Shown here piece by piece: positions 1 to 64,000 of a stretch of 64,000 nucleotides of DNA. This DNA is from Cylindrodendrum hubeiense (lineage: Eukaryota; Ascomycota; Sordariomycetes; Hypocreales; Nectriaceae), in the NCBI GenBank assembly GCA_014621425.1, contig JAANBB010000022.1:186001-250000 (forward strand). The letters run 5' to 3'. Under the pieces are notes generated by a model, which searched no databases, had not been told where the DNA came from, and saw nothing but the letters and a program-made list of their open reading frames with translations. Positions within the stretch are counted from its first letter, which is position 1; the number at the start of each line of letters is the position of its first letter. The position numbers and the translations under genes were made by a program.

Positions 1-876
1 TGCTGGTAGCCCTTTTAGTAGTGACTTTGGTGCGAAATTTGGACTCGCATCCCACCCGCTTCGCTCCTTATTGTTGGTAAAGTATAGCTTGCGATACCAT
101 TCCATCCTCGCAGGTGTCAGCCAGGGGGCTGTCGCTGCATTTCGCTTCCACACGCCGTCGGCTGTTGCGGTATTGTCAACAACCGGTACAACTAGCAGGA
201 GGGATACTGGAGGATGAGGAATAACATTGGGTAGTGACGGTGTTGCTAACGGCAACGCGACGGAAGAATCCACGGCAGATAGAGCTGCGACGATGGCCAG
301 AGTCGCACCCGCTGAGGTTCCGCCCAAGGCAATTCTAGATGCGTCTATCGTACCCAACTCGGATGGGCTTGATGCAACCCATCTCAGTGCATCCACAGAA
401 TCATTGACAGCTGCAGGGAACGGATTCTCCGGTGCAAGACGGTAGTCAACTGTAACAACGACACACCTCGACTCTACTTTATTTTAGTCCATATATCTGC
501 GTTATTACGGGAGGGACGCACCTTGACAAAGAAAGGTGCAAAAGTCCTTGTTATCATCCAAGCCTCCAATGGCCCATCCACCGCCATGGAACCAGATGAG
601 GACGGGCCATCCACGCGCGTCACTTTCGCCGGTTGGTGTGTACGCCCTCAGCTGAAACTCCCCAACCTGGAATTCTCTCGTGTTACCGACGGGAACTGGT
701 GGTATGCCTCCTGGTGGAAGAGATGGCTGGGTCCTTGCTGCACCATCCCATATTTTCAAATCATCTGGCTGAACATATTGCATATACTGATCGTGGAATG
801 CAACATACTCGGGGTCGAGTTTGGCTCGCACGTCCGCGTGAAGTGGCTGCCAGACCCTGAGATTGTCCTGGGCCAT
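1..876 (-). CDS. alpha/beta-hydrolase (HSL/esterase type), C-terminus cut by window edge
   Basis: Probably hydrolyses an ester or amide in the cytosol; the substrate is unknown. Exon 1 is 522-876 and exon 2 runs from 473 to the left edge, with a 48-nt intron (474-521, GTGCGT...TAG). The joined frame stays open to base 1, giving 276 codons so far. Seen directly: an HGGGW oxyanion-hole motif at about residues 96-100, DYRLAPENP after the intron, and GTSAG as the nucleophile elbow. These are hallmarks of the hormone-sensitive-lipase branch. The catalytic His and probably the Asp lie beyond the edge. There is no signal peptide. The gene is divergent from the cysteine hydrolase at 1321, with a 444-bp shared promoter. 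Kynurenine-formamidase-like enzymes share this fold, so an amide substrate is possible. Confidence 0.85.
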
Positions 877-1071
877 TGCGTCAGTTAATTGTCACTGGAT
901 TGTGCTGATGGGTAATCTCTTCGATGGCCTGGACCAGCAGTACGTCAAACGGGCTTCTATCTGTTGGGTTATTCAGGCGACTCTGAATATTCCCGATGAC
1001 ATCGTGCCCGCCGATGAGTCTTTGTGATGTCTTATCTGGCCCCGCTCGCTGCCCGCACCAGCAGCTTGCAT

Positions 1072-1297
1072 TGCCGGAATGCAGTAACCACTGCGAGACC
1101 CACTCCCAGATGACCGGCAGTTTGGGCAATCTTGCCTGCCGGGCAACACTTCCTTCAGGCCCCGATAGGGAATCAACCTATCGTGAACTTATACTCTCTG
1201 GATGTGGTCAGCATATGAGAAGGCGGGCAATAGGCAAAGACGCGACAATTGAGCTTCTCTACTCGCAAGCCAAACACCCATCTGACACGAACCGGCA
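1072..1297. promoter_or_regulatory. CGGCA/TGCCG motif cluster in divergent promoter 1
   Basis: Four copies of CGGCA or its complement lie between the esterase and the cysteine hydrolase, at 1072, 1115, 1137 and 1293. All four extend to CCGGCA/TGCCGG. The same core is repeated in the next two divergent promoters. CGG is the usual half-site of Zn2Cys6 regulators; that a regulator binds here is inference. Confidence 0.4.
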
Positions 1298-1320
1298 ACA
1301 AGCGAACCCCACCTTTCACC

Positions 1321-2040
1321 ATGGCAGCAATCTCGCATCCCGACTCGGATTCCTACGCCGCCTCTGGCTACGGCACAGTCATGGGCTGGGGTAAGCGCCC
1401 GGCCCTTCTCCTGATCGACGTCTGCAAGGCATACTGGACCCCCGGCTCGCCTCTGGACGTCACTGCGCACAAGCCGTCGGCAGAGTCGCCCGAAGTGATG
1501 AAGAAGCTGCTGGCAGCGGCGCGAGAGAACAATATCCCCGTCTACTGGACTGCCGTCGAGTTCACAGAGCCCGATATGGCAGACGCTGGACTGTTCTGGC
1601 TAAAGGCAAAGACGCTGAGTGTGTGGCACAAGGACGACACCCGCGGCCTTAACGAGTGGGCAGATGGCCTCGTACCTCGCGAAGGCGAGCCAGTCATCAA
1701 GAAGAAATACCCCAGTGGCTTTTTTGGCACGACTCTGCAAACCGAACTCACCATCAAAGGAGTTGACACAGTCGTGATTTGCGGAGTGAGCACAAGTGGG
1801 TGTGTAAGAGCCACCACTCTGGACGCACTACAGAACGGGTTCCGCCCAATGGTAAGTTTCATGCTGGGTTCTATCGCAATATCAGCAACTAAAAAAGATC
1901 AGGTTGCTGGAACAGCGTGCGGTGATAGGAGTGATGAGATTCACAACGCAAATCTGTTCGACTTGAATGCCAAGTATGCCGATGTTGTTTCTGAGGCGGG
2001 TGTGTTGGAGAATTTCAAGAAGGGTTGGTCTTGGCAATAG
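1321..2040 (+). CDS. isochorismatase-like cysteine hydrolase (carbamoylsarcosine amidase / maleamate amidase type)
   Basis: Likely cleaves an amide or carbamoyl bond in a small molecule, releasing ammonia. The product is 222 residues. The start at 1321 has a CACCATGG context and gives the expected N-terminus. The catalytic triad of the family is visible: Asp in LLLIDVC, Lys in VIKKKYPSGFFGT, and Cys in GVSTSGCVR. A 51-nt intron (1852-1902, GTAAGT...CAG) has no stop and keeps frame, so the unspliced reading stays open. Removing it restores the family's continuous 'RPM-VAGTACGDR' segment. Neighbours are a divergent hydrolase and a convergent NCS1 permease, which fits a nitrogen-releasing step in a catabolic cluster. 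Nicotinate-pathway maleamate amidases belong to the same superfamily, but the exact substrate cannot be read from sequence. Confidence 0.88.
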   Translation: MAAISHPDSDSYAASGYGTVMGWGKRPALLLIDVCKAYWTPGSPLDVTAHKPSAESPEVMKKLLAAARENNIPVYWTAVEFTEPDMADAGLFWLKAKTLSVWHKDDTRGLNEWADGLVPREGEPVIKKKYPSGFFGTTLQTELTIKGVDTVVICGVSTSGCVRATTLDALQNGFRPMVSFMLGSIAISATKKDQVAGTACGDRSDEIHNANLFDLNAKYADVVSEAGVLENFKKGWSWQ

Positions 2041-2319
2041 TGAGGGATTATAATATTCAACCTGTCAAATTTTATAAGTCGTGTGCCATTGCAACGTAGT
2101 GAATGCTAACTTTCGCCATGGTTGTGGTTTGTACATTGTGTGTGACTTGGAGCAAGTACAATAACACAGTTCAAATCGAGGAGAGGTCAGACAAGTTCAG
2201 TTCAATCTGTGGCATTCTGATCTAGAGTAATATATAAAATGTCACTAAATATGCCCCCACATTAAAGCAAGTCCTTAAAACCTGCCAATCCTATAATACG
2301 AAAGAAAGTCGTGCTAAAC

Positions 2320-3889
2320 TTATCGCCCACTCATCTTCTTCTCCAGCATCCTCAGCGGCACATACAAAAGCCCTGACACAACAAAGGCCAACTCGAAGCC
2401 AATATCACCCGTCTTCTCTGCAATGGGTCCGGTAAACCAAACTTGAGACATGCTGGGAACAATCAAGCCGAAGCTCAAGATGCAAGCCGACAGAGCTGCA
2501 ACGCCGAGGGGAAGTTGCTTCGCGTCATTCCAGGCCTCGAAGCTGTACTGGCTGCAGTCGGCCTTGCGGAACCAGAGGTGCTCAACGACGACAATTCCGA
2601 GGAAAGCAGAGGCCCAGTATCCAATCAGGGCGATGAAGTTCTCGAGGCTGGCAAAGAAGTCGGTGGCGGCGCGGATGGACACGGGAATGACGATGATGGT
2701 GATAAGGACGGCAAACACATAGCGGGGGACCTTGATCAGCTGGGGAATGAGGAGCTGGAAGTTGAGCGTGATGGAGTATGAGGTCGCAGCCAAGTTTCCG
2801 AGAAGACTGAAAGAGAGGATAACGACGACAAACTTGCCGAATCCTCCGGCAGGCTTAAGCATTCCCGCGAGGGCACCACCAACCAAGTTTGCCTCGTAGC
2901 CCGCGTTCCAGGCCGGGACATTCGCAACGGCTCCAGCAATAGCAGCGCCCAGGATCATGAGCAAAATAGTAGGCACAGCCAGTCCGACGTATGCATACGC
3001 AAAGAGGCGCTTGCTCGGCGCGGTAGGCGTGAGATAGGTGGTGAAATCGCTCGCGAGACAGGCCCACGGGATCATGTAGCTGGCCACAATCATGCCGAAC
3101 GACAGGACGCTGGGCGCAGTTGCCGGCGGGAGAGGAACCTGTTCGTGGAGATGCTTTCCGCCAACGCCGGTGGCGATGAGAATAGCGATGATGGCGGGGA
3201 TCCAGGCCCAGCGCTCATAGATGTGGAGGACCTTGAAGCCGCTGAAGGAGATGGCCAAGCTCAGAAGAGAGACGATGACGATTCCAACCGTCGGGCTAAG
3301 ATGACCGTTGCCAACTGCCGAGAGACACTGTCCACCAATGACGGCCATGATGACACAGAAGCCGGTAAGCGTTGCCAGGTTCAGGAGGACGGGGATGGCG
3401 ATGAGGTAGCGGCCGAAGCTGAAGCGGGCTTGGATCATCTGGCGCATACCCGTCTTGGGGCCCATAGTTCCGAGATACGCCGGCAAGAAGGTGGTGAGAA
3501 GCGTGAAGAAGATGATGATCAGAGAGCAATCCCGTAGGCCAAGGCCATAAATGGGGCCAAGCATGCCAAAGGTGATGCTAGAAAGTGTTAGTATACTCTG
3601 TATAATCGGATACACCGGACTGGACTCACGGAAGCAGATTGGCGTTCATGCACCACCAGATGGTGAAGACATTCGCAAACTGTGTATCGGTCCGCTCTTC
3701 AACGGGGATGGGCTGGATGCCGCGCAGCTCGACACGGCCAAAGGACGCCGCCTTGTAAAACATGCGCTTCCACGCGGGCATGGCGTCGACCTCGCCCTGC
3801 GACGAGTCGTGGTTGTCGAGGCTGCTGGCAGCTTCGGGCTTGACGTCCCCTGCCACGAAGCCCTTCTCCATGGTGTTGGGGTCTGACAT
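2320..3889 (-). CDS. NCS1 family permease (purine-cytosine / FCY2 type)
   Basis: Plasma-membrane proton symporter for a nucleobase, vitamin or similar N-heterocycle. Exon 1 is 3630-3889 and exon 2 is 2320-3577, with a 52-nt intron 3578-3629 (GTGAGT, branch CTAAC, TAG). The spliced protein is 505 residues, the family's usual size. Seen: the N-terminal signature ERTDTQFANVFTIW, then NANLLP-ITFGMLGP across the splice, and about twelve hydrophobic segments. These match the FCY2/Tpn1 branch better than the Fur uracil/allantoin branch. The gene is convergent with the cysteine hydrolase and divergent from the MFS gene at 4634. Import of the cluster's substrate is a plausible role. Confidence 0.88.
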
Positions 3890-4133
3890 GGTGCGTGATC
3901 TTCCGGTTGCGGCCTTGTCTTGGAGTCGTTGTGAGGAATGAAGCGGGATGCAATGCTGGCTCCGTCGTATGCATGCAACTTTAACTCTTTAACTCCACAG
4001 CCGATGCAGAGATGCAGAAGGATGCAGGCAATATTTCAACGCATTACCATTGCTCGAAACAACATTGGACTCCTATCTCAGCCTATCTCACTATCTCTGG
4101 CAACAGCTGACCCCCCGGCCGGTTGGCATTATG

Positions 4134-4301
4134 CGGCAATCTACTCGAAGACGGAGCGCGTAGCGGCCCACTAATCCCCACATTCCACGGCCTTATCCAC
4201 GCTGCTGGTCCTGGCTTATCGCTGCCAAGGCGTCGTGTCTGTGATAACGGTGCGCGAGGCCTTCGGCAACATTTTGCCGGCCATCGGCAATGGCGTTGCC
4301 G
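4134..4301. promoter_or_regulatory. CGGCA/TGCCG motif cluster in divergent promoter 2
   Basis: Five copies lie between the NCS1 and MFS genes, at 4134, 4264, 4275, 4285 and 4297. Four of them fall within 40 bp. All five read CGGCAA or TTGCCG. Co-regulation with promoters 1 and 3 is inferred. Confidence 0.4.
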
Positions 4302-4633
4302 CCGACGCGTTATCGGGCGTCGTGCGTGCGCTAGTTGCTTGCGTGTGGAGTTGCGAGAGGCGTCTGTGGGGGATCGATCTGTCACCGGTTTCGGACAGGG
4401 GAAGAGTTTGCAGATGAGGGAAAAGGCTTGTGAGGTTGTTTGTAGTGTGCTGGGTAATAGTTCTGTAGTTTCACAGATAGGAATACCCGTAACGCTCGTT
4501 TTGTTCAGCGTGAGCTTCTTTGGGCCTGTCTGCTTTCACTGCGTCTTTCCTGTGCCAGCGCACCGACATGGGACATCGTGAGTAACCAGCAATTAACCAA
4601 CAATCGGTCCAAAGAATTACACCCAAAGCCACA

Positions 4634-6388
4634 ATGGCTGTCCTACGCAATGACGTCGCTCCTCAAGACACAACATTGGAGGCATCCCCAGTAGAAGAGC
4701 CCTACAGCATCTACACCAAGCACGAAAAATGGTTCATCGTCACCATGGTCGCCATCGCCGGTTTCTACAGCCCTTTGCCGGCAAACATTTATTTCCCAGC
4801 AATCCCAACGCTGGCAATCGAGTTTGGGGAGTCAATAGAGGCCTTGAACCAATCTGTTACGACGTATCTCATATTTCAGGGAGTTTGTAAGTGTGCCCGC
4901 CACCGCTGACTGGGAATGGTGTGCTGATCGCGTTCCAGCCCCGATGCTTTGGGGCCCCCTGTCCGATCGATATGGTCGCAGGCCTGTGTTTCTGATATGC
5001 CTTACCATATTGATAGGATCTTGCATTGGACTAGCATTGTGTCCCACAAGCGCCTATTGGTTGCTGCTGGTACTAAGATGCCTTCAAGCTGGGGGATGCG
5101 CCAGCACCATGGCATTAGGTATGAGTATTCCATCACTTTGCAAGCCCTGGAATCTGACTTTCTAGGAATGGGCGTGTGTGGCGACATTACTGTACCAGAG
5201 GAGAGAGGAGGCTTTGTCGGCTTCTTCAACCTCGGTCCAATGGTATGTCTAATGTGCTTGGATCGTCTTGGACTGGTCTAATTGATGGTGTAGCTTGCTC
5301 CATGCATCGGACCAGCCATCGGAGGTGTTCTTTCTGAGAACCTAGGATGGCGGTCAATCTTCTGGTTTCTCGTCATTATGGCAGCTGTCTGCTTCCTCCT
5401 CATATGGCTGTGAGTTAATATTATCATCAACTGGATCTCATGACCCTCGCTCACTGCAATAGCTTTCTACCGGAGACACTTCGTGCCATCGCTGGCAACG
5501 GTGCTCTTCCAATGTCCGGTATCCATCGACCTTTGGTGCCGCTCGTTGGGCCAAAAGGAAAACGACCCGCCGGCATGGCTACAGCTCCACGCAAGAAAGG
5601 TCCCATCAATCCGTTCCCGATTTTTGCTTTACCGGATATCGTCATCGCTTTGCTCTTTACCGGCGTGGTGTATGCAGTCAACTACACTGTGACCTCAACC
5701 ATCTCATCTGCATTCGCAGACGTCTATCCTTGGTTGTCCGAGACAGTTCTGGGCCTATCATACTTGCCCACGGGCCTTGGTATGATTCTGGGCAGTACCT
5801 TTGTTGGGAAGCTCCTGGATTGGGACTACGCTCGAATCAAGAAACAGTTAGCTGAAACTGGCAGTCTATCGGACTTTCCAAAGGAGCGTGCACGTCTGAG
5901 AACTATGCCAGCGCACTTGGTTATCTTTGTGATGGCGCTGGTTGGCTGGGGTTGGGCCGTGGAGACAAAGACCCATATGGCAGCGCCCCTGGTTCTCCAG
6001 GTCCTCTGTAAGTCGCCCTTGGCTACATGAAACAATTCAGAACTGACCGTACACAGTGGGGTGGACGTCCATCTCCATCCTCAATACGACAATGACACTC
6101 AACGTGGATATACTACAGAAGCGCAGTTCCGCCGCCACAGCCTGTGTAAGTCATGAATTACGAATATGCACTTGAGAGACTAACGTGTGTTTGCAGACCA
6201 ACCTTGTGAGATGCCTCCTTGCCGCAGTTTTGGTTTCCGTCATTGAGAGAATGACGGGTCGTCTCGGGTATGGGTGGACCTATGTGCTACTTGGTGCCAT
6301 CTGTCTTTTGATGTTACCATTGATGTACGTGGTGATGAAATTTGGGCCTCAATGGAGGCGGAAGCGCGAGGAGAAAGATGAATTTTAA
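4634..6388 (+). CDS. MFS transporter, DHA1 (Qdr/drug:H+ antiporter-like)
   Basis: Plasma-membrane transporter that probably exports or imports a small organic compound. Seven exons: 4634-4886, 4939-5118, 5166-5242, 5294-5409, 5463-6007, 6057-6145 and 6197-6388. The six introns are 47-53 nt and all GT-AG; they join to a 483-residue frame. Seen: an N-terminal cytosolic tail, PLPANIYFPAIP in TM1, GPLSDRYGRRPVF as the loop 2-3 MFS signature, and LAPCIGPAIGG as motif C of 12-TM antiporters. A charged central loop is followed by six more hydrophobic segments. It is divergent from the NCS1 permease and faces the P450 tail to tail. With two transporters in the cluster, one may import substrate and the other remove a toxic intermediate; this is inference. 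Confidence 0.88.
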
Positions 6389-6720
6389 GGTGAACCATAG
6401 CTTGTCATCAATTTACATTGTTTTCAAATGAGACTCTGTCCGTTGCTCGTACTCCTGTGTGTTCCTCGCCAACGGATGCACGCATTGAATCCTTGCAGAG
6501 AAGTAACAGTTAAATAAGACACATTAACCTCACTCGATTCACTTATACTACCGTACCGCGCCAACAGTACTACTTACGCAGAGAAATACTTGAAATATAT
6601 TTTCAGTGTGTACAGGGTTCTACCAGGAACTTGCAACACTATGATTGATCACGTATCAGATTCCATGAAAGTAGTGTGCTTTTTTATTCTCTATTAACCA
6701 TTCAACCATTCCAACCATTT

Positions 6721-8277
6721 TTATGCCAGTTCAGCTCCCATAATGACCTCCACGCCCTTGCCATCTCTGGGTCCCATTGTGCATGGGAATTGTTTAGGAT
6801 GGCTTGTCAGTCCATTCGTCAACTCCACCTTCGGTACGATTTCCTTGCCCTCGGCATCTCGGGCCTTTTCAATATTCATGGTGCTCAGCATGGCTGCAAT
6901 AACAATCCAGACACTGGCCTCTGCAAGATGCTTTCCAACGCAGACGCGTCGCCCGAATCCAAACTGACCATTGGGCAATGGCTCTCCCTTTCCGCCCTCT
7001 TCGACAGGGATATATCTATCTGGGTTGAAATTCTCGGGGTCGCTGTAGGTCCGCTCGTCCCTGCTCATTGCTCGAGCATTGGCGTAAACCATGGAGCCAG
7101 CGGGGATAAAGTAGCCGTTGTAGACGTCATCTTGTAATGAGCGATGAGGAACGCCGACTGGGGAAACAGGACACCATCTTAGTGTCTCTTGGACGATGTA
7201 GTCAATGTACCGGAGCTTGGGGCGATCCTCAAATGTTGGAAGCCGGCCTCGGTCGATGACCTCATCCAGGATTGCCTGTGCCTTGGTCTGAACCTCAGGA
7301 TGCAATGTCATGTTCAAAACAAAGACAACTAGCGTGCTCCAAGTCGTATCTTGACCAGCAGCATACACTGCGCCGGCGGCACCCTTAATGTCATCAACCG
7401 ACAAGTCAGGCGGAACACCCTTCTCCATCTGGTCTTGTCGTTGGTCGAGCAGCGTATTAATAAGGCATTGGGGCTTCTCGTCGGAAGCAATAACAGCTTC
7501 GTATGGCTTATTGTGAATGTTCAGGATGGCGAATTTCCAGTCCCTGGCAAACTTCAATGACCGGTCGTGGAACCAAGTCGGAAGCGACTTTAAGATAGGA
7601 AAAAAGTCGACAGGAGTTCCTGCGGGCGCACCGCCATGGCCAAGCGCGTAACTCGCATCAGTGGCCATTTGGATAAACGGGCTGCTGTCATTCTCGATCT
7701 TGATGCCAAAGCCAATTCCGAGGACGATGGCTGTGGCAAATCGTCGCATAATGGTCTCCCACTCGGCGGGCCGCTCCACGATGCCTTTGAGCATGATGGT
7801 CGTCTCTCTCTCTTGGAGTGGCCGGTATTGGGTGATGTTGCTCTTCTGAAAACTCTTCTGCAGGATCTTGCGATGCATGCGGAAAGACGGCCCCCATCGC
7901 AAGAAGGTGAGTGTCTTTCCCCATCCCATGACTTCAAACAGCACGAAGCGAGGCCGGTCGCAATAATTTGCGCCTCGCTTATCAAGCAGATCTATGGCGG
8001 TGCGAACTGAGTTGAGTACGATAACTGGTTGGCCCAGGATATTGAATGAAAGGATGTCGGATAAGTATTCTTTAGACCATTGCATATATGCAAATTCTGG
8101 GTTGGCGGCTGGAATGACTCGAAGGTGCCCGAGGATGGGCTCCCCGGGAGGCCCTGGCGGCAGAGGAAGAGAGCGCTTGCTTTGTCGCGATATCGCGAGC
8201 TTGGCGAGGTAGAGGATAATTGAAACGCCCAAGATGGTGAGCCCGGCCGGGCCCATCAAAAGTTGCACCAGCGCCAT
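6721..8277 (-). CDS. cytochrome P450 (O-methylsterigmatocystin-oxidoreductase-like)
   Basis: Membrane-anchored monooxygenase, 518 residues, no intron. Seen in order: an N-terminal hydrophobic anchor (about residues 5-28), the proline-rich hinge LPLPPGPPGEP, the I-helix AAGQDTTWS, the K-helix ETLRW, NPDRYIP, and the heme loop FGFGRRVCVGKH with the axial Cys. The overall pattern resembles the CYP64/CYP620-like group common in ascomycetes and basidiomycetes. It shares a 707-bp divergent promoter with the homogentisate-dioxygenase-like gene. A coupled role, ring hydroxylation giving the diol that the dioxygenase opens, is a natural inference but not shown by sequence. Confidence 0.92.
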   Translation of the reverse strand: MALVQLLMGPAGLTILGVSIILYLAKLAISRQSKRSLPLPPGPPGEPILGHLRVIPAANPEFAYMQWSKEYLSDILSFNILGQPVIVLNSVRTAIDLLDKRGANYCDRPRFVLFEVMGWGKTLTFLRWGPSFRMHRKILQKSFQKSNITQYRPLQERETTIMLKGIVERPAEWETIMRRFATAIVLGIGFGIKIENDSSPFIQMATDASYALGHGGAPAGTPVDFFPILKSLPTWFHDRSLKFARDWKFAILNIHNKPYEAVIASDEKPQCLINTLLDQRQDQMEKGVPPDLSVDDIKGAAGAVYAAGQDTTWSTLVVFVLNMTLHPEVQTKAQAILDEVIDRGRLPTFEDRPKLRYIDYIVQETLRWCPVSPVGVPHRSLQDDVYNGYFIPAGSMVYANARAMSRDERTYSDPENFNPDRYIPVEEGGKGEPLPNGQFGFGRRVCVGKHLAEASVWIVIAAMLSTMNIEKARDAEGKEIVPKVELTNGLTSHPKQFPCTMGPRDGKGVEVIMGAELA

Positions 8278-8418
8278 GTTGATCTGCCTATGGTAGTTGG
8301 CCTAAATGAACAAACAGGTATCTTGACTAGTGTTGGTTGGTCGGATACTGTGAAAGATTGAGGGCAGGGGAAGTCAAATATCAAGGGAACGAGACATGTT
8401 CTGCAAGGACGGCGCTGG

Positions 8419-8867
8419 CCGGCATCTTTCCCGCGACAGACCAACCAGACTAGAGACTGCGATCCGTAATCCCGACCTTGGAGACGTTCAGATAACGTGA
8501 GCAGGCAGATCACCAAAGTGCGGGGATGGTGATGCGTAGAACCGTGGCCTAATTGCGCGAGGCACATTACGCATCTGCCGCGGTGAGCCAGGCGGCCGTG
8601 TAGAGATGCCAGACAAGCCTCGATCAAGATCCATCCGTCAGTTCCGGCAAATCAAGAGTCGCACGCACAATCTCGATTGTTATCAGTCATTTGTGACGGG
8701 CAATCCGCGGCCATTCAAACTGCCGGATGCACAATTATGCAGAGTTGCGACGCTAATCCGGCAATGTGCCGCTTTGATATGCCCGGCCCACACGATAACA
8801 CGCTCCAACGCAGGGAGAGACTAGGCGTCATCGGGACGTCGCCACGACCCTTGCCAGTATTTGCCGG
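8419..8867. promoter_or_regulatory. CGGCA/TGCCG motif cluster in divergent promoter 3
   Basis: Seven copies lie between the P450 and the dioxygenase, near 8420, 8576, 8645, 8721, 8759, 8767 and 8862. Five extend to CCGGCA/TGCCGG. This is the densest of the three promoter clusters and may be the operator of a shared regulator. Confidence 0.45.
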
Positions 8868-8984
8868 CCCAGGTGATCAAATACAATCCATTTCAATGTC
8901 TGCAATACGTTCTCTCAAACCATCAGACTAGCTCATCCTGCCCAGGAATTCTCAAGACAATCGCGTTGCCAAGAGTTCACAATC

Positions 8985-10561
8985 ATGCTGGGCGCCACTG
9001 CCACCTCCGCCTACACCACAGAGCCGACTGGCACTGACCCTCATCGCTATCAGACGGGTTTCGGCAATCGGTTTGCCTCTGAAGCCATTCCGAACGTGTT
9101 GCCAAGTGGGAGAAACGTGCCGCAAAAGGTCAAATACGACCTATACTCCGAACAGCTCAATGGCTCCTCTTTTATCGCTCCTCGGCAAATGATCCAGCAT
9201 GTCTGGATGTATCGCATCCGGCCGTCAGTGGCACACGGCGACGTATCGCCTTCTACTGCAAACCCTCATGTAAGTCTCCCTCTGCCTATAAGCCATTATT
9301 TACTAATAAGGAGTAGATTGAAGCGTCCTTTTCAGCTGCAAACAAGAATGTAGAATACGTTGCTTCTCAAGAGGCGTGGGATCCTTTTCCCATTTCGTCT
9401 GAACCAGAAGCCTCTTCAAGTGAGCGTGGAATTGACTTCGTCGATGGAATCCGCACCGTCGCAGGTCAAGGCGATCCTACTCTCAGAGAAGGTCTTGCCA
9501 TCCACATCTATACGGCAAATACCTCCATGACGAACAGGGCATTTTGCAACAATGATGGAGACCTGCTCATCCTACCTCAAGAGGGGCGCCTGAACATCCA
9601 GACTGAGCTTGGATGGATGATGGTGCGACCAGGCGAGCTTGTGGTTATTCAAGCCGGTATTCGCTTCCGAGTCCTACTGCCTGATGGACCCGTCCGCGGA
9701 TATATCCAGGAAATATTCGGCGCTCATTATGACCTCCCGGAACTGGGCCCCGTTGGTTCCAACGGCATGGCTCTCCCTCGAGACTTCGAGTCACCAGTTG
9801 CCAGCTTCGACGTCGATGACTCGGCCTGGGACATCATCTATAAGCTGGCCGGCACTTTGCATGTGTGCCGGCAAAACCACAGCCCTTTCGACGTGGTGGC
9901 CTGGCATGGAAACCTGGTACCGTACAAGTATGCAATTGAGAAGTTTGTCAATATGACAAACGTGGAAAAGGACCAGGCCGATCCTACGATCTACTGTGTA
10001 CTCACCGCCAAATCCAAGACACCGGGTGTCTCACTGACCGACTTTCTGGTCTTCACGCCCAAGTGGATCACCACATCCGACACATTCCGGCCGCCATACT
10101 ACCACCGCAATATGAGCACCGAGATGATGGGCCTTATTTATGGCCAATACGGAGGCAGCAGTCACGTTCTGGAGCCTGGAGGTCTTAGCTACGAGGCAAG
10201 CTACATGCCTCACGGAGAGACGTACGAAACCTGGAAGGATGCCACCACCCGCGATCTCGAGCCCATCAGGATTTGCGAAGACACGATGGCCTTTATGTTT
10301 CACATCAGTGTACCCATGTTCTTGACGAAATGGGCTATGCGAGGAGAAGGAGCCAAGTCACTGCACCCGACGGCGCCATCTCAATGGGACGATGTCAAGG
10401 CTCACTTTCTCGACCATTTGGATGATATTGAGGCTGATTTGTCGGCTGCTGGTTTACCCGGATTGGCAGCAAGGAAGACTACGGTACACAGCCGGGAGAA
10501 TGGAGAGCATGAGGGAGTGAATGGAAACTTGAAAAGAAGGCGCACAGATGCGACAGCATAA
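8985..10561 (+). CDS. homogentisate 1,2-dioxygenase-like enzyme (possible paralogue)
   Basis: Fe(II) cupin dioxygenase that opens homogentisate, or a related para-diol, to a maleyl product. Exons are 8985-9269 and 9317-10561 with a 47-nt intron; the protein is 509 residues. Seen: YQTGFGNRFASEA and GRNVPQKVKYDLYSEQL at the N-terminus, the YYHRN and STEMMG iron-ligand segment (His, Glu), and MPHGE with the last His ligand. So the metal site looks intact. From memory, canonical enzymes have a glycine-rich SLH segment followed by HGPD here. This protein instead has GGLSYEASYMPHGET, and it ends in a basic KRRRTD tail. The maleylacetoacetate isomerase and fumarylacetoacetase genes that often accompany the fungal enzyme are absent nearby. 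It may therefore be a specialised paralogue in this cluster rather than the tyrosine-pathway enzyme. Confidence 0.9.
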
Positions 10562-11281
10562 AGGGATGTGGCTGTTGCCGAGGTTGTCGTCCATTACATG
10601 AGAGATTTCTCGTCGCACGATTAATTTAGCGAATGTTGTAAATTTTATCAAACAAGCCCCTTATAATTAAGACTGAAGATTAGCAAAGTTTACGCTATCA
10701 ACACAATAAAGCTCAATAAGGAAGAATGGGGCTTATAATTGACCGAGTGACGTGAATAATTTCTTTTGCCAGATTGACAGCGACAGTAACTCGCAGCACC
10801 CCTCCTTATTATTGATTGTTCTTGGTCTCTTCTCGTGAGGCTCATATGGTATACAATGCAGTCCAGCTTAAGCGCCAGGCTCCTGTACTGTGCAAAATTC
10901 TCGACTATCCATTGAGCTGCCAACTTAACAACTACCTCGTTGCCCGGCTTCTGATACTTGCAACTCCAAAATTAATCGGCTCAGTCTGCCATGCAGCTCT
11001 TTCCTCAAGGTTATTGCTGTGTTGACATGTGGGAGATTTCTTCTCTTTCGTGACGAAGATTAGAAAGATTGTGATGAACCCAAAAGAAATCGAGGTCTGG
11101 AAGGCCTCGGTTCCAGTCTTGTTTTGAGTCTCGTGTCGGGCACTGCGACAGGTCATACCTAAGCGTAGCCCCGACTCACTCCCTGAACAGGAGGCTGAAT
11201 CCCTCGAATGCAAGCCAAAATTTCTCAAATTGACTCCGAGTCTCCTAAGTATGAATTCGGCGATGACGATGATGTTAACAA
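10562..11281. other. convergent intergenic region
   Basis: Holds the 3' flanks of the dioxygenase and of the unknown membrane protein. The right end (about 11264-11345) begins an ATG/ACG-type simple repeat that runs into the coding end of the next gene. No gene is visible. Confidence 0.5.
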
Positions 11282-13090
11282 TTAAGGTATCGATAATGGT
11301 AACGATGGTGATGACGATGATCGTGACGATGACGATGATAATGATCTTGATTGATGGTATGGCAGTGTAGGGGCAACAGTGCTCGGAGACACATGGCAAA
11401 CCTCTGTCATCTTGTTAACCATATCCAGCAGTGGCCTCGAGTCGATTGTATTATGCATCATTATCATCCTCACGAATGCCCTCATGGAGGCTAGAATCAG
11501 CACGTCTCGTCCCAACTCAATGGAGCGCTCGCGTGCCCGCTTATTGAGTGCGGGAAACAGAGTCGATACTTGTAGTGGAAATGAATGTCTCCGTCCAATC
11601 GTAACCCACTGGTCCCTAAATTCGATACGAAATAGCTGGCTGCTGCGGTCGTGCAGCATCCCTGTAGCCCAGTCAAAGAACTCCTTACGCACGATGGCCA
11701 ACACAGAGATGCATTGCCAGATGTCGCTGTGCTTTTCCGATTGGAGCTCATCCCCAATACACGTGTCGATATCATAACAGATCTCGGCCCGCTGGCGACT
11801 GAAGAAATTGATGTATACTTCACGTAAATTCCTGGCGAGACGGTCCAAATCTTTTGTCAGTCGCGTACGACTTCTACTACGACGGAGGTCATGCTGCAAG
11901 GTAATAGTCGCCGTAAAAGGGTAGACTCTGGATTTTGAAAGGGATGTGATATGGTCTGGTAGTAAGGAGTAAACGTGGCGTCTTTTGAATCGGAAGAATC
12001 CCCGTTTGTTCGGGTGCAGCCTCATGACGGCAAGTGAAATTTTCTCGGCTTCCAAGGTAAAGAGTCTGAGTATCCCCGGCTCGGGGTCCTTCCTCGGGGT
12101 ATGTAGGTAATACACTCTCTTGGCATCATCCCTGGATATTCCCACGGCATCCGTCCACTGGTTGTGCCTTGGGCTCATGTTTGGACGTTTCCTGAACACC
12201 CAAACGTCGTCCTCGAGATCTCGAGCGATGCGCAGATTAAATGACTGATGCGAATCCCTACTTGAACTAGATCCTTCTCTACCGACAGTGACAAAGCTGA
12301 GTTCCGGGATCCCCATAGCGTAAACTCGCTTCTTTTTGTCGTTTAGTGGCAGGCATCCGATGGATAGCCAGAAAAGCTCCGTTAATGGAGTCGGATCGTC
12401 AAGGTCTACCATCGTCAGTCGCTCTGGGTGCGGAGCGAAGTACACTTCGTCGAAGCGTGATTCTGCCAGGATTATGTTCTGCTGCCACCACATGACGCCG
12501 GTGATGCCGTATAGCTTATCTGCAGTGCGAGACTCTCGATATGCGCGTGTATCATTGTTTCCGTCGTCTTCAGTGAGAAGCCTGGCCCGAGTTTGGACCG
12601 TAACGGCCTCCCCATGATCGTCGCGGTGCCCATACCGTCCACGGAGCCCGACAGCAAGGATAGAAAAGCGATGGATGGGGAACCAGGCTTCTCGATTACG
12701 GATCAATAGAGGGTCCCCAGTCTTGAAACCCTCAGAGTAGAGGCTGGCGAGGTATGCGAGGTTCACCCATCCGGTTGAAGACGAGGGGACCTCTCCGTGT
12801 TCTCGGGCCTTTATAGTTTTCCTTAATGAGATGTTTTTGCCAGGCGCTTCGTCCAGGATCGGGGCAAGAACGCGGCGAAGACGGATGCTCTCGGTCAGTT
12901 TAAAAGAATTTGTGACGTATCCGAAAACCTGAGCGTCCACGGCCTTGAGAGCTTGGGTGCGTTCGGAGCGGGCCGCGCGGATGAGGAAATACGGCCCGAC
13001 GACGCCGCCGAGAGCCATCAAGGCTAGTCCAACCCCAACCCAGGTGCCAATGGTGGAGGCGACATCGGAAGGGGACGGGGAATCGGCCAT
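11282..13090 (-). CDS. fungal protein of unknown function with N-terminal membrane segment
   Basis: 602 residues in one open frame; function not recognised. Seen: one hydrophobic segment at about residues 14-37 followed by basic residues (FLIRAARSERTQAL), which suggests a single-pass anchor with a cytosolic body. The body is rich in Trp, Arg and charged residues. The last 20 residues are a Ser/Pro run encoded by an ATG/ACG microsatellite, so the true C-terminus may vary between strains. The N-terminal 'TWVGVGLALMALGGVVGP...RAARSER' pattern reminds me of a large family of uncharacterised ascomycete proteins with the same anchor. It is convergent with the dioxygenase and is probably not part of that cluster. 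Confidence 0.7.
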   Translation of the reverse strand: MADSPSPSDVASTIGTWVGVGLALMALGGVVGPYFLIRAARSERTQALKAVDAQVFGYVTNSFKLTESIRLRRVLAPILDEAPGKNISLRKTIKAREHGEVPSSSTGWVNLAYLASLYSEGFKTGDPLLIRNREAWFPIHRFSILAVGLRGRYGHRDDHGEAVTVQTRARLLTEDDGNNDTRAYRESRTADKLYGITGVMWWQQNIILAESRFDEVYFAPHPERLTMVDLDDPTPLTELFWLSIGCLPLNDKKKRVYAMGIPELSFVTVGREGSSSSRDSHQSFNLRIARDLEDDVWVFRKRPNMSPRHNQWTDAVGISRDDAKRVYYLHTPRKDPEPGILRLFTLEAEKISLAVMRLHPNKRGFFRFKRRHVYSLLPDHITSLSKSRVYPFTATITLQHDLRRSRSRTRLTKDLDRLARNLREVYINFFSRQRAEICYDIDTCIGDELQSEKHSDIWQCISVLAIVRKEFFDWATGMLHDRSSQLFRIEFRDQWVTIGRRHSFPLQVSTLFPALNKRARERSIELGRDVLILASMRAFVRMIMMHNTIDSRPLLDMVNKMTEVCHVSPSTVAPTLPYHQSRSLSSSSSRSSSSPSLPLSIP

Positions 13091-13917
13091 CGGAGCAAAT
13101 GTGTCCGGGTAGCAGTTGAACAGAGTCCTTGTCAGACTCAGATGGAGAACCTGACGAGGCCAGGTTTACGGACTGGAAGTCTTCAGATTAATGGAATTGC
13201 GTTCGTAGGATGCCGAGGCGATCGGACAAGGGGTCCACGCTTCGGTTGTTAGATTGGCAGAATCAACGGCGTCATACTCGACGCCTATCCAAAATGAAGG
13301 CTTCACGCTGTCGGCAAAAGCTTGATCCGCAGCGTTACACGGAATTTCCAAAGTCTACAGTATGGAAATCTGAAAGGTCGTATGGGACCACATTTACACT
13401 TCGAGGGAGTACACGTTAAGAGGAATATACTTATGCTCAGGACTGTATTGTATTCGATTCAATATTCAAAAAAAGATAAGGAAAAAATAAGGAAAAAGAA
13501 AGAAAGAGAAATAGAAAGGAAAAAGGGTCCCACCACGACTAGCTTCTGTTATCGAGACTTAAATCTCTATTGAATACACGCATATTCGAAAGTAATCGGA
13601 TACGTCATTAAGGATAGCACACACTGTGTCAGCCACATTCGGTGCTTACACTAGAGCATTGAAACAGGCAGGACCGATCCGCCAAACGGTCCGCCCAAGG
13701 AAGACTGGAGGAACCGCTCTAGCGTCATTAAGATGGATAAGAAGTGCTGATTCTAGCTGTTATCGCAAAGATACCGGACTTGGAGGTTGTACAGTGATGT
13801 TCACTGTCGCCGTTATTACACTACTGGAAATCAATAATAGCATAGGGGAGGTTGCTACAATTTAATAGAACGTGCGATCCCAGATCATTTCAAATAACTG
13901 AGTAAAAGTAAAATCAT
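13091..13917. other. intergenic region between two minus-strand genes
   Basis: Carries the promoter of the 11282-13090 gene and the 3' flank of the NLR. An A-rich tract of AAAGA-type runs lies at about 13467-13526. No convincing gene. Confidence 0.5.
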
Positions 13918-16900
13918 CTATTCTGAGTGTGCTATATCCCCACGGTTTGATCTCCGCCAGCGGGTTGGGATTAATCTAGCTACAATGCGACTCCGACGGT
14001 TCGGTTGTGCTTTGTGTGACGTTTCAGCGCCTATACTAGAGGCAGAGCTGGGTCCTGAAGGTCTATGATCGGGTAGATCAGGCCGTGAGACTTTTTGCCT
14101 GATGTTGATTAGCATGGAGGAAATATTCCTGCATGGCACACTATCCTGCCCATATATTTTTTCAAAGCCGGATTGTGCACGAATATAGTACTTTTCGGCC
14201 TCTTCTAGTCTGTTCAGAGTATGGAAAAGCCTTCCAAGGTTATGGAGTGTTTTGAGCGCAGGGGGGTAGGTGTTGACATTAGGTCCCAAGGCCTTCTCGT
14301 AGCCTTGAAGTGCTCGATCATATATCGCCTCGGCTTCACTAAATCGGCCTTGGGCTTTATAGAGAAGACCAAGATTGTTGGCTGTGTCAAGCGTTGATGT
14401 ATGGTCTGGTCCATATGCCTTCCCTCTGCCTTGAAGTGCTCGATTATACAGCGTCTCGGCTTCGCTATATCGGCCTTGGCTTTCATAGAGAATACCGAGA
14501 TTGTTGGCTGTGTCAAGCGTTGACATATGGTCTGGTCCACATAACTTCTCTCTGCCTTGAAGTGCTCGATCATGCATCGCCTCAGATTCACTGTATCGGC
14601 CTTGGTTGAAATAGAGAAGACCGAGATTGTCGACTGTACCAAGCGTTAATGTATGGTCTGGTCCCCATGCCTTCTCGAAGCCTTGAAGTGCTCGATTATA
14701 CAGCGTCTCGGCTTCGCTACATCGGTCTTGGCTGAAATACAGAACACCGAGATTGCTGACTGTATTAAGTGTTGACATATGCTCTGATCCCAATGCCTTC
14801 TCTTTGCCTTGAAGTGCTCGATTATACATCTCTTCGGCTTCAACAAATCGGCCTCGGGCTTTATAAAGAATACCGAGATTGTTGACTATGTCAAGCGTTG
14901 ACATATAGTCTGGTCCATATACCTTCTCGAAGCCTTGAAGCGCTCGATTATACAGCGTCTCGGCTTCGCTATATCGGCCTTGGCTGACATACAGAACACC
15001 GAGATTGCTGACTGTATTAAGTGTTGACATATGCTCTGATCCCAATGCCTTCTCTTTGCCTTGAAGTGCTCGATTAAACATCTCTTCGGCTTCAACAAAT
15101 CGGCCTTGGGCTTTATAGATGATCCCCAAATTGTTGATTATGTTAAGGATCGATGCATGTTCTGCTCCCCGTACCTTCTCATAGCCTTCAAGTGCGCGAC
15201 AATACATCGCCTCGGCTTCGTTATATCGGCTTTGGTCCTCGAAGACACTCCCGATTCTAGACTGAATCCATCCGTAGTCACCTTCAACTTGTGTACCAAG
15301 TTCGATCAATTGCGACGAGCAAACGTCTACGTGTAAAAGTAGACGTCGCTGCACTAGCCAGTCGTTCTCCTGCTCTCGCTCGGGTATGCGTGATGCAACA
15401 CAACTAAGAGCCAGTGCAATCAGCTTTCCCTCCCGTTCTGCTTTGAGTGTATGCTTCATCCATGCGTGCACACACTCATGAACGCTGTACCCTCTGGAAT
15501 CAACTTCCCACTGTTTTTGATCTGCTTCCACAAGTCCATGGCTGCACAGCACTCGCATAACTTCATCAAACGATATATGGTCTTGCACTATATCCTTGAA
15601 CCACAATGGCACATCCTCCCCTTCGTATTGGAGCAGTTCGTACCACAAGTCCTCATTATCAAAGTAGGCCCAGAGGTGGAGCATCATTGCTGCTGCATGA
15701 TTCCTCTGTTTGATCTGCCTATACGAAATATCCCATGTCGAATACATCGCTCGATTCTCGTATGACAATAGTGCTGGTGTCTTTTTCTGTAGTCGCAGCC
15801 ATGATTCTTGATATTGCTTAAGGTATTCTGCACAACTTGTTGAAACCTGACTCAAGTAAGCCCCAGCGGTTGCTAGAGCAAGTGGTAACCCTTCAAGCTT
15901 TTGGGCAAGTGCAATAGCTGCATCATCTTGAATATTTGTTAGCCTTAGCGTTGACTGTTGCTTCACTCGCCTTACCGTTCTCAATATCATCCCTCCGTGA
16001 GTTAGAACGCAATACCGCTAAGCTATCCTCGACTTCGGTAAACTTCTTAAGAAATATGGACTCGCCAATGCGAATCTCAGATGATCTAGTAGCGATGATG
16101 ATGGCTCCTTGATAGTTCTCCGGGAAGAATGTGCGGATATCGTAAGCCTTTGTCAGTGTTGTCGCCTCTTCAGCAGACTGCTCATCGACCCCGCGGTTTG
16201 TGTTTTCCTCGTCGTTTACACTCCAATCTTCCCTGGCTAATTTTGGATTATCGTAATTATCAAAAACTAGAAGCCAACGATCATTGTCAGGCTCATCGAG
16301 CCAACGCTTGACAGCCCGTATGATTTCGTGAGGACCTTGGCTTGCTATGGCAGTCTTGATGAATAGCAAGGCGGGGTACTGGCGAAGGATTTTCTCCGCA
16401 GCTCTGTAAAAGCTCTGCTGCAGCGATATCTCGTCGCTTGCGTTCAACCAAATAGTCGCTGAATAGTTGGTGTGGTAGTTCTTCAAATACTTTATAACCA
16501 ATTGAGTTTTGCCAATACCACCTAGTCCATGTAGAATAATAGAACGGCGTCCTTCGGATTTGTTAAGCGCGCGATGTATCTGTGCAAGCTCATCTTTCCT
16601 ACCAACGAATTCGTGGACGTCGGTGACTCCTGATAGACTGAAAGCGAGTGTATATTCCTTTGTGATGTGACCTATTTCTAATGTTAGCAAAAAGGTTCAA
16701 GGTATTGTGATCATGATGCTACCACATACATGTCACTGCAGGCACCCAATATTCCAAGAAGGCCTTTGTGCATGCTGCCGCCGTTGCCGCCGCATACCGC
16801 TGCCACCCCTTCGCCTTATGGCTGTCGGCGTAATCACAGGCACCTTTGATCACGATACAGGGGAAGGTATCCCACATTCCAGCACCTTCCATCTCGAAGC

Positions 16901-17690
16901 CGATAACACCCTCCTGTCGTGCGATATTATCGCGCTCCTCTCCGTCCTTCATCACTGTATCCCCAGACGCAATCAAGCCGAAGTGGACAGCTGGCTGTGG
17001 GATACCTTGATCGAGACGACGGCGCCTAACGAGCTCACCGTTGCAACCGCACTCTTCGCAACTCTCTCCGTCTTCAATATGTCGATAATTTGGGTCAAAT
17101 AACCTGTCATTCGCGATGCTTGGATACTCTGCTTCTAGCTCAGGCTCTTTCTGAATCTCATCAAGATGGCCAGCCAGCTTGCCACTAAGTTTCTTCTTAT
17201 CATGCATGCCACCCAACTTCGCTAATAATGCGCGGATCTCTGTATTAGGTCTCCCCAACGAGTCTAGGAGTGTATCTTTTCGCATAAAGCGCTCTGGAAG
17301 CCGCCGCCCGAAATCGTACTGGATGACACCGGTACTCACGATGACGTCCCCGAGGATAATCTCATTCTTGGTTTTGGGTACAATGGGGACGGCACCACAA
17401 ACGCCAACGACAAGAGCTAGTCTGATATTGGGAAAGCTAGAACGGCAGTTAGACGCAACCGCCGCAGCATTGATCTTTCCCATACCAAGCATGTGGGCGA
17501 GCACAACATTATGACGACCGACAAGTCCTGCAGAGTAGGCGTTTGGATCGCCTGAAGTCTTATCGTAGGGGGGTCCGTCGTCTTCCCAATCGCGGTCGAA
17601 GAGCTCTCGAACAGCGTCTGCTTCGATGCTGAGGGCGCATATGATAGCAACCTCAAAGTCGAGACGAGTGGCAGGCCGTCTGGGTGTCAT
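13918..17690 (-). CDS. NLR-type protein: nucleoside phosphorylase domain, NB-ARC, TPR repeats
   Basis: Fungal STAND receptor, probably of non-self recognition or regulated cell death. Exons are 16730-17690, 15976-16671 and 13918-15926. Introns are 16672-16729 (GTATGT...TAG) and 15927-15975 (GTAAGG...AAG, with CTAAC branch); the joined frame is 1221 residues. Domains in order: a PNP_UDP-like fold (about 1-320; FEVAIICAL, GKINAA, GFEMEGAGM, KGACDYAD); NB-ARC (P-loop LHGLGGIGKTQ, Walker B WLLVFDNYD, ATRSSEI, GLPLALATAGAY); then about eight kinesin-light-chain-type TPRs of 42 residues. The TPRs are very alike in protein and DNA, as in high-turnover fungal recognition repeats. An in-frame ATG at 17804 would add a hydrophobic extension; I prefer 17690 because the family fold starts right after it. 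Key catalytic and nucleotide-binding motifs look intact. Confidence 0.9.
14200..15230 (-). repeat. tandem 126-bp TPR-coding repeats with a 252-bp higher-order unit
   Basis: About eight 42-codon units share the frame pattern N-R-A-L-Q-G plus NNLG-[IV]-LY. Two alternating unit types make a 252-bp period: the tract near 14761 and the tract near 15013 match for about 80 bp with only one to three differences. Such similarity points to recent duplication or gene conversion. Confidence 0.85.
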
Positions 17691-19892
17691 GTCGTTTGCA
17701 ATGTTGAGCGATGTAGTAAGAGATTCCCTTTGAAATGCGGCTTTAATGGAAGATGAGGAACTGAGCAAGAAGGCAAAAGCAAGGTTGTCAGCCAGCGGGT
17801 GCATTTGACGCGCAGCCTCGTGCGGCTGAAGTTGTTATTTCAAACACAGGTGGCCTCAGGCTTTAGTTCGGATATCGGTGGAATTTAATTCCATCTGTCA
17901 CAAAGTGACTCTGTAATCAAGCAGCTTAGCAGAGCCCAGAATTTGTTACTCGCCTCTGTAACGGTCTATTAACACATCCAAAAACAGTAAGTCAAAAAGG
18001 AAGGCAATGATCATCACCGCTATACATCGCCGCAACATAACCTAAATGCCAAACATTTATTGCTATCATCTATCATAGGTCAGACTAGAACTCACTTCCC
18101 GTTCTGATACTAACAAAAAACACGGACGTATTATTTAACGCAGTAAAAGACTACAGTAAAATGTGGTGAGCTAGCTGATTAGTGTTGGCGATTACCTATG
18201 CACTGTCACGGAGCGGGTGGACGACTGAGCGGACGGCTGCAAGAACGGTGTAGGGTGTTGCCCCCCAAGCAATATCCTGAGCACAGCCTGATTCGGATAT
18301 GGAACTGGGCTCGTTTCTTCCAGTTAGAAAAGGCGGCCACGGGTTCTAGGTTTTGGTAACCCAGGATGTTAGCTTGGCGGAGGAACGAGACCTTCCCTAG
18401 CCCCCCTAGCAGAGCCTGTTGTTATTTTATTTCTGTATTATCTGTATTAATTCGCATTTTCCCCGATTTTTCTCTGCTGTTAGTCGCGCCCGAGTCTTTG
18501 AGGTCGGGATTTACATCACTTCATTCACGGTTTTCAACGCCTTGCCAACGCGAAGACCAACTTTCTTTCAGCCCAAGCACCTAATTAAATGCTTTCCTTC
18601 CTTTTGAACCAAGAATCAAGAAGTTACAGCCGATAGCTCCAGCTGTGGCCTACGCACATACCCGACCCAGGTAGACTTGCTGACGACACTTGACTGGGGA
18701 TTTCTGTGGGAGGGGACTTATTTGGTGTTGGGCTACTATCCTTTTCCGCCGCTTCATTAGATCATAGACTTAGTTCAGAAAGCTACCCAGGGTTCAGAAA
18801 GCTACCCAGGAAAAGTGCATACAAACAAGTTTGTTTTTTTAATACACTAGCAATGTTACACACCCTTACCATCCTGTGCGTCGAACGAATATGCGTACGA
18901 CTACGGTTTATCAATAGCTAGTCTCCGCCGCGTGAATTGGCAACACATTAATGGGCATGTTTTGTCCATATTAAGCTACAATTGCTAACCATAGCTTGTT
19001 TGCCTATACAAGACCTTTAGAGGATTGCGATAGAATCGCTCGGGAGACGTCAGCATCTCGCGTGGCGCGTTGGTGTCGATGAATCTGACGGCGTGCTCCG
19101 CGTCCAAGCCCAAATTTTGAAATCCGAGAAACGTGTCAAGAATTCCCTGGCGTTTTCTCGCGCCATCCCGGTCGCCCATCACCGAATTGATTCTCTTCCA
19201 CTTCGCGGCCTCGCGGATTTCCTCCTCGTCCAGATTCATCCCGGGGTGGACAGACACGCCGGGCGCTTTCACCACTTCGGTGGCTCGCGGCTGCGCCGTG
19301 TCGAGCGCCAGCATGAGCTAGTCAGTCTCCTTGGGCACTTTTGGCTTTGGCCGCACGATCTTTCATCCGACTTTGTGCTTTGTTGTTTCTAAAATCCTGG
19401 ATGGATTCAGCAGCCCGTCGGGACTGTTGGGATACGCCCCCAGAGATTACAAGGGACGTCATCGACGATGGCCTCGACAGCCCGGAAGTTCAGGGCTGCG
19501 CCGTCTGCATTTGATCCCTTGCACACTTTTACCTTGATAAGATGGTAACGACGCGAGAGAGAATTGTCGGGAGGTAGAATACCCATGTTCAATGCCGTGC
19601 CTAGTTCTCGTTCAAGTGGAGTAAGAGGGTCAACGAAACAATAAGCAGAAATATATTGTGCGGAGCACATTGCAAATATAGTCTATAATACGAAGTTCTC
19701 ACATCCATTACAGTGCTAGGTACATGTTAAGGCTACTCTTTCGCGATCATCCAGCTATCGGTGTCCTCCTGCTTCTTGTCCCGCTTTATTTTCCCCGTGA
19801 TACTGTAGAGCGTATACGGTCTTGGTCAAGTATGACACGGCTGCGTCGGGCATCTTCAGCTCCGTTACGTGACTAATGGCAGAGCCCTTTGG
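17691..19892. other. intergenic region with small possible ORFs
   Basis: Upstream region of the NLR gene followed by 1.2 kb with no convincing gene, then the weak ORFs near 18985-19670. An 18-bp direct duplication (core CAGAAAGCTACCCAGG) is at about 18774-18810. Confidence 0.4.
18985..19314 (-). CDS. small hypothetical protein (weak)
   Basis: A 109-codon open frame rich in charged residues, protein-like in composition (PGMNLDEEEIREAAKWKR) but unrecognised. A second minus-strand frame at 19407-19670 lies upstream and could be another exon, but I found no splice pair that joins the frames cleanly. It could be a fragment of a decayed gene. Confidence 0.25.
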   Translation of the reverse strand: MLALDTAQPRATEVVKAPGVSVHPGMNLDEEEIREAAKWKRINSVMGDRDGARKRQGILDTFLGFQNLGLDAEHAVRFIDTNAPREMLTSPERFYRNPLKVLYRQTSYG

Positions 19893-22112
19893 CTACACCG
19901 AAACAGGGGTTTGGTCCGGGAACAGCTGTCGGCTAGAGGAGCTACGACCCTGGGACGGCTCGAATTGAATATTTAGGCTGCTTGGCCGGTCGTTTAGATG
20001 CGCGGCGAGATATACCGACTTGGAGTTGTCGTCGAGTGGCTGGAAGTTTTGCCCCAAAACTTCCTTGGCGACGTTGGCGTGGGCCGTGGCCAACTCTGCA
20101 GGCATGAGGATTCCCGTATCGAAGTTGAGCACAGAAACCAGCAGCTCAGGAGTTGTCTGCGGCTCTGGGATCTTTTTCCAGGTCCGTTCGCGAAGACCGG
20201 TGATGACTATGGTCGCGTCTTTGCGGAACGCCTCCAGTGGGAACGATTGCTCCAGTAACCCATCCTGGAGCTTGGTCACACCAAACCGCACCTGGTGAGG
20301 CGGCTGGCTCAGCTCCATCTGGATCTTTTCGCCCACGTTGCATTTGTCTGGGTCGAAGAGGCACATCAGCATGTCCTGGTTGCGAGTTGAGAGGACCACG
20401 GCCGCTTCCGGCTTCAGTTGGAGATCCGGCAACGCTTCGATGCAGCCCGAACGGATTACAAACCCCTGCCGCGCAATTTGGAGTGATTCGGACCTCCTGT
20501 GCTTGATGTATACATTGATTGCCTGGCGAATCTCGTCTCGGACGGCGTCTACAGTGCCGCCCACCGTGTTGCCCAAGCTGAGAGCGCCGTCTACCATGGA
20601 GTCTATCCAGTTGTCATCGATGAAAAAGGCCATGATGTGCTCAATAGCCAGGACAGCCGGGTCGGGAAACAGATACTGGGCGGGGATCATCTTTAGTGAG
20701 AAGATATTGGACATGACCCATTCGATGACCTCGCGCATGCCCTCTATCGAGACCGACTTGGGGGTCGCTGCCGCATCCAAGGTGGCCAATTCAATGACAT
20801 GGGGCTTGACGAACGTCTTGCCTACGTAGGCGAGGTTTCTCTGCAGTTCAGCGGCGGATAGCTCTGTGTTCTTTGCAGACGGCTCCATCACCCAACGGCG
20901 AGATCCTTTGTCCGACACCCCTGCCAGTTTATCCGATACGCCGCCCTTGAAGCGCTCAGCAAGTTTGCCGAGAACCTCATCTACCTCGTCGGGCACAGCA
21001 GTCCCGGAGCCGGAGCCGTCGGGTGCCTTGCTGGTCGTGGCGAGAAGAAACAGACGTCTGCGGACGGTGGCCAAGGCCCTTGAGAACTGGGGCTCCCGCG
21101 CCGCGACCGACCGGCCCAGGTCCCAGGCCTTGCTGTACGACACGTCCAAGACCTCCGTCTCAGCATCCAAGACTTGGAGATCGGTGCCGTACATGCTCGG
21201 CCGTATCTGTGCCCGCATTTCTAGGGCGGGCACCAGCGGGCCGCGGAACAAGGCCATGGACGTCTCGCCCGTGACGCCGCGGTGCCGAACCATCGTGTAG
21301 CCGTTGTCGACCTGTGCGCGGATCCACTTCTGCGCCGTGCTCGCGTTCTCTGGGACCGGCGTAGGGTTGGACAGGCGGAGTGGTTGTACCTGCGCCTGCA
21401 GCTCTTTGAAGATGTCATGTTCTTCGGTCGCGCCGATTGTGTCCCACTCGAAGCCCCACGAGCACAGGGAGACGAGCGCGAATACAGCATCCGCATTGGC
21501 CGTTTCCTTGAAGGCGATGTTCGAGACGCCTTCGAGCGAGACGAGGTGCGCAATCATCTTCTGCGGAGGGCCGGGGGCCGGAGGTCGGATCCGGTGCGCC
21601 AGGACAGTGCTCACCTTGATCGGATCGCCGGACGGGCCGACGCCGACTTCCTTGACATGGACGAGATGCTTGTATCGCGATAGATCAGGCTTGTCTTGTT
21701 CGGTATTGTCGGGTTTCGTCTGGTCTTCAAAATATGACTTGAAGATGGTCGCTTGAAGGAAGATGAACTCGGCGTCGCCCAGCTCCTCCGGGTGGGACAC
21801 GGTGTGACGGCCGCCGAACTTGGCCGCCACCGTTGAGGGCGGCAGACGGATGGAACGAGTTCCGGTCGCCACGTGCGTCGCATCTACGACCTCGAGGGGC
21901 ACGACCAGTTCGCTGTCGTCCTTGAACAGCAGCAGGGCCAGCCACGGCAGCGGCTCCTCCTCCTCCGGCTGAGGCGGCGCATCGGGCTCTCTCTCCCGCG
22001 GGACGGCGCCGTTGACGATGATATGAGGGAGAGTCTCGGCGGGCACGCGCTGCAGGTTCGGCGGGTAGAAGGAGTGCAGCAGGGCGGAGGGCAAATTGTA
22101 CGGCGTTTCCAT
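19893..22112 (-). CDS. large uncharacterised protein resembling bacterial proteins of unknown function
   Basis: 739 residues, no intron, G+C-rich, function unknown. Seen: an acidic/proline segment, then LPWLALLLFKDD, AHRIRPPAPGP, AHLVSLEG, SLCSWGFEWD, RHRGVTGETSMALFRGPLVP, and a long C-terminal half with helical stretches (WVMSNIFSLKMIPAQYLFPDP). No signal peptide or clear membrane segment. The order 'WLALL[LV]F ... HLVSLEG ... RGPLVP' recalls a family of uncharacterised bacterial proteins; this is from memory and not a search result. Together with the missing intron it raises horizontal transfer as a possibility. The nearest neighbours (NLR, transposon) do not suggest a pathway. Confidence 0.72.
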   Translation of the reverse strand: METPYNLPSALLHSFYPPNLQRVPAETLPHIIVNGAVPREREPDAPPQPEEEEPLPWLALLLFKDDSELVVPLEVVDATHVATGTRSIRLPPSTVAAKFGGRHTVSHPEELGDAEFIFLQATIFKSYFEDQTKPDNTEQDKPDLSRYKHLVHVKEVGVGPSGDPIKVSTVLAHRIRPPAPGPPQKMIAHLVSLEGVSNIAFKETANADAVFALVSLCSWGFEWDTIGATEEHDIFKELQAQVQPLRLSNPTPVPENASTAQKWIRAQVDNGYTMVRHRGVTGETSMALFRGPLVPALEMRAQIRPSMYGTDLQVLDAETEVLDVSYSKAWDLGRSVAAREPQFSRALATVRRRLFLLATTSKAPDGSGSGTAVPDEVDEVLGKLAERFKGGVSDKLAGVSDKGSRRWVMEPSAKNTELSAAELQRNLAYVGKTFVKPHVIELATLDAAATPKSVSIEGMREVIEWVMSNIFSLKMIPAQYLFPDPAVLAIEHIMAFFIDDNWIDSMVDGALSLGNTVGGTVDAVRDEIRQAINVYIKHRRSESLQIARQGFVIRSGCIEALPDLQLKPEAAVVLSTRNQDMLMCLFDPDKCNVGEKIQMELSQPPHQVRFGVTKLQDGLLEQSFPLEAFRKDATIVITGLRERTWKKIPEPQTTPELLVSVLNFDTGILMPAELATAHANVAKEVLGQNFQPLDDNSKSVYLAAHLNDRPSSLNIQFEPSQGRSSSSRQLFPDQTPVSV

Positions 22113-23415
22113 GACGGGATGGGGCCTTGGATGCGGAGTAGATGGGCTCGGAATACGTGGCGCTCAGAAGAATTAGAAGAAGCTGGACTCGGGCGGCGGT
22201 CAATTTTATCAACCGCTACTCGGGTCTTAGATGGCACTGAATACTCTCCGTATAGACCTACGTTATACCATCCCGGGAGACGATGTTAGTCAATCACTGG
22301 CCGAGTCCCGCACAAATCACAGACTGAGGAAAACGAGCCTTATATGCCGCGCCGCGTGGCGGGGTGCGTCTTCAGCAGCGGTACTTGATGAGTACTAGCA
22401 GAGCATGTTAGCGGCGGGGAGCTGAAAGGAACGGCCTGGCGCCACACCCGATTGAGTTGGGAGCAGATTTCAGACTATTGAAACCGTGCCTTCGAGAAGA
22501 ATGCGGCTGGCGCAAAGAGGGAATGGCGAGTAGTCGGGCATCTGGACGGCGGGTCAAATATCAACGCCGTCGCAGTTGTGCGGTCAATCGGCGCGAGGGC
22601 AGGCGAGGTTGGCATACAAACATGATGAGTACTGCAAAAAGACACGTTTATTCCCTTTTTCCTTCTTTTTTTCTTTTTAATTTGAATTTTTCCTTTCGTT
22701 GCCTTGTTCTCCATAGTTCTCATTGTCATCTCTTTTTTCTTTTCTGTTGGGGATTTAATGAAGTGTTATAATTATTATTCCTTACATTTAGGTTCTTGAA
22801 TTTAATTGAGACTTTCCCTTTCTTAGCGACTAGTAAGAATTACTGCACCGAGGAACGTCACGCAGGCGAATTTGCGACCAAAGCACACCTTGTATGTGCA
22901 GGCATACCCAGCGCGACCGGGCATTGTGAGGGCGGGGGTAAATCAATAGTTTGCGCAGAATACGCCTTGGGAGGCTCACTGAGTCACTGAGTGGCATGCA
23001 CCCCCCTGCATCGTACTTTCAGCTTTAATGCAGCTTGGTATTTACAGCTGCCTTGACACACACTTATCAGAACAAGACGCAGTCCTATTATGACACTTAG
23101 AGTGACGGATCAGTTATGGATTCAATTGGGGAGGAGTTGTTAATTTGATAATACAGTGGCACTACTCTACATTTCACATGTATGCCTACTTTGAAGCCGA
23201 GTACGTTCATCTTCAAATGTCTTGATATGTGTTTAGTTAATCTACAAGCTCGTTAAATACTTGCAATGTAGCTAATCAGCTTTATCAAAATATATAGTAC
23301 AATCTAACACCTTAAGCTTCATATTCATGACTGATACCAGCTACACAAGCGAAATTTATCAAGACACCAGTTGGTAATTTTGATGAACGAAATGTAACCA
23401 ATACTGTACTCCGTA
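22113..23415. other. intergenic region before the transposon
   Basis: Contains the promoter of the 739-residue protein and a T-rich tract near 22650-22745. A+T content rises towards the transposon. No convincing gene. Confidence 0.45.
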
Positions 23416-23520
23416 CTCGGTGGGTTGACTAAGCGTGGCCGTTAGGCCCCCACCTCTCCCTTGGAGAGGTGGTATTGTAACCCGTAACTGCGTCGGTTGT
23501 GTAACCGCCTTTTTCAACTT
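23416..23520 (+). repeat. left terminal inverted repeat with internal palindrome
   Basis: Left end of the transposon. It contains a perfect 10-bp-arm hairpin, CCACCTCTCC then CTT then GGAGAGGTGG, near 23449-23471. The counterpart at the right end has the same hairpin with a paired substitution. Confidence 0.8.
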
Positions 23521-26124
23521 TAGCTGTATAGGGCTATAGTAAAGGAGGTCCTAAATTAATAAGAAAAATATTATTATGAAGCTATTAATCTAAATAATCA
23601 TATCCCCGAATGTGAGATATTTTTATTAAGGAATAGGACTGTAGTAAATTAATATATTAAGACCCTATATCCGGTGCCGTAACTTTGGTATAGTAATTTG
23701 AGTGTTACTAATAGTGATTTCTGGCTTATCTTTGCTATTATCTGAATAATGATTAGGTATCTGATTATAACCAAATCCTCTGTAATTAACAGTTTGTATC
23801 TGAGCCTTATTTTCCTTAGTTATTTTGTTTGTAAATGGTCTATTTTGAATATTTAAAATATATTATATTATAGTCTTAATCTATATGGATATAATAATCT
23901 TAATATTATTATTATCTGACTCTCTATCTTAAGGTAAAGGAGATAGCTTAATTGATAAGACTATTGAGATAAAATCACTGATAATAATATTAGGGCTTTT
24001 AATCTTATTAATCTAATTAGCTAATCTAGTTTTCTTTAAGTCTTTCTAAGTGATCACTTTAGGGATAGCTAGGAGGATTAAAAGTGGCTATATTATAAAT
24101 AGAAAAGACTATCTCTGATTATTAGTATTAGCCTAAGATTATAATAATCACTTAATAACCTTAATCTCTTCTAGAAGCTGGTTTCTATTCTGCATTTCCT
24201 ATAGCTAAGCCTCTTCCTCTATAAGCTAGGTTGCCTTTATAGCAGTTACTGGCCGGCTCTGAGGGCGGGGCTGAGAGGGCCTGGCTTCCCCGGCTATCTT
24301 AGTAGTCTTATTTTCACGGATATTATAGAAAAGCTCTACCTATAATTACTTTTCCTTTCTAGTAATAGTATTCTAATCTTTATAATTGTGATTATTAATC
24401 TTATAATATAATTAGTTAATAGTATAAGCTCTATTATTAATTTGAATTTAATATTATATATATATATATTAATTTTCTTATATAATCTATTCCTTTTAAA
24501 GCTAAATGATCTTTTTATATAATGATTATATTATAATAGAAAGATCTAAGGTAGTCTTAGTATATAAAATAACTATTTATATTAGGCTATTTAAGATATA
24601 TAATTTATCTTAAATTAAATATAAATCTTTCTTAGTCTTTTAAGGTATAATAGTATTTTTTTATAATTACTTAGGAAATAATAGCTTTTCTTTATTTTTT
24701 ATAATCTTATATAAAAACTCTAAGATAAACTCTAGGTTAAAGGGTATAAAACTAGCCTTTTTAAATCTAATATAAATATAATATATTTTAAATATTATCT
24801 TATATAACTAATTCTATTAATTAAGGAAGTTATATTAGAATATCTATATACTATTAGTAATAAGAAAGTTATTAAGAGTATATTATTATTCCCTTTTAAA
24901 ATACTAATAGATTCTAATATTAAGAGATTAAAGAAGATAATTTATATAAGAAAAAAAGTAGAAAGGGATAATATTAAATATATAATAATATTAGATAAAA
25001 TTAAGATCTTTATAAGTAGAAAACCTATCTATTAGAAATAATTAATAAATAGGATTTATTTTTCTAATTATCTAAGAAATAGAAAATATTAAAGTTTAAT
25101 TTTAAGTTTCCTTTATAAGATTAGGATTATAACTAAACCAGATCTTAATAGAAAAATTATTAAAATTATTATTATAAGTAAATAAATAATAGTTAAAGTA
25201 CTATAATTATTATTAGATTTATTAGGTATTATTAAAGTTAGAAGATATATATATTAAGACTATCTATTTATTAATATTAATTATAATATATTCTTCTAAT
25301 AATATTTTTATTATTAGGATAAGAAATAAAGATATTAATATTCTAGTTATATTAATAATATCTATAGAGAAAAGAGAGTCTTTATTCCCTAATTAAAAGA
25401 CTATAGGCTAGGTATTTTCCTTTATTTAGGTTAAAAAGATCTTAAATTTATTATTAACCTATCTAATTTAAAGAAATATCTTATTAAAATTCTAGAAATT
25501 AACCTTCTTAATTAACTTTCCTATTATAATAGTTTTAAATTTCTTAAACTAATCTTCTAATCTTAGAAGATTAAGCTCAATATTAATATAGATAACTTCC
25601 TTGATTTTTAGGATCTTATATTATAGCTCTAGATAATACTTTTTAAAATAATATATTCAAGACTTTAAAATTATAATCTTAAGACTTTTAATATAATATT
25701 TTTATAAAAAACTAATATAATTACAAATAATAAGTTCTATAATAATAAATATATTTTTTTCTATAATTCTAATAAATATAATTAAAGCTTACTCTTCTAC
25801 TATTATAAGAGCTAGTAGATAATTACCTTTATAATTAGAAGGAAAAGCTTTTCCTACTCTTAATAAAGATATATATTTCTTTATAATAGAGACCCTAGCT
25901 TAGTATTAAGTAATGATTTCCGTGATAGTTATCTTACAAGGTAATGCAGGATTCCCACAAATTATATATATAACTGCATCGCTAGCCAGATACACACAGG
26001 CTACACAAACCACAGTTATACGGGATTTAACTGAAATTGGAGGCATAGTAAGATTGATAGTAAAAGATACTAGGGTTCAATTTTGGAAGAGATTGGGCTT
26101 GAATAGAAGCTGCTGGCTTATACG

Positions 26125-26251
26125 GAAGTTAAAAAAGGCGGTTACACAACCGACGCAGTTACGGGTTACGATACCCCCTCTCCAAGGGAGAGGGGGGAGC
26201 CTAGAGCTCCCAGTGGAGCCTGCGTAACGTGTGCTTAGTCAACCCCCCGAG
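26125..26251 (-). repeat. right terminal inverted repeat with internal palindrome
   Basis: Inverted copy of the left terminus. Read on the minus strand, it carries about 25 bp extra between the tip and the hairpin. The hairpin arms differ from the left end at one position on each side, and pairing is kept. Confidence 0.8.
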
Positions 26252-26607
26252 TACACTGTAATTAGCCATTACAATTCTAATGTAATCTGCCTAGTGGCGC
26301 TTGAAACCCTGCACGCACTAATACACAACGGTATCAGCAAGCTGAGCGGGCGCTTCAGTACAGCACCAGGACGAATCACAAATTCGTTTATTTTTATCGC
26401 TCAATAGAGAGAGACAGGTTTGTAGCCAAAAATAGCGCAACCACGCCCGTCACAACAAAATGTAAATATTGGTGTACATGCTACTAGGTCAAATGACGCG
26501 GTGTATTAATCGCATGTTTCTTCCTCTCCGTCTCATGATTCTCATCCTGGGCGAATCCTCACAATTATATCGTCTCTCTAAGGCAATCGCATGGCAGGAT
26601 TCGCAAA

Positions 26608-28569
26608 ATGAAGAACGACATTGCATCCCCATTAAGCGGAATCAGAGCCAGCTCTGCCGAGTCGTTACATTCGAGGATACTTCGAATTCAGCGCACCGCG
26701 CAGCTTGTACAGCAGAAGACTGCTATGCGGCTATGCGTGCAAGTTGACCTAACTGCCGCCGAAAAACTCAACGAAAGATCGACCCCGATCGAGTTACGAC
26801 ATCACAAGTCAGATGAGTACATCGCAGTATCTTGTCCATGGAGTCTCCCTGGCCACGATACAGTATCTGGTCGGTACAAGTTCGCACCGGAGCAACCTCC
26901 TGGAGTCATCATGCCATCAGACATTGTTCTGGATCGCATCCTCAACTTTAAAATCTGCAACCCTGACTATCTACACACGCCATTCTGGGTTGACAAGATA
27001 TGCATCAATCAAGAAGCAAGCGATGAAAAGGAGATGGCAGTACACTCTATGGATCTTGTGTACCAGTACAGCGGCAGGAAAGTAGTCACAGCTGGGCAGG
27101 AGCAAATAGTCGGCTGCTCGCTTGGTCTCTTGTTTGTGGAAATCAAAACAGTCGCTCAACTGACGATGCTTCGGAAACTGCTGGACAGCGGGTTCGCTGA
27201 GAACAATAATCATGAGCCAAAGCTACTCATATCTGTTGAGGAGGCCAATTCTGTACTTGAGCTCATCGAAGCCATTCTGCAGGATAACTGGTGGCACAGG
27301 GCATGGATCTTTCAAGAGGAATTTCTGGCCTCTAGGCACATGATTTTGCTTCTGCCTTGCACCTTGGATCGAACAGGTTTGTTCGAAAATGAAGATGGTG
27401 TGGATCTCTTCGGGAAGACTTCAGGAGAGATTGAAGTGCGTCCTCTCAACTTCCGAACCGAAGTAACCACGTTTTGCCTTGCTTTGACCCGCGAGGCCGA
27501 CAAAATTGGACAAGAGCGATGTTTCAAGATCCTGACTTATGCGCGACGATATACCTTCTTGTACAGAAGCAAGTATGCAGCCGGCCCAAGCTCCGTGGTC
27601 CACGCCATGTCGCCAGCGATATTCGAAGACATCAGCACTCGTGGGATAACCGTGCCGTCTGACATTTTGGCGATTGCTGCAAACTGCTGCAGATATATCA
27701 CTCGGCTGGACTCCCAAGTCTTGAATACTGCTGACGAGAGTCTGAGCGTCGCAATCTTGACTCTTTTTGTGATGAATGGAGAGATAATTCGCCATGATGT
27801 CCAACCCGAGGCCATTGTGCAACAAACCGTGCTCGAATTTCTGCGCACCGCAAAATTACAAATCCAGCCACCGCTCCAGGCTGCAGAGTTGATCTTCATC
27901 AAGATGTGCCGTCTCCCCACTGTCAGTATAAGCAGTGCGGGACTAATGGTGAGAGGTGTATTGTCACGTCTAGACAAGAGAATTAAAGTGAAAATCTCTG
28001 CTTCGGATGAAGACCTATACTGGAAAAATAACGATGCCACTGAAACGAACGTGCTCAATGTGGGTGAAAAGCGATTGCTTCGCGTACTAGAAGGACACTT
28101 GAAGAGCATTTATCAGGAGGGCGGAAGAGCACTCCACACAAAGCTGGACGAGTTCTTGGACGTAAAAAAGAATGAGAGGGCGCCACAGTTCTGGAGTCAG
28201 CAGCACATCCAAGTGATGATGGCGAAAGGTGTGTGCCGAGCAATCGCTGAGCACAAACCATTGTGGTTGTCGCGCCTCCACGTCCCGAGGAAATGGACTC
28301 CCTGGCTCGGCATCTTCGTTCCCGACGATTCCTTGGACGTCGCGGTGCCTATTTCATTCGTATTTACAGCTACACAGACCGACAACGAGTTCAAGGACCG
28401 TGGTGCCAAGTTGGCGAGGAAGAATTCAAGGGTAACGTCGTTACAAGTCAGATTCGCTCCTGGCACTCAACAAATTGTGCCGAGGAAGTGGATGAATGGT
28501 CTTTGGTTCTTCAATAACAAAGACCATCCAAGCAGCTTAACTATCCCATGGCCCAGATGGATGCAATAG
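26608..28569 (+). CDS. heterokaryon-incompatibility (HET) domain protein
   Basis: 653 residues, single open frame. HET proteins trigger cell death after fusion of unlike hyphae, or act downstream of NLRs. The three HET blocks are visible: YIAVSCPWSLPG, FWVDKICINQ, and WWHRAWIFQEEFLASR. The first block is slightly off the usual YAALSYCWG pattern. The C-terminal two thirds have no domain I recognise. The start at 26608 lies 357 bp from the transposon edge, so the promoter may be influenced by the silenced element. The PNP-NLR gene 9 kb away may be functionally related; this is inference. Confidence 0.85.
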   Translation: MKNDIASPLSGIRASSAESLHSRILRIQRTAQLVQQKTAMRLCVQVDLTAAEKLNERSTPIELRHHKSDEYIAVSCPWSLPGHDTVSGRYKFAPEQPPGVIMPSDIVLDRILNFKICNPDYLHTPFWVDKICINQEASDEKEMAVHSMDLVYQYSGRKVVTAGQEQIVGCSLGLLFVEIKTVAQLTMLRKLLDSGFAENNNHEPKLLISVEEANSVLELIEAILQDNWWHRAWIFQEEFLASRHMILLLPCTLDRTGLFENEDGVDLFGKTSGEIEVRPLNFRTEVTTFCLALTREADKIGQERCFKILTYARRYTFLYRSKYAAGPSSVVHAMSPAIFEDISTRGITVPSDILAIAANCCRYITRLDSQVLNTADESLSVAILTLFVMNGEIIRHDVQPEAIVQQTVLEFLRTAKLQIQPPLQAAELIFIKMCRLPTVSISSAGLMVRGVLSRLDKRIKVKISASDEDLYWKNNDATETNVLNVGEKRLLRVLEGHLKSIYQEGGRALHTKLDEFLDVKKNERAPQFWSQQHIQVMMAKGVCRAIAEHKPLWLSRLHVPRKWTPWLGIFVPDDSLDVAVPISFVFTATQTDNEFKDRGAKLARKNSRVTSLQVRFAPGTQQIVPRKWMNGLWFFNNKDHPSSLTIPWPRWMQ

Positions 28570-28786
28570 TTGGATGAAGGGAGTAATCACATAAATATCT
28601 CAAGAGCCATTAAACGACTTGAAAAAAATCACCCCTTATGCATTCTGATATTCCGTTTGGATGACATTCAGAAAGAGGGTGAACCGGGAGTTGTAGTTCG
28701 CAGCCTGCAGTCTGACTCCGCGCCACTACTTGGTTGTGTGCATACATTCATAGTGTAGTTTTTCGTCGCCCAACTTCATCCAAGAA

Positions 28787-28913
28787 AGCAATTTGGCGCA
28801 GTGGAAGCGCGGTATGTTTAGGCTCCAACCATCAACGTCATCGGTTCGAAAACTAATTCATCCCAGCCGGGCTCATAACCCGGAGGTCGCACGATCGAAA
28901 CGTGCAATTGCTA
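28787..28913 (+). tRNA. initiator tRNA-Met (CAT) interrupted by a 55-nt insert between D-arm and anticodon arm
   Basis: Without the insert (28812-28866) the gene is a perfect 72-nt initiator tRNA: a 7-bp acceptor stem AGCAATT/AATTGCT with A1-T72, D-stem GCGC/GCGC, anticodon arm CCGGG-CTCATAA-CCCGG, T-arm GCACG-ATCGAAA-CGTGC, and discriminator A. Initiator identity follows from the A1:U72 pair, the GGG:CCC anticodon-stem pairs and A at positions 54 and 60. All stems pair fully, so this is not a decayed copy. Normal eukaryotic tRNA introns lie one base 3' of the anticodon; this insert is before the anticodon stem. No CCA is encoded, as expected. Confidence 0.88.
28812..28866 (+). other. spliceosomal-type intron inside the initiator tRNA gene
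   Basis: The insert starts GTATGT, has ACTAAT 17-22 nt before the end, and ends CCCAG. It is 55 nt long, the same size and signals as the protein-gene introns in this window. It splits the tRNA after nucleotide 25. A promoter B-box-like GGTTCGAAAAC lies inside it at about 28843-28853. That the spliceosome removes it is inference. Confidence 0.65.
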
Positions 28914-28940
28914 AGCACTATGCCTCTTCGAGGTCATTTC

Positions 28941-28945
28941 TTTTT
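28941..28945 (+). terminator. RNA polymerase III terminator (T5)
   Basis: The first run of at least four T after the tRNA, 27 nt beyond its end. Longer T runs follow at 28954 and 28960-28968. Confidence 0.5.
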
Positions 28946-31276
28946 GCACCTTTTCAATTTTTTTTCGCCCACTTTTCTTTTTACCCATGCTACCCAGGCC
29001 GCCTTGTACAGGGAGCCGCCGCCACTTGGCCAAACGACAAAAACCGTAGCCCAAGCTGTGAATAATATGGAGAAAACAACTTCATTTTCTATCATACATA
29101 GACAGTCAAACAATCCATATGCAGCTCGGTTGATTTGTACACCTGACGGCGATACCCCATGCCCAGGGTTTCCACCTCGATATGATACCATTTGATGACT
29201 AAGTTATTGCCCAACACACAATTGTAGATCCCTCGTTCTAGCTGATAGCTGATATCCGATGCCTCTAAATATGATAAGCAGATGGCATGACGCAGAATCA
29301 AAACCGTGCAATCCCCTTACTAGCTGAAAAGAGCCCGAAATAGGTTACCTGATCAAAATCTAGTGCATTCCACTTGAAGCCTGCTTCTATGAACCCAGCA
29401 CCTCACTCTGGACAGTTGGTTGTCATGAAGGCGTTGTTCTCGTCCAGAGCTGGACTGGTATCATATTTCTTGGTGGGGTAATACTCCTCCATCAGCCTCA
29501 GGAGCCTACTATTACCTGTATCCTTCAAGAGCTTTCCATGATACATGTACGTATGGCAGCGTTCTTCTCTGGGTCCTTGTTGGGTCTTTGCCAGTAGTGG
29601 TCTTGTTAGTTGGGTTAATGTGGCTCTTGTAAGCTACTACATCAAGCTCTTCGATCAGATGAGAGGCCTGGACGACCCTTCGTTGTTGTTATTGGTTAAC
29701 AGTCAGAAAATGTGAAGAGTATGATTAAGCAATCTTGGAGGCAACGCTTGGCGCTTACATTCATCAATCGCCATAGAAAGTGTACCTTAACAGTGCCGAC
29801 CACGTAGTGGGGCTATAGGAGTCGATAGTTGGCCAAATTTGAAGCAAAATCCTCATGGAAAGCACCGATTGTCTGAAATAAGAGATACGTGACGGAACCA
29901 TGCTTGGATGCTATAAGAATCTTGTCGCCCTGGGCATCCCATGTGAGTCAAGCCTCTTGGTGGATAGTTGCGTCTCCCTCCTGCGAACCTTTTTCAGTAG
30001 TTGATGCAATCCCAAAGTATCTGTTAACTTTGGGGGTCTGTATATTGAGACCAGCAGCCTTGCGAGTTTGGTCCTTGGCGTGGTCAAGAGTTGCTAGTTC
30101 ATTCTTCGTTACACTGCGCGTGCTAGACAAATAACCGCCCAGGGTGAATGATGTAGCAAACATGTTTCATTGGATGATTGTATTAGCAGTGTAGCGACCG
30201 TGGCAATCCCGATATGTTAATTTCTCAAGACAGATGAGACTTCTTAGGGTCATCTTATAAAAAGGCTAGATTGACCATACCAGGTATTTTAGTCACACCT
30301 ACCACACCCACCGCCCTGCATGAACAGATATGTGTCCTAGATCTCCCCTTGTCAACTTTAGAGCAGACCTTGCAAGCTACAAATGGACCTCTCAGTTGAC
30401 ATGCATACGTAGTAATAATACACCGCCGAGATTCCCAAGATCACCAAGGCTCCGAGCTGAAGCCATTGACATCTGATACACCGGTTCTTTTCGGATGCAA
30501 CATGACCGTATCCTAGGGTAGGGATTAACGTGGAAAGAGGGGCTACGGCCGCATCCGTCTCAGGAGGGAAACTATCGATCAGGTGGCACTAGCCTCTCCT
30601 GTGTCCAGGATAAACAGGGGACGTGCCGCGCTGTGCCGTGCCACAGGATTTATGGGCTGTTGAACAACGCTATTGAAAAACATGAGTTACGCTTTACCCT
30701 AATCAATCGTTAATGCATTAACTAGGTATTTTTTTAATAAACATCTGGACATGCTAAGATTGGTCAATTGTCACAACCAGAGTTTTGCAGCACTACGGGG
30801 AACCGAGCCAATAATGTCGCATCTAGTATAGGTCATCCCTGTACTACGCAGTGGTGGCGGGTTCATTCCACTGCTACCGCGGTGGGGCTTGTCGTCTGCA
30901 TAGTTAGAGTCGGCGCTTCACCCTTGCCAAGTCACGAGGGACGCCATTCATATGAAACGGACCAGTAGGTTGCTCCGTAGGGTCCAGTAGGACGCCAAGG
31001 TGGAAGTTCTAACTAGAACTCAGCCCATATCCACAGCTGCAGTATAGACTAGCTACAGTAAGCTTGGGAGCTTGACTTGCAGAGATAATGGTAGCTTAGT
31101 CCATAATCCAGCAAAACTCCACTTACCCCTGTGATATGACGATGTTTCAGCCCGCGAGTCACATGTGGCGGAATCTTTCAGTCTACTTATCGCCCCTAGT
31201 CACTTCCTCAGCCAGCCTCAGCTTACTCCCATGCATAGATACCTGAAAGAAGTGTTTCAAATTTATACCCATAGCA
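28946..31276. other. gene-poor region with a decayed coding relic
   Basis: No intact gene. Minus-strand reading between about 30163 and 29400 shows several protein-like stretches separated by stops and frame changes (see the pseudogene entry). The rest is unremarkable. Confidence 0.45.
29400..30163 (-). pseudogene. relic of an unrecognised gene
   Basis: Reads as a 71-codon frame from 30163 (FTLGGYLSSTRSVTK... ending IHQEA, stop), then another frame with WDAQGDKILIASKHGSV and ANYRLL before a stop. Near 29400-29540 a third frame has YMYHGKLLKDTG and PALDENNAFMTTNCPE. Order and strand agree, but no set of introns I tried links them. The family was not recognised. It could also be a living gene with introns I failed to place. 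Confidence 0.3.
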
Positions 31277-31285
31277 TATATAAAG
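31277..31285 (+). promoter_or_regulatory. TATA box of the 31426 gene
   Basis: TATATAAAG, 141 bp before the start codon, followed by a C/T-rich stretch typical of fungal transcription starts. Confidence 0.55.
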
Positions 31286-31425
31286 TGGCATGAGTGTCGG
31301 CATACATTCATTCTCCATTCAGTCATCTTTGTTAGACTTCATAGTTTCTCGTGACTCCTTCCGCGGCACTTACTAACCCACAATTATTTCCATCTTGATC
31401 TACACCTGAATCTATCACAACCACA

Positions 31426-32972
31426 ATGTCAAACACACCAGCGGATAAGTGGAATCCTTCCAGTGATGGTGAGAAGAATTTCAAAAAGGCCTTGGAAAGT
31501 CTTTCTCAATCGGTTGATTCTGTCCTAATCTCTCCTATGGAGAAGAAGGAGAACGAAGAACAAGAGAAAAAGTTCCTCTTGCAGGATCAAAGCTATTTTG
31601 GTAAGTTGACAGCTCGCCATTTGTTCTTATCCGAGAGATGCGACAAAATGCCAGAAGTTAACAATCCTACGCGGCATAGCACTCAAGGCGTACGTGATGA
31701 CAGGAAAGAATTTTCCTGCTACCAATCATGAATTCGACTACGCGATCTCCAGGAGTGCCTTTAAGCGATTTGACGCAATCGACCCTGCAATCTATGAGGA
31801 GACCCGAGAGGCTCTTGTAGGAGTCGGAAGATTGTGCAAGCCTTTCTATGAAACGAAATTGCACGGCATGGGTAAGGGTTTTCTTCTTCTTCCTGCCTTT
31901 CGCTTCGTCAGTACACGCAAATGATCAATAACTACCCCCAAAGATGCCTATCTGTTTGCCTTCAACTGTCATTTCTAACATTAGGCAGTCCACGCTGGCT
32001 CTTTGGCGGTCACCTGGAGTACGACAACTCTGGAGTATCTCACTGGGTCCAAAGAGTTCAATCTCCATTCCCCACTAATGGTTCTAACGGACCTACAGTA
32101 TAAGAAACTGGAAGACAGGGACGACAGATTCAACAGCGCTCTCAGTGTGGCAGGCTTCTTGCTTGATATGCTTCAAAATGCAGCTGAAGAGGGGAAGATC
32201 TCGGCTCAACAACTCGTTACTGATTTAATGAAGGTCAGCTAAGTTCACTTCCCTCTGCATTGCTTGAAGGCCCTGCGGTTTTAATTCTTGACTAACAACT
32301 CCATGTAAATAGTTTCGAAGCGATACGCAAGAGCTGTTATCTAGGATGCGGCACCTCATTCAGCAATATGATACGGGTCCAGCTGTGAATCCCAGCAACA
32401 AGATTGAGCCGTATCTCATGTTTCTCAACAAGGACTTCCAAAATTCCGCCAAGCTGGTTGATGATAAGTTGACTCAATACAACACCACGTACGGTGATTG
32501 GAAGACAGCCACAGGATTAGCCGTCGGAGTTGGCGTATCAATCGGCTGGTTGCCAGTTTTCGGCTGGGTCCCGCTTGGCTTTTTGGCGCACAATGGCGAC
32601 GAACTGCATGACACGTGCGCAACTCTTCACAACGAAAATGAGACTTTGAAACGTGAGAACGAACAGGAACATAAGCTGATTGAGTGGGTCACGGGCATTG
32701 CTAAACAATTCGATGGCTTGGAGGGGAAGATCAACAGCGCTGTCACTGCAGTCGACGTGCTTAGTTCAATGTTTGAACATCAAGGCAAGTCTTATAGGCT
32801 GATAAAGGCGTCCCTCGGAGCAATCAGCTCCTATACGAATAATGAGGATGCAAATAATCGCAAAGATTTCATTGATCACAATGTTAAAGAGACCTCTCGG
32901 AGATTGGAGGAGCTGCAGAAAGCAGCCAGAGGATTTCTCCAAGCTATTCTCACCGAAACTATCATTCTCTGA
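31426..32972 (+). CDS. helical protein with central hydrophobic segment (alpha-pore-former-like)
   Basis: Four exons: 31426-31600, 31680-31871, 31989-32233 and 32313-32972. The donors are GTAAGT, GTAAGG and a weaker GTCAGC. The joined frame is 423 residues and closes exactly. There is no signal peptide. Most of the chain reads as long amphipathic helices. One hydrophobic stretch of about 26 residues (around residues 262-287, containing GVGVSIGWLPVFGW) sits between helices, followed by a coiled-coil region (CATLHNENETLKRENEQEH). This layout is that of ClyA/Hbl/XaxA-type alpha pore-forming proteins, but I recognise no diagnostic sequence motif, so the link is structural inference. The gene has a TATA box and faces the 33195-34455 gene tail to tail, 222 bp apart. 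It could be a defence effector or an unrelated membrane-remodelling protein. Confidence 0.72.
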
Positions 32973-33194
32973 CGTTACTCAGGCAATGGAACAGATAGAT
33001 TTTTCGTCTCATAATATGAGTAGAGTATTTTTAATTCTATACAAACTAGATCCCAAATAACTCGAGCTAATGCACGTTTTGATCTAAATCGATGCCAAAG
33101 TCGAATATCTTAGATATATTAAGCTCAGTGGTGCTCTGTGCACCTTGCTATAGGACTTACACGATGATATAGCACGGTGTATTTTGCACTGCAA

Positions 33195-34455
33195 CTACTG
33201 ATGCTTCAAAGCTTCCTCCAAAATGCGGCCTACTGTAATTTGAAGAGCCTTGTTTGTTTCAAAGGCCCCAGCGCCTTCTGCCGTCACTTCATTCATCTCA
33301 GCAGGCACTTCGAAGTTCTGGTACAACTTCAAGTACTGCTGAGCGTTGGCATCCGCAGAAGTCCGTTCCACCAACGCCTTCTTGAGTTTGGAAAACTGTG
33401 TTATTCCATCAGCAATGTTCATATGATCAACGAGAGAAAAGGCCTTGCTAAATCGTAGATTTAACACAAGCTTACTGACCTCCTTAGTCCAATTAGCATC
33501 GTTTTTGGTGTTTTCCTTGGCGAGGAGTTGACTAGCTTGCAGACGTTCCTGGATCTGAGAAAACAATTGTCAGTATATGGACAGTGCAAAGCACCGCACC
33601 TTAGCTTACCTCGGCCTCTGTCAATTCGAATCCCTCGGCCTTCATCTGGGCGATGAAGTTATTCTGGTTATCAGCTTGCTCCAAAAAGGAGGTGACCTGG
33701 TCGACGAGGTAAAGGTCGTCCACGATGGGGCGCATATCACCGAACCACGTCAAGTTTGTCTCTCTCTCCGCCTTGAACTTCTCCGCATGGCCCTAACGAT
33801 GTATAAGCTCGGTTTGTTGGTTAGCATGAAGGATTAAGGATAGACATACGACGTAGTAAAATTTGAAGAGTGTGGACCATCCTAAGCCGATGGCATCCTT
33901 GATCCCAGCATTTCCAGCGCCTCCAATGTCGCCCCATCTCCACTTCTTCTCTGTAGCCGATTTGCCAAACTGTCTCTTTACTGCATCGTATGCAGTATAG
34001 GCGTACCAGAAGCAACTGTGGCCGTAGAACTCATAACCGCCACCGACAACAGTAGTAGCAGCCAGGATCTCAGCAAGCTCGAGCACAGTGGGTCTGTTGT
34101 CGACATCCCCAGAATCTCTTCCAAAGACCAGCGAGGTCAGGGGGAGAGGCATATCTGTCTCGCCCTTGCTGCCCAGCGCCTTCGTCTCGGCTGGGCCAAA
34201 GGTAACCCAGTCGAGGTCCGTCTCGTTACCTCGTTCCGCATAGACTCTTGCTCGATCATGGGTAGCGTTCTCTTCCACAATAAACTGGACATACTCGTGT
34301 TTCCAGTCCGAGTTCAGGTCCTTGACCCGTGTAAAAGAAACGACTCGGCAATCAGCGTACTTATCCTTACTGGACCTCAGCAGGTCTGCCCATTCCCGTG
34401 TGGGTTTGACAGACTGCCTGTCAGTGAAAAGATAGTCGATAGAAGTTTTGCCCAT
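33195..34455 (-). CDS. unknown two-part protein with Cys-Phe-Trp-Tyr motif
   Basis: Exons 33850-34455, 33610-33792 and 33195-33554 join to 382 residues; both introns are GT-AG (57 and 55 nt). Function not recognised. The N-terminal half (about 1-200) contains YEFYGHSCFWYAYTAYDAVK and a Gly-rich RWGDIGGAGNAGIKD. The single Cys followed by aromatic residues recalls the NCYWFA-type segment of fungal proteins with a papain/LRAT-like fold; this is a weak resemblance. The C-terminal half is helical and charged. There is no signal peptide. The gene has its own TATA box, is convergent with the pore-former-like gene and lies 1.2 kb from a metzincin gene. These may act together. Confidence 0.7.
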
Positions 34456-34543
34456 TGTGATGAAAGATTTTTAAAAGACTTATCTCAGTGATGTTTTCGT
34501 GCTCGTTGTGGTCAGGAAATATTAGCTGAGGCAATGCGCCTGT

Positions 34544-34550
34544 CTATATA
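34544..34550 (-). promoter_or_regulatory. TATA box of the 33195-34455 gene
   Basis: TATATAG on the minus strand, about 90 bp before the start codon. Confidence 0.45.
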
Positions 34551-34558
34551 GACTTCAA

Positions 34559-34857
34559 TCATATCATCAATATTATCATATCTCGACCAAAAAGTCCACC
34601 TGAGCTACTCAAACTTACTGTATGATCTTTCCATTGCCGTGGAATACGCAAGTCCATTCGTGCCGTAGTATCCATAATCGCACTATTGAAAGTTGCGGAG
34701 CTATTGGTTGCGACAATCCGAAAAGGAATCACTTCTGCAGGGTCTGTATGGTAAGTCCAAAATATAATCCACACGGAGTTGCCTGATTGATACACATTTC
34801 CCCTCACAGCTCGTCACTAGCGTCAAAACGGGGTTCTATCCCGCTAAGAATCCACAT
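34559..34857 (-). pseudogene. possible gene fragment in the intergenic region
   Basis: From 34857 a short frame (MWILSGIEPRFDASDEL, stop) continues after an apparent one-base frame change as VYQSGNSVWIIFWTYHTD..., ending at a good donor (GTAAGT, near 34620). The composition is protein-like (beta-rich), but no downstream exon is clear. Not recognised. Either a broken small gene or part of one whose other exons I missed. Confidence 0.3.
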
Positions 34858-35131
34858 CGACGAGCGCATATTAGCGTGTATTTCTTAGTGACACCGAATC
34901 GGGGCTTCCAATATATGCTAGTTTGCCAATATTGTGCACCAAGGTGACATCGAGGCCATTCGTGGCCAGCTGATGTTGCTGATTCCGCCCCAGAGTGGAC
35001 ACGCGTATGAGCACATGTCTAAAACTTTCCATTCGAACCCTAAAAGCAGATGGGCAGCCATTCCAAACCCCTCAAATTTATAGCCAGAACATGCGGACTC
35101 AGCTGAGGACAAAGTGTCCAGCTAACCACTT

Positions 35132-35446
35132 CTATATCCCCTTCCCTGTTTTGCGGCTGAGGAAATGTCTACAACAAGCTGCATCTTGGTAAACCATCAT
35201 ACAACTGAGGCAACATGTGAAGCTAGTCACACATTTATTGGCTACCTTATTGCCAAGACAAAACTCACAGCTAGCCACGTTCCCGCCGCAATGATGAGCT
35301 ATCTGGTAGCTATACATGCAGCCCGGCAAATCCGGACACATCTCCTGGGTCTGGGTGTCTATTGCATCAAAGGCTGGGGCATCAAACACCGAGAGAACTA
35401 GAGTCACCCACCCAGGAGTAGCGCTCATGTTGATATAAAGCCACAC
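35132..35446 (-). CDS. small cysteine-rich ORF (weak)
   Basis: A 104-codon frame, with an internal start at 35428 (MSATPGWVTL). It has 14 Cys in its second half (CPDLPGCMYS, CEFCLGNKVANKC, CCLSC). A weakly hydrophobic N-terminus might be a secretion signal. It overlaps the TATA region of the metzincin gene on the other strand. No family recognised; it may be chance. Confidence 0.25.
   Translation of the reverse strand: MWLYINMSATPGWVTLVLSVFDAPAFDAIDTQTQEMCPDLPGCMYSYQIAHHCGGNVASCEFCLGNKVANKCVTSFTCCLSCMMVYQDAACCRHFLSRKTGKGI
35434..35440 (+). promoter_or_regulatory. TATA box of the metzincin gene
   Basis: TATAAAG, 183 bp before the start codon at 35623. Confidence 0.45.
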
Positions 35447-35622
35447 TGTTCCCTCCCTAATCCAGGCTGATTTAAATCCAACCTACAACTCATTCAAGCT
35501 ACATTTCATTCACGTCTCATCCCCAGACTTCGAATCATCAACTTTCTTTTCCCTTACAAATACCCAAGCTGGATAACCCACACAAAAATTGGTGCGGTAC
35601 TTCCTTCGTCCCTCGCACCAAC

Positions 35623-36426
35623 ATGGCTTTTCACGGTCCTTCCGATAAGGAGATGCTCCTCGATGCTCTTGTTGAAACACTCGGGGAAGAATCAATCGAA
35701 ACAATTGAGCCAGTTGAGGTCGAGCAACCAGAGGAAGAAGAAGGCTTCCAGGCTCCACACAAGGGGCCTATTTGCATCACCCAGAAAGCCACGCCCGTTA
35801 ACTTGAGACACGGCCCTACCGATATCGTTGTCGGATTCAATAATAAGTGCCCAAGATGGGTTCCTGGCTCCGTCATTAAATGGGCGGCATGGCGTCAAGG
35901 ATTCGAGAGCCAGGATGACGCCAACTACGCTGCCACTCAGCTTGCTATTGCAGCTGATGTATGGAACAAGGCCGACATCGGCGTTACCTTTGAATGGGTG
36001 CACCTGGCTAAGGATGCTACTTTTGTTCTCTGTAATGGTGGTGATGGTGATGGCACCCTCGCTCAGGCCTTCTTTCCAAATGCCGATGACCTGAGCACGA
36101 TGCTCGTCTTTTCGGATGCCTTTACAGATGAGTGGAAGGGCAGTATGTGGAAGATCTTCACACATGAGCTTGGCCATGTTTTGGGCCTCAGACACGAGTT
36201 TGCCATCGCAGGCCTTCCTATCTATGGAATTGCGGCCGAAGGAAAGGGTGCCACGCGGTTGGGCCCTCGTGACCCTAAGTCGGTCATGACTTACTCACCT
36301 GATCCTCCAGAGATGCAGCAGTCCGACATTGACTCTACTAAGAAGTTCTATTCTTTGAAGGCAGACGCTAATGGAAAGCCGCCCAAGGTGGGACTCACCG
36401 TGGTATTCGACTACACTCCACTATGA
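35623..36426 (+). CDS. metzincin zinc metalloprotease, cytosolic
   Basis: 267 residues, no intron. Zinc endopeptidase by motif: HELGHVLGLRHEF gives the HExxHxxGxxH zinc site, and SVMTYSPDPPEMQQSD is the Met-turn and tail typical of matrixin/astacin-like folds. The substrate-cleft strand before it reads GVTFEWV. The N-terminus (about residues 1-45) is acidic and has no signal peptide or recognisable cysteine-switch, so secretion by the classical route is unlikely. Surrounding genes (pore-former-like and CFWY protein) have the same TATA-box architecture, which suggests an inducible group. Its target is unknown. Confidence 0.88.
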   Translation: MAFHGPSDKEMLLDALVETLGEESIETIEPVEVEQPEEEEGFQAPHKGPICITQKATPVNLRHGPTDIVVGFNNKCPRWVPGSVIKWAAWRQGFESQDDANYAATQLAIAADVWNKADIGVTFEWVHLAKDATFVLCNGGDGDGTLAQAFFPNADDLSTMLVFSDAFTDEWKGSMWKIFTHELGHVLGLRHEFAIAGLPIYGIAAEGKGATRLGPRDPKSVMTYSPDPPEMQQSDIDSTKKFYSLKADANGKPPKVGLTVVFDYTPL

Positions 36427-37244
36427 ATAGTAAAACGTGATGCAACGTGTTGCCTTTGATAGGAGTTGTTGGGGGGGTGGGGTTCGAGACATCTTGTATC
36501 TATCTAAATCTTCAACGGAGCGCGTGTACGCCGAAGTAGTTGTACATCAAATCCATATCAAATATATATATGTCTCATGATTGTTGGTTTCGAGATGCAG
36601 CGCTCACCCAGGGTCGCGCGACAGGTGCATTCACTCAATTCAGGCATCAACCAAGGGCTCAATCAGGCCGCAATGTTGAAAGTCGTACTTCATGGTGGGA
36701 TAACGAAGGCAGCGGACCATACGGCGAGCATGGTGATTGTAGCCCGGACAGGTCGATGGTACGGTTCTGCGTGTCTGGCGGGTCGAAGATGGCCAGTGCA
36801 GATGAGCATGGCGAGGTGTATTACCGTATCTGATATGCGACTCCGGTTTGTATCACTATTCAATTATGCTGGCTTTATATATCCACTTGCATTATTCCAG
36901 AGACATATCACGCTTTCTATAACATGAGGAGCCACCCGGACTCCCCAACGCCAACGGGACACTTGAGTCGAAACACATTGCGTAAGGTTCAACGATACGT
37001 ACACCAGCCCTTCTGGACCATGCAAGCTACTCAATCTACGCACAGCCTCGGTGGTTCCGGTTGTACCTGGAAATTTTGCAACAACATTTAAAGTCCTACT
37101 TCATGCCATCTCCTAGAAGCCGCGGTCGTCACCCAAGTCATCCCTATCACCTGGCTTCCGACCATATACAACATACCTACCGTCAAACCATCAGCAACCA
37201 CATCTCTATTCCCACCGCTACAACACTCTAAGAAGATATTACAC
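36427..37244. other. convergent intergenic region
   Basis: 3' flanks of the metzincin and methyltransferase genes. The open frames here (for example 36577-36927 +) have no recognisable content. Confidence 0.45.
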
Positions 37245-38751
37245 TCACAGGGGAATGTAGGCGTGGATCCTGCGATCCTGGAGTTGTTTCCTCGTCGCAC
37301 TGCAGAAAATGAAAACCTCCTCTCGCGTCCAGCCCAGAAACCTCGTAAATAGAGCCAGCAAGAGGCCTTCGAGGCCAGTGTTGAGGTTCTCGAATGACCA
37401 CGCCCCTATTTCTTTGTAGTGGGCATCTTTTGGCCACTCGTTGAGGGGCCACTTGAACCGCTTCTCGACAATATCGACGAAGCCGGCCTTTTTCAGGAAC
37501 GTCTTGTACTTGGGTGCAACATCAATCGGGCGTCCTGCTTTCTTGCTAGCTTCGATACATAGGTGTCCCAAACGACAGAGCTCCAGGTGGTCGGGCATGG
37601 TGCCGTCGTCGCACCCGAGTGGGTGGGTCAAGTCTTGCATCTCCAGGTATCCACCAGGTTCGAGGTTCCTGCAATGAAGTAAGTCAAGTGCCTCCTGATA
37701 AGTGAGCTTTTAAGCGGATCTATAGTACTCAAATGCTTTATTCACAAATTCCTGCATTTCAACAAAGCACCCAGTCATGACGCGGGCAAAGATCAAGTCG
37801 AAGGGAGCTGACCAGGTCCATTCCTTTTCTAAATCGTCAACCTCGAAGCTGCAATTTACCGGGACCCTACCAGTGTTTATCTTAGCTTACAGTTATTCGA
37901 ATCAAAGTTCTAGAATCGGGCGAAATACAATGATGGTTGGATAGGGCTGAGATCAACTCCAATAACCTAATTCACGGTAGTCAGGCAGAATGGACAAAGT
38001 GGTGACTAGCGGAAGCTAGGGGCTGTAACAAACTTCTGTTTCTGGATGAGCGTCGGCTGCAGGATGGTGAACATTAGCAACATTGAACCATCACACAAAT
38101 TGAGGCCAGGGAATCGGACAGCATACCATACTCAATAGCCCAGATGCCTGTTCCAGTGCCAGCATCTAAAACACGCTTGGTCGGGCCTTCGATCTTGGGG
38201 GAGAGTCCCAGTCTTCCTCGAAGGGTGAGAAGCCATATATTGTGTTGCAAGTCTATCATTTACTCATTTACAATCAGTCACGGCTCACATGGAGTCGACT
38301 TGTGATGTCGTCTTATGATTACACATACCAAGACGCTCACTTTCGCCCTCGTCATTTGGAAAATTGTATTCTGTGCAGAATCAAATCGAATTCTACTAGC
38401 AAGAGCCTGTACTTACTGCCAGAGCTCATAGCATGATAAGTTCTGCCGTTTTCTTCCTGGAATTGCCAGATGCTCGACCGCAGCGATATGAGGCCGGCAG
38501 TAGTAGTGGGCTTCGAGACCCAGTGTCACATCAGTTACTGTGGGTAAAGAGGCACGTGCCGGCCGAATTATTCACTGAGACATAGGACTGGAGTCAAAGT
38601 AAGAGTAGATGACATACAACGGAGATGGCCGAATCAACATCATCAAATCTGTCAGCTATCTGTGAGTGATGCTGTGGTTAGCTGAGACACAATCTAGGGT
38701 GGTCTGTGAACATACCAGCGGCTCATGAGGCTGTTCAGTAGGTGCAGCCAT
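37245..38751 (-). CDS. SAM-dependent methyltransferase, LaeA/UMTA-like
   Basis: Class I methyltransferase of the large fungal LaeA-like family; many members affect secondary metabolism or modify small molecules. I read nine exons: 38716-38751, 38618-38659, 38417-38510, 38329-38370, 38127-38252, 38034-38056, 37929-37966, about 37731-37866, and 37245 to about 37673. Seen in order: MAAPTEQPHEPL, EENGRTYHAMSSG, KYNFPNDEGESERLDLQHNIW, the SAM-binding RVLDAGTGTGIWAIEYADAHP, VIGVDLSPIQPS, FEVDDLEKEWTW, PFDLIFARVMTG, and ENLEPGGYLEMQD. The splice before exon 3 uses an AAG acceptor and is the least certain. Every family block is present in order, so the gene looks functional despite its many small exons. 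Confidence 0.82.
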
Positions 38752-40455
38752 TGTGGGCTAGAGCGTGCACGGATGTGAGACACAGAACACGGACTTGGGA
38801 AGGGGGTGAAGGGGGTTACTAAGTATGTGTCTTTGAACAAGGCGGGGAAGAGTCGGTTAAGCAATGAAACCTCGACAAGGGTTTTACAAGGAGAGGTGAT
38901 AGGTGCCAACATACAAGAGATGAACCAACTGCATGCCAAATCGCGTGAGAGGAGAGGGGTTAGAGCGTATCCATAGTGCGATCTCTGTCGGATGCTGGCT
39001 CAATTATGAACAGGCATCTGGGAAACAACGGATCCACACCGCTATTGCTCCTCGATTTCGGTTAATTGTCGATGTGTTCTGCATCAATGACGAGCATCAG
39101 CTCTGCGTCAATGACGAGCATCAGTTCCGGGACACATCCACTGTGGATGCATCATGCACCGCGGCAAGCCAGTCTCAAAACAGCCAAACATCCCCTGTGA
39201 TCGTCTTAGCTCCCGCGGCAGGTGCCCCTCCCTTTCAGCCACGTTCCTGGTCCACAGGGTGTAAGCATTCAATATGGACGCTTTTAAGGGTTTCGTGCAT
39301 TGTCCAATCGGCTTCCTACGAGATGTGGAAGAGGTTGAGCACGATCTCTAGCCGTCTTCGGGTTGCACTTGGGTTGCATCAATAGTCTCAAGTCGAGAGT
39401 CGGTGCGTGGTCATCACGTCTCAGCGGGTAAAGGGGCATTGCAATTAAGGAGGCGGCATGGTATCACGGTTTGTCTCGTCATGTTCCGGTGTCTGCGGCA
39501 CTCTCATCAGCGGGCCAAGGTTTACCCGCATGTTGGTGGAAATGGGGGTTGTCTTATTGGTGTTTTGGCGATGATGGTAGCACCGGTTTAGCTTCACTGC
39601 GACCTGAGATGAACCACCGTCAGCACGGTCGGGTCATAGTTCGACGAGTGTTGTGTCATGGCCCCAGTGCAAATTACCCCGTCTCGCTAATTTTAAACTG
39701 GGCGTGGGTGTCTTGCAGTGACAGTTGATTGAGAGGGAGAAGCACGTGAAGATGGCATGGGAATACGCGTTGTGGGGAGCAAGGGATGCGAGGATTCCGT
39801 GTAGCTGCTCGATGAGCGTCTGGTTTCTTGGTATCGATGAGTTGAGTGACGGGGGACTTGCAATCACAGCTTCGACGCTCGAATTAATCCCCAATCCTCA
39901 TCAATCGGGGGTGGTTGGCCTGTTGATATCTCACGGGGCTGGTTTCGATGGGCTACAGGGTAGGCGCCACAGCGTCACAGTCGAACGGGCACTGGTGCAC
40001 CAGGGACCGGAGTACAAGGCGGGATATCACGAGAATGAATCACAGTACTGAGACATGCATAACACGGCAAATAATCCATGTCGAAGAGGAAGCAACGCAT
40101 GAACATGGCGAGATGGCCGAGGGGAGTTCAATTTGGCACAATTCGTGGCGACGGCGTGTGCATGAACGACGATATATATCCGCTGTACTAGAGACCCCGT
40201 ACAAACAAAACAACAGAGTAAATAGCGTCACTCGAGCCCCGAACGGTGCCATTACAGTGATGACAAAGGCCGGACGCCTCCCCGCTAGTGGGGGGGCGGA
40301 CCGTGCCAGAAGTGGACCGGGCTAACTGTTACTGTCGTGTCCAGGGATGCTCAGAGAAGGCCAGGGATGCTCAAGGAGGCCAAGGATGTGATTTACTGTG
40401 ATTTAATTAATCAACTGCAGCCGAGGTATCCGTCTGGCCCCCCAGCAGCCCAGTT
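38752..40455. other. intergenic region
   Basis: No convincing gene in 1.7 kb. A 20-bp direct duplication (GTCAATGACGAGCATCAG-type) lies at about 39084-39126. The ORFs at 38933 and 39725 on the plus strand lack recognisable features. Confidence 0.4.
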
Positions 40456-40503
40456 GCCCACTCAGTCGCCCACTCAGTCGCCCACTCAAGCGCCCACTCC
40501 AGG
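40456..40503 (+). repeat. 12-bp minisatellite
   Basis: Four copies of GCCCACTCAGTC; the last two are diverged. Located about 330 bp upstream of the coiled-coil gene. Confidence 0.8.
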
Positions 40504-40830
40504 GTCCTCTGGGCCTCTACTGGGCCCTCTCATGACATGCCACGTCCCACTTGGTCAGGCCTGTAGGCACGGCCCACGGTGCCCACCGGTCAATTTTATC
40601 ACCGAGGTGACGGTGACGAGCGAGGAACGGCTGGGGTGGTGGGAAAACATTTTCTCAGACCGATGAGCTGGCCAGCCTTCTGCCAGCTCACCAGCCTTAC
40701 CAGCCTTCCCGCGGATTATATCCATACCACTCAACAAAACCTGCAGCCGGCCCTCGAATCGAATCAATCCTAATCCCTATTCCCTCCTCCGATAATTACA
40801 CATATCCCTCGTTCAGTACCGTACATCGAC

Positions 40831-41802
40831 ATGGGAAACGTCCTCTCCGTCTTCTCCCAAAGTAGCGGTGGGGGTCTGGGCAAAGCGGAGAAAGCAGCGC
40901 TCGAGTCCAAGCTCGCCGACCGAGAAGAGACAATCGCCATCCTCGAGGAGGACCTGTCAAAGAAGGAGAAGGAGTATAACGCCGTCTCCGAAGATGCAGA
41001 GGAGCTGCGTCTGAAGATCAGGAACCTGGACGCCGAGTCGGCCTCGACCCGCCAGGAGGGCCAGGGCACCATTGTCCAGCTCCAGGCCGAGCTCAAGGAC
41101 ACCAGCGACAAGGCTCGTGCTACTGAGGAGGTCGCTACGTCTCGTGCCCAGCAGCTCGATGCTGCAAAGGCCGAGCTTGCTGAGCTCGAGGAGAAGCTGA
41201 AGGGGCTCGACCAGGACAAGCAATCCATCGCCGATGAGCTTGCCACCGTCACCCAACAGCTGACCGTCACCAAGGAGGAGCGTGCCGCCCTTGAGGCTGC
41301 CCTCAAGGAGGAGATCACCTCTCTCCAGGCCCAGGTTGCCGAGTCCGAACAGAAGCTCCAGACCCTGCGGGAGACTCAGGGCAAGCTCGAGGGCGACCTC
41401 GCCGCCGCCGTGAAGGCGCTCGAGGACCAGAAGTCGGCCCTGTCCGACTCCGAGACCAGCCTCACCGCCTTGCAGCAAACCCACGACCAGCTCAAGACCG
41501 AGTCCGAGTCAGAACTTGCCGCGGTGAAGAAGGATCTTTCCGACGCCCAAGAAAAACACGCCACTCTATCACAGGCCCACGAGAGCCTCCAGGCTGGCTC
41601 ATCCGGCGACCTCGCCGCGCTGCAGAACGACCTGGCTACCCTCCAGGCCAAGTATGCCGCCCTCGAGGAGGCTAACGAGACCTTGAAGAAGGACTCTGCT
41701 GCCGAGCTCGCTGCCGCCCAGAAGGAGACCGCCGACCTGCAGGAGAAGCACACTGCTCTGCAAACNTNNNACGACANTAGTGGAGAGCACCAAACTAAAT
41801 AA
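40831..41802 (+). CDS. coiled-coil protein with N-myristoylation signal; 3' end lost at ambiguous bases
   Basis: Reads 310 residues before N bases. The N-terminus MGNVLSVFS fits the N-myristoyltransferase consensus (Gly2, Ser6), suggesting membrane attachment. The rest is almost continuous coiled coil in heptads rich in Glu, Lys, Leu and Ala. The last 100 residues form roughly 30-residue repeats (SELAAVKKDLSDAQEKHATL / DLAALQNDLATLQAKYAAL / ELAAAQKETADLQEKHTAL). N occurs at 41766, 41768-41770 and 41777, exactly where the next repeat would begin. After that the sequence loses its G+C-rich codon pattern and reaches a stop at once. The true gene probably continues; the stop at 41800-41802 is likely artificial. 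No paralogue name is warranted. Confidence 0.8.
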   Translation: MGNVLSVFSQSSGGGLGKAEKAALESKLADREETIAILEEDLSKKEKEYNAVSEDAEELRLKIRNLDAESASTRQEGQGTIVQLQAELKDTSDKARATEEVATSRAQQLDAAKAELAELEEKLKGLDQDKQSIADELATVTQQLTVTKEERAALEAALKEEITSLQAQVAESEQKLQTLRETQGKLEGDLAAAVKALEDQKSALSDSETSLTALQQTHDQLKTESESELAAVKKDLSDAQEKHATLSQAHESLQAGSSGDLAALQNDLATLQAKYAALEEANETLKKDSAAELAAAQKETADLQEKHTALQXXXDXSGEHQTK

Positions 41803-44800
41803 TCATCAGTATTTTCCATGTGGCTTAGCGAAAATGGCTGCCTAGTTCGATCCAAGTGTGCCGTCTTTACCGTCGCTGAGTCTGAATCTCATATTTACCA
41901 GGGCATAGTAGAATATGTAGGTGTGCGAGCTGTAACCCTTTTCCACGGAATTCTGCCACATTTTCCAGGTGCATCGAATCACAGCTTGCAAGGCATATGA
42001 TTTTTCTGAATCGCATCGAATATACCAAGCGTAAAGCTTCCTCCACGATTTCCCACGTGGATGCTGGAAATGGCCCTCAATGAATCGAACCTCGGTAGTT
42101 AATGTGGTAGACCCTTATATCCGAGGGGCATGGGTCTTCACACAACGTCGCATTGCTCAATTGATAATGCTCACCCATCATCTCGCGTCTTGGCCGAGGT
42201 CGCAAAAGGGCGGCTGCCGCGACTAAAATTCCGTACCGCTACTAGCACGATACGATAATCGACATGCTTTAAAATCACTGCAAGGGCGTGGGCCTGGGTT
42301 ATCAATAGCCAGAAACAATCGTCGTTCGACAGCAAGCTGGAGACAGTCAATTAATGCGAAGATAAAGCTGCATCAAAATCTGACCACCACCAGGTAGAGT
42401 CAGCTTTGCAGATCGCAATGACGCAATCTAGTCAGCTGTCAGATTGCCCACCTCGAGGGTTAAAATGGTGAGTCATTGGTATATCGGCCTCTTCCGACCA
42501 CCTCTCAAAAATCCTGACTCACTGCAGACCGAAACTCATCATAGTGTCAGATGAGGTGATTCATGCACCTTGCGCCGAAGAGAGATGAAGTCCGGGATAT
42601 TGTTAATGAAAAAGCTCTTGGAAGAAATTCCCTGAGTGCAAACAAGGGATGCTTCTAGTACTATGTACTGAGGGACGCGACAAAAGGGTTATTATCCATA
42701 ACGTAAATCTATCTCAAAATTGAAAGCTCAATACCTTTTCCGCGGACTTGAGAATGATTTGCTACGATCTGAGTGTAGAGAGCAAGTGAGATGTTTTGTT
42801 CTTCTAACATTCAATTGGGCTCGTCAGATATTAGATCAAGTTTCATCACTCTTATAGAGATCGGGTGCCCAGAACTGGAGTTCGGGCCTCTCAAATAGTG
42901 TGCATGATGATACAACACAAGACTCCAAGATAGAGGCCCGTTACCGCACCTAACTACGGATGCACAGTTGATACGCCTCATGCAATCTCAGTTCTTACGG
43001 ACCACATAGATATGATCCACAACCCACAAATTCGAAAACAGAGCTATGCAGCTTATATATGGAGACAAATTTGCTCTGAAGATTGTTACACACATCTTCC
43101 GCGACCGGAGACAATATTCTCGCAAAAAGGTGCTCTGGTACGGGGATCGTTGAGAGGGTCCGCTTGGCCAGTCTTCCTATTTAATAAGTCGGTATAAAGA
43201 CTAGGGACTGCGGGCCGATGCTTTAAAGGCTATATATAGACTATCCTAATTGTTGTAGTATAATGTATATAGTAACTAATGGGAATTAATCTAGTCGCTT
43301 AGCACTCCGCTTGTCTCTGTTAAAATTTCTAGACATCCCAACAAGAGTGTGGGTGCTAAAGATGATTATTCTCATCTGCTTCCTTTTGAACTTTTTCTTG
43401 AAACCTAGATACACACGTGTTGTTGGATTAGAAATATTTTCGAAGATTCTAATAACTGATTTATTAGTCGTATAATCTACATCGAGTGACAGGGTTATTG
43501 TAACGTTTTCTTCTTGAGCTATAAGGTGACCACAGTGGTAGTGAGTGGTGTTTTTCAGCTGATACATTACGAACTGCTCGGAGAGGTTGGGCCAATAGAG
43601 GAAGCCTATCCTTACCAGAAGATCCATATCATGGTGACCGTCAGTATCTTGAGACATCCTCCATAGTTGTGAATCACACATACCTATCGACCGTTGCAAA
43701 TTAACCCCACTACCGTAAGGGAAATTGATTCATATACCTCAAAACTCAAATTCGTCCGAAGTTGTAATGTATCAGCATGGGGAAAAGGTCCAGAAAAAGT
43801 GTTGTATCTGATGATCAAGAAGGTAGGGGCATTGATGAAGTGCGAGATGTGCTTGGATTCATGACTAGCTAGAGGCCGTAAGGACCGTAGTTATAGAGGG
43901 ATCTAGAGGGACTAGAAAGACCCTGCTAGAGCCTGCTTACAGATCTATTAGATGATAATGATGTGAATGTCTTTAGAGGTTGAATAAGCCGGAGGGTTGA
44001 ATAAGCCGACTTAAAGAGGAAAAAGCAAATACAACCCAAAATATCCCTAGATGACGATAACTATGACCTTCAATGACGAGAGCTTGATAAGCAGAGAAAT
44101 AACTGAAGGATAGCTACGGCTAGTACCGGAGACTGAAAAAAAGGAAGGAAAAGGCTGCTGATAGGAAGGGCTGCTAGATGTGACAAAAAGTCTCAATTCC
44201 AGATTTCTGGGGGAAAAGAAATGGAAAACATGACTCTGTCTCTTTGCAGTCACCCCTGGGAGGATGGCGTGTTAACAGGGTTAATTCGGATGTGTCAGGC
44301 TGTAAAAGGATTCGCTTTCCGTCCACAGTGAAATATCGCATAGGTGCTATTAGTTGATTACGATGCACAAACCGCTGCTTGGCTGTCGGGTTAGACTGAA
44401 GCTCCAGAACACGAATTTATGTTTCTAAGAGTACTAATAGAGGGATAAACTGATATAAAGACGGAGGGTGAGGGAAATAAGTAAAGTAAGATGGCAGACC
44501 AGTAGTAGGCAATATCCAGGCCAATGTTAAGGCGTATGTTGGGACCAGGCGGCGACAACTTGTAGAATCCCCAGTGCCCACCTTTTTCTCTCAATCACAT
44601 AGGGATAGTCGCCAGTAAGATCGCTGCGATGCAACACCTTATATGATCCACTGATAGCAGAAAGCGGTACCGAGGACAATGGCAGGAGGAGCAGTCGAGC
44701 CAAAGCACTTACCATCGATCGAAGCAACAACCAAAAAATATAAGGGCAATTAGAAGCATCACAGTAGTCGAAACGGCAACATGAGTGACGTCCTAGAGAA

Positions 44801-45383
44801 AGCAATCGTTAGGTGGTGCGGGAGTACGGAATGCTACGTCTCAAGTGGCATTGACCATTGCATCTTGAGCCATGCTGGATAATGCCTCGAGCCAGCAGGT
44901 AATGGCGCCGGCAAGGGCACTCTTATAGCTAAAGACTATTGTGGCGTGTCTTCAGGGAAGGAGTGGATGCGTGTAAGGTTCATAATTAATATGTGTGAAG
45001 GGTAATCACACTCGTGAGAAGAGAAAACGGCTGATTTTTATAAAATTAACGGATCACTAAGAGGAGGTATGTTTCATATGGATAACGTAAAATGTATCAT
45101 CTACCGTCACATCCATAACTTTTTACATTTTTCTGAAGAGGCGGACCCATTCGGGTATCGGACTGAGGTGTTCTGTAATGTCCACTTTCAACAACCAGTT
45201 ATCTGACTGGCTAGATTAGCCTGAATCGGACGCGAGATAAGCAAGATACCAGATTCGATCAGAAGTCCGATCAGAAGACAGATCTACCTACAGAATTACC
45301 TATCATAGCTAGTCACAGTCAGCTATCTGCTATTCCCTAACAGTGTCTAATTTTACTTTACTTAGTTCATAGACATACCGACA
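41803..45383. other. gene-poor region
   Basis: 3.6 kb with no convincing gene after the ambiguous bases. A 137-codon minus-strand frame (43286-43699) is somewhat protein-like but unrecognised. The lack of genes and the adjoining N bases make the link to the left side uncertain. Confidence 0.4.
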
Positions 45384-45494
45384 GGTGGAGAAGGAGCGGA
45401 GGAAAGGCGGAGGAATGGCGGAGGAAAGGCGGAAGAATGGTGGAGGAAGGGCGGAAGAAAGGGGGAGGAAAGGTGGAGGAAGGGCGGAGGAGTG
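45384..45494 (+). repeat. 11-bp all-purine minisatellite
   Basis: About ten copies of an 11-bp unit near GCGGAGGAAAG. One strand is almost purely purine over about 110 bp, with few C and T. Located 270 bp upstream of the SDR gene at 45764. Confidence 0.85.
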
Positions 45495-45763
45495 TTAATT
45501 TTCTCATGACAAATTCACTTTTAATATTAGAAACCGGACGAACAAAGTCAATATCGCACAACCTTTTCATTCTGTTAAATGCTACATAACGTTCTTAAGG
45601 CCAGTTCTATTACTAAAATTTCTTTCGCTACACTTAACAAGAGCGGACGCGTTTAGTAGATAATTTTAAAGATCTACATGAACATAAATTTCTCGCTTTC
45701 CTTTCTTACTTCGCATTGAAGCTTGCTGGATCAACTGAAAAAAAGAGTACCTCAATCACGATA

Positions 45764-46854
45764 ATGTCAGCCCCCTCTACTAACGCGAACGACACCGCGA
45801 AGAGCCTTGCTCTGACTCCGCCTCACCTTGTTCAGAAAAATCACAAAGCCTCCTACCCAAGTCTATCGCCTCTCCGCCCAGAGCTCAATCAGTCTGGTAG
45901 GACTGTTCTGATTGCTGGCGGCTCGGCAGGAATCGGGTTTGCCATTGCGAGGGCATATGCGGATGCCTCGGCTTCGAACGTTATCCTGACTGGTCGCCGC
46001 AATGATGTCCTTCACCAGGCTGCATCCCAGCTCTCCGAGACATATCCAAAGACGAAATTCGTTCCCCGCGTCTGCGATGTTGGAAATGTCGAGGATTCTG
46101 CCACCCTTTGGTCTGACCTCAGCACTGACGGGATCTTTGTCGACGTCCTCATTCTGAATGCTGCTAAATTCGGTAATCAGCAAACTCTGCTTGAAGCTGA
46201 TCTCAACGTCACCTGGTCTCTTTACGACACAAATGTCAGGGCCCTTCTGGACTTCAGCCAGCGTCTGTATAAGCAGGAAGATTCCCAGGGGAGAAAGAGG
46301 GTATGTAGTGCACCTACTAACATTGGGTCCATTGAAGACAGGTGACCAATAATGCTAATTTCCATCAACGTTAGTTCATCGTATACGTCTCTACGGCCGC
46401 TATCCATAGCCGGTCTATTGCAGCCGCTTTGCCAACTTATTCTCTCAGTAAAGTCTCTGGTCATCTGCTGATGCAGAAGATTGCGGACGAGGTAGACCGT
46501 GACAAGGTCCAGATTGTCAGCTTTCACCCTGGCCAAATCCTCTCCGAGACTGCCAGGTCGGCAGGCCTTGACGATAACAGCTATCCATTTGATGATGGTA
46601 AGTCCCAGACACCGAACGTGGCGCCGTGCGACGTTTGGTAACCATTCTCCTCGTGAATCACACAAAGTTGACGTGGATCCACAGTGAACCTACCCGGGCA
46701 CTGGGCTGTCTGGGCATCAACTTCCGAGGCCGCATTTCTGCATGGTCGTTTCGCTTGGGCAGCATGGGACGTGGATGAACTGAAGTCCGGGGAGGTCAGG
46801 AAGCTTATAGATGCCCACCGTGACTTCCTTTCCCTTGGGTTTGCGGGGCTATGA
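45764..46854 (+). CDS. short-chain dehydrogenase/reductase
   Basis: NAD(P)-dependent oxidoreductase, 309 residues from exons 45764-46300, 46375-46597 and 46685-46854 (introns 74 and 87 nt, GT-AG). Seen: the Rossmann motif AGGSAGIGFAIA, LNAAKFG (NNAG equivalent), the catalytic Ser in VYVSTAA, and YSLSK as the Tyr-x3-Lys pair. An upstream ATG at 45716 would add 16 residues without known features; 45764 is preferred. The C-terminal exon (WAAWDVDEL) is typical of fungal SDRs of this type. It lies upstream of a second SDR and a Zn2Cys6 regulator, perhaps as a small metabolic group. Substrate unknown. Confidence 0.85.
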
Positions 46855-47841
46855 GGGTCTATGTAACGTACTAAGGGAATTATGGATCGAACCTTGCTAC
46901 TTAATGCCACACGTTGGCTTGGGTAATCACTGGAAATCTCTTATTCCAACAAATATCGTACTATGTTGGAAGATAAAAGGAAGTAGGAGATCCAGCCTAG
47001 CCTATCTAAAGCAATGCTTTAACTACTTTGTAACCTGAAACCATGATTTACAAATATCGCTTCGCGTAATTCTAGATTGGTATATTGTCAGTGCTCACAG
47101 ATATGGCATCTGAAGAATATTTTTAAAACAAATATCGCTCCTCCTTCCTGACTTGTTTTCGCCTTTGTCTTCTGCTCCTCTTTCAAAAATAATAGTACAG
47201 CGCCCGGCGGGAGCCCAGACGGAGGCATCCCTCTGGCATCACGAAATTTCATCCCTCATCCACAAGCACTGCCTTCTTGCGGGACTATTGGGAGTATCCC
47301 AGCTGCCGATTTGTGTTGGGCCATCAATTAGCCCCGGTTCCGTCCCAGGGTGGTGAGAAATTTGGAATCCCGTTGCCTGTGCTAATCGGGTCGCGAGTTG
47401 GACAACGCCCGGCAGTAATTTGTCATAACGAGGCTGCTGGACTACTCAGGTATGGGGTACATCAGTGGAGATTATTAGATCGGGAATGGTATCCATATTT
47501 AAGCGCAATCTACGCACGTATCAGAAGGCGTTGTCGCTACTCTGTTCCTTGTCAATAGATGCCAGCTCCGCAAGGTCTCCGCGAACTCCGCCACTAGTCA
47601 CAGACCGCCTCAGGGTGGGTTGCGCTTTAGGGTCCACCACATCCATTATGTCTCTGCTCGGCTAGTCTTGGTGGTCAGTCGTGCTCGTTGTATAAAAGAA
47701 AGGAAAAGCCTTGAAGGTGAGAAGAGTTTCTTGGTGTGGCGCCACCTCGGTCAACACCTGATCTTGCTTTGCTCGCAAGTTTAGGACCACTTGCAAGTTA
47801 TTGACCAACACGGATACGAAATTTTTACACGTTTACTCGTC
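46855..47841. other. intergenic region between two SDR genes
   Basis: No gene seen. It contains the promoter of the second SDR gene, with a TATAAAAG at about 47690-47697. Confidence 0.45.
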
Positions 47842-49043
47842 ATGGCAACCCAATGGGATCCCCTGAAGGACATTCCAGATCTTCACGGGAAAGTTGCGGT
47901 TGTGACGGGAGGAAGGTTGGTTCATACAGCACAGCACGATCGAGTGATGAACAGCTAAGCGATAAAATGCTAATGATGGCCATTTTACAGTACTGGAATC
48001 GGTTTCGAAACAGTCAAACTTCTTGCCCGGCGTGGAGCAAAGGTAAACCTTACGTCGCGATCCGATTCGAAGGCCCAGCAGACAAAGGAGACGTTGAAAA
48101 CCAAGTATCCGGACATTGACCCAAAAAGGGTTAAATGGCTGTCATTTGATATGACCGACCTCAAGAGCATCGATGCTGCTGCAGAGGAGCTGAAAAGCAA
48201 GGAAAGCAAGGTGGACATTCTAAGTATGCGCTGATGTTTATGTCCTTCCGCCCACAACGATGTCTGACATTACACACTAGTTAACAATGCCGCGGCCTCT
48301 ACGTCGTCCACCCAACTGGTGGCCGGTAAATGGGAATTCCATATGGCGGCCAAGTGGGTCTAAATTTCCATTGAATTAATTACCAACTAACGAACATCCT
48401 CAGCCACATCGGGCCTTTTCTATTCATCAACCGCGTTTTACCGCTTCTCAAAAACGCTGCGAAGGCGAAGGATGCTGACGTCAGGATTATAAACCTAGGT
48501 TCAATTGCTCATATCAGCATGATACCTCGCAATTTTGAATTTCAGTTCGACGGCTCCGCATGCCTTAGCAACCCAGTTCCGTCATATCCCTGGCAGTGGC
48601 GATATCTTGGCAGGTTCATGTTCGCCTTCGACATAATCCGCTATGCCGTGTCAAAGGCTGCTGTCGTTCTATTCACCAAGGAGCTGCAGAATCGATTGGA
48701 TGAGCATGGCTTTCCCATCTTGGTTGTTGTGGTGCACCCGGGCGAAGTTTTCACCGAGGGCGTGTTGTTGTCGAACAACGCTTTCATAAAGACAATAGCC
48801 CGTTTCTCCTTCATGACCGCCGAGCAAGGTGCTGCGACACCTCTCTTTGCAGCTACCTTGAGTAATGTCCGAAGAGACTTCCATGAGTACAAGGCCAAGT
48901 TCCTAGTACCTGTTGGCAAAATTGAGAATCCCAATCCAGTTGCCGAGAACGATCTACAGGTTAAAGGACTGTGGGATATCACAACAGTGGAGGTCAACGA
49001 GCAGCTTTCCATTGAGGGTCTCGCTCCTCTGGACACATGGTAA
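47842..49043 (+). CDS. short-chain dehydrogenase/reductase (retinol-dehydrogenase-like)
   Basis: 339 residues from exons 47842-47915, 47991-48223, 48281-48353 and 48404-49043. The first donor is a weak GTTGGT; the other two are GTATGC and GTGGGT. Seen: VVTGGSTGIGFET, DMTDLKS, INNAA, NLGSIAH, and the catalytic YAVSKAA; the C-terminal part is AKFLVPVGKIENP. The family includes fungal WWOX/retinol-dehydrogenase-like SDRs of secondary metabolism, but the substrate is not predictable. The downstream neighbour is a convergent Zn2Cys6 regulator. Confidence 0.86.
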
Positions 49044-49493
49044 GGGTTAGAAAGTTGACTGAGTTATTAAAACCCCGATTATATGGCTGCGACTGTTGCA
49101 TTTCAGGGTCATCACGATCGTCAGGGGAAGAATCTCCACCCTCTAGATAACATATTTACTTTTTACCCCAAGTGATCAAATTGATGCATTGAAAAACGTT
49201 GCTTGATACCTAGGGAATCTCACAGGGTGCGCTTACAATTCATACCAATGTCTGGACGTTGTGTATTAGTTCGAGCTGTGCCCACTGCAGCATCAGGGAA
49301 TGGTTCCCAGAGGATACTCCATGTAATCTGATGACCAGCCACTCCTCAGGAGATGTCATTTTTCTGAGCACTGAAATCTAAGCTAGAACCTGATGAAATA
49401 GAAGAAGTGGCTGCAACACGATTCCGTCACTCGAAAGCACTTCGGATCCAATCCCAAACCTTCCGAGTCAATAATACCGTTACTCTGTATGCT
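49044..49493. other. convergent intergenic region
   Basis: 3' flanks of the SDR and regulator genes; nothing else visible. Confidence 0.5.
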
Positions 49494-50789
49494 TTAATAA
49501 GTGACCGAAACTGCATCGCCTGTTCGAATGACCCAGGTCTCAACCTTTTCTAGCCCCCACATAACAGTGAAAAGGTGGCGCGCAAATTCATCAACTTGGG
49601 CAGCACGGACGCCGCGCTCGACTAAAGTTTGCCCACGGAGACTGTAGATGAACAATGGATCGGCGTGACGCGCGATGGCTTCCCAGTGTGCCGAAGAGGG
49701 TGCATCCCATAATTCGGCGCGAGTTGTAATGGGAATATCGCCGGCACAAGAGGAGGTCCAATCGCCCTTGAGACTGCTATAGACTCCAGTGGCAAGATTG
49801 GAAAGCAGCCAGGTGCGGCGGAGAGATTCGGAGAGGACAAAAGCACGATACAAGCCCGGTATCAGGTCCACGTCGCTTATGTTGAGTTCGCCTCCAGCGG
49901 AGGGAATGTTTGGCAAGGGTGAGGCAAACGCTGCATCTTGTGTGGCCGATTCCCAAAGTTGGTTCGTCCAGCTATGGAGTGTCTCGACGAGAGTCTCGGC
50001 CCTGGCCCGGCGCGCTATGGAGGGAGAGAAGAGGGCCAGTAAGAAGTGGATGAGGAGGGCCTGTGTACGAGACAGATGGTCCCTAGTCGAGAGCAAGGCG
50101 AAAGACATAGGGCCCGCGGCGGGCTGATAGTCGAGCAGCTTTGAGATGTGAGAGGACGAGATTTCGTCGACGATATGCTCGTTTTCTGGAGTCGCAGTCT
50201 TCGAAATGACGATGGCGGAGTAGATGTCTTGGATTGATTGAGGAAATCCCGTTTCAGAATATAGATGGCGGTGGATAAAGGGGTTGTGGCCGTGGCGGAC
50301 AAAGCGGGAGAGCCAGTCCTGGAGACCGCGGATGAAGTTTGAGAAAACAGGTGCTGGAGGCATCGTGTCTGGGGGCTGATAGTGGTAGGCCACGCTCCAA
50401 GCCTGGGGCCGGAGAAACCAGTGCAAGTCTCCGAAGGACGGGACAAGTTGGCCGGTGACGGCGTGGTCGACAACTGCGGCGGAGGATGAGAGACTGGTAG
50501 TGAATGCTGCATCAATCAACGCCCTGTCTAAAGGGTCCTCCGTCTGAGCGATGCCAGCCCCGCCGCCATCCAAGACTGAGTGAGCCCATATATCACCGAG
50601 CCCGGCGTCGGAGACGGCGGCGATGCCGGCTACACCGGGCTGCGAACGCTGGCGGTCCCGCGACGTGGGTGGGTATGCGCAGTCAATCTCTCTATCAAGG
50701 CACCGAGAGCAAGTCGGAAGAGTCTTGTTACAGCGTCGCTTGGCCTCGACGCATGCAAAGCAAGACTGTTGCTTAGATCGCCGACCCAT
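49494..50789 (-). CDS. Zn2Cys6 transcription factor
   Basis: 431 residues, single exon. The DNA-binding domain at residues 10-37 has the C-x2-C-x6-C-x6-C-x2-C-x6-C pattern (CFACVEAKRRC ... CSRCLDREIDC) and is followed by a basic linker. The rest is helical and lacks a clear middle homology region. It resembles AflR-type cluster regulators in size and layout. The likely targets are adjacent SDR genes. It could also control the CGGCA-rich cluster 40 kb away, but nothing in the sequence ties them together. Confidence 0.9.
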   Translation of the reverse strand: MGRRSKQQSCFACVEAKRRCNKTLPTCSRCLDREIDCAYPPTSRDRQRSQPGVAGIAAVSDAGLGDIWAHSVLDGGGAGIAQTEDPLDRALIDAAFTTSLSSSAAVVDHAVTGQLVPSFGDLHWFLRPQAWSVAYHYQPPDTMPPAPVFSNFIRGLQDWLSRFVRHGHNPFIHRHLYSETGFPQSIQDIYSAIVISKTATPENEHIVDEISSSHISKLLDYQPAAGPMSFALLSTRDHLSRTQALLIHFLLALFSPSIARRARAETLVETLHSWTNQLWESATQDAAFASPLPNIPSAGGELNISDVDLIPGLYRAFVLSESLRRTWLLSNLATGVYSSLKGDWTSSCAGDIPITTRAELWDAPSSAHWEAIARHADPLFIYSLRGQTLVERGVRAAQVDEFARHLFTVMWGLEKVETWVIRTGDAVSVTY

Positions 50790-52108
50790 GGTAAGGCTTC
50801 GAGATAGTCGTGGTGAGTGTCAAAAGAGTAGGCACCTAGGTAGGTAGAGAATGAGTAGTACTTGATAGTGGTATTCTCTCGGCTAAACACCGGGCAAATA
50901 CATCTTCCATCATTCAGGTAGCGCTTACAGCCTCCTAGCCACACGTAGTCAAGTCTTATATGAGTTCGGACCGAGCGAGCAAGACGTCTGCACAGATTTA
51001 CTCTCCTCAGGAATTTTTACTGGTTTGGGGTCATGTCTATTAATCCTTTCCGCTACTCAAGGACTCATATATGACACAGTCGTATATTATATGTCATAAA
51101 TGAGTCTTATGGTCTTTGTCTTGTCCTGCTTGTAGCTGGATGCTAGAGACGGCTCCTAAACGTATCTCATCGTCTGGCGCGGGCCCCCTTTTAATTCTCG
51201 GAGCACTAAACACTCACACCCCTACGCACCTACTAGTTCAATGCTAACGAATGATACACTTAGCTCCGCAGCTTGCTGTATGATGTATTTAGCAAGGCAG
51301 ACAAATTAGCAAGCGCTCAGTCCGGCGCGGATCAAGGACCAACCTCACTAGAAGACCATGCAAACGTCATGAGAGCCATTGATTGATAAGTTCGCAAGCC
51401 GATGAGCGAAGAAACAGTACAATGAGATTGAGTATAACAAAATAACTCCGAGCAAATAGTTGCGTCATCTCCAAACTGCATTCAATCACGTTTTGTTGCG
51501 TATGTGGACAAATGTGCTTGCGTTTTCGATTTCCTATGTTTGCGCGTACCTAAACTAACAACACAGCACCGATCAGTTGTATTCTCTTGGATTTGAACGT
51601 TTCTATTGTCCGTTTTCAACATCGTTTGTGCCTCGGATAGCTGGGAACCAGAAACAAACATGGGCGTCAGAGAACAGCCACGTGTCATCCCTTCAAGGCT
51701 CACACGTGTATGCGAGGGGAGACAGCCGCAAGTGATAAACTGTTTACAGGTGTGTTTGAACAAACGGGAATCAATCTCGTTGGTGATTTTGTTAGGTTTG
51801 TGGTAGTTTCCTTTTAAATGTTTGCTCGTATGACAACCACGGTTTGATCAGAGACAACAAGTAGCAATCAGAATACAGATCATGATATGGAAACGCCATT
51901 TTGATCATTTATCTGTTGGATAAGATGTATTTATTTAACTAGTGCTGATGGATCGCTTTCCGGCCCTCGTCTGTGCTTTTTAATCTGCCTCAGGAGTAAC
52001 TTCTTCCCCGTTAGTCTATCTCACATCTTCATCTTCGCGAAGTCAACTGTATCGAAATACACTTTGTTATACCAGACGCTCTATCTCTGTCTTCCTTTGG
52101 CCACTGCC
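50790..52108. other. divergent intergenic region
   Basis: 1.3 kb between the regulator and the MYND gene. No gene. Several CTCATA-type short repeats occur near 51060-51115. Confidence 0.4.
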
Positions 52109-53384
52109 ATGAATATCCATGTCTTGGACTTGATGGGCGCAGCCTCACCTAAACCAACTGGTTCCCCGGGCTTGTCTGAGGAAGCCATTTTCGGCCGCAA
52201 GAACTGCACCAACTGTGGCAAGCCTGAATCGAGTATCTGGTGTCAGCAGTGCGCCGAGGGTGGCGTCGGCCAGCTGCGCATCTTCTACTGTAGCAAGCCT
52301 TGTCAAGACCAGCATGCTGTGGCTCATAGGGACGTCTGTGAGGCTCGTCGCCTTCTTTCTCGTGCCGTTTCGATCTTCATGGAGCTCTGGACCACGTTTG
52401 AGGAGAATACTTTCTCAAGCAAGGTTCGTTTCGTGAATGAGAGAAATGGTAAAATCTTTCTTAGACTCCGAAGCGCGAGATCTGACGAGGGAACATGGAT
52501 GGGAAAATCCTTTCTGGAGCAATTTCCTGGTGACGCTGTTCCAGAAAATGCTAGAGATGCACTCAAGAAGGCTGTACTATTTGACAACGCTTGCACTGAG
52601 GTGTTCTCTGTCGGGCTATCATTTGTCAAGATCCTTTTGAAACGTAGGTGAAACCCCTTAGGATTTGATATAATCGGATTACTAACTAGCCTTGAGCGAT
52701 CACAACAAATCTCCAGGAGGCTGTCTCCAGGAGGCAAACATCAAGGTCAAGGATCCAGCATTGGTAGTTGATCTAGCTGAGCATCCTACCCTCGCGCCCT
52801 TCGGTCATAATCTTTTGCGTGTCAAACTAACCACTGGCGAAATTTTCGCGATTGACTTCACCGGAGCCCAATTTGGCTGGAGAGACCAGCTCTATACCTG
52901 GGATACGTACGTGCAACATCGAGTCAAGGAGTTCAATAGCCTCGAACCACTTGGTGGAGCGAAACAGCAAGATTCAATGGTATACTGTCGTATCTCTCCG
53001 ACCAGCATTGGGGGAGCAAGTCGTGCATTTCGCACCGACGTCGTCAACGAGGGGCTCGTCAAAGGTCTGGTGACCTATTTTGTCCAACACGAAACGACAG
53101 TGAAGAAGTTACTTTCCTTGCCTCCGTCCTTATTCGTCCGGGAACGTGCGCAGCTGGTCAATCACTTGAAGCACTCGATTCGGACTCGAGTACAGAAACC
53201 TTGCGATCTTGGCATTGGGCGGCTCTATTTCGACGATCAATTCGAGTCTCACGTAGTCTCCACATCAGAGGAAGCACTCAAGTACCAGAACGTGTGGTTG
53301 TCGAAGGAAGAGTATAGCGCAAATAAGGGTAATTTGAAAGCTCTTAGGTACATCTGGAAGAAGAAGGTTGCCAGCAGTTCTTAG
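52109..53384 (+). CDS. MYND zinc-finger protein
   Basis: 409 residues from exons 52109-52643 and 52690-53384; the 46-nt intron has a GTAGGT donor and an ACTAACTAG end. Seen at about residues 33-77: a MYND finger with Cys pairs CTNC and CQQC, then FYCSKPCQDQHAVAHRDVC. This domain mediates protein-protein contact. The remainder (KVKDPALVVDLAEHPTLAPFG and beyond) is a conserved-looking but unnamed region. There is no SET domain, so it is not a SMYD methyltransferase. The start at 52109 is preferred over 52064, because the extra 15 residues would come from the leader. Confidence 0.84.
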
Positions 53385-54551
53385 GCTGGTAAGCACGACT
53401 GTTAGAGACATAAGTGTCCAAGTAGAACAGAACTAGGTTAGAGATTAATAATATTAGTAAGATAATACTGAAACTGGTTGTGAGTCTATGTAGTATAATA
53501 TATTAGCACTCATTAGAAAGAGATAATACAGAGAAAAGACCGAAAAGAATAGTTCCTGCCAACCCTCTATTATTACTAGACACCCACTGAATATAACGTA
53601 TTTATACTAGCGGATACACTGGTGATTATTCCCACAGTAATACAGAATGGAAGGCTGTTTGATACACTTAATGAAGACCCTCGCTATGGAGCAATAATGA
53701 CAGCGACCATAACGAGGACAGTTCCCTAGAGACAGTGCTAGGACCGACATCATGGTATTGAAACTAATCATGTTGGGGAGATCAACACGATGTCTTATTC
53801 TGTCAACTCAACCAGACCTAACTGACTGGCGATGGCGACTCATGAAGAACATGTTCAGTGGATAAAATATAGAAGTTTCAAATCAGAGCTTAGTAGACTA
53901 TTTCAAACGAATACATGCCTTCACGCAGTACTTATGCCTTTACAAGAGTAAATAATACTGGCTCAACAAGGCTGCTGTTCATAGTTGGTCCGCAGAGGAT
54001 GTATATCACCCATCTGATCACTGTTTTTGGGCAATTTCTCGTTAATCCTACATCGGCCCTTTGTCCTATCGCTATCCTTGTTCTCTTTGCTCCTTTTCAA
54101 TACCCACCACTCATCTCGCCGCCTGTTTTGGCCTAGTCGCCTCGGCAAGTGTGAGATCAATCTCTACACCACGTTATACCCGGCAGTGATACCGACAGAT
54201 ACCGCTCGATGTAGACCAATGTCCTATCGCAACCCTTCGGACTCGCTGGGAATTCGATAAGGGTGAGAACCAGGCAGCTGATGATTTGACTTCCTCGGTA
54301 TTATTTACGCTTTACCAACTAACACGCTAGTCCTGAAAGATCAAAGGACTGGGCTTCGTTATCGCACCAAGGAGTTTTGTCAATTAGTCCGACTAGCCAA
54401 TAGACGAGGAGCGGGGATTCGATCCGGGGGCGAGTTAGCGCAAACCCGGAAGCCGTGATTAATAAAAGCTATGCCAGATAATCCACTTTCTAACTCGATA
54501 GTCGTTGACCATTTTCAACACATTGTCCCACTTCCTCTTGTGATACCCACT
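53385..54551. other. intergenic region
   Basis: 1.2 kb with no gene. A tRNA-T-arm-like GATTCGATCC occurs near 54416 but no full tRNA can be folded around it. Confidence 0.4.
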
Positions 54552-56395
54552 ATGAACTCTTTACAATTTCGCCTTAGCTCGAGGTGGTCTATCACCTTGA
54601 TGCTCCTGGCAAGCATCTTCCCATTATGCCTCACTGGGTTTGATGCGAGTCTCATTGGCAACCTGAACGTCGTGCCCAGATACTATACGTGTAAGATAAT
54701 CCCTTCCGCATATTGCAACGTCGCAGCGGGCTGACTCGCCTGTAGTCTTCAATCTGACCACAGACTTGGTCGGTTTAAATACTGCCATAGTCAGTGCCGG
54801 ACAAGTCGTAAGCGGACCCTTTGCCGGCTATTTTAGCGATCGCTTTGGTCGCCGAGGCGCACTCGCAATCGGTGCGTCCATCATTACAATTGGTGGTGTC
54901 CTACAAACAAGTGCCACCACTGAGGCGCAATTTTGTGTGGGGAGATTCCTCCAAGGGATTGCTTTTACAATCACCCAGACATCGACTACAACTTGGATCA
55001 TGGAAAGCATGCCCCCAAAGTATCGTGGAATCTTGATGGGCATTTTGATTTCGTCAATCCCCCTTTCGGGAGTGCTGTCGACAGGAATAAACATTGGCAC
55101 TTTTCAGCTTGAAAGCAATTGGGCATGGAGAAGTGGGTTTTTGGTAAGCTGACCAAGGACAATCTACGCGAAGCAATGATACTGATATGTCTTTAGGTCG
55201 AGATAGTGTTCCCTTTGATTTCGCTTTGTCTCATTCCTTTCACGCTCGAGTCCCCCCGGTGGCTTGTTTATAAAGGTCGCTCGACTGAGGTGAGGCCATT
55301 GAAATCTTCAACTAAATCCGCTTATGTACTAATTGTATATGTACAGGCCTTGGCGGTCATCAGCCATCTCCATGCAAACGGCAACGAAGGTGACCCAGAT
55401 GTCCAGAGGGAGTTTGCTGAAATCACAGGAACACTTCAAAAGGAGAAACAGATAGAGAAGCCGTGGAGGAGTCTCATCACGCCACGTACGTCCGGTCTAC
55501 AGTCATTCTAGCCTGGGCCATAGCGGCCCAGGTGTTGAAGTCGTCTATCAAAGCTAATGAAGGAACTTTAGGCTCCAATCTCAGGCGATTCTCTCAGTCT
55601 GCTCTGATCATGATATTTTACCAGATCACTGGGTCCAATACTCTCATGTAAGCAGAAGCCCTGCATCAATCGCGAACCTTTTTTTTTATTAACCAGCAAT
55701 AGCTTCTTCTTCCCCCTTATATTGGCCAACGCTGGCATCGTGTCAGTTAAGACAATTTTAATTGTGGTTGCATGTCTCACAGGTTGCATATTCTTCTGTG
55801 TCATTACTGGCGGCTGGATGAGCGACAGATTCGGTCGCAAGAAAATCCTTGGTACGTGATAAACCATCCAAAGTGACAGCCAGAGGATGCATCATTACTA
55901 ACTACTATCAAAGTCATCGGAACAATAATCATGGACCTATGCTTGATAGCCCTTGCTGTTCTCTCCTATCTCTCAGAATCACGAAAAACAACAGTCTATG
56001 GACCTGGTGCCATCGCGGCAGTCCTCGTCTTTCAGCTGGCGTCATATAACTCGTGGATGATGCTCAACTACTCCTATCCCTTAGAAGTGCTCAAATTCAC
56101 TCAACGAGCCAAAGGAGTCGCATTATCCCAGTCCTTGAGCTATGCCTTTAGCTTTCTGACAATATATACCATCCCAATAGCCCTGAAAAAGATCGGATGG
56201 AAGTTTTACGTCATTAATGCATCATGGAATTTAGTCATAATTGCCGTGGTAATGCTTTATTTCGAAGAAACCAAAGGCAAAACACTGGAAGAAGCCAGCA
56301 ACGTAATTGAGGGTGACCCTTTGGACGAACCTGCGAGCCTGGAGGTGGGCAAGAGCATTGAAACATCTACAACTCCGAACAAAGAAAAAAGCTGA
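54552..56395 (+). CDS. MFS sugar-porter-family transporter
   Basis: 491 residues from seven exons: 54552-54690, 54746-55143, 55197-55289, 55347-55485, 55572-55647, 55703-55851 and 55914-56395. Introns are 53-86 nt, all GT-AG, and the frame closes exactly. Seen: GFDASLIGNL in TM1, GYFSDRFGRRGAL (motif A), RFLQGIAF, ESPRWLVYKG (PESPR motif), FYQITGSNTL (QxxG region of TM7), GGWMSDRFGRKKIL, and ETKGKTLEE at the C-terminus. These are diagnostic of the sugar/polyol/quinate proton symporters. A start at 54471 would add 27 residues. Proximity to a P450 and an intradiol dioxygenase makes import of a quinate-like or aromatic compound possible. Confidence 0.86.
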
Positions 56396-56761
56396 AGGGC
56401 AAGTGGGTTTTCGCGTCAAATCTGGGGCTCTAGACCCATTTAGTGGCAATGGCAATAAGACTGAGAGGAAGTTGGGACCCCCTATTGTAGCGCGTCACTC
56501 ACTTTTCGTAAGGTGGGTCAATAATAAATCATGTTCTACCAACTTGTCCTAATTGGTCGTTGTTAATTATCGATGATGGAAGCAAGGCAAGGCTTTGTGG
56601 ATGACCCTAGTCCGAAACCAATGCCTGGAGGTCACAGGGGATTTCCCGATTTCCTCATATATAGCTGCCCTTGTTCTCTGCTTCTGCTGCATTGTGATAG
56701 AAAGACTTGCAACTTTTTCTCTACAGCATCATTTATTTCTCACAAACTCACGCCGACTACA

Positions 56762-57664
56762 ATGTCTCCACTTCCCAAGTTGAAGAAGTCAATTCAATTG
56801 GGTGCAGCGACCGGTGCTATCACCCTGGGAACATTTTCCATCTGGGCCAGAAATTGTCACATCGAGAACAGGCCTCAGGGCATGGAATCTATCATGCAAA
56901 GCCCATTGTATCACAAACTAAACCCAGAGTCGAATCCCGCCATTTACGACCGATGCATCCGCTACGTCGACTTTTCGCTGATTAGCCCTGAGCTCCTTGA
57001 AGATGCTCGCTGTGGAGGGCCGAAGCTAGTCAATGCCTTTAGCGGGGGACTTTGGGGTTCCTCAGGCGAGTCCGAACCCTGTTTATTCGCTATTTGGGGT
57101 GTCCTAAGTGGCCGACGAACGCTAACTTGGCGGTGCAGGGTTTTTGGTGCAGCGCAAGTATCTGGAGTTCAAGTATAGGAACGAGGCGACAGCCCACCAG
57201 ACATGGGATGTGGATGATATTTTGAAGGACAATTATGAACAAGGCAGCCGTTCCTCCCCCTCGCTCAACACAAGGCCTGTGGCGGATAACTTCGTTGAGC
57301 GAGGACAAGCGTACGTCAAGAGCAGCGAGCCAGCTAACCTGAATAATTAGGCAGAGAGTTCACCGCACATTTCAATGGGCTAAGACGAACTTCTGAGAAC
57401 ATTCTCTTCCGCTGTGGCGATTTCCCTTCCGTGGCACCAGACGGACCACGCGCTGACGATAGCCTGATCGAGGTGCGCGCTATTGTGAAGCCCGAAGAAC
57501 AACGGGTCGAGTTTCAATTCGACAGTATCATTTTCCAGGGTCTAAACAAAGTCAACGACGTACCATTACCAGTCGCTGTCCTTGTTATTCCGTTCATGAC
57601 TTGGTCACATCAACAATACACGAAATTGTTGGTCGAGACGGGGATCCACAATGTATTGCGATAG
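56762..57664 (+). CDS. conserved fungal protein of unknown function with apparent GC-AG introns
   Basis: 240 residues if spliced as exons 56762-57065, 57139-57243 and 57351-57664. Both introns would then start with GC: CAG|GCGAGT and AAG|GCAGCC. A strong GTACGT donor at 57311 is an alternative for intron 2, but it puts the last exon out of frame. Seen: one hydrophobic N-terminal stretch (QLGAATGAITLGTFSIW), YLEFKYRNEATAHQTWD, FRCGDFPSVAPDGPRADDSL, PEEQRVEFQFDSIIFQGL, and HQQYTKLLVETGIHNVL. These segments match a common ascomycete family I know only as hypothetical. If intron 2 really uses GT, the gene is frameshifted. Confidence 0.72.
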
Positions 57665-58001
57665 CGAGGTTTGTACATAGTGGATTTAGGCTGCATCTAC
57701 CAAATGCGAACAAATCATTCTGTCAACAGAACTCTGGCATAGTACGTGTACCGGAACGGGTAAGGCCGCTTTGGAACTGGTGACTCGCTCAGAGTTCGGT
57801 GCCATCAATGCTAAATTCTCTAGTCCATCTCGCGTTAATGAGATAAGCTGGCATGTAAAGTGGCGGACATTTAGCTGAAATAAGGTGGTAATTATGTTAA
57901 TAGCAGATAGCACCACTTTTCTTTTTCCCCATTACATGTTATAGGAATGAATAGCTATGAGATGATTCCACAGGGCCTTTGTGAGATTGGCTATTGACGT
58001 C
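57665..58001. other. convergent intergenic region
   Basis: 3' flanks of the hypothetical protein and the P450; nothing else visible. Confidence 0.5.
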
Positions 58002-59603
58002 CTACTCTGTTGGCCTCAACCGAATTTTCATTCTCAAGTTCCTAGGTTTCACGAACCACAGGTTACGTGACTCCATCTGCTGCATGTCATACTCCAGCGC
58101 AAAATCAACGAGCGTGACTAGCTGCGGAATTAATTTAGTCATCTCCAACATTGAGATGTGCCGGCCAAGGCAAGTTCGTGAGCCCAATCCAAACTGTAAT
58201 ATTAATTAGGGATCACCACTTCATATTCACGTTATTCGGCAATGACTTACTGGAATATAATATCTCTCCATTAACCTTGTCCTTTCTGGATCTTGAGATG
58301 GGTTATCTAGCCATCTCTCAGGTATGAACTCTTTAGCATTTTGAAATACACCTTCATTGTAATGCGCAGTCCAGCAGTTCAGTCCAACAACGGAACCCTC
58401 AGGAAAGAAGACACCCTGGATCTCAGCGCCACCTTTCGGCACAGTTCGCCACATTGGCAAACCGGTGGCTGAGTGCATTCTCAAACTTTCTTTTATCACA
58501 GCCTGCAGGTAGACCAACCTCTGGTAATCTTCAAATGCCAGTGCGGTATTTCCTGTTGAGGCTTGATGGGCCTCAATCTCTCGTCTCAGAATATCCATGG
58601 TCCGCGGCCACTTTGTCAGATGAAAAAGAACTGAGGACAGGCTAATTCCAGTGGTATCACTGCCGGCGACCACATTCCCGAAACCCATCATGAAAACATG
58701 AAATGGGGTGACGTTGGTTGAATCGCCTTCGTGGGCTTGTGTAATTTTATCGAGAAAGTCCTGTGGTTTGTTGGCGTCAGGCGCAAGCGATATAGAGGCT
58801 GCTCGTTTCTCTGCTCGCTGCGTACGGCGTTCATCCATTCGAGAGCGTACCAAGCCCATCAAAAAACCCCGTGCTGACGCACCTGAGCCGGAGAAGTACT
58901 GGGCGATTTGGTAAACAATAGGATGAAGCCAAGAGTAGACGCCGACAATGCTACCATAAAGGAGAGTTTGGTCCAGCGCTCGGAGAATGCCATTAGAATC
59001 CTCTCCAGCATCGAGGACGCCAAACCGCTGCGAGTATGTGATGTTGCCAATGACATCGAACGCATAGCACTGCATCCAGTGACCAATATCCAGTGCACTA
59101 CCCCATGAGCCGGGTTTCACACCACTGGCAGCCTCCCGCAGTCGCGCCTTAAGAATTTCGGCGCAGTCGTCTACATAAGGTTCGTAGCGTTTCAAGGTTG
59201 AAAGGCTGTACATGCTCTGGAATTTTCTACGTGTCGCTGCGTGCCGTTTGGTGTCCCGATCCGCGAACAATGTGAATACCTTCGGATCAGGGTGCTTCCA
59301 GCAGTCGTACCAATCGGACTTCGTGAATGTGCTCTTGATTCCATATACATTCTTGTCTGGGGTTGAGATGGAGTAGAGATTTGGTGCGAGACGGACAATG
59401 GGCCCGTACCTTTTGTGAAGCTCGATGTTTTCGATGTGGAAATTCCCTTGGTATACTCGGTTCAAATACCAAAGTCTGGTGAATCGTGCCAGCAAAGGCC
59501 CGGGAATGACACGTAGGGTGGATATGCAGGTTTTCCAGAAAGCATTTAACTTCAGAGCTAGCACTACGAAGAGCGCGCCCCAGAAAAAGTATTCGGGATT
59601 CAT
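58002..59603 (-). CDS. cytochrome P450 (pisatin-demethylase-like)
   Basis: 514 residues from exons 58251-59603 and 58002-58193; the 57-nt intron (GTAAGT...CAG) falls just before the heme loop. Seen: an N-terminal anchor (about residues 5-20), the hinge RVIPGPLLARFT, the I-helix NVVAGSDTTGISL, the K-helix ESLRMH, FIPERWLDN, and after splicing FGLGSRTCLGRHISM with the axial Cys. All P450 hallmarks are intact. The overall pattern matches the pisatin demethylase/benzoate-hydroxylase-like branch acting on aromatic substrates. It neighbours an intradiol dioxygenase on the same strand, so sequential hydroxylation and ring cleavage is plausible. Confidence 0.9.
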
Positions 59604-60311
59604 AAATGATGATATGTGCCTTGGATCTATGAGCCAAATTGTACGTAATACGTGGATTATTTTATTATAGAGTTGTAGAAAAACTTTTCACCTTGGACCT
59701 ATATATGAACAAAGGTTTGGCGTCTTATACCATCTATGTAGCGGCTGTATCAGTAAAACACACACTTGCAGCAAGTTCAATAAAGTGAGGCAGTGTAATC
59801 TGTAGGATCTCATTAAATCCAAGTCTTCACTCGGAGGCTAGTTCCGATGTTCTTTGCCCAATCGCGGTCATTTTTCATTTTTAGTTGGTAATTACCTTTT
59901 GTCAGCGCTCATATTGGCCAGTCATCAAGGTCTATACGTGATGGCCGCTATTGAATATCCTTCTTCGGAAATCGCGGACTCTGAGCCGAACGGTGCGACG
60001 CGGAACGCGGCCCCGCAGTGCGAGGTACCAATTCAAGTCTCCCATATTCTCCGTGGTGCTTTCAATAGTCAGTGCCCGAGCCCTTTGAACACAAGTAATG
60101 ACGAAGTGAGCAAACAGCTGTGCTTATGGGCAAGTCGGCGAGGATCAGACGTTCCGTACTACAGAAGAAAACGAAATATATTTCCGTCTGCCAGATCAAT
60201 CTGTCATGATTTCAATGCCGAGTATCACAAGATAGAATTTACATCACGCAGCAAGTCTAGACTTGAATCAAAAATCCCAAATGCAACAAGCTGTAGCCAG
60301 TCTAGTAGCTA
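59604..60311. other. intergenic region with a weak plus-strand ORF
   Basis: Promoter of the P450. A 153-codon plus-strand frame (59854-60315) crosses it and runs into the dioxygenase 3' end. Its N-terminus is mildly hydrophobic but the rest has no recognisable feature, so I do not call it a gene. Confidence 0.4.
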
Positions 60312-61301
60312 TTAATCTAAATCTGGAACCGGAAGGTGATTGACCAACTTCAATCGTAGCTGAAGCTTCTCCAACGCCTCCAACGCGTTCGCATATTTCA
60401 GTTTCAGGCTTTCCTCTTCGTCCACCAATACGAAATCATACTTTAATAGCCAAATCCCTTCCTCAACGTCATATTTCTGCGAGGTAGTCTTGTCAACCCT
60501 TGTCAGATCCACCACCAGACTTTTCTTCACCCCAAATACCGCATCAGAAGTTTCGTAAGGGTCTCCTCGGAGATATAGTGCTCTGCAAGATCACAGTCAG
60601 ATTTTATCCTCATATAAGTTATAGCACTTACGTTGTCAACCCATCCATTCCATCCTTCTCAAACATGAAATGCAAGTGTGCCGGCCTCCAAGAATGCCGC
60701 CCCAGCTGCTCCAGTAGTTTACCGACTGGTCCATCATCTGGGATTCGATAGCTCACGGGTTTGATGCTCTTGAACCAGAACAACCCATTCGGATCGCTCT
60801 CCAGGATACACCTCTCGTGTGCTACATCCTCGACAACTCCTTCACGCTGTACGTCATACAACCCATGGCTATCCGTTCCCCAAATATCGATCTTGACTCC
60901 CTGAAGTGGGTTGCCTGACAAGTCCTTTACTGTGCAGAGGCACAAAAGGGGTTCACCGTCGGGATCAGATGACATCGATCCGCCCAACTCCAGCTCAGGG
61001 GCTTCGGAATGAAACGGGCCGAGTAATGAGCCTTCAGTACAAGACGGGGGCTTTGGATGATTGATGCTGTCGACGAGAAGAGATAGTCCAAGAACGTCGG
61101 AAAGGAGAATAAACTCCTTGGTGATGAATGTGCAAGTCAGATCCACTAGATATAAATCGCAGACTCAGTTTCACTCACATGTCTCACGTCACTGCTAATC
61201 TTCCCACAGCCAACTAGAAAATCCAACGCCGTCCCCCATTCATCAGTGGACAATCTCGTCTCGCGGGCAAAATTGTGCAGATGGGTGACCAATCTCTCCA
61301 T
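60312..61301 (-). CDS. intradiol ring-cleavage dioxygenase (hydroxyquinol/catechol 1,2-dioxygenase-like)
   Basis: Fe(III) enzyme that opens catechol-type rings between the hydroxyls. Exons are 61179-61301, 60632-61116 and 60312-60582; the introns are 62 nt (GTGAGT...AAG) and 49 nt (GTAAGT...CAG); 292 residues. Seen: an N-terminal helical part (MERLVTHLHNFARE), EFILLSDVLGLSLLVD, EGSLLGPFH, VKIDIWGTDSHGLYDV with the first Tyr ligand, and YRIPDDGPVGKLL with the second Tyr. GRHSWRPAHLHF follows with both His ligands. All four iron ligands are therefore present. The N-terminal dimerisation region and length fit the hydroxyquinol/catechol type rather than the secreted short form. Confidence 0.92.
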
Positions 61302-61750
61302 CAAGTAGACAAGACGTGGATCTTCGCATTACGCATTGATACGGTTGGTGTTGGGTGTGATATTGTCAATTGTAAGGTCCATAAGGACGGGACCGACTTG
61401 GAATACCATGTTCGCTGCTTTTCAATAGATGATATGTGTGGGTGTCTCTCTGTGCGTGTCCGCGTTTGTGTAAACGATATACTTAGATGAACGGATGGAC
61501 AGACTAGGATACTCATGACTTGTTCTTAGTTTAATATATAGTGTGGTTCAATTATGCGTAGCCAAATACATTGACAGGGTCCGGTCTTTCGGGGACCAAC
61601 AAGGCAAAAGGCGAAAGGCTCTAACCCTTAGTAGCTCGGGGAATCTCGGCATAATTAGGCCTAGCAAACACCTCGATGTCCGAAAGTCAGGTTAAGAACA
61701 CCAAACGATTACATCAGTGAGATAACTAATTAAGCGCAGTGAAAAACACC
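61302..61750. other. intergenic region
   Basis: Upstream of the dioxygenase. No gene; A+T content rises into the degraded block. Confidence 0.45.
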
Positions 61751-64000
61751 ACTATATCAATAGAAATCGTAGAGTTCGGGTTGAGGCTGTTATTGGAGGA
61801 TATATTGATGAAATTTAAATGGGTTTCCTAGTGTATATAAAACCCTATCAAGTCTTGACCACACATATAAATTTAGTAAATAATATACTAATTAGTAAAC
61901 AACTCTATACAAGACTCAACACAGATTTTAGAAATATTATTATCCTATTATCTATATATCCTATATTAAAGTAAAGATATAAATTTAATAGTTAGAAGTT
62001 AGAGAAATAGCCTGTATATTATAATAGTTTATAAAATACCCTTTTATTCTTATTAGATAAGTATCTAAACTAATTAATATAATTATATTTATCTATATAT
62101 AGTTTTTAATAGACTAATTAGATAGTATATAATTGTGACATTCTGGCTATTATATACTGGTAAGGGTATAGGGTAAGTAAGAATGTATTGGGGATATAAT
62201 CTAAGTGAATTAGAATGTGTACTGAGTAAAGGGGGTTATAAGATCTAATAATGTGTAAATAGGATTATTTGTATAATTAAGTCTATTAATAATTAAGGAG
62301 CTTAAGATTCTTATCTATTATTATAGCCTATATAATAACTAGGTGATCATTACTAGTAATAACTTATAACTCACTTTTTCTTTTATTATTATAGGCTAGA
62401 TATATTAGATTAATTATATAAGGGGTGATATATTAAGGACTAATAGTATTCTAAGAACATATTATTCTATAGATTATAGCACTCTATCACTCTATTATTT
62501 TACTAGTTATATATATAAACTATTATATCCTAGATAGATATATTTCTTAATTATTAATAGATTTAATTATATAAATATTCCTATTTATATATTATTAGAT
62601 CTTATAATTCTCTTTATTTAATATATATTCTAATTTACTTAGATTATATCCTAATATATTCTTATTTACTTTATATATTATAGCCCAGGTTAGGATTAGG
62701 TGGTTATAACTAGTAGAACTATAATATACTCACTTTTTCTATCTTATTATATATAGAGTATATTATTAAGGATTATACCTATAATCCTAGATTATTACAA
62801 TCTATAGATTATTATAATCCTATACACTTTATAATTTATTATAATAGATATAGTATATATATATTTATTTAGTATATTAAATAAGAATCTTAAGCTTCTT
62901 AACTATTAATAAACTTAATTATATAGATATTTCTATTTATATATTATTAGATCTTATAATCCCTTTATTTAATATATATTCTAGTTCACTTAGATTATAT
63001 TCTAATATATTCCTACCTACTCTATATCTTTATTTATATATAATAATTAGAATATTATATATTAATAGCTCTTATTTAGTATATTATTATATTAACCTAA
63101 GTAATATTTTAAATAAGTTAAAATAATAATTTCTAATACTCTTAGAAATATCCTTATTATAGATAAGTAACTTATTATTTAGTCTCTTATAGAAGATAAT
63201 AATAATATATTAGACCCTAATAATAATAAAGTCTTATAAGAGGAACTTAAATATATTAAGAAGTAAAATAAATAACTCTTTAATAAAATTAGTAAATTAC
63301 TTATAATAACTAAATATAATAAGAATACTAAAATTAAAGAGTTAAAGATATTAACTAATTAAGTTATCTTACTTATTAAGTAAAATATAGTATTTTATAA
63401 AGACTTAATTAAATAGAAAAGTCTTTACTAAGATTATATTATCTAACTTAATTCTCTTACTACTTATAGAAAAGATATAATAGAAATCCTTAAACCTTAT
63501 AAACTAAATAACTATAATAATTCTATAATAAAATTATAAAACTTCTCTGATAGAGGCTTCTCACTCTTATTCTTACTCTTATTCTATTCTATAATTAAAT
63601 TTGGGAATAGGGCCCATTCCCGGTTTTAGACTAATTATAGCTCTAAAGATCTTATATAGTTTCCGCAAATTAAAACAGGTCCTATTCCTAGACTGATTAT
63701 ATTTCCAAAAACACAAAACAGAACCCATTTCTAATATAATAGCCTATATTATCCTAATAGACTTTATTAATTATCCTAAGAGCATAATATAAATAAAGCT
63801 TCTATTAAATATTCTTTAAGGTAAGATAAAGTATATTATAAGATTATATCTATTAATCTCTTGAATATCATTCTCACAGTATAAAAAATCACCCCAAGCT
63901 AGATATAGATATTGCAAAAATTATATTTATATTTTAATTTCCCTAAACTAATAATTATTTACACGCACTGCGGTTATATATTAAAAACAGATAATAATCA
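61750..64000. repeat. A+T-rich RIP-degraded repeat block reaching the right edge
   Basis: 2.2 kb of almost pure A+T with stops in all frames. A segment of about 140 bp is present three times: forward at 62172-62313, and inverted at about 62545-62675 and 62882-63026. The forward copy keeps more G. A motif like ACTCACTTTTTCT recurs near 62380 and 62730. A less degraded, internally duplicated piece (ATTCCCGG..., TATTCCTAG...) is at 63600-63740. It is probably nested remains of transposable elements; the type cannot be told. Confidence 0.7.

Follow-up and report, generated by a model that had tools for sequence, protein, structure and literature searches.

The 127-nt element at positions 28787–28913 of the window (the whole stretch of DNA analysed, 64,000 nucleotides) is very probably one of six working genes found for the cytosolic initiator tRNA-Met; on sequence evidence it would carry a U2-type spliceosomal intron after tRNA position 26, to be removed by the spliceosome from a Pol III transcript. 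Nuclear tRNA introns are taught as belonging to one pathway, in which an insert in the anticodon loop is processed by the tRNA endonuclease. The first-pass annotation of this DNA had suggested that a tRNA precursor made by Pol III may be spliced by the spliceosome; that suggestion is now supported from several directions—the interruption of 6/6 initiator genes found, the pattern of divergence between them, an intron in a U6 gene of the same genome, and complementarity of the splice signals to host U1 and U2.

Anatomy of the interrupted gene

The gene divides into 25 nt, 55 nt, and 47 nt, exactly at the boundaries first proposed for it. Its features, all on the plus strand, are as follows (the basis of each assignment is given in parentheses).

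28787–28811, plus strand: exon 1, comprising the acceptor 5′ strand and the D arm and ending at tRNA position 26 (ARAGORN cloverleaf; identical in 6/6 copies)
28794–28804, plus strand: A-box region TGGCGCAGTGG, uninterrupted (sequence, box consensus)
28812–28866, plus strand: 55-nt GT-AG intron, inserted after position 26 where the D arm meets the anticodon arm (sequence, ARAGORN, alignment)
28812–28817, plus strand: 5′ splice site GTATGT, invariant in 6/6 copies (alignment; the host U1 5′ end pairs at 6/8 positions)
28852–28857, plus strand: branch-site motif ACTAAT (ACTAAC in the other five copies), with the predicted branch A at 28856 (alignment; host U2 GUAGUA pairs at 5/6, A bulged)
28864–28866, plus strand: 3′ splice site CAG; one of the other copies has TAG (alignment)
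28867–28913, plus strand: exon 2, comprising the anticodon arm, T arm, and acceptor 3′ strand (ARAGORN; identical in 6/6 copies)
28874–28876, plus strand: anticodon CAT (ARAGORN)
28893–28901, plus strand: B-box/T-loop region GATCGAAAC, uninterrupted, with the initiator-type A54 (sequence)
28920–28937, plus strand: predicted 3′ trailer hairpin, ahead of the terminator (structure prediction)
28941–28945, plus strand: likely Pol III terminator of five T, the first run of at least four T (sequence)

Joining 28787–28811 to 28867–28913 gives a 72-nt tRNA-Met(CAT), and the ARAGORN drawing, with all stems paired and the CAT anticodon placed in a full cloverleaf as in a eukaryotic initiator tRNA-Met, agrees with the initial proposal that removal of 28812–28866 leaves an initiator. 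Eukaryotic initiators are marked by A1:U72 and by three G-C pairs that border the anticodon loop. The joined tRNA has A1:U72, a CCGGG/CCCGG anticodon stem (with three G-C pairs beside the anticodon loop), and A54 in the T loop; A54, within A54-U55-C56, is an initiator feature (PMC3978253). The ViennaRNA minimum-energy fold of the bare, unmodified 72-mer differs from the cloverleaf, which is taken as a limit of the computation.

In their interrupted form, none of the six genes is recognized as a tRNA by ARAGORN unless an anticodon-loop intron is allowed, and allowing one produces contradictory identities (Leu, Val, Asp) for six genes with identical exons. We rejected a tRNA-Val, -Leu, or -Asp with a canonical intron on these grounds, identical exons being assigned three identities and all six alternative anticodon stems being drawn with a mismatch. 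A group I or II self-splicing intron is likewise out, at 54–59 nt as against a catalytic core of hundreds of nt, and with no Rfam family in the window. The lack of any Rfam family at the gathering cut-off in the window (0 found) neither supports nor opposes the tRNA reading.

Splice signals and the tRNA endonuclease

We searched the host genome (a 47.5 Mb assembly of 798 contigs, which may be incomplete) with the 127-nt gene and obtained six matches on four contigs: C135 (the window), C23 (two, inverted), C13, and C113 (two). The insert lies at the same site, after tRNA position 26, in 6/6 initiator genes found. Intron lengths are 54, 55, 56, 56, 57, and 59 nt; the interiors drift, and the parts kept in all six copies are essentially GTATGTT, CTAAY (as ACTAA(C/T)), and most of the tail up to YAG. 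The donor is GTATGT in 6/6 copies, CTAAY is present in 6/6, always placing the branch A at 11 nt from the intron end, and the acceptor is CAG in five and TAG in one; the GTATGT, ACTAAT, and CAG originally noted in the 55-nt insert are all there with this spacing. No shuffle of the window insert (0/200,000) combined a GTRNGN donor, a suitably placed CTAAY, and YAG.

These signals can be read against the spliceosomal RNAs of the host. Host U1 has ATACTTACCT at its 5′ end in both loci fetched (2/2, out of four matches, all four below the Rfam cut-off), and the donor pairs with U1 ACUUACCU at 6/8 positions, with two mismatches. Host U2 carries GTAGTA in 2/2 loci, and the branch site pairs with GUAGUA at five of six positions, with one mismatch and the A bulged. 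Branch and acceptor are 6–36 nt apart in fungal introns according to section 3.2 of PMC5832005, a range that includes the 11 nt of the initiator introns; the same section gives the consensus of fungal U3 introns as mostly GTRWGT, RCTRAC, and YAG. The likeness in length to local protein-gene introns that the first-pass annotation had pointed out also holds, at 55 nt against 47–74 nt in 10 candidates of the window (19 raw candidates were reduced to 10 by dropping overlaps and any that also read open when unspliced; the script itself required GTRNGN, CTRAY, and YAG, and only the lengths and the joining of frames are informative).

Two further properties of the introns carry less weight. TTTT is absent from all six, and shuffles hold it in 16–33% per intron, so that avoidance of TTTT is only suggestive. 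B-box-like words occur within the introns (GTTCGAAA in 4/6, GATTCGAACCC in one), and in two of six introns the best B-box-like site is elsewhere, at the donor end; such scores were matched by 46 to 2060 of 20,000 shuffles per intron and are not counted as evidence.

An alternative agent of removal is the tRNA splicing endonuclease (SEN), which might cut away from the canonical position, as with tRNAs of red algae and nucleomorphs, tRNA ligase then joining the halves; we regard this as improbable. SEN itself is probably active in the host: an Rfam tRNA alignment of 10 selected loci contains nine tRNAs, eight of them with an insert, and 8/8 inserts fall in the anticodon loop. The remaining fetched nuclear tRNAs are either intronless or have anticodon-loop introns (by ARAGORN, exact boundaries vary), and the endonuclease pathway thus probably coexists with the route proposed here. 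The initiator insert shares with canonical introns (position 37/38, SEN endonuclease plus ligase) the interruption of a nuclear tRNA gene, but it differs from this type, which coexists in the genome, in lying after position 26, leaving the anticodon loop intact, and in bearing spliceosomal signals. C. merolae and nucleomorphs have non-canonical tRNA introns (PMC4090602 section 5), and these resemble the initiator insert in being eukaryotic tRNA introns outside the anticodon loop; beyond those two, section 5 of the same article presents non-canonical eukaryotic tRNA introns as rare and mostly supposed pseudogenes. Bulge-helix-bulge motifs seem critical in C. merolae (again section 5 of PMC4090602), whereas the initiator genes have none of good quality. 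The 3-4-3 motif (3-nt bulge, 4-bp helix, 3-nt bulge) that can be drawn at the initiator junctions achieves three of four central pairs, but contains an A.G mismatch (by-eye reading), makes only two of three outer pairs (the same in 6/6), and would form at the expense of the D and anticodon stems. An intron stem pairing 25–32 with 73–80 is formable in 97.6% of cells, but with no two-sided change. What is conserved is instead GTATGT, CTAAY, and YAG, and SEN does not require any of these.

Certain other tRNA loci deserve record. The C23:66000–75000 region (L082; read in L002) holds several tRNA-Ser(GCT) genes beside the inverted initiator pair, some with and some without an 11–12-nt anticodon-loop insert (ARAGORN). 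A pattern for elongator tRNA-Met found nine places, six of them the initiators and three without a tRNA by ARAGORN or Rfam. Organelle-like tRNAs are abundant on C360 (loci L008, L018, L019, L036), three tRNA-Met(CAT) among them, and this contig is probably mitochondrial.

Exon constancy and the search for intact copies

No uninterrupted initiator gene came to light in three genome searches (with the 127-nt gene, an anticodon-arm pattern allowing up to three mismatches, and a D-arm pattern allowing up to two). Each of the two patterns found 10 places, namely the same six genes and four poorer places, and none of the eight poorer places is a tRNA (seven are without tRNA by ARAGORN and Rfam, and one is a decayed fragment). 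The joined 72-mer is absent from every fetched locus. The first-pass annotation had named several intact initiator genes elsewhere as part of what would count against its reading; none was found, and 6/6 of the genes found carry the insert. A genome-wide search with the intron 3′ end gave eight places, five of which are initiator genes (the window copy was too different to match); the other three are without a tRNA by ARAGORN and lack a GTRNGN donor 40–120 nt upstream. The exact exon-1 tail followed by GTATGT occurs 0 times in viral contigs and 0 times in bacterial or archaeal contigs, which says little given those hosts.

Alignment of the six genomic copies reveals that 72/72 exon columns are invariant. 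If the identity of the intron middles is taken as the neutral level, the probability of seeing no exon difference at all would be 8e-4 to 1e-18 (four of 15 pairs computed, the least diverged pair, at 29/32, included); the comparison is one of six paralogues of a single genome, four of which have clearly related introns. Gene conversion is hard to reconcile with this pattern, since it would have to leave a drifting intron between two identical exons. By sequence comparison, purifying selection appears to act on the exons of the interrupted genes, and such selection despite the intron implies that the intron is removed. The combination of invariant exons, drifting interior, and fixed donor, branch site, and acceptor further supports the spliceosomal reading.

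The same data bear on whether these loci are dead insertion copies or tRNA-derived repeats, with a working initiator gene elsewhere or missing from the assembly. An assembly in 798 contigs may be incomplete, and the general tRNA (RF00005) search scored 63 of 1339 candidates (at least 61 matches), such that a divergent uninterrupted initiator gene could escape; a decayed fragment of an interrupted copy does also exist, at C113:211248. Against this, the exons are perfectly kept at six loci spread over four contigs although the introns drift, neither pattern search yielded an intact copy, and the joined 72-mer is missing from all loci fetched. The "dead insertion copy" that the first-pass annotation had held out as its alternative is therefore rejected as very unlikely.

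The decayed fragment itself (C113:211248–211267) consists of part of the intron 3′ end and part of exon 2; it adjoins an intact interrupted copy and has no Rfam match.

Table 1 of PMC6108506 lists for A. niger two tRNA-Met genes of 72 bp with no intron, leaving unstated whether they are initiator or elongator; if either is an initiator, the initiator intron would not be general in such fungi.

Proposed Pol III transcription, U6, and possible consequences for initiation

The intron lies between an A box and a B box that are both intact, and a T-run ends 26–36 nt after the gene in all six cases. Minimum-energy folds of five of six precursors keep the acceptor, D, anticodon, and T stems and display the intron as an extra arm (by-eye bracket reading); in the sixth (C23, minus strand) the D stem is lost. 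A trailer stem is predicted in the six initiator genes, and equally in 11/11 tRNA-Asp(GTC) genes (L025–L035) and some other tRNAs, and so is not special to the intron. The tRNA-Asp and initiator trailer hairpins differ in stem sequence yet stay paired, and sit between the mature tRNA end and the T-run; their mean z is −1.69 in the six initiator genes, as compared with −0.76 in 54 other nuclear tRNA genes.

We propose that Pol III would transcribe the gene from its intact A and B boxes to the T-run, that U1 and U2 would recognize GUAUGU and CUAAY in the transcript, and that the spliceosome would then excise the 54–59 nt as a lariat in two steps, joining the D-arm half to the anticodon/T-arm half. 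One feature counts against such a scheme: spliceosomal 5′ exons are not usually as short as leader plus exon 1 would be here, nor uncapped. Since coupling to Pol II and capping normally help splicing, the spliceosome might instead act on a longer transcript made by Pol II and containing the gene, with no Pol III transcript entering the spliceosome at all. The uninterrupted A and B boxes and the T-run ending 26–36 nt past 6/6 genes argue against this, as do the U6 introns, for which S. pombe offers a described precedent and the host a likely one, leaving it a most improbable explanation.

The first-pass annotation had pointed to mRNA-type introns in some yeast U6 genes, which are also Pol III genes, and this parallel is borne out twice over, by the case described in S. 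pombe and by an example in the host. Of the two U6 snRNA loci in the genome, C41:36727–36888 (L048) carries an mRNA-type intron and C450:12981–13083 (L047) does not. The C41 insert reads GTGAGT...TACTAAC...CACAG and lies inside the conserved core (GAAGAT/TAGCATGG); it also contains a B-box-like GTTCGAGCC, whose score is reached by 387 of 20,000 shuffles. Spliceosomal removal from a Pol III RNA is thus known, and likely in the host fungus. Fungal U6 introns (S. pombe and others) resemble those of the initiator genes in being short GT...CTAAC...AG introns of a Pol III gene, but U6 RNA is a part of the spliceosome rather than a tRNA, and of the two host U6 loci just one has the intron, as against 6/6 initiators found.

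Each of the 47 5S genes scored, out of 2450 candidates, aligns over its full 120 nt without an intron, and by eye no mRNA-type intron is evident in the single SRP RNA match or the single RNase P RNA match.

The U3 snoRNA is a Pol II product in fungi. Fungal U3 introns are spliceosomal-type introns in a small non-coding RNA, with a consensus and branch distance similar to those of the initiator introns (PMC5832005 section 3.2), though the host RNA differs; the abstract of that article calls U3 a Pol III product. Group I introns of bacterial tRNA-fMet (Gloeobacter, Synechocystis) likewise sit in an initiator tRNA gene (PMC8450103), but differ in being self-splicing and in the anticodon loop (same source).

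If the initiator introns are indeed spliceosomal, mRNA-type introns in Pol III genes would extend from U6 to tRNA, giving tRNA biology a new intron class: the spliceosome would process an essential Pol III tRNA, and translation initiation would depend on the splicing of initiator tRNA. We consider it likely that every cytosolic initiator tRNA would have to pass the spliceosome, that mRNA-splicing capacity would set initiator supply, and that the introns of these genes would form a class of their own among nuclear tRNA introns, not processed by the endonuclease pathway, with a built-in, possibly regulatory, link between splicing and initiation. The genes would offer a natural system for how an uncapped Pol III RNA with a 25-nt exon gets spliced. 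They also expose a blind spot of ARAGORN, by which such genes are missed or called tRNA-Val, -Leu, or -Asp, and similar genes elsewhere may have been overlooked. Among the matches listed in the open-licence PMC literature, none describes a tRNA with a spliceosomal intron, in keeping with the first-pass annotation, which knew of no described case in an initiator tRNA.

The host's 5S rRNA genes are dispersed over many contigs, in at least 47 places, with some head-to-tail pairs 183–193 bp apart (start to start); from this dispersal and the gene content of the window, we take the host to be likely a filamentous ascomycete. The window also carries HET-domain, Zn(2)-Cys(6), P450, and homogentisate dioxygenase genes, a fungal context. 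On its minus strand, at 13918–17834, three ORFs follow in a row with candidate introns at the joins: one with a phosphorylase domain, a middle one that by eye looks nucleotide-binding, and one with TPR repeats. They are possibly one NLR-like gene.
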